From the NCBI GenBank assembly GCA_017524595.1, contig JAFXVI010000061.1, positions 1 through 34,092 of the forward strand: a stretch of DNA of 34,092 bases, given 5' to 3'. The stretch comes from Lachnospiraceae bacterium (GTDB lineage Bacteria; Bacillota; Clostridia; Lachnospirales; Lachnospiraceae). The translations under genes were made by a program, and so were the position numbers. Within the stretch, counting starts at the first letter, position 1; each line of letters opens with the position of its first letter. The notes under the pieces are model-generated. The model did no database searches. It saw only the letters and a program-made list of their open reading frames with translations, and was not told where the DNA came from. Shown here piece by piece: positions 1 to 34,092 of this stretch.

Positions 1-117
1 AAGAAGGCTCTTGATAAGGGAATCAAGGAAGTTGTTTTTGACAGAGGCGGCTTTATATATCAGGGCAAGATCAAGGCATTGGCAGAGGCGGCAAGAGAAG
101 CCGGCTTAGAATTCTAG
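1..117 (+). CDS. rplR: 50S ribosomal protein L18, C-terminal fragment
   Basis: This is the 3' end of a gene cut by the window edge; 38 codons are visible and end in TAG. The peptide carries the L18 C-terminal signature ([13 protein letters not shown], then [13 protein letters not shown]), which packs against 5S rRNA on the large subunit. It lies 15 nt upstream of rpsE, as expected in the spc operon. The start and most of the protein are outside the window, so length and start cannot be judged. Confidence 0.95.
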
Positions 118-132
118 GAAGGGAGAAAATAC

Positions 133-642
133 ATGAAACGTACTATCATAGATACAAGCAACATGGAGCTTCAGGAAAAGGTAGTTTCCATTAAGCGAGT
201 AACGAAGGTTGTTAAGGGTGGTCGTAACATGCGCTTTACTGCTCTTGTCGTTGTCGGTGACGGAAACGGCCATGTAGGCGCTGGTCTTGGCAAGGCAACT
301 GAAATCCCTGAGGCGATCCGTAAGGGTAAGGAAGATGCAGCCAAGAGGCTCGTTACGGTAGCTCTTGATGAGAACAACAGTATAACGCATGATTTTTCAG
401 GTAAGTTCGGCGGTGCAAACGTTCTTCTTAAGAGAGCACCCGAAGGTACCGGTGTTATCGCAGGCGGTCCCGCGCGTTCAGTGTGCGAGCTTGCAGGCAT
501 AAAGAATATCCGTACCAAATCACTCGGATCCAACAACAAGCAGAATGTAGTATTGGCTACTATCGAGGCTTTGAGCCAGCTCAAGACTCCCGAAGAAGTA
601 GCTCGTCTTCGCGGCAAGTCCGTTGAAGAAGTTGTAGGCTAA
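133..642 (+). CDS. rpsE: 30S ribosomal protein S5
   Basis: The 169-residue protein matches S5 throughout. The N-terminal part ([19 protein letters not shown]) is the double-stranded-RNA-binding S5 domain with its conserved basic and glycine stretch. The C-terminal domain holds RKGKEDA and the glycine-rich [18 protein letters not shown] segment. S5 sits on the solvent side of the 30S body and takes part in decoding fidelity and translocation. The ATG follows GGGAG at a good distance. Length is normal for the family. It is the second gene seen of the spc operon, 13 nt before rpmD. Confidence 0.98.
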
Positions 643-655
643 GGAGGTTTTAGAA

Positions 656-841
656 ATGGCTGATAAGAAAATCAAGGTTACATTAGTAAAATCACCTATC
701 GGTGCCATTCCCAAGCACAGGGCAACCATAGCAGCTCTTGGACTTAAGAAGACGGGCAGGAGCAATATCCTTCCGGACAATGATGCTGTAAGAGGTATGT
801 GCAAGCAGGTAGGTCACCTGATCAAGGTTGAAGAAGCATAA
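656..841 (+). CDS. rpmD: 50S ribosomal protein L30
   Basis: A 61-residue L30 with the typical opening [26 protein letters not shown] and a closing [17 protein letters not shown]30 is a small single-domain protein of the large subunit; 58-62 residues is the usual bacterial length. The start is set by AAGGAGG about 8 nt upstream. It sits between rpsE and rplO in the standard spc order. Confidence 0.97.
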
Positions 842-860
842 TAACAGGAGGAGGTCAGAC

Positions 861-1301
861 ATGGAATTATCGAATTTAAAGCCTGCCGAGGGCTCCAAAC
901 ATAGTGATAATTTTAGAAGAGGACGTGGACACGGCTCGGGCAACGGCAAGACAGCCGGCAAGGGTCATAAAGGTCAGAAGGCTCGTTCAGGCGCACCCAG
1001 GATCGGTTTCGAAGGTGGTCAGATGCCTTTATACAGAAGGATTCCCAAGAGAGGCTTCAAGAACAGGAATACCAAAGAGATCGTAGCCATCAATGTATCG
1101 GCGCTCGAGAAGTTTGAAGACGGCGCTACAGTTACTGTTGAATCTTTGCTTGAGAAGGGTATTGTCAGCAATCCCAAAGACGGCGTCAAGATTCTTGGTA
1201 ACGGTGAACTGACCAAGAAGCTTACGGTTAAGGTGAATGCGTTCTCCGCATCGGCTAAGGAAAAGATTGAAGCTCTTGGTGGAAATGCTGAGGTGATCTA
1301 A
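861..1301 (+). CDS. rplO: 50S ribosomal protein L15
   Basis: A 146-residue L15. The N-terminus [14 protein letters not shown] is followed by the glycine- and arginine-rich extension ([20 protein letters not shown]) that threads into 23S rRNA, then the globular domain ending in [11 protein letters not shown] start at ATG 861 because it follows GGAGGAGG at proper spacing and gives the family N-terminus; the frame is open 33 nt further upstream but that part overlaps rpmD and lacks L15 character. The TAA shares its last base with the secY ATG, suggesting translational coupling. Confidence 0.97.
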
Positions 1302-2614
1302 TGTTCAAAACATTACAGAATGCATTTAAGGTAAAGGAGATAAGACAGAGGCTTATATTTACCTTATTGATGATGATAGTGATAAGGCTTGGATGTCAGC
1401 TTCCGGTTCCGGGCGTTGACAGGGAGTATTTCTCCAACTGGTTTGCACAGCAGACAGGAGATTCCTTCAATTTCATTGATGCCTTTACAGGCGGTTCCTT
1501 CCTGAATATGTCGGTATTCGCCTTAAACATCACACCATACATCACTTCCTCGATCATTATGCAGCTCCTGACTATAGCTATCCCGAAGCTTGAGGAGATG
1601 CAGAAAGAGGGCGAGGATGGAAGAAAGAAGATTGCTTCCATCACACGTTATGTGACCGTAGGACTTGCTCTTATCGAATCGACTGCAATGGCGATCGGTT
1701 TCGGTAATCAGGGACTTCTTGAGAAGTACAACTTCTTAAGCGTTCTTACGGTAATATGTGCTCTCACTGCCGGTTCAGCCTTCCTTATGTGGATAGGTGA
1801 GCAGATAACGGAGAGCGGTATCGGAAACGGTATATCGATAGTACTTACAATAAATATTATTTCAAGGATACCTCAGGACTTCACTTCTCTTTATGCTCAG
1901 TTCATGAAGGATAAGAGCTTTGCGAAGGCATTTATCGCAGGTATTTTGATAGTAGCGATAGTGCTGCTTACGGTAGTTCTTACCGTTATATTAAATGGCG
2001 GTGAGAGAAGGATACCTGTACAGTATGCCAAGAAGGTACAGGGAAGAAAAGTTATGGGCGGTCAGTCGTCACATATACCTCTTAAGGTTAATACAGGCGG
2101 CGTTATACCGATCATCTTTGCTTCGAGCCTTATGCAGCTTCCCGTAGTAATAGCTTCATTCCTTGGAGGCAATCAGCAGGGAGCCTGGGGAACTTTCCTT
2201 CGAATCATGAGCTCGAGGAACTGGTTTAAGAGAGAGAACTGGGTATACTCATTAGGCGCTCTTATATATGTAATACTGGTTATCTTCTTCGCTTACTTCT
2301 ATACTTCGATAACCTTCAATCCGTTGGAGATCGCCGAAAACATGAAGAAGCAGGGCGGATTTGTTCCGGGTATCAGGCCGGGCAAGCCTACCAGTGAATA
2401 TCTCACAAAGATACTTAACTATATAGTATTCATAGGAGCTGTAGGACTTATAATAGTAGCCATCATACCTATCTTCTGTAACGGTATGTTCGGCGCGGAT
2501 GTATCTTTCGGCGGAACCTCACTCATCATTATCGTAGGCGTTATCTTAGAGACGATGAAGCAGGTAGAGTCGATGATGCTTGTAAGGAATTACAAGGGAT
2601 TTCTTGATAATTAA
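1301..2614 (+). CDS. secY: Protein translocase channel subunit SecY
   Basis: A 437-residue polytopic protein forming the pore of the SecYEG channel in the cytoplasmic membrane. About ten hydrophobic segments are visible. Diagnostic stretches include RLGCQLPVPGVD near the first membrane span, FALNITPYITSSIIMQLL in the plug/TM2 region, WIGEQITESGIGNG, the cytosolic loop GGERRIPVQYAKK and the late segment GFVPGIRPGKPT. Length is typical. Its ATG overlaps the rplO stop by one base. A strong hairpin follows the gene before adk. Confidence 0.98.
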   Translation: MFKTLQNAFKVKEIRQRLIFTLLMMIVIRLGCQLPVPGVDREYFSNWFAQQTGDSFNFIDAFTGGSFLNMSVFALNITPYITSSIIMQLLTIAIPKLEEMQKEGEDGRKKIASITRYVTVGLALIESTAMAIGFGNQGLLEKYNFLSVLTVICALTAGSAFLMWIGEQITESGIGNGISIVLTINIISRIPQDFTSLYAQFMKDKSFAKAFIAGILIVAIVLLTVVLTVILNGGERRIPVQYAKKVQGRKVMGGQSSHIPLKVNTGGVIPIIFASSLMQLPVVIASFLGGNQQGAWGTFLRIMSSRNWFKRENWVYSLGALIYVILVIFFAYFYTSITFNPLEIAENMKKQGGFVPGIRPGKPTSEYLTKILNYIVFIGAVGLIIVAIIPIFCNGMFGADVSFGGTSLIIIVGVILETMKQVESMMLVRNYKGFLDN

Positions 2615-2626
2615 GACATTTTAATC

Positions 2627-2670
2627 ACACGCAAAAGACAAGGCTTAAAGGGCCTTGTCTTGACGCGTGT
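2627..2670 (+). promoter_or_regulatory. Long hairpin between secY and adk
   Basis: AAGACAAGGC (2635-2644) pairs perfectly with GCCTTGTCTT (2652-2661) around a 7-nt loop, and ACACGC (2627-2632) pairs with GCGTGT (2665-2670) below a small internal loop. No run of T follows, so it does not look like a normal intrinsic terminator. It could be an mRNA-stability element, a processing site or a regulator of adk translation. The base pairing is seen directly; the role is not known. Confidence 0.6.
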
Positions 2671-2700
2671 TTAGGAGGAACCAAGTCAGGAGGGACCGAT

Positions 2701-3345
2701 ATGAAGATAATAATGCTTGGTGCGCCGGGGGCAGGCAAAGGAACACAGGCAAAGATGATCGCTGAAAGATACGGGATACCGCATGTATCGACGGGTGACA
2801 TTTTCAGGGCAAATATAAAAGAGCAGACTGAACTTGGGATGGAAGCCAAGCAGTATATGGACAAGGGGCTTCTGGTTCCCGACGAACTGACAGTCAAGAT
2901 CCTTCTTGACAGGGTTGCAAAGGACGATTGTAAGAACGGTTACGTGCTTGACGGTTTTCCGAGGACAATACCTCAGGCAGAGGTGCTTGACAAGGCTGTA
3001 GCCGAATTAAATGATAAGCTGGATTACGCTATAAACGTAGAAGTTAAGGATGAGAACATAGTTAAGAGGATGTCAGGACGCAGAGCATGCCTTAAGTGCG
3101 GTGCAACATACCACATCGAGCATATCCCTCCGAAGCAGGAAGGAATATGCGACAAGTGTGGAAGCGAACTGGTACTTCGGGATGATGACAAGCCCGAAAC
3201 GGTCAATAAGCGCCTTAATGTATATCATGAGCAGACACAGCCTCTTATTGATTACTATAATAAAAAGGGAATACTTAAGGAAGTGGACGGCTCGCAGGAT
3301 ATGAAGGATGTATTCAATGCGATAGTCGCTATCCTTGGAGAATAA
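2701..3345 (+). CDS. adk: Adenylate kinase (zinc-binding type)
   Basis: A 214-residue cytosolic enzyme interconverting ATP + AMP and 2 ADP. The P-loop GAPGAGKGTQ starts at about residue 7, followed by the AMP-site DGFPRT near residues 84-89. The LID domain has a four-cysteine zinc knuckle (C130, C133, C150, C153), as in many Gram-positive adenylate kinases. The start ATG is preceded by AGGAGGG; an additional AGGAGG lies 15 nt further upstream. It sits between secY and map, a classic Firmicutes arrangement, overlapping neither. Confidence 0.98.
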   Translation: MKIIMLGAPGAGKGTQAKMIAERYGIPHVSTGDIFRANIKEQTELGMEAKQYMDKGLLVPDELTVKILLDRVAKDDCKNGYVLDGFPRTIPQAEVLDKAVAELNDKLDYAINVEVKDENIVKRMSGRRACLKCGATYHIEHIPPKQEGICDKCGSELVLRDDDKPETVNKRLNVYHEQTQPLIDYYNKKGILKEVDGSQDMKDVFNAIVAILGE

Positions 3346-3347
3346 AC

Positions 3348-4106
3348 ATGGCAGTTACCATTAAGTCTTCACGAGAAATAGATCTCATGCGAGAGGCCGG
3401 TAAGAGACTTGAGTATGTACATGACAGGATGGCTGAGATCATACGCCCCGGTATATCCACATGGGAGATAGATAAATACGGAGAGAGGCTTATACGTGAA
3501 CAGGACTGCGTACCGAACTTTCTCAATTACAACGGGTTTCCGGCTTCGGTATGTGTTTCGGTTAATGAAGAGGTTGTTCACGGGATCCCGAGCAAGGACA
3601 GGATAATAGGCGACGGAGACATTGTAAGTCTTGACTGCGGGCTAATATATAAGGGTTATCATTCGGATGCGGCAAGAACACATGCTGTCGGCAAGGTTGA
3701 TGACCGGGTACTTAAGCTTATGGAGAGAACGAAGCAGGCTTTCTTCGAAGGGATCAAGAAGGCAACCGACGGAGCGCACCTGTATGACATTTCAAACGCC
3801 ATTGCCGATTACATAGAACCTTTTGGTTACGGTATCGTAGAGGCGCTGGTGGGACACGGTATCGGGACCGTACTCCATGAAGATCCGCAGATCCCGAACT
3901 TCAGGCAGCGGCGCAGGGGATTAAAACTCAAAGCAGGTATGACGCTTGCGATAGAGCCCATGATAAACCTTGGAACTGCCGAAGTTGAGTGGCTGGATGA
4001 TGACTGGACGGTAGTTGCGGCAGACGGACTTCCGTCGGCACATTATGAAAACACGATCCTGGTAACGACCGGGGAACCGGAGATTTTAACTTTGGATAGA
4101 TGGTGA
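3348..4106 (+). CDS. map: Type I methionine aminopeptidase
   Basis: A 252-residue metalloenzyme that removes the initiator methionine from nascent proteins. The metal-binding pattern is visible in order: the aspartates in LDCGLIYKGYHSDAART, the histidine in VGHGIGTVLHEDP, and the glutamates in LAIEPM and SAHYENTI. Length matches type I enzymes without an N-terminal extension. It starts 2 nt after the adk stop with GGAG inside the adk end, so the two are likely translationally coupled. Some Firmicutes have a KOW-domain gene between map and infA; none is present here. Confidence 0.97.
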   Translation: MAVTIKSSREIDLMREAGKRLEYVHDRMAEIIRPGISTWEIDKYGERLIREQDCVPNFLNYNGFPASVCVSVNEEVVHGIPSKDRIIGDGDIVSLDCGLIYKGYHSDAARTHAVGKVDDRVLKLMERTKQAFFEGIKKATDGAHLYDISNAIADYIEPFGYGIVEALVGHGIGTVLHEDPQIPNFRQRRRGLKLKAGMTLAIEPMINLGTAEVEWLDDDWTVVAADGLPSAHYENTILVTTGEPEILTLDRW

Positions 4107-4134
4107 TCTTATAGTTGTTTAGAGGAGGAATTTG

Positions 4135-4353
4135 ATGTCAAAGGCAGATGTGATTGAACTTGAAGGAACCGTAATAGAGAAGCTTCCAAACGCGATGTTC
4201 CGCGTTAAGCTTGAGAACGACCATGAAGTTCTTGCGCATATAAGCGGTAAGCTTCGCATGAATTTTATAAGGATCCTTCCCGGCGACAAGGTTACATTGG
4301 AGATGTCTCCCTACGACCTGTCCAAGGGACGCATAATCTGGCGTGATAAATAA
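4135..4353 (+). CDS. infA: Translation initiation factor IF-1
   Basis: A 72-residue OB-fold protein that binds the 30S A site and helps IF-2 and IF-3 during initiation. The sequence shows the canonical [20 protein letters not shown] opening, [19 protein letters not shown], and the ending [11 protein letters not shown] choose ATG 4135 (one codon inside a possible TTG start) because it follows AGAGGAGG at good spacing and gives exactly the usual 72 residues. Confidence 0.98.
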
Positions 4354-4375
4354 ACGCCGCAGGATCAAGTTTTTG

Positions 4376-4404
4376 TTGATATTAAACACAGGTTGTGTTA
4401 ATAT
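4376..4404 (+). promoter_or_regulatory. Near-consensus sigma-A promoter ahead of rpmJ
   Basis: TTGATA (4376-4381) and TAATAT (4399-4404) are separated by exactly 17 nt in an AT-rich spacer between infA and rpmJ. This is the best housekeeping-type promoter in the ribosomal part of the window and would start transcription near 4411. It would let rpmJ and the alpha-operon genes be transcribed independently of the upstream spc genes. The assignment is by consensus only. Confidence 0.65.
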
Positions 4405-4440
4405 ATTAAACGGTCTCTGTATAAGGGACAGGTGTATTCT

Positions 4441-4460
4441 AAAAGTCCTGATGGATTTTT
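4441..4460 (+). promoter_or_regulatory. Attenuator-like hairpin in the rpmJ leader
   Basis: AAAAGTCC (4441-4448) pairs with GGATTTTT (4453-4460) around a TGAT loop, with one G-T pair, and one more T follows at 4461. It lies about 30 nt downstream of the predicted start site and just before the rpmJ Shine-Dalgarno. It could act as a weak attenuator or as a structure shielding the ribosome-binding site. The stem is AU-rich and not very stable. Confidence 0.4.
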
Positions 4461-4479
4461 TGACGAGAGGAGGTTTAAC

Positions 4480-4593
4480 GTGAAGGTTAGATCATCAGTA
4501 AAACCGATTTGCGAAAAATGCAAAGTCATCAAGCGTAAGGGTAAGATCCGCATAATATGCGACAACCCGAAGCACAAACAGCGTCAGGGATGA
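4480..4593 (+). CDS. rpmJ: 50S ribosomal protein L36
   Basis: A 37-residue protein, the normal length of the short L36 form. The peptide [20 protein letters not shown] followed by [14 protein letters not shown] has the zinc-ribbon ligands C-x2-C, C and H of the zinc-binding version. The start is GTG 4480, preceded by GAGGAGG at good spacing; no ATG in this frame would give the family N-terminus. It is the last gene before a long structured spacer leading to rpsM. Confidence 0.96.
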
Positions 4594-4917
4594 TCAAGAG
4601 ATGAATCTGTGACGCAACAAGCGGCTGAAACAATTTCTTATCCAACCGTCATTTGGATAGGATAGACTCCCGGAATATGACCGGGGGCAGGATAGATAAC
4701 CTGAAAAGTGATTCTTAACGGATTTACGGCGGGTCATCTACAATTGGCACTCACAATGTGGGGCACAACCATGGATGTGATATGAGTATCTACATATTAT
4801 ATCTGTGGTCGATCGGTTCTTGAAGCCGGTCCAGTCAATCAGTAGTAACTGTATCGGACAACTACGCAGGTCTGGGCAGTTATAAGTAACAAGAAACAGA
4901 ATTTGGAGGAAACAAAA
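4594..4917 (+). promoter_or_regulatory. Structured 324-nt leader upstream of rpsM
   Basis: No gene is visible. Several stems can be drawn: CTTATCCAA/TTGGATAGG (4637-4645 with 4653-4661, 9 bp with one G-T); CTCCCGG/CCGGGGG (4667-4673 with 4681-4687, 7 bp with one G-T); CAGG/CCTG (4688-4691 with 4700-4703); GATCGG/CCGGTC (4811-4816 with 4826-4831); and TAACTG/CAGTTA (4846-4851 with 4877-4882). The Shine-Dalgarno GGAGG lies at the 3' end. Position directly before rpsM-rpsK-rpsD is where S4 autoregulates the alpha operon in E. coli, so a ribosomal-protein-binding leader is a reasonable guess. I do not recognise it as a known riboswitch or T-box. Confidence 0.55.
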
Positions 4918-5286
4918 ATGGCTCGTATTTCAGGTGTTGATTTACCAAGAGACAAGCGTGTTGAGATTGGTCTTACCTATGTATATGGTATAGGAAGGCC
5001 CTCAGCGACCAAGATCCTCGCAGCAGCTAAGGTTAATCCCGATACACGCTGCCGTGACCTTACAGATGAAGAGGTTAAGAGGATCAGTGAGATCATCGAG
5101 AAGGATTACCAGGTAGAAGGTGATCTGAGACGTGAAGTTGCTATGAATATCAAGCGTCTTCAGGAGATCGGATGCTACAGGGGTATCCGTCACAGGAAGG
5201 GACTTCCCGTTCGTGGTCAGAAGACCAAGACAAACGCAAGAACGCGTAAGGGTCCGAAGAGAACAGTTGCCGGCAAGAAGAAGTAA
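4918..5286 (+). CDS. rpsM: 30S ribosomal protein S13
   Basis: A 122-residue S13, the standard length. It opens [21 protein letters not shown], has the helix-hairpin-helix-like [16 protein letters not shown], the [22 protein letters not shown] segment, and the basic tail ending in RTVAGKKK that reaches toward the P-site tRNA. I choose ATG 4918 over an in-frame GTG/TTG-type extension because GGAGGAAACAAAA lies directly before it. First gene of the alpha block, 46 nt before rpsK. Confidence 0.98.
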
Positions 5287-5332
5287 GACCGGTATGGTTG
5301 ATTATAAGATTAGAGAAAGTAGGTTAGTTTAA

Positions 5333-5728
5333 ATGGCAAAGAAAGTTGCAAAGAAAGTAACAAAGAAACGTGTCAAGAAAAACGTTGAACGAGGACAGGC
5401 ACATATCCAGTCATCTTTTAATAATACTATAGTAACTATTACAGATGCTGAGGGTAACGCTTTATCATGGGCAAGTGCCGGTGGTCTGGGATTTAGAGGT
5501 TCAAGGAAATCTACTCCGTATGCAGCGCAGATGGCTGCAGAGACAGCTACCAAGGCTGCACTCGTACATGGATTAAAGAGTGTGGATGTTATGGTCAAGG
5601 GTCCCGGTTCGGGCCGTGAGGCAGCTATCCGTGCACTTGCAGCAAACGGACTGGACGTATTAAGTATCAGCGATGTTACTCCGGTACCTCATAACGGATG
5701 CCGTCCGCCCAAGCGCAGAAGGGTATAA
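5333..5728 (+). CDS. rpsK: 30S ribosomal protein S11
   Basis: A 131-residue S11. The lysine-rich N-terminus ([19 protein letters not shown]) is followed by the conserved [18 protein letters not shown] and [19 protein letters not shown], and the protein ends with the invariant [13 protein letters not shown]11 forms part of the platform of the 30S subunit near the E site. The Shine-Dalgarno is weak (AGGTTAG), which is unlike the neighbouring ribosomal genes. Confidence 0.98.
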
Positions 5729-5776
5729 TGTAATGAGATAACAGTAACAATAGCCAATGATTAGGAGGAAAAATAG

Positions 5777-6370
5777 ATGGCAGTTAATAGAGTTCCTGTG
5801 CTTAAGAGATGCAGATCACTCGGTCTTGAGCCGATGTATCTGGGTATCGATAAGAAGTCCAAGAGAACATTAACAAGATCAAACAGGAAGATGAGCGAGT
5901 ATGCCCTTCAGCTTCGCGAAAAGCAGAAGGCAAAGTTCATTTACGGCGTTCTTGAGAAGCCTTTCAGGAATTATTACAAGAAGGCTGACAGAATGAAGGG
6001 TATGACCGGTGAGAACCTTATGGTTCTTCTTGAGAGAAGGCTTGACAATGTCATATTCAGGATGACATTTGCAAGGACAAGAAGGGAAGCAAGGCAGATA
6101 GTAGACCATAAGCAGGTTTTGGTTAACGGCAAGTGCATTAACATCCCTTCATATCTTATTAAGACCGGTGATGTTATAGAGATCAAGGAAAAATGCAAAG
6201 GATCACAGAGATATAAGGATATCCTTGAAGTGACGGGAGGAAGATCAGTACCCGCATGGATGGATGTAGATCAGGAGAATCTTAAGGGAGAGATCAAAGC
6301 GCTTCCTACACGCGAAGAGATCGATGTTCCCGTTGATGAGATGCTTATCGTCGAGCTGTATTCTAAGTAA
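5777..6370 (+). CDS. rpsD: 30S ribosomal protein S4 (zinc-free type)
   Basis: A 197-residue S4, a primary 16S rRNA binder and, in several bacteria, a translational repressor of its own operon. The N-terminus MAVNRVPVLKRCRSLGLEP lacks the four-cysteine zinc cluster seen in some S4 proteins, so it belongs to the cysteine-poor type. The S4 RNA-binding domain is at about residues 90-150 (RLDNVIFRMTFARTRREARQ, then VDHKQVLVNGK). AGGAGG precedes the ATG. In Bacillus rpsD is remote; here it sits inside the alpha operon as in E. coli and Clostridia. Confidence 0.98.
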   Translation: MAVNRVPVLKRCRSLGLEPMYLGIDKKSKRTLTRSNRKMSEYALQLREKQKAKFIYGVLEKPFRNYYKKADRMKGMTGENLMVLLERRLDNVIFRMTFARTRREARQIVDHKQVLVNGKCINIPSYLIKTGDVIEIKEKCKGSQRYKDILEVTGGRSVPAWMDVDQENLKGEIKALPTREEIDVPVDEMLIVELYSK

Positions 6371-6411
6371 GCAGCCAAACAACTTATATCTGAAAAAGGA
6401 GGTACTTTGCA

Positions 6412-7371
6412 GTGTTTGATTTTGAAAGACCTAATATTGAGATCGTTGAGATTTCAGAAGACAAGAAGTACGGCAGGTTTGTTGTTGAGCCTCTGGAGAG
6501 AGGATATGGTACTACTCTCGGTAATTCATTAAGAAGGATAATGCTTTCTTCTTTACCCGGAGCAGCGGTAAGTCAGATCAAGGTAGACGGTGTCCTTCAT
6601 GAGTTCAGCTCCATTCCCGGAGTTAAGGAAGATGTTGCCGAGATCATAATGAACATAAAGAGCCTTGCTATCAAGAATAACAGTTCAGGTAATGAGGCAA
6701 GGACGGCGATCATTGATTTTGAAGGTGAAGGCGAAGTTACGGCAGCTGATATCCAGGTGGATCAGGATATCGAGATCATGAATCCGGATCTTCATATCGC
6801 TACATTAAGCGGCGGATCGGACTGCAAGCTGTATATTGAGCTTACCATTACCAAGGGACGCGGTTATCAGGGCGCTGACAAGAATAAGGGTGAGGATCTT
6901 CCTATAGGTGTTATCGCGGTTGATTCGATCTATACACCTGTTGAGAGGGTTAACCTTACGGTTGAGAATACCCGTGTTGGCCAGATAACTGATTTTGACA
7001 AGTTATCACTTGATGTATATACGAACGGTACATTGGCTCCGGATGAGGCAGTAAGTCTTGCAGCCAAGGTATTAAGCGAGCATCTGTCACTCTTCATCGA
7101 TCTTTCTGAAGTTGCCGTTACAGCAGATGTTATGGCTGACAAGGAAGCAGATGACAAAGAAAAGGTGCTTGATATGAACATAGATGAGCTTGAGCTCTCG
7201 GTTCGTTCATACAACTGTCTTAAGAGGGCAGGCATCAATACAGTAGGTGAGCTTACCAATAAGACCAGCGATGATATGATGAAGGTTCGTAACCTTGGAC
7301 GCAAGTCACTTGAAGAAGTACTTGCGAAGCTTAAGGAGCTGGGCCTGCAGCTTAACGTTGGAGATGATTGA
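6412..7371 (+). CDS. rpoA: RNA polymerase alpha subunit
   Basis: A 319-residue protein starting at GTG 6412, nine nt after AAAGGAGG. The N-terminal assembly domain is recognisable from [18 protein letters not shown] and [21 protein letters not shown] short acidic linker (around residues 240-255) leads to the C-terminal domain with [19 protein letters not shown] and [16 protein letters not shown], which contacts UP elements and activators. Alpha dimerises to nucleate core polymerase. It is followed by an unusual spacer of 135 nt with paired hairpins before rplQ. Confidence 0.98.
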
Positions 7372-7506
7372 TATTGATCATTATAAGACACTGAGCCGGT
7401 AAATCCAAAAGGTACGGCGAGGTGACGCAGCAGTAGTAAATGTGTCATAAATAGGACACTTATTTTCGGCAGTAAGACCAAAAGGCGTGCCGGACAGGAG
7501 GAAGAA
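7372..7506 (+). promoter_or_regulatory. rpoA-rplQ spacer with two similar hairpins
   Basis: Two stem-loops expose the same octamer CCAAAAGG: the first has GCCG (7395-7398) pairing CGGC (7415-7418) with the octamer at 7405-7412, and the second has CGGCA (7467-7471) pairing TGCCG (7488-7492) with the octamer at 7478-7485. A small GTGTC/GACAC stem (7442-7446 with 7455-7459) followed by TTATTTT sits between them. The second hairpin ends just before the rplQ Shine-Dalgarno. This is suggestive of a protein- or RNA-binding leader for rplQ; no function is established. Confidence 0.45.
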
Positions 7507-8043
7507 ATGGCAAAGTATAGAAAGCTTTCAAGAACATCGAGCCAGAGGAAGGCTCTTTTAAGGAATCAGGTAACCAATCTTATCTATCATGGCAAGATCC
7601 GTACTACCGAGGCTAAGGCCAAGGAAGTACAGAAGATCGCAGAAGGCATTATCGCTCTTGCAATAAAGGAGAGGGACAATTACGAGACAGTAACGGTTCA
7701 GGCCAAGGTTCCGCTCAAGGATAAGGACGGCAAGAGAGTTAAGGAAGTAGTTGATGGTAAGAAGGTAACCAAGTTCGATACTGTTGATAAGGAGATCAAG
7801 AAGGATAAGCCTTCAAGGCTCCATGCAAGACGCCAGATGTTAAGGGTTCTTTATCCCATTACCGAGGTTCCTGCTGAGAACGCAGGCAAGAAGAGGAATA
7901 CAAAGAAGGTTGATCTTGTGGCCAAGCTGTTTGATGAGATAGCACCGAAGTATGAGAACCGCAAGGGTGGTTATACAAGGATCATCAAAGTTGGCGAGCG
8001 TAAGGGTGATGCAGCAATGGAAGTCATCCTCGAATTGGTATAA
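7507..8043 (+). CDS. rplQ: 50S ribosomal protein L17 with lineage-type insertion
   Basis: A 178-residue L17; most bacterial L17 proteins are about 115-130 residues. The family core is clear: MAKYRKLSRTSSQRKALLRN, then IRTTEAKAKEVQKIAEGII, then LHARRQMLRVLYP at residues 105-117 and GGYTRIIKVGERKGDAAME. The extra length is a charged, lysine-rich segment of roughly 45 residues (about 56-102) between the first helix bundle and LHARRQ. I believe such insertions are common in Lachnospiraceae. AGGAGGAAGAA precedes the ATG. It is the last gene of the ribosomal cluster. Confidence 0.97.
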   Translation: MAKYRKLSRTSSQRKALLRNQVTNLIYHGKIRTTEAKAKEVQKIAEGIIALAIKERDNYETVTVQAKVPLKDKDGKRVKEVVDGKKVTKFDTVDKEIKKDKPSRLHARRQMLRVLYPITEVPAENAGKKRNTKKVDLVAKLFDEIAPKYENRKGGYTRIIKVGERKGDAAMEVILELV

Positions 8044-8095
8044 GATATCGTGATATGATGATGTCATTTTAAGGAATGTACAATAAAGTACGAAG

Positions 8096-8136
8096 GCCGC
8101 AGGCAATTTCATTATTGCTTGCGGCTTTATATTTTT
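8096..8136 (+). terminator. Intrinsic terminator after rplQ
   Basis: GCCGCAGGCAAT (8096-8107) pairs with ATTGCTTGCGGC (8114-8125), 12 bp with one G-T pair, around a 6-nt loop, and is followed by TTTATATTTTTTATT. This is the most convincing terminator in the window and closes the ribosomal operon. Confidence 0.85.
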
Positions 8137-8147
8137 TATTCTATACT
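8119..8147 (+). promoter_or_regulatory. ecfA1: Candidate promoter for ecfA1 overlapping the terminator
   Basis: TTGCGG (8119-8124), inside the right arm of the rplQ terminator, and TATACT (8142-8147) are exactly 17 nt apart. Transcription would start near 8154-8155, which is the A of the ecfA1 ATG. No Shine-Dalgarno exists upstream of that ATG, so a leaderless transcript is possible. The -35 matches consensus at four of six positions and the -10 at five of six. Confidence 0.4.
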
Positions 8148-8154
8148 AATGTCT

Positions 8155-9015
8155 ATGAGTCTGATAAAAGCTGATAAGGTATCATATGAATATATAAGGC
8201 GCGATAAGGACGGTTCGGTTGAGGGAGTGAACAAGGCAGTGGATGAGGTCGATCTGTCGGTTGAGGCAGGTGATTTTATCGCGATACTCGGGGCTAACGG
8301 TTCCGGAAAGTCAACCCTTGCCAAGCACTTTAACGCATTATTGTATCCGGTTGGCGGCACCGTATATGTGGAAGGTATGGATACACGGGACGATGAGCAT
8401 CTGTGGGATATCAGGCAGACAACAGGCATGGTGTTTCAGAACCCCGACAACCAGATCATCGGGACAGTCGTCGAGGAAGATGTTGCCTTTGGCCCGGAGA
8501 ACATGGGCGTTAAGAGCAAGGAGATATGGGAGCGCGTCATAAGGAGCTTAAAGAGCGTCGATATGTTTGAATACAGGAAGCATTCTCCTTCGCGTTTAAG
8601 CGGCGGGCAGAAGCAAAGGGTTGCCATAGCCGGAGTCCTTGCAATGCAGCCTGAGTGCATAGTGCTTGATGAGCCTACGGCAATGCTCGATCCTCTGGGG
8701 CGTAAGGAAGTCATTGCTTCTGTAAGGGAACTTAACGAGACGGCAGGGATCACGGTCATACTTATAACCCATTACATGGAAGAAGTCGTACATGCCGATA
8801 AGGTCTATGTAATGGATAAGGGAAGGGTGGTAATGCACGGATCGCCGAAGCAGGTGTTTTCAAGGCCGGAAGAGCTTAAAGGCTTGGGCCTTGATGTTCC
8901 GGGTGTGACTTTGCTTGCCGAAGAACTAAAGAAGAACGGGATTGATCTTCCTGCGGGTATACTTACTTCGCAGGAACTGGTGAGTGAGATATGTCGGTTA
9001 TTGTCGATCATTTGA
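8155..9015 (+). CDS. ecfA1: ECF transporter ATPase EcfA1
   Basis: An ABC ATPase of 286 residues that, with EcfA2 and EcfT, energises interchangeable vitamin- or metal-binding S components. Walker [10 protein letters not shown] is near residue 46, a Q-loop in [12 protein letters not shown], signature LSGGQKQR near 148, Walker [13 protein letters not shown] and the switch histidine in LITHYMEE. I start at ATG 8155 ([13 protein letters not shown]) because it matches the family N-terminus; ATG 8149 is two codons upstream. Neither start has a Shine-Dalgarno. The 3' end overlaps ecfA2 by 25 nt. No S component is encoded nearby. Confidence 0.93.
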
Positions 9016-9851
9016 GTTATATATACAGCGCAGGTACCACTTATGAGAAGAAGGCGCTTGATGATGTGTCATTCAAGATAGATGACGGGGAATATGTGGC
9101 GCTCTTAGGTCAGACCGGTTCGGGAAAATCAACCCTTGTCCAGAATTTGAACGGCCTTCTTAAGCCTGCTTCGGGAACCGTATATGTAAATGGCGAGGAT
9201 ATTTTTGAAAAGGGTTACGATCTGAAGACGCTCAGGGGTAAGGTGGGGCTCGTATTCCAGTATCCCGAATATCAGTTGTTTGAAGAAGATGTCTTTACTG
9301 ATGTCTGTTTCGGTCCTAAAAATCTGGGACTTGAGAGGACGGAAGTTGAACTTCGCTCTTACGAGGCTCTTAAGCAGGTAGGGCTTAAGGATGAGGCTTT
9401 TTTTCAGTCGCCGTTTGAATTATCCGGCGGTGAGAAGAGACGCGTTGCACTTGCCGGAGTCCTCGCGATGAAGCCGGAAGTGCTCATCCTTGATGAACCC
9501 ACGGCGGGACTTGATCCAAATGGACGGGAATGGATATTTGAACTCATTGGAAAGCTTCATGACGAACAGGGTATCACGATAATACTTGTGTCGCACAGCA
9601 TGGATGACGTGGCGGAGCATGCGGACAGGCTGCTTGTGATGGATAAGGGTGCTCTTACGATGGATGGAACGCCTAAGGAAGTATTTGCCTATTATAAAGA
9701 GCTCATGCAGATAGGCCTTGATATTCCGGAAGTAAGCAAAGTCATGCATCTGCTAAAAGAAAACGGCTTTAATGTAAGCACGGACGCGATAACCTTAAAA
9801 GAAGCAGCTGCTGAGATCTTAAAGAGCATAAACAAGGGGTTTAACAGATGA
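8991..9851 (+). CDS. ecfA2: ECF transporter ATPase EcfA2
   Basis: The second ATPase of the module, 286 residues. Walker [10 protein letters not shown] begins near residue 40, the Q-loop is [14 protein letters not shown] (the YPEYQLFE form is typical of EcfA2), the signature LSGGEKRR, Walker [13 protein letters not shown] and the switch histidine in LVSHSMDD follow. EcfA1 and EcfA2 form the asymmetric ATPase dimer. The gene begins inside the end of ecfA1 and its stop overlaps the ecfT start by 4 nt (ATGA), so the three are probably translated in a coupled manner. Confidence 0.95.
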
Positions 9852-10648
9852 TCCGCGACATAACACTGGGACAATATTATCCCGCGGAATCCGTTTTGCA
9901 TAAGCTGGATCCGCGGCTTAAGATAACAGGGACTTTTCTGTATATAATCTCATTATTTCTGGTGCGCGATCTTTTGGGATATGCGGTTGCAGGCGTATTC
10001 CTTGCAATCATGATCGCGATCTCACATGTTCCGTTTAAGTTCATGATAAGAGGACTTAAGGGGATACTTGTCATACTTTTTTTCACGGCAATTTTTAATG
10101 TGTTCTTCACGCCCGGGGAAGTGCTTTTATCCCTGTGGAAGCTTGATATAACAAAAGAGGGAATAAGGGTCGGAGTAAGGATGGTGATAAGGCTGGTATT
10201 CCTTGTTATAGGCTCTTCCATTATGACACTTACTACGACTCCGAACAGGCTGACAGACGGGCTCGAGAGGGTGCTTAAACCCCTGCAGAGGTTTAAGCTC
10301 CCGGTTCATGAAGTTGCGATGATGATGTCGATAGCGCTCGGATTCATTCCCATCCTTGTTGAGGAGCTTGATAAGATAATGAAGGCACAGAGCGCAAGAG
10401 GAGCTGATTTTGAGAGCAGTAAGCTGGCTGTACGCATTAAGAGTATGATACCGATACTTGTGCCGTTGTTCGTTTCGGCTTTCCGCAGGGCAGGCGACCT
10501 TGCGACGGCGATGGAAGCACGTTGTTACCATGGTGGGGAAGGCCGCACGAAACTCAAGCCTCTCCGGTATATGAAGCGGGATTATATTGCATATCTGCTC
10601 TTGTTTGTATATCTTGGGATCATAATAATGACGGGGATCATGTTCTGA
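9848..10648 (+). CDS. ecfT: ECF transporter membrane coupling protein EcfT
   Basis: A 266-residue membrane protein linking EcfA1/EcfA2 to S components. Five or more hydrophobic segments are visible, for example in residues 25-60 and near the C-terminus (YIAYLLLFVYLGIIIMTGIMF). The coupling-helix motifs are present as SARGADF and AMEARCYHGG, matching the Ala-Arg-Gly type signatures of the family. It follows EcfA2 with a 4-nt overlap. In many Firmicutes truA follows directly; here 4.8 kb intervene. Confidence 0.95.
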   Translation: MIRDITLGQYYPAESVLHKLDPRLKITGTFLYIISLFLVRDLLGYAVAGVFLAIMIAISHVPFKFMIRGLKGILVILFFTAIFNVFFTPGEVLLSLWKLDITKEGIRVGVRMVIRLVFLVIGSSIMTLTTTPNRLTDGLERVLKPLQRFKLPVHEVAMMMSIALGFIPILVEELDKIMKAQSARGADFESSKLAVRIKSMIPILVPLFVSAFRRAGDLATAMEARCYHGGEGRTKLKPLRYMKRDYIAYLLLFVYLGIIIMTGIMF

Positions 10649-10650
10649 CT

Positions 10651-10938
10651 GATTGATCAGGGCAACAGGCTATATCATCTGCCATTTTTTGGTCTGAGCT
10701 GCCATAACTGTATTCCTTCGTGATCTTTGAAGATCATAATACTTGATATTGGCAGGGATGTGCTTTATACTTTACTGGTAAATATCCGGAAGTGCTTGAG
10801 ACTGCTTATGGATTTTCCGGAAACTGCCTGGAGATATTTAATGGATTTGACAGGAATGCTTAGAAGGTATAGGATCACTTACTTACTTGGGTTAACTACG
10901 CCCGTTTTGGGCTTAAATATGATATTGCTGATATAGGA
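10651..10938 (+). pseudogene. Possible decayed coding remnant
   Basis: The frame starting at 10651 contains coding-like peptides broken by stops: a stretch around ALYFTGKYPEVLETAYGFSG (from about 10762) ends at TAG 10861, a second TAG is at 10870, and the same frame continues as HLLTWVNYARFGLKYDIADI to TGA at 10936-10938. Further stops occur upstream. The spelling looks more protein-like than random sequence, but I do not recognise the family and cannot exclude chance. An overlapping open frame from TTG 10727 has no ribosome-binding site and looks worse. Confidence 0.25.
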
Positions 10939-10939
10939 T

Positions 10940-10990
10940 GACCGCCGTGTACAGGGATTGATATCCCCGGATACGGCGGTCTTCCTGTAC
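10940..10990 (+). terminator. GC-rich hairpin, probable terminator of the ecf operon
   Basis: GACCGCCGT (10940-10948) pairs with ACGGCGGTC (10973-10981), with an inner GGGAT/ATCCC stem (10954-10958 with 10963-10967). A competing pairing of GTACAGG (10949-10955) with CCTGTAC (10984-10990) is possible. The T-tract is poor, so the terminator role is tentative. The stem resembles the hairpin at 15408-15436 on the other side of the large gene. Confidence 0.45.
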
Positions 10991-10999
10991 GTAGAAATA

Positions 11000-11038
11000 A
11001 ACCATGCAAAGACGAAGTCATGAGATATCCGCATGGTT
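11000..11038 (+). promoter_or_regulatory. Inverted repeat in the leader of the large secreted gene
   Basis: AACCATGC (11000-11007) and GCATGGTT (11031-11038) form a perfect 8-bp inverted repeat separated by 23 nt, ending about 20 nt before the Shine-Dalgarno AGGAGG (11058-11063). It may fold in the mRNA or serve as an operator. I see no convincing promoter in the rest of 10939-11069. Confidence 0.35.
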
Positions 11039-11069
11039 GAAGAATGGAAGAAATAACAGGAGGAAACAG

Positions 11070-14000
11070 ATGAAACACAGGATAAGGAGAATCATAACAG
11101 TCATGCTTGCTGCAACGCTGCTTATGGGAGAAGCGGGAACGCCCGTCATGGCGGCACAGATACCGGATGTAAGCAGCTTAGCAGAGGCGGCATCAATTAT
11201 AACCGAGTCTTCGCCGGTAACGGATATCATTTCTTCCGGTGGAGAAGACATGCTTATTGACGGTGAGGAGACCGGTGGAGATCAGGTCATAACAGCGGGG
11301 GATGATATGCCTCTTATCATGGATGACAGTACCCTGTCAGATGAGGTTGTATCAATGGATGAAGCAGTCCCGGCTGATGAAGAGGGATCAGCTGATGATG
11401 AGTTCCCGGCAGATGTCACTGTATCGGTTGATAAGCCTGACAGTAAGAGTTCATCATCGGATAATACAGGCATAGATAACTTAAGAAACGGTAACACGGT
11501 CATATATGAAGGTTACAAAACAGACGGCTGTAATGCCCGTTGCGGAGAAGATGGTGGACATTATAGCTGCCTGGTAGACGGTGATAAGGATACCAGATGT
11601 ATATGTTATTTTGACGGTGAAAAAAGATATATAGATTTTCACAGCATTGTCCCCATTATTCCCGTCAGCTATATCCTGACCACTGCTGATGACTGGAGCA
11701 TGTATACTGCAAGTAGCCCAAAGGATTGGCGCGTCCTTGCCAAAAGGAATAAAGATGATGCTGAATGGACAGTGCTTGATAATGTGGAAGGTAATGAAAC
11801 GCTTAATGACCATAAAGTGGATCATGAATTTCCGATTACAAACACCGGGACATGGCAGTATTTCCGTTTTGAGGTAAGTAAAGAACTAATTGGTGATTTG
11901 GCGACGGGATTCACACTTGCTGAATTTATGTTCAGAACCCCGAAGTCGTATACTACGCTTTCTGCTAATGACATAACAGTGTTCTACAACGCCGCACCGG
12001 TCAGTGATGATCAGATAACGGGCACAGCTACACTGAGTGGAAACAATATTCCGGGAACATGGTCTTTTGCACCGGAGCAGAACCTTACGAATGTTGATGA
12101 CAGTGGTGAAAAGACGGTTATATTTACACCCGATGATCCGAAATATCCGCCTGCCAGTACGACAATTAACCTTAAGATAAATAAAGCTGAGCTTTATATA
12201 ACAAAAATCGGAAATGTCAAGACTTTCCCTAACGATTTGCCCAGCTCCTATGCGGATTTGGTGACGGTAGAAGTAACAGGACTCCAGGGGCAGGATACTC
12301 TCGAATCGCTGGGCTTTGCCTTAAGCGGTAATTATAGTTCCGGTGATGAAAACGGACATTATCCTTACCTTGTCCCTATCACAGGAGAGTGGTATGACGA
12401 CATCTCGCTGTTCCCCGTTCGGAGAAACTATGATTGCCATGTTGACGCTAAAGGAACAAGATATATCGTTGAAAAACCGACTCCTGTCAGCGGCCTTATA
12501 TATGACGGGAAACCGCATAAATTATTAAAGCCGTATAACGGAAATGTGGAAATTTTATATCTTAAAGGATCATCTGGAAATTGGGATGATAAGATACCCG
12601 AGAGAACAGATGCCGGGACTTACTATATCTACTTTATGTGTCCGGAAGAAGGATTTGCAAATCATTATACTTATAATGAGAAACAAATGATATGTATAGA
12701 AATTGCCAAAGCAGCTCATGCTGATGTTGAGGTAAGTACAGGAGTAATGAATGGCCGTGCAACCAATAATGCGACGCTGACACTTCCCGAACTTCCGGAG
12801 GGTGCAAGCTATGCTTCAACGGGAACAGTGAGCGGCACAACATCGTTTGTCAAGGGAACACCCAGGATAGAAGGCCGCACGCTTACCTACAGCACAAATA
12901 AGAAAGATGCGGGGACGGAAGCAACCATTACCATCAGTGTGACCGGGGCAAAGAACTACGAAGACTATAAGCTGAAGGTGCATGTAAGGGCTTATGATGA
13001 TAATATCTGGATAGATGATATACCGGCACAGGATTACACGGGATCTGCCGTTAAGCCGGCGCCGGTGGTACATTACAGGAGTATGATCCTTTCCCCCAGG
13101 GATTATACGGTATCATATAAGAACAATACCAATGCCGCAAAAAAGGATGCAGATAAAGCACCGACCGTTACGGTTACAGGCAAGGGGAATTATACAGGGA
13201 CGGCAAAGAAGACCTTTACGATAAATGCGCTTGATCTTAGGAATGCAACTGCGCCGGATATCTTACTTACAGCAAATAATAATACGCAGTACGGCAAGAC
13301 CAAGGTTACCTATACATTGAACGGCAAGACTATAACGCTTAAGGATAAATCGGATTATACACTTTCATATCCGGATACTTCGCAGGATGCATATAAGAGA
13401 CCGGGTAAATATAAAGTTAAGGTTACCGGCAAGGGAAATTATAAGGGTACGACGGAGTTTATGGAAACGATCGCGGAAAAAAAGAATCTTATCTCCAAGG
13501 TAACAGTACCTTCTATTCCTGCACAGGCCTATGATGGAAAAGCCTTTGTTCTGGAAGATACGCAGGTCCGGGGATATGAGACGAGGGTACTTGATAAGAA
13601 CGGGGCTCCGTTTGAATTTAAGCTTACCGTTAAAGACGGCAGAAATACAATACCGCTTATATACGGAGAAGACTATGAGCTGACATATTCCAATAACAGG
13701 GAGATAGGAACTGCGACCGTTACCATCACAGGAAAGAGAGATTATGCCGGGACGAAAACAACAACCTTTAAGATAAACGGCACAAAGTTCTCAGGCATAA
13801 AGAATGACGGAAAATTTAAGAGTTCATTTGAATATGATAATGGTAATCCCATCAGGCAGACTGAATATGATGATAACTTCTATTTCATGGAAGGTAAGAC
13901 AAAGCATTATCTTGAGAAGACCAGGGATTATTCCGTAACCTACAGGAACAACAGGGAGACAGGTACGGCAACGGTAGTCTATACCGGCATGGGAAAGTAC

Positions 14001-15320
14001 ACCGGTTCTGTTAAGAAGACCTTCAAGATAACCGGAACCCCCATGAATAAGGTGACGGTACCTTCGGACTTTGGTATCTCTACTAAATACAGATCATTGT
14101 ATGATGCTGCTAAGAAGAAGTTTATCTACACCGGCGAACCTTTCTGTGTTGCGGGGCCGGAGAATGCAGAGTCATATACGGAAAAAAATAATTACGGCAT
14201 AGAACTGAAAGATAAAGGATATGTTCTCAAAAACGGAGAAGATTATACTGTATCCTATCAGAAGAATACAGAACCCGGGACAGCATCTGTTACCTTTACC
14301 GGAAAGGGTAAGTATACGGGAACCGTTAAGAAGACTTTCGGTATACGGGCATATGATGTTGAGGACAATACAGGCGGCAGTATAAAGGTGATGCATCCGC
14401 TGGATAAGAATCCAAATAAGGAATGGAAGGCACTTCCCGGTGCAACAGCAAGTGATGTACCTTCATACAACTTTATTAAAGGCGGCCTAAAACCTGAACC
14501 GGTGGTGAAATATACCTATGATGGACAGACAATAATGCTCGAAAAAGGAAGGGATTATACATTATCATGGTCGAACAATACGAAACCCGGAGCTTTTAAC
14601 GCGGAAAGTAAAGGTAAAAGCATCGCGCCTAAGGTTACGATCACCTTCAAGGGACGGTTTTCAGGCAAACCGGCGAGAACGTTTACGATAAACACCGGCG
14701 TGATGAAGGAATTTCAGGCAACAGACATTGTCTACCAGAAAGAGAAGACAGGGCTTTATAAAAAGACCAGGATCACCATTACTGATGAAAGCGGCCAGGA
14801 ATTAAAGTCAGGAACGGATTATTTTGCAATGAGTGATAAGAATAAGCCGTTTGTCTTTAAGTTTGCAAAAGCCTGTACAGTAACATATAAAGACCCTAAG
14901 ACTAAAAAATGGGAGAGCAAAAATGTTTCTAAAGGATCCGAGATTGATCCTGCGTGGTGTATTCCTGCCGGGGCAAAGATCAATGTTACGGTATATGGCA
15001 AGGGATGTTATGAGGGACAGTCAATAACAGGAAGCTTTTACTTCGGCGCAAATGATCTGTCCAAGGCTGCAGTAACGATACCTGGTCAATACTATAAAGG
15101 AGAAGCTTATAGCAAAAGTGAAATAGGAAAAGTCATGAAGGTCGCTCTGAAAGTGAATGGCGAAATAAAAGAACTTACATACGATACGGACTTCACGATA
15201 TCCTATTTACAGGATAAGGCAGATGTCGGGACTGTAAACGTCACGATAAAAGGCAATCCTGCAAATGGCTGTGCCGGAGAGAAGAAGGCGACATTTAAGA
15301 TCGTAAGCAGAAGTTTTTAA
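11070..15320 (+). CDS. Large secreted repeat protein, probable surface or adhesion protein
   Basis: A 1416-residue exported protein. A signal peptide is clear: basic KHRIRRII, a hydrophobic core VMLAATLLM and an Ala-rich cleavage region (PVMAAQ) near residue 29. An acidic, low-complexity linker follows to about residue 130. Residues about 134-292 contain clustered cysteines and a discoidin-like layout (ending TWQYFRFEV and LAEFMF). The rest is Ig-like beta modules; at least eight copies of a motif like DYTVSYKNN followed by GTATVTITGKGNYTGTAKKTF occur near residues 677, 761, 867, 952, 1057, 1161, 1249 and 1373. There is no LPXTG motif or C-terminal membrane span, so attachment is unclear. Starting at ATG 11070 places AGGAGG correctly and exposes the signal peptide. 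The ligand is unknown. Confidence 0.85.
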   Translation: MKHRIRRIITVMLAATLLMGEAGTPVMAAQIPDVSSLAEAASIITESSPVTDIISSGGEDMLIDGEETGGDQVITAGDDMPLIMDDSTLSDEVVSMDEAVPADEEGSADDEFPADVTVSVDKPDSKSSSSDNTGIDNLRNGNTVIYEGYKTDGCNARCGEDGGHYSCLVDGDKDTRCICYFDGEKRYIDFHSIVPIIPVSYILTTADDWSMYTASSPKDWRVLAKRNKDDAEWTVLDNVEGNETLNDHKVDHEFPITNTGTWQYFRFEVSKELIGDLATGFTLAEFMFRTPKSYTTLSANDITVFYNAAPVSDDQITGTATLSGNNIPGTWSFAPEQNLTNVDDSGEKTVIFTPDDPKYPPASTTINLKINKAELYITKIGNVKTFPNDLPSSYADLVTVEVTGLQGQDTLESLGFALSGNYSSGDENGHYPYLVPITGEWYDDISLFPVRRNYDCHVDAKGTRYIVEKPTPVSGLIYDGKPHKLLKPYNGNVEILYLKGSSGNWDDKIPERTDAGTYYIYFMCPEEGFANHYTYNEKQMICIEIAKAAHADVEVSTGVMNGRATNNATLTLPELPEGASYASTGTVSGTTSFVKGTPRIEGRTLTYSTNKKDAGTEATITISVTGAKNYEDYKLKVHVRAYDDNIWIDDIPAQDYTGSAVKPAPVVHYRSMILSPRDYTVSYKNNTNAAKKDADKAPTVTVTGKGNYTGTAKKTFTINALDLRNATAPDILLTANNNTQYGKTKVTYTLNGKTITLKDKSDYTLSYPDTSQDAYKRPGKYKVKVTGKGNYKGTTEFMETIAEKKNLISKVTVPSIPAQAYDGKAFVLEDTQVRGYETRVLDKNGAPFEFKLTVKDGRNTIPLIYGEDYELTYSNNREIGTATVTITGKRDYAGTKTTTFKINGTKFSGIKNDGKFKSSFEYDNGNPIRQTEYDDNFYFMEGKTKHYLEKTRDYSVTYRNNRETGTATVVYTGMGKYTGSVKKTFKITGTPMNKVTVPSDFGISTKYRSLYDAAKKKFIYTGEPFCVAGPENAESYTEKNNYGIELKDKGYVLKNGEDYTVSYQKNTEPGTASVTFTGKGKYTGTVKKTFGIRAYDVEDNTGGSIKVMHPLDKNPNKEWKALPGATASDVPSYNFIKGGLKPEPVVKYTYDGQTIMLEKGRDYTLSWSNNTKPGAFNAESKGKSIAPKVTITFKGRFSGKPARTFTINTGVMKEFQATDIVYQKEKTGLYKKTRITITDESGQELKSGTDYFAMSDKNKPFVFKFAKACTVTYKDPKTKKWESKNVSKGSEIDPAWCIPAGAKINVTVYGKGCYEGQSITGSFYFGANDLSKAAVTIPGQYYKGEAYSKSEIGKVMKVALKVNGEIKELTYDTDFTISYLQDKADVGTVNVTIKGNPANGCAGEKKATFKIVSRSF

Positions 15321-15407
15321 TTGTTGTGATCATAAGCTGATCATCCTTGTTTTACTGATTTTCTGAAGGTACATCTTGTAGAAACAGAATAAAAATGTTA
15401 ATCTTAT

Positions 15408-15436
15408 ACCGCCCGGGAACTTAATCCCCGGGCGGT
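15408..15436 (+). terminator. Perfect GC-rich hairpin before truA
   Basis: ACCGCCCGGG (15408-15417) pairs perfectly with CCCGGGCGGT (15427-15436) around a 9-nt loop. The tail TTGCATTGTT is only moderately T-rich. Probably the terminator of the large secreted gene, though it lies about 90 nt after its stop and only about 30 nt before truA. Confidence 0.5.
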
Positions 15437-15467
15437 TGCATTGTTCATACCGTTAAGAGCAGGAATG

Positions 15468-16235
15468 ATGAAAAAACGTATAATGCTCACAATCGCATAT
15501 GACGGGACGGATTACAAGGGATGGCAGATACAGCCGGGAGAATCTACGATCGAAGGTACCGTTAATGAAGCTGTATCACGGATGCTTGAAGAAGATATAC
15601 ATGTTATCGGCGCGAGCAGAACAGATGCCGGAGTGCATGCTGAGGGTGCGGTCGCAGTGTTTGACACAGCATCCCCGATACCTGCGGATAAATATTCCTT
15701 TGTTATAAACCAGGCGCTGCCTGATGATATAAGGGTATTGAGCTCTAAGCAGATTCCGGATGATTTTCACCCGAGGAAGGTACCGTGCAGGAAGACATAT
15801 GAGTACCGGATCTATAACGGTACGTTTCATCTTCCGACAAAAAGACTTTACACGCATCATGTATATGGTAAGTTAGATGTAGAAGCTATGAATGAGGCAG
15901 GGGAGTATTTTGTGGGGGAGCATGATTTTACTTCGTTCATGGGAGCCGGAGGGCAGGCACTGACTACCGTAAGGACCATATATGATCTTGGTGTGCGCTG
16001 TGAAAACGGCCTGACCGGACAGGGCAGGGACCGGGAAATAATTATTTCGATTACGGGCAACGGTTTCCTGTATAATATGGTAAGGATAATCGCGGGTACG
16101 CTCATAGAAGTCGGACAGGGAAGGTATTGCCCTGAGGATGTTAAGGCAATGCTTGAAGCGCACGACAGGACGGCAGCAGGACAGACGGCACCGGCATGCG
16201 GGCTGTGTCTTGTAAAATATAAGTATGATATATAA
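15468..16235 (+). CDS. truA: tRNA pseudouridine(38-40) synthase TruA
   Basis: A 255-residue enzyme that isomerises uridines 38-40 in the anticodon arm of tRNAs. The N-terminus ...RIMLTIAYDGTDYKGWQIQP and the catalytic motif ASRTDAGVHAEG (catalytic Asp in RTDAGVH) identify the family; KTYEYRIYNG, GEHDFTSFMGAG and FLYNMVRIIAGTL are further TruA signatures. Two adjacent ATGs (15465 and 15468) are possible; AGAGCAGG lies closer to fitting 15468. In most relatives truA is followed by rplM-rpsI; here a glycosidase follows instead. Confidence 0.96.
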   Translation: MKKRIMLTIAYDGTDYKGWQIQPGESTIEGTVNEAVSRMLEEDIHVIGASRTDAGVHAEGAVAVFDTASPIPADKYSFVINQALPDDIRVLSSKQIPDDFHPRKVPCRKTYEYRIYNGTFHLPTKRLYTHHVYGKLDVEAMNEAGEYFVGEHDFTSFMGAGGQALTTVRTIYDLGVRCENGLTGQGRDREIIISITGNGFLYNMVRIIAGTLIEVGQGRYCPEDVKAMLEAHDRTAAGQTAPACGLCLVKYKYDI

Positions 16236-16238
16236 AAT
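16210..16238 (+). promoter_or_regulatory. Candidate promoter for the GH3 gene
   Basis: TTGTAA (16210-16215) and TAAAAT (16233-16238) are 17 nt apart, straddling the truA stop. Start of transcription would be near 16245, giving a leader of about 85 nt before the GH3 start at 16330. The -10 matches five of six consensus bases and the -35 four. Confidence 0.4.
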
Positions 16239-16329
16239 ATCTCATCAGCCCACATAATGCAGGTGCGGATATAAGAGTTAAAAAGGACAGGAAACAAAAT
16301 ATTTTGGATTAAATAACTGGAGGAAATGT

Positions 16330-18363
16330 ATGCTGACAAATGAAAAGATCAAAGAGATGATAGGGGAACTTACACTGGATGAGAAGATATCCATGATACA
16401 CGGAGCTGCTTTTTTTGAGACCGCAGGAGTTCCGAGGTTAGGTATCCCGCCGCTTGTGTTTTCGGACGGGCCGATGGGTGTACGGCTTGAATTCAAGAAG
16501 GATTCATGGGAGAAGAAGAACCTGTCGGACGATTATATCACTTATCTGCCCTGCAATAGCGCACTGGCGGCAACATTTAACCGTGAACTTGCGTATGAGA
16601 CGGGAAGTGTGCTGGGTGAGGAAGCACGCGGCCGCGGTAAGGATGTTATTTTGGGCCCTGGTGTCAATATCAAGCGTTCACCGCTGTGCGGAAGAAATTT
16701 TGAGTATTTCAGCGAGGATCCCTATCTTACGAAGGAACTTGCGGTTGAATACGTTAAGGGAGTGCAGCAGTGGGATGTGGCTGCATGTGTCAAGCATTTC
16801 CTTGCGAACAATCAGGAGACCGACAGGCTTGCAGTTGATACGATAGTAGATGAAGAAGTCCTGCGTGAGATATACATGCCTGCGTTCTATGATGTATTAA
16901 AGAGGGGCAACTGCTATTCCCTGATGGGCTCATATAACAGGATAAACGGTAAGTTCGGTTCGCAGCACACTCATTACCTGAATGAAGTTGTAAGGGATGA
17001 ATGGGAGTATGACGGTCTCATCGTTTCCGACTGGGGCGCAGTTCATGACAGTGTTGAAGCTGCCGAATCAGGACTTGATGTTGAGATGTCCGTTACGGCT
17101 GATTATGATGATTATTTTATGGCAGAGCCGCTTAAGAAGCTCATTATGGAAGGAAAGGTAAGCGAGGAACTCATAGATAAGAAGATAGAGCACATCCTGA
17201 TACTGATGAACCGTCTTAATATGCTTGATGGAGAGAGAAGATCAGGCACATACAATACAGAAGAACACAGGAAGGCGGCTCTTAAGGTCGCAGAGGAATC
17301 AGTTGTTCTTCTTAAGAATGATAAGAACATCCTTCCGCTTGATAAGAAGCTAAAGAAGTTACTTGTGATAGGTGAGAACGCAGATAAGCTTCATGCCCTC
17401 GGAGGCGGGAGCGCAGAACTTAAGGCGCTTTATGAGATATCGCCGCTCATGGGCATTAAGAAGCTGCTCGGCGGCAATACGAAGGTTGAATACGCCAAAG
17501 GATATTCGGAAGATATCTTCAGAGGCGATGAGGAAGATAAGTGGCAGGAACGGAGCCTTGATCTTAATGTCGAGCGTGTGGGAAGCAGTGAAGAAGCGGA
17601 CAGGAGGATGAAGGAATTACGGGAACAGCTTAGGAATGAAGCTCTTGAACTGGCGAAGGAATATGAAAATATCATCTTCGTAGGCGGATACGATCACGTT
17701 CCGGGACACGACAGTGAAGGTGACGACAAAGCTGATATTAAGCTTCCTTACGATCAGGATATATTGATAAAGGAATTACTGAAGATCCGTCCGGATATGC
17801 CCATTGTACTTACAGGCGGCAGCGATGTGGATATGCGTGAATGGATAGATGACGCCCACGCGCTCCTGTGGGGCTGGTACGGCGGAATGGAAGGTGGCAC
17901 GGCTATAGCCAAGGCTCTGTTTGGAGATGTAAATCCTTCAGGAAGGCTGCCTGAGACCTTCTATCATGATATATCGGAATGCGGCGCGCATGCGATTGGA
18001 CAGTACGGTACTGTTGGCAGGGTAGAATACCATGACGGTATCTATGTGGGCTACAGATATACGGATAAGTTCGGAGTAACGCCGCAGTTCCCGTTCGGAT
18101 ACGGCCTGTCTTACACGACATTTGAATTAAGCGGCGGACAGCTTGATACAGAAGCCGATGCATATATCTGCACCGTCAAAAATACAGGCAGCAGGGCAGG
18201 CAAGGTATCGGTGCTTGTTTATATGAAAGGAAAGCAGGATGAGCCTGAAAAGGTCCTTGCCGGATTTGATAAGATATATCTTGAACCCGGAGAGGTTAAA
18301 GATGTGGCTGTATGCATTACTGACGGCATGATCGGGGGCAGGGAATATTTTGCATATATTTGA
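16330..18363 (+). CDS. Glycoside hydrolase family 3 beta-glucosidase-like enzyme
   Basis: A 677-residue cytosolic enzyme with no signal peptide. The N-terminal GH3 barrel contains GPGVNIKRSPLCGRNFEYFS, CVKHFLANNQE and the nucleophile motif VSDWGAVHD with Asp at about residue 234. The C-terminal alpha/beta sandwich begins near residue 320 (AEESVVLLKNDKNILPL) and includes GWYGGMEGGTAIAKALFGDVN and GYGLSYTTFE; a shortened fibronectin III-like domain closes the protein. It probably releases terminal beta-linked glucose or related sugars from imported oligosaccharides; the exact substrate cannot be told. GGAGG precedes the ATG. Confidence 0.92.
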   Translation: MLTNEKIKEMIGELTLDEKISMIHGAAFFETAGVPRLGIPPLVFSDGPMGVRLEFKKDSWEKKNLSDDYITYLPCNSALAATFNRELAYETGSVLGEEARGRGKDVILGPGVNIKRSPLCGRNFEYFSEDPYLTKELAVEYVKGVQQWDVAACVKHFLANNQETDRLAVDTIVDEEVLREIYMPAFYDVLKRGNCYSLMGSYNRINGKFGSQHTHYLNEVVRDEWEYDGLIVSDWGAVHDSVEAAESGLDVEMSVTADYDDYFMAEPLKKLIMEGKVSEELIDKKIEHILILMNRLNMLDGERRSGTYNTEEHRKAALKVAEESVVLLKNDKNILPLDKKLKKLLVIGENADKLHALGGGSAELKALYEISPLMGIKKLLGGNTKVEYAKGYSEDIFRGDEEDKWQERSLDLNVERVGSSEEADRRMKELREQLRNEALELAKEYENIIFVGGYDHVPGHDSEGDDKADIKLPYDQDILIKELLKIRPDMPIVLTGGSDVDMREWIDDAHALLWGWYGGMEGGTAIAKALFGDVNPSGRLPETFYHDISECGAHAIGQYGTVGRVEYHDGIYVGYRYTDKFGVTPQFPFGYGLSYTTFELSGGQLDTEADAYICTVKNTGSRAGKVSVLVYMKGKQDEPEKVLAGFDKIYLEPGEVKDVAVCITDGMIGGREYFAYI

Positions 18364-18388
18364 TAAATGCCTGACAAAATGTTATTGT

Positions 18389-18412
18389 ATTCTTTAGTTA
18401 CACTAAAAGAAT
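18389..18412 (+). promoter_or_regulatory. AT-rich inverted repeat upstream of ahcY
   Basis: ATTCTTTAGT (18389-18398) and ACTAAAAGAAT (18402-18412) form an inverted repeat with one bulged base and a 3-nt centre, about 35 nt before the ahcY start. It could be an operator or a weak terminator for the GH3 gene. I found no well-spaced promoter around it. Confidence 0.3.
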
Positions 18413-18445
18413 GAGATCATGAGTTAATAAAACGGAGGAAGATAT

Positions 18446-19693
18446 ATGAGCAGTGAGATAAGGGATATTAACCTGGCTGAATCGGGTGAGAGGAAGATCG
18501 AATGGGTCAAGAGAAACTGCGACCTGTTAAGGACCCTTGAGAAGGAATTCAGTGAAACCAAGCCATTTGCGGGTAAGAAGATCGCATTATCGGTGCATCT
18601 TGAGGCCAAGACAGCATTCTTATGCCTGGTACTTAAGGCAGGCGGGGCAGATATGTATGTTACGGGTTCCAACCCGCTCTCAACACAGGATGATGTAGCT
18701 GCGGCTCTGGTTAAGGCAGGACTTGAGGTACATGCATGGTATGACTCAACGCCCGAAGAATATAACGATCATATAAGAGCCGTGCTCAAGGCTGGTCCGA
18801 ACATCATAATAGATGACGGCGGAGACCTTGTTCATATGATACATACAGAGCTCACAGACCTTATCCCGAATGTCATCGGCGGATGCGAAGAGACGACGAC
18901 CGGAATACTGCGTCTGCTTGCGATGGATAAGGAAGGAGCGCTTAAGTTCCCGATGGTGCTTGTAAACAACGCTGACTGCAAGCATTTCTTTGATAACAGA
19001 TACGGTACGGGACAGTCTGTATGGGATGGCATTAACAGGACCACCAATCTTATAGTAGCAGGCAAGAACGTGGTAGTAGCAGGCTATGGCTGGTGCGGCA
19101 AGGGTGTTGCGATGCGTGCCAAGGGACTTGGCGCGAAAGTCATTGTTACAGAGGTCGATCCTGTTAAGGCAATCGAGGCGGTAATGGATGGCTTTGATGT
19201 AATGCCTATGAATGATGCGGCAAAGATCGGCGATTTCTTTATCACTGTTACGGGTTGTGATAAAGTCATAGATGAGGAAGATTTTGCTGTTGTTAAGGAC
19301 GGCGCTATAATGTGTAATGCGGGTCATTTTGACTGCGAGATAGATATGGCGTGGCTTAAAGCCAATGCTTTGGAAACGCGTGAAATGAGAAAGAATATCA
19401 TGGGATACAAGCTGCCGACAGGACAGTGGATCTACATCCTTGCTGAAGGCCGTCTTGTGAACCTGGCAGCAGGCGACGGACATCCGGCTGAGATAATGGA
19501 TATGTCGTTTGCGATACAGGCGCTGTCAGCAAAGTATCTTGTAGAGCATGAGGGACAGCTTGATAAGATGATAATCGACGTTCCGAAGGAAGTTGATAAT
19601 GATGTGGCTGTAAGGAAGCTTGCGTTCCTCGGGAAGCATATCGATGTGCTCACAGAGGAGCAGGTCAGATATCTGAACTCTTCGGCGGTTTGA
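18446..19693 (+). CDS. ahcY: Adenosylhomocysteinase-family hydrolase, short form
   Basis: A 415-residue cytosolic NAD-dependent enzyme that reversibly splits S-adenosylhomocysteine to adenosine and homocysteine, clearing the inhibitor of methyltransferases. The substrate domain has SVHLEAKTAFL, VTGSNPLSTQDDVAAAL and the DDGGDLVHMIH and EETTTG motifs. The NAD domain has the Rossmann motif GYGWCGKG near residue 213 and TEVDP. AGHFDCEIDM and the C-terminal region complete the fold. It lacks the ~40-residue insertion of the longer bacterial forms and so resembles the short archaeal/Thermotoga type; relatives of that type can prefer S-inosylhomocysteine. GGAGGAAGATAT precedes the ATG. Confidence 0.92.
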   Translation: MSSEIRDINLAESGERKIEWVKRNCDLLRTLEKEFSETKPFAGKKIALSVHLEAKTAFLCLVLKAGGADMYVTGSNPLSTQDDVAAALVKAGLEVHAWYDSTPEEYNDHIRAVLKAGPNIIIDDGGDLVHMIHTELTDLIPNVIGGCEETTTGILRLLAMDKEGALKFPMVLVNNADCKHFFDNRYGTGQSVWDGINRTTNLIVAGKNVVVAGYGWCGKGVAMRAKGLGAKVIVTEVDPVKAIEAVMDGFDVMPMNDAAKIGDFFITVTGCDKVIDEEDFAVVKDGAIMCNAGHFDCEIDMAWLKANALETREMRKNIMGYKLPTGQWIYILAEGRLVNLAAGDGHPAEIMDMSFAIQALSAKYLVEHEGQLDKMIIDVPKEVDNDVAVRKLAFLGKHIDVLTEEQVRYLNSSAV

Positions 19694-19715
19694 GATCTCA
19701 TCCGCCTCTTTAATG

Positions 19716-19738
19716 TGTCCTCTCTGAATGTGAGGACA
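19716..19738 (+). promoter_or_regulatory. Small hairpin in the ahcY-murC spacer
   Basis: TGTCCTC (19716-19722) pairs with GAGGACA (19732-19738) around a 9-nt loop. No T-tract follows, so it may be a leader structure for murC rather than a terminator. Evidence is limited to the base pairing. Confidence 0.35.
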
Positions 19739-19764
19739 GGATATAAGAGATAGGAAGTAAGATA

Positions 19765-21210
19765 ATGTACAGGATAGATTATGATAACCCGGTAAAGGTA
19801 CATTTTATCGGAATAGGTGGTATAAGCATGAGCGGTCTGGCAGAAATCCTGCTTGACCGCGGCTTTACGATATCAGGTTCGGACAGAGCGGAGTCAGAGC
19901 TTACGAAGCAACTTGAAGATAAGGGGATCACGGTATATTACGGGCAGTGTGCCGGAAATATCAGGGATGATGTTGAACTTGTTGTATATACGGCAGCCAT
20001 AAGGGAAGATAATGAGGAATTCATCGAGGTTAAGAGACGCGGCATTCCGATGCTCACCCGTGCGGAACTTCTGGGACAGATAATGAAGAACTATGAGGTG
20101 GCCGTCGCTGTTTCGGGTACCCACGGCAAGACTACGACCACATCAATGATAACAGATATCCTTATATCGGCAGGTCTTGATCCGACGATATCGGTAGGCG
20201 GAATGCTCAAGGAGATAGGCGGAAATATCCGTATAGGACGTTCCGGGTATTTTGTAACGGAAGCGTGTGAATATACCAACAGTTTTTTAAGCTTTTATCC
20301 GACAGTCGGTGTGATACTCAATATAGAAGAAGACCATCTGGATTTCTTTAAGGATATAAATGATATAAGGGCGTCATTTAAGAAGTTCGCAGAGCTTTTG
20401 CCTGATAATGGACTGCTTATAATAAATGCTGATATTAAGGATCATAAGGAAATAACGCAAGGGCTTAAGTGCAAGGTTGTTACAGTATCGTTTACGGAAG
20501 GCGCCGGCGCGGATTATACAGCCTGTGGTATAAGTTATGATGAACTGGGATGTGCATCGTTTGAGGTCTGTGCGGCAGGCAGAGAGGCAAGAAAGATAAC
20601 CCTTCATGTTCCGGGAGCGCATAATATTGGGAATGCGCTTGCAGCGATAGCGCTTGCGGATCATTTAAATATCGACAGTTTTGCTGTTACGCAGGGACTA
20701 ATGAATTTCCATGGGACCGACAGACGTTTCCAGTATAAGGGAAGCCTAAGGGCAGAAGAAGGAAAAGGGATAACGGGAGTCTGTACCGGACAGGAGGGCG
20801 GAACAGAAAACAGTGTGACCGTAATAGATGATTATGCCCATCATCCTACCGAAATACGAGCGACTCTGAATGCCGCGGCCAATTATCCCCATAAACGCGT
20901 GATCTGCGTATTCCAGCCACATACTTATACTCGCACCAAGGCGTTCTTTGATGATTTTGTGGATGCTCTGACCTTGGCTGATGTGGTCGTGCTGGCAGAG
21001 ATCTATGCCGCCAGAGAGACCGATACGCTTAACATGAGTTCATCGCTCATCTGTGAGGAACTTAAGAAGAAAGGAAAGGAAGCATATTATTTTTCCACAT
21101 TTTCGGAGATAGAAGATTTTCTTCAAAAAAAATGTTTGAGCGGCGACCTGTTGATAACTATGGGGGCCGGAGATGTAGTAAAAATCGGCGAAGAGCTCTT
21201 TTCAAAATAA
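19765..21210 (+). CDS. murC: UDP-N-acetylmuramate--L-alanine ligase
   Basis: A 481-residue cytosolic ligase adding the first amino acid of the peptidoglycan stem peptide. The N-terminal Rossmann-like domain has HFIGIGGISMSGLAEIL; the ATP-binding motif GTHGKTTTTSM lies near residues 117-127; EACEYTNSFLSFYP, NIEEDHLDFF and GAHNIGNALAAIA mark the central domain; DDYAHHPTEIRATLNAA and VFQPHTYTRTKAFFDDF mark the C-terminal domain. Length is slightly above the usual ~450-460, with a small extra stretch (about residues 332-352) before the DDYAHHPTE motif. Followed immediately by the DnaA-box region. Confidence 0.97.
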   Translation: MYRIDYDNPVKVHFIGIGGISMSGLAEILLDRGFTISGSDRAESELTKQLEDKGITVYYGQCAGNIRDDVELVVYTAAIREDNEEFIEVKRRGIPMLTRAELLGQIMKNYEVAVAVSGTHGKTTTTSMITDILISAGLDPTISVGGMLKEIGGNIRIGRSGYFVTEACEYTNSFLSFYPTVGVILNIEEDHLDFFKDINDIRASFKKFAELLPDNGLLIINADIKDHKEITQGLKCKVVTVSFTEGAGADYTACGISYDELGCASFEVCAAGREARKITLHVPGAHNIGNALAAIALADHLNIDSFAVTQGLMNFHGTDRRFQYKGSLRAEEGKGITGVCTGQEGGTENSVTVIDDYAHHPTEIRATLNAAANYPHKRVICVFQPHTYTRTKAFFDDFVDALTLADVVVLAEIYAARETDTLNMSSSLICEELKKKGKEAYYFSTFSEIEDFLQKKCLSGDLLITMGAGDVVKIGEELFSK

Positions 21211-21372
21211 TTATCCACAATATCCACAACCTGCGTTTGGAAGTTATCCCAAATCAAGTTGTGGATTTTTAAGTTGACGTAATAAGTTACCTGCAAAATA
21301 AAGAATCTTTATTTTGTCGCTTAAGGTAGGAATACATAACAAAAAACGTACATAGTTTCTGTTTTATCCACA
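21211..21372 (+). promoter_or_regulatory. Cluster of DnaA boxes between murC and the primosome genes
   Basis: Two perfect TTATCCACA 9-mers occur at 21211-21219 and 21364-21372. ATATCCACA (21220-21228) abuts the first and matches eight of nine. TTATCCCAA (21244-21252) and, on the opposite strand, AAATCCACA (21260-21268) match seven of nine. All five lie in 162 bp directly upstream of a DnaD-domain gene and a helicase-loader gene. DnaA is the initiator and also a transcription factor; a cluster here suggests DnaA-controlled expression or a DnaA reservoir. The sites are seen directly; the function is inferred. Confidence 0.65.
21274..21316 (+). promoter_or_regulatory. AT-rich palindrome overlapping a candidate promoter
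   Basis: CAAAATAAAG (21294-21303) and CTTTATTTTG (21307-21316) form a perfect 10-bp inverted repeat with a 3-nt centre. TTGACG (21274-21279) lies 17 nt before AATAAA (21297-21302), so the palindrome would cover the -10 and start site of this possible promoter. It could be a repressor operator, or a weak terminator of murC. The region lies between the DnaA boxes. Confidence 0.4.
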
Positions 21373-21438
21373 GTAAAAAAACGCCTTTTCTCAGTGTGCC
21401 GTTGGGCAAAAGATTTTGTTTTCTTACGTATCCCGGTG

Positions 21439-21447
21439 TGATAGAAT
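21439..21447 (+). promoter_or_regulatory. Extended -10 promoter of the DnaD-domain gene
   Basis: TGATAGAAT is an extended -10 element (TG-n-TAGAAT) with no good -35 at 17 nt. Transcription would begin near 21454, about 40 nt before the start codon at 21495 and about 80 nt downstream of the last DnaA box. Confidence 0.4.
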
Positions 21448-21494
21448 ACATATCATCGAGGGGAAAGGGGAATATATGGCGGCAGGTGTTTTTG

Positions 21495-22634
21495 ATGGGA
21501 AATATTACTCTGTGCAAGGATTATTCTTCTGAGATAACGATCGTAAGCAACAGCTTTATAGACCGTTATATGAATGATGCCAATGATGCTCAGATAAAGA
21601 TATATCTATATTTGTTGAGACGTATAAACGCACATGACCCCCTTACGGTAGGAGATATAGCAGATCGCTTTAACTACACCGAGAAGGATGTCATGAGGGC
21701 GCTTAAATACTGGGATAATAAGAAGGCTGTCTCCTTAAGCTTTAATTCATCGGGAAGCCTGACCTGTATACAGATGCTTGACCTTAAGGATGCGGGTGAT
21801 ATGGAAAATAATAAGGACAGCGATAAGGCAGGGATCCTTTCTGAATCCTTTAATGTATCAAGCGGCGTTTTGCTTAGTGAACAGACAACGGATACATTGA
21901 TACACGAGGCGGATAAGGGAAGAATACAGATGGTTGATTTTTCCAATAAAAAGAATTATACACCGCAGGAACTGATGCAGTTTAAGAGTGACCCGGAGAT
22001 ATCGCAGCTTCTGTTCATTGCAGAAGCTTATCTTGGAAAGACGCTCAGGCCGGATGAGATTTCATCGATTCTGTTTATGTATGATTCATATGGTTTTTCT
22101 GCCGAGCTTATCGAATACCTCATAGAGTACTGTGCGAATAATAAGAAGACCAATATAAAACACATTGAAACGGTGGGGCGCACCTGGGCTGAGACGGGGA
22201 TCAGTACGGTAGACGAGGCCAAGGCAAGAACCTCAAATGCACCAAAGGAAGTCTATGATGTGTTCAGGGCTTTCGGGATAAGCGGGCGTAACCCGATAGA
22301 GCCGGAAATATCATACGTCATCAAGTGGAACAGGGTATACGAATTTTCCATCGATATTATCTGTGAGGCATGTTCAAGGACCATAATGAGCATCCACAGT
22401 GCCAGCTTTGAATATGCCGATACTATCCTGACCAACTGGAGAAACGCAGGAGTTAAGCGGCTTGAAGATATAGCAAAGCTTGACGCGGAACATGTAAAAT
22501 CAGCAGAGAATAAGACTATGGCAAAGAGCCAGGGTAACCGGTCTTCCGGCAGGAAACAGGGCGGCAGTTTCGGAGGCTTTGAGCAGCGCAAATATGATTA
22601 TTCACAGCTTGAAAGAGACGCATTGATGAATTAA
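21495..22634 (+). CDS. DnaD-domain replication protein
   Basis: A 379-residue protein. The N-terminal region (MGNITLCKDYSSEITIVSNS, then FIDRYMNDANDAQIKIYLYL) leads into a winged-helix-like part with LTVGDIADRFNYTEKDVMRAL. Two DnaD/DnaB-type helical domains follow: one around YTPQELMQFKSDPEISQLLF to HIETVGRTWAETGI, the second around PKEVYDVFRAFGISGRNPIE to ILTNWRNAG. The tail is Lys/Gly/Ser-rich and likely disordered. DnaD-family proteins help load the replicative helicase in primosomes. I start at ATG 21495 by family N-terminus; GGCAGG is 8 nt upstream. A short overlapping frame precedes it. It is followed by the helicase loader. Confidence 0.9.
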   Translation: MGNITLCKDYSSEITIVSNSFIDRYMNDANDAQIKIYLYLLRRINAHDPLTVGDIADRFNYTEKDVMRALKYWDNKKAVSLSFNSSGSLTCIQMLDLKDAGDMENNKDSDKAGILSESFNVSSGVLLSEQTTDTLIHEADKGRIQMVDFSNKKNYTPQELMQFKSDPEISQLLFIAEAYLGKTLRPDEISSILFMYDSYGFSAELIEYLIEYCANNKKTNIKHIETVGRTWAETGISTVDEAKARTSNAPKEVYDVFRAFGISGRNPIEPEISYVIKWNRVYEFSIDIICEACSRTIMSIHSASFEYADTILTNWRNAGVKRLEDIAKLDAEHVKSAENKTMAKSQGNRSSGRKQGGSFGGFEQRKYDYSQLERDALMN

Positions 22635-22651
22635 GCAGTATTGTGTATAAT
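22623..22651 (+). promoter_or_regulatory. Internal promoter ahead of the helicase loader
   Basis: TTGATG (22623-22628) lies in the last codons of the DnaD-domain gene and TATAAT (22646-22651) in the spacer, exactly 17 nt apart. The -10 is a perfect consensus. Transcription would begin near 22658, about 20 nt before the loader ATG at 22677. Confidence 0.6.
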
Positions 22652-22676
22652 ATGCGGGGGGAACGTAAGGAGTAAA

Positions 22677-23651
22677 ATGTCGATTTCCAATGCACAGTAC
22701 GATGAGATAATGCGTACTTATGAAGACAATCAGAACAGGAACAGACATCTTGTCGAGCAAAGGCGCGAAGAGGTGTATGAGAAGATACCGGAATATAAGG
22801 CACTTGATTCCATGATAGCTGACATATCCTTAGAACAGGGCAGGAAGCTAATCGCAGGGGACGTAAGTGCCTTAGCTTCGTTAAGGGACAAGATGAAAGG
22901 CATAACGGAGCGTAAGAAGGAGCTGCTATCATCAGGCGGATTTTCGCAGGATTACCTTGATCCTGTTTATACCTGTCCTATATGCAAGGATACGGGATAT
23001 GTGGATAATCAGAAATGCCGCTGCTTTAAGCGGGCAATTATCAGCTATCTCTATGAACAGTCAAATATAGAGAAGGTTCTTAAAGAGGAGAATTTTAATA
23101 CTCTTTCCTATGATCATTATGATGACACCGAACTTCCGGTAATGGAGAAGATAATCGAGAGTTGCAAGGCGTATGTGAGTGATTTTGATGAGACTTATGA
23201 GAACCTTCTGTTTTACGGGGGAGTTGGTGTAGGCAAGACTTTTCTGACCAACTGTATAGCCTATGAACTGATAAACAGCGGCCATTCGGTTATTTACTTT
23301 ACAGCATTTCAATTATTTGATACACTTGCGAAGTATGCGTTCCGGTCGGGCGATGTGAGTGAGGATATAGGGCGTGTCCATGAGGATATTTTTGAGTGCG
23401 ACCTGCTGATAATCGATGACCTTGGGACCGAGATCACCAATCAGTTCGTAATGAGCCAGCTTTTTCTAATAATCAATGAGCGTGATAACAGGAGAAAGTC
23501 AACCATAATCTCAACCAATCTGTCCATTGAGGAGCTTTCGGAGCGTTATTCCGAAAGGACTTTTTCAAGGATATATGGCAAATACAAAATGATAAAACCA
23601 AACATTAAGGATCTAAGAGTGAAGATCAAAAGATCTTCCGGCAGAAAGTGA
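22677..23651 (+). CDS. dnaI: Replicative helicase loader, DnaC/DnaI-type AAA+ ATPase
   Basis: A 324-residue protein. The N-terminal part is helical (helicase-binding), followed by a four-cysteine zinc motif at C100, C103, C114 and C116 (CPICKDTGY...KCRC). The AAA+ domain has Walker A YGGVGVGKTFL at residues 180-190 and Walker B DLLIIDDLGTE, with sensor I in IISTNLS. It would place the replicative helicase on DNA. The start follows AAGGAG at good spacing; upstream in-frame codons have no support. A perfect DnaA box on the minus strand sits in the coding region at 23000-23008, probably by chance. Confidence 0.93.
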   Translation: MSISNAQYDEIMRTYEDNQNRNRHLVEQRREEVYEKIPEYKALDSMIADISLEQGRKLIAGDVSALASLRDKMKGITERKKELLSSGGFSQDYLDPVYTCPICKDTGYVDNQKCRCFKRAIISYLYEQSNIEKVLKEENFNTLSYDHYDDTELPVMEKIIESCKAYVSDFDETYENLLFYGGVGVGKTFLTNCIAYELINSGHSVIYFTAFQLFDTLAKYAFRSGDVSEDIGRVHEDIFECDLLIIDDLGTEITNQFVMSQLFLIINERDNRRKSTIISTNLSIEELSERYSERTFSRIYGKYKMIKPNIKDLRVKIKRSSGRK

Positions 23652-23659
23652 GGAAATGC

Positions 23660-24844
23660 ATGCCAAATCGCGAAGAAAAGCGCAACCTTGAATCCATACC
23701 TGTAGGTTCCCTGAGGATGATACCGCTTGAAGGATGTATCGGACTGGGACGTAAGATCGATGAATACCTGGTTAAGTGGAGGACCGAGCGGGAGAATGAA
23801 CATAAGAATTCCCTGGCTTTTGCGGGATATCAGAAGGATTCATATATCCTGGATGCTATGATAAGCCGTTTCGGGACGGGAGAAGCCAAGGGAGTTATCA
23901 AGGAATCAGTCCGTGGAAGCGATCTGTACATCCTTGTCGATATCATGAATTACAGCCTGACCTATAAGCTGTGCGGAAATGAAAATCACATGTCTCCTGA
24001 CGATCATTATCAGGATCTTAAGAGGATAATAGCGGCTGTCGGCGGCAAGGCAAGAAGGATCACGGTCATAATGCCGTTTTTATATGAGAGCCGTCAGCAT
24101 AAGAGGAGTGCAAGGGAGTCGCTTGACTGCGCTCTGGCCCTTCAGGAAATGGTCAGGATGGGCGTTGACAATATCATAACATTTGATGCTCATGATCCAC
24201 GCGTTCAGAATGCGATCCCGCTGTCAGGCTTTGAGACAGTAAGGCCGGCATATCAGTTCGTAAAGGGACTTTTGGGAAATATTGATGACCTTAAGATAGA
24301 TGCAGAGCATATGATGATGATAAGTCCGGATGAAGGCGGAATGGAGAGAGCAATATATCTTGCCAATATGCTCGGACTTGACATGGGAATGTTCTATAAG
24401 AGGCGTGATTATACCAAGATCGTTAACGGACACAATCCGATAGTCAGTCATGAGTTCCTTGGTACTTCGGTAGAAGGTAAGGATGTGCTTGTGGTTGACG
24501 ATATGATCTCATCCGGTGACAGTGTGCTGGATGTTGCAAGACAACTTAAGAAGCGCAAGGCAAAGAGGATATTTATAGCTGCGACCTTCGGCCTGTTTAC
24601 AAGAGGACTTGAAGTGTTTGATACGGCTTATAAGGAAGGGATCATCGACAGGATACTGACAACCAATCTCGTATACCAGATGCCTGAGCTGCTTGAGAGG
24701 GAATATTATATAAGCTGCGATATGAGCAAGTATATCGCATATATCATAGATACTCTCAACCATGATACATCGATCTCGGATCTTCTTGATCCCTGCGAGA
24801 GGATACACAGTCTTGTTTCCAAATATAATGCGGAAAGAAGCTGA
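23660..24844 (+). CDS. prs: Ribose-phosphate pyrophosphokinase-like protein, long divergent form
   Basis: A 394-residue protein, longer than the usual ~310-320 residues of PRPP synthetase. The PRPP-binding loop is VLVVDDMISSGDS; the catalytic flexible-loop motif is present as FYKRRDYTKI; the segment VIMPFLYESRQHKRSARESL corresponds to the family's Arg-Gln-Asp region but is altered, and FDAHDPRVQNAIP replaces the canonical DLHA-type motif. Both ends carry extra sequence. It probably makes PRPP from ribose 5-phosphate and ATP, but the changes leave a specialised substrate or regulatory role open. ATG 23660 follows AGGA; GTG 23648, overlapping the loader stop, is an alternative. Confidence 0.75.
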   Translation: MPNREEKRNLESIPVGSLRMIPLEGCIGLGRKIDEYLVKWRTERENEHKNSLAFAGYQKDSYILDAMISRFGTGEAKGVIKESVRGSDLYILVDIMNYSLTYKLCGNENHMSPDDHYQDLKRIIAAVGGKARRITVIMPFLYESRQHKRSARESLDCALALQEMVRMGVDNIITFDAHDPRVQNAIPLSGFETVRPAYQFVKGLLGNIDDLKIDAEHMMMISPDEGGMERAIYLANMLGLDMGMFYKRRDYTKIVNGHNPIVSHEFLGTSVEGKDVLVVDDMISSGDSVLDVARQLKKRKAKRIFIAATFGLFTRGLEVFDTAYKEGIIDRILTTNLVYQMPELLEREYYISCDMSKYIAYIIDTLNHDTSISDLLDPCERIHSLVSKYNAERS

Positions 24845-24861
24845 TCATTCCGGAAAAATAT

Positions 24862-25701
24862 ATGCTTAGATTAGGAGAAATTCAACGCTTAGTCGTTGTT
24901 AAGACAGCAGATCACGGCGCATATCTTGCGCAAGATCGGAATGCAGACAGTGAACGTATTCTTCTTCCGATAAAACAGGTTCCGGAAGGGACGCATGTCG
25001 GGAGCGAGATAGAAGTATTCATATATAAGGATTCCAAGGACAGGCTTATAGCCACCGTAAACAGACCGCTTATCATGCTTAATGAGACAGCGGTTCTTAA
25101 GGTTAAGGAAGTAACAAAGATAGGCGCATTTCTTGACTGGGGACTGGAAAAGGATCTGCTCCTTCCGTTTAAACAGCAGACAAAGAAGCTCCATGTTGGA
25201 GAAGAATGCCTGGTGGCCCTGTATATAGACAAGAGCTCAAGACTGTGCCTTACTATGAATGTATATGAGTATCTTGACACTGACAGTAATTACAAGACCG
25301 GTGATGAAGTTGAGGGCAGGGTATACCTTATAAGTGATAATTTCGGGGCTTTTGTTGCTGTGGATGATGAGTATTCGGCTTTGATACCTTCTAAGGAATT
25401 GTATGGGGATGTTAAGGTCGGGCAAGTCATAAATGCGAGGGTGACCGAGGTTAAGGAAGACGGCAAGCTCACACTCAGTATTCGGAAGAAAGCGTATATC
25501 CAGATGGATGAAGATGCCGTGCGCGTCATGGAAGTGATAGACGCTTTTGACGGCGTTCTTCCGTTTAACGACAAGGCTTCTCCCGAGACGATAAAGCGCG
25601 AGTTCAACATGAGCAAGAATGAGTTCAAACGCGCAGTAGGCAGGCTGTATAAGGAACGCCGCATCGAGATAACAGATAAGTCTATTCGAAAGCTGAAATA
25701 A
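24862..25701 (+). CDS. cvfB: S1-domain RNA-binding protein, CvfB-like
   Basis: A 279-residue protein built from S1-like beta barrels in its first two-thirds (for example TKIGAFLDWGLEKDLLLPFK and FGAFVAVDDEYSALIPSKE, each with the Gly-Ala-Phe core) and a C-terminal winged helix (IKREFNMSKNEFKRAVGRLY). This is the CvfB/YitL layout; the Staphylococcus member affects virulence gene expression through RNA binding. The start ATG has only a weak GGAAA upstream. It lies 17 nt after the PRPP synthetase-like gene and is probably in the same transcript. Confidence 0.88.
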   Translation: MLRLGEIQRLVVVKTADHGAYLAQDRNADSERILLPIKQVPEGTHVGSEIEVFIYKDSKDRLIATVNRPLIMLNETAVLKVKEVTKIGAFLDWGLEKDLLLPFKQQTKKLHVGEECLVALYIDKSSRLCLTMNVYEYLDTDSNYKTGDEVEGRVYLISDNFGAFVAVDDEYSALIPSKELYGDVKVGQVINARVTEVKEDGKLTLSIRKKAYIQMDEDAVRVMEVIDAFDGVLPFNDKASPETIKREFNMSKNEFKRAVGRLYKERRIEITDKSIRKLK

Positions 25702-25732
25702 AGCAGGGAAAGCAGGTCAGACCAGGATAAGG

Positions 25733-25760
25733 TTTACAAATCCCCAAAACGTGTTATACT
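25733..25760 (+). promoter_or_regulatory. ridA: Promoter of ridA
   Basis: TTTACA (25733-25738) and TATACT (25755-25760) are 16 nt apart, and the -10 carries a TGT extension. Transcription would start near 25767. Downstream, AAGGATC (25784-25790) and GATCCTT (25793-25799) form a tight 7-bp palindrome that could be an operator or a leader hairpin. Confidence 0.6.
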
Positions 25761-25825
25761 GTGTAGATAAATCACGCGGGTTAAAGGATCAGGATCCTTA
25801 AGAAAGGGTCATAAGGGAGAGTGAA

Positions 25826-26209
25826 ATGGACAAGAAGATAATTAGCACAGATAAGGCTCCGTCAGCAATAGGACCGTACTCTCAGGCGGTTGAAACAGGC
25901 GGAATGATCTTTACTTCCGGTATGATACCTGTCATTCCTGAAACAGGTGAAATAGTCACAGGCATTGAGGCGCAAGCGAAGCAGGCGCTTAACAATGTAA
26001 AATCATTGCTTGAGGCTGCCGGAAGCGGTATGGATAAGGTAATAAAGACAACGGTATTTATCAAGGATATGAATGATTTTGCCAGAGTAAACGCCGTGTA
26101 TGAATCCTTCTTCGATAAAGAGGCAGGATATCCTGCAAGGAGCTGTGTCGAGGTAGCAAGGCTTCCGAAGGATGTTCTTATCGAAATGGAGGCTGTTGCT
26201 CTTAAGTAA
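25826..26209 (+). CDS. ridA: RidA family enamine/imine deaminase
   Basis: A 127-residue protein of the YjgF/YER057c/UK114 family, usually a trimer that hydrolyses reactive enamines produced by PLP-dependent dehydratases. Family marks include APSAIGPYSQAVETGGMIFTS, QAKQALNNVKSLLEAAGSGM, and PARSCVEVARLPKDVLIEME with the active-site arginine in PARS. Length is typical. It has its own promoter and is followed by a hairpin terminator, so it is probably monocistronic in part. Confidence 0.95.
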   Translation: MDKKIISTDKAPSAIGPYSQAVETGGMIFTSGMIPVIPETGEIVTGIEAQAKQALNNVKSLLEAAGSGMDKVIKTTVFIKDMNDFARVNAVYESFFDKEAGYPARSCVEVARLPKDVLIEMEAVALK

Positions 26210-26223
26210 GGTAGTTGACAGCA

Positions 26224-26264
26224 TGCCCTTTAGATGATCAAAGATATGTAAAGGGCAGGTTTTT
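26224..26264 (+). terminator. Hairpin terminator after ridA
   Basis: TGCCCTTT (26224-26231) pairs with AAAGGGCA (26250-26257) around an 18-nt loop and is followed by GGTTTTT. It ends about 15 nt before the next gene, so it may act as a partial terminator or attenuator. Confidence 0.6.
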
Positions 26265-26280
26265 AAGAAAGGAGAATATT

Positions 26281-26514
26281 ATGAAAGTAACAAAGATCAA
26301 CGACATTCAGAAGTTTTTCGCGGTAGTTGATGAGTGTAAAGGTAAGGTGGAACTCGTAACAGGTGAGGGCGACAGGCTTAACCTTAAGTCAAAGCTGTCA
26401 CAGTATGTTTCACTTGCTAATATCTTTTCAGATGGCACTATCGAAGAACTTGAGATAGTAGCTTATGAGCCGGAAGATATTGACAGGCTTGTTAACTTTA
26501 TGGTTAACGCTTAA
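26281..26514 (+). CDS. Small HPr-like protein without the phosphorylatable histidine
   Basis: A 77-residue cytosolic protein preceded by AAAGGAG. The central part (KGKVELVTGEGDRLNLKSKL followed by SQYVSLANIFSDG and TIEELEIVAYEPEDIDRLVN) lines up by eye with HPr of the phosphotransferase system: the NLKS motif and following helix match, and the ending resembles the HPr C-terminal helix. The N-terminal HARPA-type segment with the active histidine is absent. It may be a regulatory or degenerate HPr-fold protein. The resemblance is my reading, not a search result; the function is unknown. Confidence 0.7.
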   Translation: MKVTKINDIQKFFAVVDECKGKVELVTGEGDRLNLKSKLSQYVSLANIFSDGTIEELEIVAYEPEDIDRLVNFMVNA

Positions 26515-26525
26515 GCGGTCCTGCA

Positions 26526-27518
26526 ATGAAGGACAGGGACGTAAAACGGGTTAATGTATTTTTCTTAAGCCTTGTGTTACTGCACATTGCTGCATCGGTG
26601 GTCGTATCGATGCTTAGCATTAGTGCAGTAAAGATCGGAACCTTTGGCACGCTGATGTTTACGCAGCTGCTAATCATGGTTCCGTCTTTTATTTTTCTGA
26701 TCTTATTCAGATGTGATCTGTCAGAGTGGGTTCCGCTTAAAAAGTTACGTTCTGGTACGGTTGCTCTTGTTATACTGTTCACATTTATGATAATGCCGTT
26801 CATAGGCCTCATAAATGTATTTTCACAGCTGTTCACGACCAATACTGCAGTGGAGATGTCAGGCGGATTTATGGAAATGCCTGTCGTTGTAACAGTTATT
26901 GTCGTGGGGTTTTTCGGACCGTTCTGTGAGGAATTCACATTCAGGGGGATAATATTCAGCGGTCTTAGGAAGCAGGGATATGTATTTGCGGCAGCGGTTA
27001 TGAGCGCTGTGTTTTTTGGCCTTATGCACCTTAATCTTAATCAGTTAAGCTACACTCTGGTGCTTGGGGTGATGTTCTCTCTGCTGGTTGAGGCCACCGG
27101 GAGTATATGGGGTTCGATCATATCGCATGCGGTCATTAATACATGGAATGTTCTGCTTATGATCATTTTCGATAAGATGGACACAATGTCGAATGCTGAT
27201 CTTTACAGTATGTCCCGGGAACTTATCACGACTGATATGAAGCTTGAATCTATGGGTATTTTGCTTGTTTTATCCGTGCTCGGCGTAGCTGCAGCAACAG
27301 GGACGTTCATTGCGATATGTCGCAATGAGGGACGTTTTGATAATGTCATTTCCATGTTTTATAAACCGGAGCAGGGAGGGGTAGAAGCTAAAGAGAGCGC
27401 ATCATCAGTAAGGCTCGTGACACTTTCCGGTTATATTGCTATAGGGATATGCCTGTTCGTGATATTCTTTTTGGAAAAAGTTGTAGTGTGGGTACAGAAC
27501 AATATTCCCGGTAAATGA
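26526..27518 (+). CDS. CPBP family intramembrane metalloprotease
   Basis: A 330-residue polytopic membrane protein with about eight hydrophobic segments. The family motifs are present in order: FCEEFTFRG (the EExxxR motif), FGLMHLNLNQ (Phe-x3-His) and the final HAVINTWN histidine/asparagine motif. Members cleave prenylated proteins in eukaryotes and contribute to bacteriocin immunity or maturation in bacteria; no bacteriocin gene is visible here. It starts 11 nt after the HPr-like gene with no good Shine-Dalgarno, which suggests translational coupling. The C-terminal third carries a glycine/serine-rich cytosolic loop and a last membrane segment. Confidence 0.88.
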   Translation: MKDRDVKRVNVFFLSLVLLHIAASVVVSMLSISAVKIGTFGTLMFTQLLIMVPSFIFLILFRCDLSEWVPLKKLRSGTVALVILFTFMIMPFIGLINVFSQLFTTNTAVEMSGGFMEMPVVVTVIVVGFFGPFCEEFTFRGIIFSGLRKQGYVFAAAVMSAVFFGLMHLNLNQLSYTLVLGVMFSLLVEATGSIWGSIISHAVINTWNVLLMIIFDKMDTMSNADLYSMSRELITTDMKLESMGILLVLSVLGVAAATGTFIAICRNEGRFDNVISMFYKPEQGGVEAKESASSVRLVTLSGYIAIGICLFVIFFLEKVVVWVQNNIPGK

Positions 27519-27548
27519 AGAAAACAGATTGTGTTCTGTAAACATAAT

Positions 27549-27603
27549 ACAAGGGAACGGCTCGCTGTGTTCAAGAATCGGATACAGGAAGCCGTTCCCT
27601 TGT
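27549..27603 (+). terminator. Bidirectional terminator between convergent genes
   Basis: ACAAGGGAACGGCT (27549-27562) pairs perfectly with AGCCGTTCCCTTGT (27590-27603), a 14-bp stem with a 27-nt loop that contains a further CTGT/ACAG pairing. It lies between the CPBP gene on the plus strand and the YjfB-like gene on the minus strand and can serve both. Confidence 0.7.
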
Positions 27604-27626
27604 GTTTATAGGATGATGAGAAATAA

Positions 27627-27821
27627 TTATAAGGAAATATCAATGTTTCCGCCAACTGCCGGATTTACCGACTGTTCCATCATTTTTGTCATTGAATCGC
27701 CCAAATCCGAGAACGTATCCAAAGACTTGTCCAGCATTGCTACGCTGAAATCGCTCATTACCTTGTTCTGTGACATTGCCATTGATAATGCGGGAATGTC
27801 GATCATAGGTGTTATTTCCAT
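27627..27821 (-). CDS. YjfB-family small protein (putative motility protein)
   Basis: A 64-residue protein with the YjfB pattern: MDIPALSMAMSQ-like start, a middle helix (VAMLDKSLDTF), KMMEQSV and the ending NPAVGGNIDISL. In Bacillus and Clostridia these small proteins are annotated as putative motility proteins because some are controlled with flagellar genes; their biochemical role is not known. The start is fixed by GGAGGTGA (plus-strand 27826-27833) at ideal spacing. Convergent with the CPBP gene. Confidence 0.85.
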   Translation of the reverse strand: MEITPMIDIPALSMAMSQNKVMSDFSVAMLDKSLDTFSDLGDSMTKMMEQSVNPAVGGNIDISL

Positions 27822-27885
27822 AGCTTCACCTCCATTTGCAGCTATTCACATACAAAATAGTATCCTAAACAATTGCTACACATGA

Positions 27886-27914
27886 ATTATAGCACACAAT
27901 AACACATTTGTATA
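27886..27914 (-). promoter_or_regulatory. Promoter of the YjfB-like gene
   Basis: On the minus strand TATAAT (27886-27891) is preceded by a TGC extension, and TATACA (27909-27914) lies 17 nt further upstream. The perfect extended -10 indicates housekeeping-type transcription starting near 27879. I see no flagellar sigma-D element, which would be TAAA with GCCGATAA. Confidence 0.6.
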
Positions 27915-27956
27915 GATAAGTGACAAAAAATATATATGAAAATCAACCAAATCTCG

Positions 27957-30626
27957 TCACTCATTATTGTTGATTATTAACTTATACATTTTAAGCCTGT
28001 ATCGGTCAAAACGCAGTACTCCGACGTATTCCATCGAGTATCCCTTGTTTTCAAGTTCATTGATATAAGCGGCATATCCTAAGTTACCTATAGGAAGCTC
28101 GGTGGCTGTTTCGGATTCGTAGCCGTCCATTACAGCTATCCATACATTGCCGTCTCCTGCGGCACTTACCGCCTCATTAAGAGACTCATAATTTATCAGC
28201 CCTTTCCTGTAGAAAGTCAGGCACCATGCCAGCTCTTCATAATCTTCCAGTGTATACAGGGAATCGCCATCCTTGACATTATCAGCGAGCCATTTTATGG
28301 TCTCATCGGCATCGGGTGCATATTCACTTGTGTATGCCTGTGTATAGGAATAAACACCCGTCAGCAGTTCAAGCGCTATTACGGCATAGACAAGGGGCTT
28401 CTTGAGTGAGGCGGCCTCTACTGAGAAGAACAGCCATATAAGGCCGAGTGAGAAGAACAGATACCTGTCTACGAATATATTCGCAGACATCATCTTGCTC
28501 ACAAAGGTGCCGAACAGGAGAACGCCGTAATAAAGCATGAAGCAGCACATCATGAACCAGTCTTTTATTGTTTTGTCCCTGCGTATGCATAACCGTATGA
28601 ACAGAGCGATGCAGGTAACAAAGAGGAGTATGGAAAACGGAGTGAAACCAACCGTGAACGGATACCGGCAGTATTTTATAAATACCTTGAACGTAACATC
28701 CGGCATTGAGAAATACTCGCCTACGCTGTGCAACTGCTTAATGGTTACAACAAGACACGGTATATACAAAATGATCGTTACTGCAAGGCAGATCGCGAAG
28801 TTAATAAGGTTGACAGGATATTTCTTCTTCTCCTTCTTTTCGCCATCTAAACTGTCATCATCGTCGGTATCTTCATCATCTTCATCATCTTCTTCGTCAT
28901 CTTCGTCATCGGCCTCATCGTCTTCTTCCTCGTCAACATCTTCATCATCGTCAGCATCATCTTCCGGATCATCTGCTTCCTCGCTGTCATATTCATCATT
29001 GCGGTCATAATAATCTTCATCATCGTTATTATAGACTCTGTCATTATAGTCATCATCGGATTCATTTTCTCTTGCAGAGTCATCATATTTATTGTTATCT
29101 TCCGCATCGTCATCCTTGAAATTCATATGCCGAAGGATAGCATAGATAAGGAGGCAAAGATATACAAAGCCAACCGCGACAAAGGCGAAATGATGTGAAT
29201 AGCCGGCGAGAACGCTCGAAAGTATGAATAATATCCAGTTCTTTATGCGCGGCTCTACCAGTACTTCATAGGCAAATATCCCTGATGCCGTGGCAAACAG
29301 GAATCCGAGACTGTACATACGGATCTCCACTCCGTAGAACATCATATTAGGCATTACTATAACTGCTAGAATAAAGATATATGAAACCAGCGCACCAAAG
29401 CGTTTCCTCACGACAGTTGCGCCCAGTATCATTGTAAGTACAATGGGCACGGCACTGGTCAGCTTCATGACCGTGATCGTATATCCGAATATATCGGTAG
29501 ACAGTTTTAATATGATATTATAAAGTGGCGGCAGGGTATCGGCCATTGAGCGTTGCAGTACTCCGGCCATATCCGTATCTATGAGGGAAGCCGTAAAGGC
29601 TTCATCCAGCCATACATTATTATTAAAGGTAAGCGAAGCATATACTACAGTGCCAATGATGACAAGCAGCCATGCGATCATGACTTCGGGAGTAATACTG
29701 CGCCTGAAATTTATAAGGATCTCAATGAAACTTATAAAGCCTTTCCTGAAGCTTGTCAGTATCTTTCCTAATATGTTTTCTTCGTCATCATCGTCCTCAT
29801 CCTCGTAATCATCATCTTCGTCATCATCATCTTCATTGTTGTCGCCTTCTTCGCCATCATCCTCTTCAACGCCATCGTCATCGGGTTCTTTCTGTGATGT
29901 TACTTCTTTATCATCGTCCTCATCTGATATAACATTACTGTTCTCTTCTTTATCCGGAGCAGTGTTTCCGCTTTCTCCTGTACCTTTTTCGGCGTCATTA
30001 TTTTCAATACCTTTTAGCTTTATGCCACGCGTGTTAAGCCTTGGACCTTTCCTTATCCTTGGCACATCATTATTAGTCTTATTCTCATCCGTCTTTGTTT
30101 CACTGTCTTTTTTGTTATCCGTATCTGTTTCTGTTTTTACAGTATCGTCTGGTCGTTCTTCTGCCGGTTTATTCGTTTCTGCAGTCTTTTTGACCGATTG
30201 TTTCTCTTTGGCAGGTTCATTGTTATGCTTATCATTGTTTGCAGGGATTTCAGCCTCCTGCGTTTCAACGTCTTTGGGCTTAACGATCCTTGTATTCAAC
30301 CTGATAACGGGCCCCTTTTTGCTCCCTGTATCGGAAGATGCGTTTTGAGGCGTGATGATCTTATTGTTTATCCTGATATTTGGATTCAGCCTTAGGGTAG
30401 GAACAGGTTTTTTTTCGTTAGAATCGGGAACTGAACTGCCCCCTGTAGCAGCGCCTGAATCAGGAGACTTCTGTGCATCGGGAGCTGCGGTTTCCGGTGC
30501 ATTTTCAGCCACTTCTTTGTTTTGGGGGATATTATGATCAAGTCTGAGGACAGGGTTGGGCCTTTTGACAGGATTAACTGTAGTATCGGTATTTTGTCCG
30601 CTGTTGTTTTTTGATCCTTCGCTCAT
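27957..30626 (-). CDS. Polytopic GT-C-type glycosyltransferase with hyperacidic cytoplasmic tracts
   Basis: An 889-residue membrane protein. Residues 1-205 are hydrophilic and contain four short related motifs around PVLRLD (25-30), PTLRLN (76-81), PVIRLN (106-111) and GPRLN (194-198). An almost pure Asp/Glu tract covers about 230-283. The membrane part starts near 313; just after the first span comes WLDEAF (about 338), the acidic first-loop motif of ArnT/PMT-type GT-C enzymes, then about ten membrane spans. A second Asp/Glu-rich loop at about 505-600 interrupts them, flanked by basic residues, so both tracts are probably cytoplasmic. The C-terminal end is a soluble extracellular domain. GT-C enzymes use polyprenyl-phosphate sugars; donor and acceptor are unknown. 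The ATG at 30626 follows GGAGGG. Confidence 0.8.
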   Translation of the reverse strand: MSEGSKNNSGQNTDTTVNPVKRPNPVLRLDHNIPQNKEVAENAPETAAPDAQKSPDSGAATGGSSVPDSNEKKPVPTLRLNPNIRINNKIITPQNASSDTGSKKGPVIRLNTRIVKPKDVETQEAEIPANNDKHNNEPAKEKQSVKKTAETNKPAEERPDDTVKTETDTDNKKDSETKTDENKTNNDVPRIRKGPRLNTRGIKLKGIENNDAEKGTGESGNTAPDKEENSNVISDEDDDKEVTSQKEPDDDGVEEDDGEEGDNNEDDDDEDDDYEDEDDDDEENILGKILTSFRKGFISFIEILINFRRSITPEVMIAWLLVIIGTVVYASLTFNNNVWLDEAFTASLIDTDMAGVLQRSMADTLPPLYNIILKLSTDIFGYTITVMKLTSAVPIVLTMILGATVVRKRFGALVSYIFILAVIVMPNMMFYGVEIRMYSLGFLFATASGIFAYEVLVEPRIKNWILFILSSVLAGYSHHFAFVAVGFVYLCLLIYAILRHMNFKDDDAEDNNKYDDSARENESDDDYNDRVYNNDDEDYYDRNDEYDSEEADDPEDDADDDEDVDEEEDDEADDEDDEEDDEDDEDTDDDDSLDGEKKEKKKYPVNLINFAICLAVTIILYIPCLVVTIKQLHSVGEYFSMPDVTFKVFIKYCRYPFTVGFTPFSILLFVTCIALFIRLCIRRDKTIKDWFMMCCFMLYYGVLLFGTFVSKMMSANIFVDRYLFFSLGLIWLFFSVEAASLKKPLVYAVIALELLTGVYSYTQAYTSEYAPDADETIKWLADNVKDGDSLYTLEDYEELAWCLTFYRKGLINYESLNEAVSAAGDGNVWIAVMDGYESETATELPIGNLGYAAYINELENKGYSMEYVGVLRFDRYRLKMYKLIINNNE

Positions 30627-30656
30627 GCTGCCCTCCACAGAAGAAAATACTCTTTG

Positions 30657-30685
30657 ATTGTATCGTTTTTGGGCGGAATTTTCAA
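30657..30685 (-). promoter_or_regulatory. Promoter of the acidic glycosyltransferase gene
   Basis: On the minus strand TTGAAA (30680-30685) and TACAAT (30657-30662) are exactly 17 nt apart; each matches five of six consensus bases. Transcription would begin near 30650, giving a leader of about 24 nt. The gap is divergent with the regulator gene starting at 30806. Confidence 0.65.
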
Positions 30686-30805
30686 CTTTTAGGCAAAATT
30701 CACAAAAAATGTAACAAAACGGTAACTTTTGTCCTTTATTTTTGGGCAATATTGTATTAAAATATCTGTGTATGGGTAAAAATAATAACCCGAAGGAGAA
30801 GGGAT

Positions 30806-31894
30806 ATGATATCTAACCAAATTCTGCAGACCACAATAGACGGCCTGAAGAACATTACGAAGATGGAGTTGGGGGTAATAGATACAGAGGGTAAGATATT
30901 GGCGGCCACTTTTAAGGAACCGATTGATTTTAAGGTGGCAGCAGGCGATTTTACTCAGTCACCTGCAGACAGTCAGGAGATACAGGGGCACCAGTTCTTT
31001 AAGGTGTTTGATGAACTCCAGCTGGAATATATCGTGGTGGCACAGGGTGGATCGGAGAATGCGTATACGGTAGGCAAGATCGCGGCTTTTCAGATACAGA
31101 ATCTGCTGATCGCATACAAAGAGAGGTATGACAAGGACAACTTTATTAAGAATCTTCTGCTTGACAATCTGTTGTTGGTTGATATTTATAATCGTTCGCA
31201 GAAGCTGAGGATAGAAACAGATGTGCGGCGTGTGGCCATTGTTGCCGAGTCGGTAAACGATAAGGAGAACAACAGCCTTGAGAGCTTAAGAAATCTGTTT
31301 TCCGGAAGGGTCAAGGATTTCATTACGGCGGTGGATGAGGACAATATCATCGTGATCCGTGAGATGGCGCCAAACGAAGGGTATGATGAGGTTGCCAGGG
31401 CAGCAGGCCAGATATATGAATTATTTGCATCGAAGGGACTTAAGAACCTTCATGTATCATACGGTACGATCGTAAATGAGATACGGGAGGTGAGCCGTTC
31501 ATATAAGGAAGCAAAGATGGCGCTTGATGTAGGAAGGATATTCTTTGACGAGCGCAATGTAATAGCTTACAGCGAACTGGGAATAGGCCGTCTTATATAT
31601 CAGCTTCCTATACCTTTGTGCAAGATGTTCATAAAGGAAATATTTGATGGAAAGTCACCCGATGACTTTGATGAGGAAACGATAACGACTATCAACAAGT
31701 TCTTTGAGAACAGCCTGAATGTTTCAGAAACGAGCCGTCAGTTGTACATCCACAGGAATACGCTGGTGTACAGGCTGGATAAGCTCCAGAAGACAACGGA
31801 TCTGGATCTCAGGGTGTTTGAGGATGCGATCACGTTTAAGATCGCTTTGATGGTTGTTAAGTATATGAAATATATGGAGGATTTTGATTTTTAA
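30806..31894 (+). CDS. PucR/CdaR-family transcriptional regulator
   Basis: A 362-residue protein. The N-terminal third looks like a sensory domain (IDTEGKILAATFKEP), the centre resembles the GGDEF-like domain of CdaR regulators (about residues 140-255), and the C-terminal helix-turn-helix of the PucR type is clear: INKFFENSLNVSETSRQLYI followed by HRNTLVYRLDKLQKTTDLDL. CdaR-type proteins often sense sugar acids; this one sits 22 nt before ftsE, so a link with cell-wall or envelope state is more likely here. AAGGAG precedes the ATG. Its own promoter is weak (TAAAAT at 30758-30763 without a good -35). Confidence 0.85.
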   Translation: MISNQILQTTIDGLKNITKMELGVIDTEGKILAATFKEPIDFKVAAGDFTQSPADSQEIQGHQFFKVFDELQLEYIVVAQGGSENAYTVGKIAAFQIQNLLIAYKERYDKDNFIKNLLLDNLLLVDIYNRSQKLRIETDVRRVAIVAESVNDKENNSLESLRNLFSGRVKDFITAVDEDNIIVIREMAPNEGYDEVARAAGQIYELFASKGLKNLHVSYGTIVNEIREVSRSYKEAKMALDVGRIFFDERNVIAYSELGIGRLIYQLPIPLCKMFIKEIFDGKSPDDFDEETITTINKFFENSLNVSETSRQLYIHRNTLVYRLDKLQKTTDLDLRVFEDAITFKIALMVVKYMKYMEDFDF

Positions 31895-31916
31895 TTCCAA
31901 GGGGAGGGAAGTATAA

Positions 31917-32606
31917 ATGATAACACTTGAAAATGTCAGCAAGAGTTATACGAATGACGGAATGCCGGCACTTAACAATGTGAGCCTGCATATAAATAAG
32001 GGCGAGTTCGTGTTTATAGTCGGGGATTCCGGTTCAGGCAAGTCAACGATGATCAAGCTTCTGCTTCGGGAGCTGACGCCCACCAGCGGAAGGATCATAG
32101 TAAACAATTTCGATCTGGCCAGATTAAGAAGACGTAAGATACCTAAATACAGAAGGAATATAGGAGTTGTATTCCAGGATTTCCGTCTGCTTAAGGACAG
32201 GAACGTATATGAGAATGTAGCGTTCGCACAGCGCGTTATCGAGCGTCCTACGAAAGAGATCAAGAAGAATGTTCCTGCAATGTTGTCGCTTGTGGGTCTG
32301 CCTGAAAAGTACAGGAGCAAGACCAAGGAACTCTCGGGTGGTGAGCAGCAGAGGGTTGCTCTTGCAAGGGCACTGGTAAATAATCCGCCGATACTGCTCG
32401 CGGATGAGCCTACGGGTAATCTTGACCCGAGGAATTCATGGGAGATCATGAAGCTGCTTGAGGAGATCAACAGGCGCGGCACCACAGTGGTAGTGGTTAC
32501 GCATAACCGCGAGATAGTAAATGCAATGCGCAAGCGAGTTATCACCGTTAAGAAAGGCGTTATAGTAAGCGACGAGGAGAAGGGTGAATATATAGATGAA
32601 GATTAG
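31917..32606 (+). CDS. ftsE: Cell division ATP-binding protein FtsE
   Basis: A 229-residue ABC ATPase. Walker A GDSGSGKST begins near residue 37, the Q-loop is VVFQDFRLL, the signature LSGGEQQR, Walker B ILLADEPTGNLDP and the switch histidine VVTHNRE. VFQDFRLLKDRNVYENVAF is characteristic of FtsE. It forms the ATPase dimer under FtsX and controls cell-wall hydrolases through ATP hydrolysis rather than transport. GGGAGGG precedes the ATG; its end overlaps ftsX by 11 nt. Confidence 0.97.
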   Translation: MITLENVSKSYTNDGMPALNNVSLHINKGEFVFIVGDSGSGKSTMIKLLLRELTPTSGRIIVNNFDLARLRRRKIPKYRRNIGVVFQDFRLLKDRNVYENVAFAQRVIERPTKEIKKNVPAMLSLVGLPEKYRSKTKELSGGEQQRVALARALVNNPPILLADEPTGNLDPRNSWEIMKLLEEINRRGTTVVVVTHNREIVNAMRKRVITVKKGVIVSDEEKGEYIDED

Positions 32607-33495
32607 TACTTTTGTTTTTACTTTTAAACAGGGATTTAAGAATATATTCAGGAATAAGATATTTTCCCTTGCCACGATAGCAACGATCGCCGCGTGTATT
32701 TTTCTGTTCGGATTGTTCTATTCGGTGGTAGAGAATGTTAGATACAGTATTGCCAAGGCAGAGACTAATGTGGCAGTCACGGTATTCTTCGATGAAGATA
32801 TCACGGATTCGAGGATACAGGAGATAGGGGAAATGATCCGCTCGCGTCCGGAGGTGGCTTCGGTTAATTATGTATCCGCTTCAGACGCATGGGAGGCATT
32901 CAAGGTTGATTATCTTGGAGAATACGCAGATGGATATGAAGGGGATAATCCGTTGGAAGGCAGCGAGAACTTCGAGATATATCTTCAGGATGTGTCCAAA
33001 CAGGGACAGTTGGTAAGCTTTCTTGAGACTGTTGACGGGATAAGGGAGATCAATCATTCCGATGTTACCGCCAACATCCTTACCCAGTTCAACAAGCTCT
33101 TAAGCTATGTTTCTTTAGGCATCATAGGAATACTGCTTGCAGTGTCACTGTTCCTTATAAGCAATACCGTTGCGATGGGTATTGCAGTACGCCGTGAGGA
33201 GATAGGCATAATGAAGCTTATCGGAGCTACTGATTTTGTTGTCAGGTCGCCCTTCCTTATCGAGGGGATACTGTTAGGAGTGATCGGAGCAACGATCCCG
33301 CTGGTGGCGGTGTACTTCATTTATAACAACATTATAGTATATGCGACGGAGCAGTTCGTTATACTTAATGATATTCTGCATTTTAAGACCGCGAGGGATA
33401 TTTTTTCCGTGCTTATCCCGGTAGCTCTGGTCTTGGGTGTGGGTCTTGGCTTTTTTGGAAGCCTTATAACAGTAAGGAAACATTTGAGGGTTTGA
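32596..33495 (+). CDS. ftsX: Cell division membrane protein FtsX
   Basis: A 299-residue protein with the FtsX layout: one N-terminal membrane span (IFSLATIATIAACIFLFGLF), a large extracellular domain (about residues 50-165) that binds the hydrolase partner, then three further spans. AMGIAVRREEIGIMKLIGAT is the permease coupling signature of this family. It sits downstream of and overlaps ftsE, and is followed 60 nt later by a coiled-coil secreted protein that is its likely partner. Confidence 0.96.
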   Translation: MKISTFVFTFKQGFKNIFRNKIFSLATIATIAACIFLFGLFYSVVENVRYSIAKAETNVAVTVFFDEDITDSRIQEIGEMIRSRPEVASVNYVSASDAWEAFKVDYLGEYADGYEGDNPLEGSENFEIYLQDVSKQGQLVSFLETVDGIREINHSDVTANILTQFNKLLSYVSLGIIGILLAVSLFLISNTVAMGIAVRREEIGIMKLIGATDFVVRSPFLIEGILLGVIGATIPLVAVYFIYNNIIVYATEQFVILNDILHFKTARDIFSVLIPVALVLGVGLGFFGSLITVRKHLRV

Positions 33496-33555
33496 GAAGC
33501 TGATGAAGATGTTTGCGTTGGGGAGCGCAGACAAGGGATTGATAAGGGGATCAAT

Positions 33556-34092
33556 ATGAACAGAGGGACAGTTGTAAGGGGAGCAGTCGCATTTTTAATG
33601 ACGATAACTTTAACGGCAGAGATGCCGTTAATTGTGTGTGCAGATAAGTTGACAAATGACGTCATTAAGCAGAGCGAAGAAGAAAAGAAAAACGCTGAAA
33701 ACAGTAAAGCGGTATTAAAGAAGGGTCTTACTGATGTCAAGCAGATGATCAATGACCTTGAGAGCGCGAAGGGAGAGCTGGAAACATACATAGTCAAGCT
33801 GGATGATGATCTTACCATAATAGATGAGAACATCAAATCATTGGGTGAGCAGATCGCGGACAAGCAGGAACAGATAGAGAAGACCAAGGGAGAGCTTGAG
33901 CAGGCCATCTGGCAGAGTCAGCAGCAGTACGGTCTTATGAAGAAGAGGATCCAGTTCGTTTATGAGAAGGGTCAGACTTCCAATATAGAGATGATCCTTA
34001 ATTCGTCTTCGTTTATAGAATTTCTTAATCGTGCAGAGTATGTGGCCCAGTTGTCCGAATATGACCGCAAGATGCTGGATAAATATATCGAA
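33556..34092 (+). CDS. Secreted coiled-coil protein of the PcsB/CwlO type, N-terminal part
   Basis: The first 179 codons are visible; the gene runs off the window. A signal peptide is evident (basic NRGTVVRG, hydrophobic AVAFLMTITLT, cleavage near IVCADK). The rest is long heptad-like coiled coil, with QQQYGLMKKRIQFVYEKGQT and IEMILNSSSFIEFLNRAEYV, typical of the N-terminal domain of PcsB, CwlO and EnvC-like wall hydrolases or their activators that are switched on by FtsEX. The catalytic domain (CHAP, NlpC/P60 or M23) is outside the window, so the enzyme type is open. AGGGG precedes the ATG. Confidence 0.85.
   Translation, partial: MNRGTVVRGAVAFLMTITLTAEMPLIVCADKLTNDVIKQSEEEKKNAENSKAVLKKGLTDVKQMINDLESAKGELETYIVKLDDDLTIIDENIKSLGEQIADKQEQIEKTKGELEQAIWQSQQQYGLMKKRIQFVYEKGQTSNIEMILNSSSFIEFLNRAEYVAQLSEYDRKMLDKYIE

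Follow-up and report, generated by a model that had tools for sequence, protein, structure and literature searches.

A conserved array of DnaA boxes between murC and dnaD-dnaI as a probable DnaA-responsive control region

Genes and sequence elements of the murC-dnaD gap

The window, i.e. the whole stretch of 34,092 nucleotides analysed here, is one contig of a Lachnospiraceae draft genome (G000; 1.73 Mb, 110 contigs, 59.9% complete). Five genes are aligned on its plus strand in the order ahcY, murC, dnaD, dnaI and a prs-like gene (Table 1), the last being probably in the same operon as dnaD-dnaI. The helicase-loader ATPase gene also matches the DnaI and DnaC models, in both cases below cut-off. 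The frame listed for dnaD opens at GTG 21396, but many dnaD homologues align only from about residue 34 of that frame, and AGGTG, a ribosome-site-like word, precedes ATG 21495. Judged from these alignments and this word, the start is most likely ATG 21495 and not GTG 21396; with this start, the non-coding gap between murC and dnaD extends from 21211 to 21494. Within the gap, AAGGGGAATA (21465-21474) precedes the probable ribosome site of dnaD and hardly varies among 11 close relatives. A frame of 18 codons that opens at ATG 21476 runs into the start of dnaD, and its ATG is not conserved.

Table 1. Genes and sequence elements of the window
Feature	Position	Strand	Basis or remark
murC	19765..21210	+	TIGR01082 481 bits, above cut-off; stop codon abuts first DnaA box
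DnaA box 1a, exact TTATCCACA	21211..21219	+	mean column identity 0.98, 9 close gaps
DnaA box 1b, ATATCCACA, 8/9	21220..21228	+	abuts 1a, 9-bp pitch; mean column identity 0.99, 9 close gaps
Hairpin (likely murC terminator), arms 21222-21230 and 21258-21266, T run 21266-21270	21222..21270	+	inverted repeat, folding, covariation
Weak box-like word TTATCCCAA, 7/9	21244..21252	+	in hairpin loop; all 9 close gaps keep TTATC
Reverse box-like word AAATCCACA, 7/9	21260..21268	-	overlaps hairpin 3' arm; TGTGGATTTTT invariant, 9 close gaps
Motif TTGACGTAATAAGTTAC	21274..21290	.	between the two arrays; nearly invariant in 9 close relatives
DnaA box 2, exact TTATCCACA, promoter-proximal	21364..21372	+	invariant in 9 close gaps; 75 bp before extended -10
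Extended -10 element TGATAGAAT	21439..21447	+	conserved position in relatives; TGnTATAAT-like
dnaD-like (DnaD domain protein)	21495..22634	+	PF07261 116 bits, TIGR01446 71 bits; likely start ATG 21495
dnaI/dnaC-like helicase-loader ATPase	22677..23651	+	NF005304 350 bits, above cut-off; start inferred from homologues
prs-like phosphoribosylpyrophosphate synthetase	23648..24844	+	NF005299 594 bits

Five DnaA-box-like sites had been predicted in this gap, two exact, one with 8/9 matches abutting the first, and two with 7/9 matches including one in reverse, and all five were found. The reverse 7/9 site belongs to one arm of a hairpin, the opposite arm of which takes in most of box 1b. The tandem pitch of 9 bp, the hairpin and the promoter spacing are additions to the earlier description. 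Box 2 lies 153 bp downstream of the first box of the abutting pair, which itself starts right at the murC stop codon. The whole window contains three exact boxes on both strands, the third being located within dnaI (23000-23008, minus strand), against a mean of 0.22 in dinucleotide shuffles of the window, none of 100 of which reached three; two exact boxes in one gap exceed chance. When one mismatch was allowed, 18 sites were detected in the window as opposed to 9.5 expected, and 1 of 100 shuffles reached 18; this excess is only mild, and lone 8/9 or 7/9 words therefore mean little. A reverse 8/9 word, TTATCAACA (21149-21157, minus strand), belongs to the murC coding sequence and lies about 62 bp 5' of box 1. 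Its recurrence in many relatives is due to a coding constraint, as the word specifies part of a conserved LLIT stretch, and it was rejected as a regulatory site. In many same-genus gaps, a TTNAC[AG]TAA core, which lies within the 21274-21290 motif, is found about 63 nt after the murC stop; nine dnaA loci, each about 4.3 kb long, were also examined for TTNAC[AG]TAA, and the raw count of loci containing it is five.

A hairpin behind murC

Based on the inverted repeat, folding and covariation, the hairpin overlapping box 1b is likely to be the murC terminator. Of 58 distinct gaps, 47 have CCAC/GTGG in the arms of the best inverted repeat detected in their first part, and fold z-scores ranged from -3.8 to -6.7 in all five loci folded. 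Across the 51 loci that differ in their arms, 124 of the 204 cells at flank positions 1-4 of the arms are paired, as opposed to a mean of 57 with shuffled partners (sd 7, maximum 81 among 2000, relatedness being ignored in this null). A generic terminator scan did not call the hairpin of the window, the loop of which is long, and no Rfam match was detected in 20900-21800 at E up to 1. The DnaA-box core stays while the stem flanks change in a compensating way, suggesting that both DNA-level and RNA-level constraints operate on this segment.

Conservation within the genus and among close relatives

The same-genus search with the dnaD protein covered 37 genomes including our own, of which 35 matched and 30 loci were fetched. 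Except for L020 and L023 (no murC hit; start not located), 28 gaps, including that of the window, were counted. An exact box is present in all 28 and the tandem pair, defined as no more than 2 mismatches in 18, in 26, the first array starting 0-3 nt past the murC stop in most of them. Among nine close relatives, the box columns are 0.98-1.00 identical, as opposed to 0.69 in the remaining gap. L020 carries ahcY upstream of dnaD together with a degenerate array, and boxes are present in L023.

The wider set of relatives included 42 loci, and the order murC, dnaD, dnaI, prs-like is kept in 39 of these; the other three (L056, L065 and L070), in which murC is located elsewhere, were left out of the gap counts. 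Nine of the 39 gaps are identical to same-genus ones, and L031, our own genome again, was dropped. Both an exact box and a pair were each found in 35 of the 39, while L066-L069 have neither despite keeping the gene order. Loss of the boxes from close relatives with the same gene order, which would speak against the original prediction, is thus not seen in the genus; the comparison of gaps gave a mixed result farther out, pairs being absent from 4 of 39 wider-set gaps and from 9 of 42 genomes of the order with murC upstream. One record, L044, is titled Muribaculaceae and yet has a dnaD almost identical to that of the Blautia-labelled L041; it is probably a mislabelled draft.

Conservation across the order and class

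A dnaD match was detected in all 58 genomes of the order searched (18 families, our own included), and 56 of 57 loci gave usable upstream stretches, L118 being dropped at a contig end. A pair was found within 480 bp of dnaD in 34 of the 56 genomes, belonging to 11 of 18 families (f1, f2, f3, f4, f5, f6, f10, f12, f16, f17 and f18), and an exact box in 37 upstream stretches. Shuffling each stretch 20 times gave 0.005 exact boxes per stretch, and pairs never arose. As controls, the next 480 bp upstream contained one pair and seven stretches with an exact box (n=55), and the first 480 bp of dnaD contained no pair and six stretches with an exact box (n=56). No pair was detected in 22 of 56 genomes, nor in seven families (f7, f8, f9, f11, f13, f14 and f15); several families are represented by a single genome.

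The pairless genomes comprise 9 of the 42 with murC upstream, five of these nine having a gap no longer than 79 bp, and 13 of the 14 in which murC is not located there. Since murC precedes 33 of the 34 pairs and nearly all loci without it are pairless, the distribution largely follows one clade and its gene arrangement. Four loci carry a pair before dnaD without murC there. In L056, L065 and L070, murC is located beyond prs on the opposite strand, no box exists within 150 bp after it, and a dehydrogenase-like gene, as read by eye, lies upstream of dnaD; in the fourth, L091, a divergent gene is located upstream. About 300 bp before dnaD, L056 and L065 also contain TTCGACA words between the two DnaA arrays; these words resemble Spo0A boxes.

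In the search of the class, 67 of 69 genomes matched and the best 30 loci were examined, with the dnaD start approximated for L176 and L178. Among these best 30 of 67, the 26 loci from other orders contained neither a pair nor a plus-strand box; one reverse box each was found in L160, L167, L174 and L175, being exact in L167.

The 18-base tandem word was also searched with up to two mismatches in the 58 genomes, giving 183 matches as opposed to 51 for the reversed control. Among the matches listed, 16 of 21 exact tandem pairs genome-wide are located just upstream of dnaD; in an earlier set of eight genomes, 13 of 23 tandem matches were at dnaD, and in our own assembly the pair of the window is the sole match. 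A spacing of 9 bp accounts for 114 of 160 plus-strand box pairs within 40 bp. Intergenic clusters with 4-5 DnaA boxes also recur in family f18 beside a GntR-like regulator gene, as read by eye (L142, 1868-1990; L151, 1863-1985; L147, 1923-2045). In two families, DnaA-box clusters (L141, 1928-2042; L148, 1936-2079) lie several hundred bp away from an isopropylmalate-synthase-like gene, which is the same in both and was again read by eye.

Spacing between the boxes and the predicted promoter

From the position of the extended -10 element, transcription would start near 21454, and the last box of the window ends about 82 bp before this putative start, 5' of the promoter. A generic promoter scan called no promoter in the gap of the window, which a weak -35 would explain. 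For analysis of spacing, removal of duplicates from 124 upstream stretches left 114, of which 72 contain both a box and an extended -10. The distance from the last box to the extended -10 is 73-76 bp in 40 of 72 and 84-86 bp in 17 of 72 (85 or 86 bp in 13, 84 bp in 4), together 57 of 72; the remaining 15 distances range from 62 to 204 bp, mostly in other families (f2, f16 and f17). The two classes are separated by about one helical turn, and on the DnaD protein tree, constructed for 56 of the 57 loci and including several rows with long branches, about six switches between the classes are required, six being forced by well-supported branches. We read the two classes as a preference for one helix face, based on their narrowness and on the tree, with the caveat that 84 equals 75 plus 9, so that the 9-bp pitch may partly mimic the classes. 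Of five periods tested on the distinct box-to-promoter distances, none reached significance. For phasing between the two arrays, R over the distinct spacings was 0.42 at 10.5 bp and 0.50 at 11 bp; as it was 0.40 at 9 bp too, no helical phasing of the arrays is claimed.

Discussion

Taken together, the gap is probably a conserved DnaA-responsive control region of dnaD-dnaI(-prs), from which DnaA would regulate the dnaD-dnaI promoter. As expected for a DnaA-controlled promoter, consensus-matching boxes are located near the promoter, at a preferred distance in 57 of 72 gaps, and are conserved together with the target gene (28/28 genus gaps, 34/56 genomes of the order). In 13 relatives, the C-terminal part of DnaA is a domain IV whose signature is of the DH[ST]T type, which we count in favour of this control; the dnaA gene is absent from the assembled part of our own genome. 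The original prediction that DnaA controls the helicase-loading genes fits the persistence of the boxes in the genus, the spacing, and the association of the pairs with dnaD and not with murC in L056, L065 and L070, while some relatives with the same gene order are pairless. Counted against DnaA control are the 22 of 56 pairless genomes of the order, the lack of an exact box in L066-L069, the 15 of 72 distances that fall elsewhere, the non-significant periodicity, the generic scan without a promoter, and the exact boxes in the control stretches (7/55 and 6/56).

In the proposed mechanism, DnaA would bind two arrays: the tandem pair beside murC and, closer to the promoter, a single box or a pair at about -90 (or -100) from the putative transcription start. 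The promoter-proximal array may act from a preferred helix face on RNA polymerase at the extended -10, with possible cooperation or looping between the two arrays. The amount or nucleotide state of DnaA would then set the supply of DnaD/DnaI, which would load the helicase after opening of the origin by DnaA. An upstream position of the boxes fits activation or looping better than simple blocking, and as the boxes are located upstream of the promoter without covering it, we lean slightly toward activation as the sign of control.

As an extension of this mechanism, box 1b might serve both as a DnaA site on DNA and as an arm of the murC terminator on RNA, so that DnaA bound to the abutting pair would, as a roadblock, gate read-through from the cell-wall gene murC into dnaD-dnaI, with box 2 acting on the local promoter, a dual role that we consider doubtful. 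If true, one element of about 280 bp, retained in much of the order, would allow DnaA to tie both the synthesis of peptidoglycan precursors and the supply of helicase loader to initiation.

The main rival to DnaA control is titration, which the original prediction had also offered, or control of the DnaA state, in which the arrays soak up or reset DnaA and lie before dnaD by happenstance. Several strong boxes are indeed gathered in one place outside oriC, relatives have other box clusters without an obvious promoter role, and deletion of six clusters of B. subtilis advanced initiation, according to the available part of a study on them (PMC5295017). A sink requires, however, neither a set distance from a promoter nor a set gene partner, while the exact pairs that gather at dnaD (16 of 21 among the matches listed) lie at very different distances from dnaA. 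We regard titration as an unlikely main function of the arrays.

Another DNA-binding protein might use the 9-bp repeats, alone or together with DnaA, since abutting boxes would leave little room for two DnaA molecules and the second conserved motif at 21274-21290 suggests a further factor. In contrast, the word of the gap equals what we take to be the DnaA consensus, its exact copies are present in 8 of 9 dnaA loci of relatives, and it varies mainly at the first three bases and the last base (the CCAC core being a condition of this count), making another protein quite improbable.

The locus is probably not a chromosomal origin. Several DnaA boxes within a short AT-rich non-coding stretch are what an origin, main or secondary, would offer, but GC skew is positive on both sides of the gap in the window without a switch, and its sign is kept across the gap in 33 of 39 relatives, the skews of the other six being 0.10 or less. 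In four of five single-contig genomes, a dnaA gene with its own boxes lies at a distance of 44 kb to 1.26 Mb (in the fifth, G086, no DnaA above cut-off was detected); in all nine drafts that have dnaA, it is on another contig. Adjacency to dnaA is not universal for oriC; even so, with no skew switch and a distant dnaA, an origin at this locus is very improbable.

That the words are nothing but the stem of the murC terminator, box-like by chance or habit, is hardly tenable: box 1b and the reverse box do form a hairpin with a T run and covarying flanks and 33 of 34 pairs do lie behind murC, but boxes 1a and 2 are conserved outside the stem, the box core is constant where the flanks vary, and L056, L065 and L070 have their pairs at dnaD, where murC is missing, and none behind murC itself.

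DnaA-controlled promoters are already known; the layout observed here is new. The B. subtilis dnaB-dnaI operon has been reported to be under the influence of DnaA; the proposed control resembles it in that DnaA would act on helicase-loading genes in a member of Bacillota, and is set apart by its genes, dnaD-dnaI in a different neighbourhood. The available part of a review on DnaA as a transcription factor lists the autoregulated dnaA-dnaN, E. coli nrdAB and gua, and C. crescentus dnaB (helicase) and dnaQ; the words dnaD and dnaI were looked for in its text and not found (PMC8203912). As in those systems, boxes precede a replication gene and DnaA is thought to set transcription; unlike them, the target here is dnaD-dnaI, the boxes form abutting 9-bp tandem pairs in two arrays, one array is located in a terminator-like hairpin, and conservation is order-wide (PMC8203912, in part). 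The datA locus of E. coli soaks up or resets DnaA and titration has been considered for the B. subtilis clusters outside oriC, likewise several non-coding DnaA boxes, but in contrast to these, as far as described in the part of the source at hand, the present arrays have a fixed gene partner and two preferred promoter distances (PMC5295017). Read-through into datA from a tRNA operon, described in an excerpt of another report (PMC10950094), is a distant parallel to the box array at a terminator. DnaA-box clusters in a clostridial genome are also known from oriC of C. difficile, but the present locus shows no skew switch and dnaA lies elsewhere; the accessible portion of that origin study discusses the DnaD homologue CD3653 and mentions no boxes before it (PMC7561715). 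Among titles and the starts of abstracts in the open-licence literature, no report of DnaA boxes before dnaD in this order was found.

With an array kept 5' of dnaD-dnaI in 11 of the 18 families sampled, DnaA would regulate the step that comes next in its own pathway. To our knowledge, the matching of helicase-loader supply to initiator activity has been little studied outside E. coli and B. subtilis. The order consists of gut and rumen bacteria, and culturable members such as Roseburia faecis (L063) would offer a test system for such a link between the initiator and the supply of its helicase loader.
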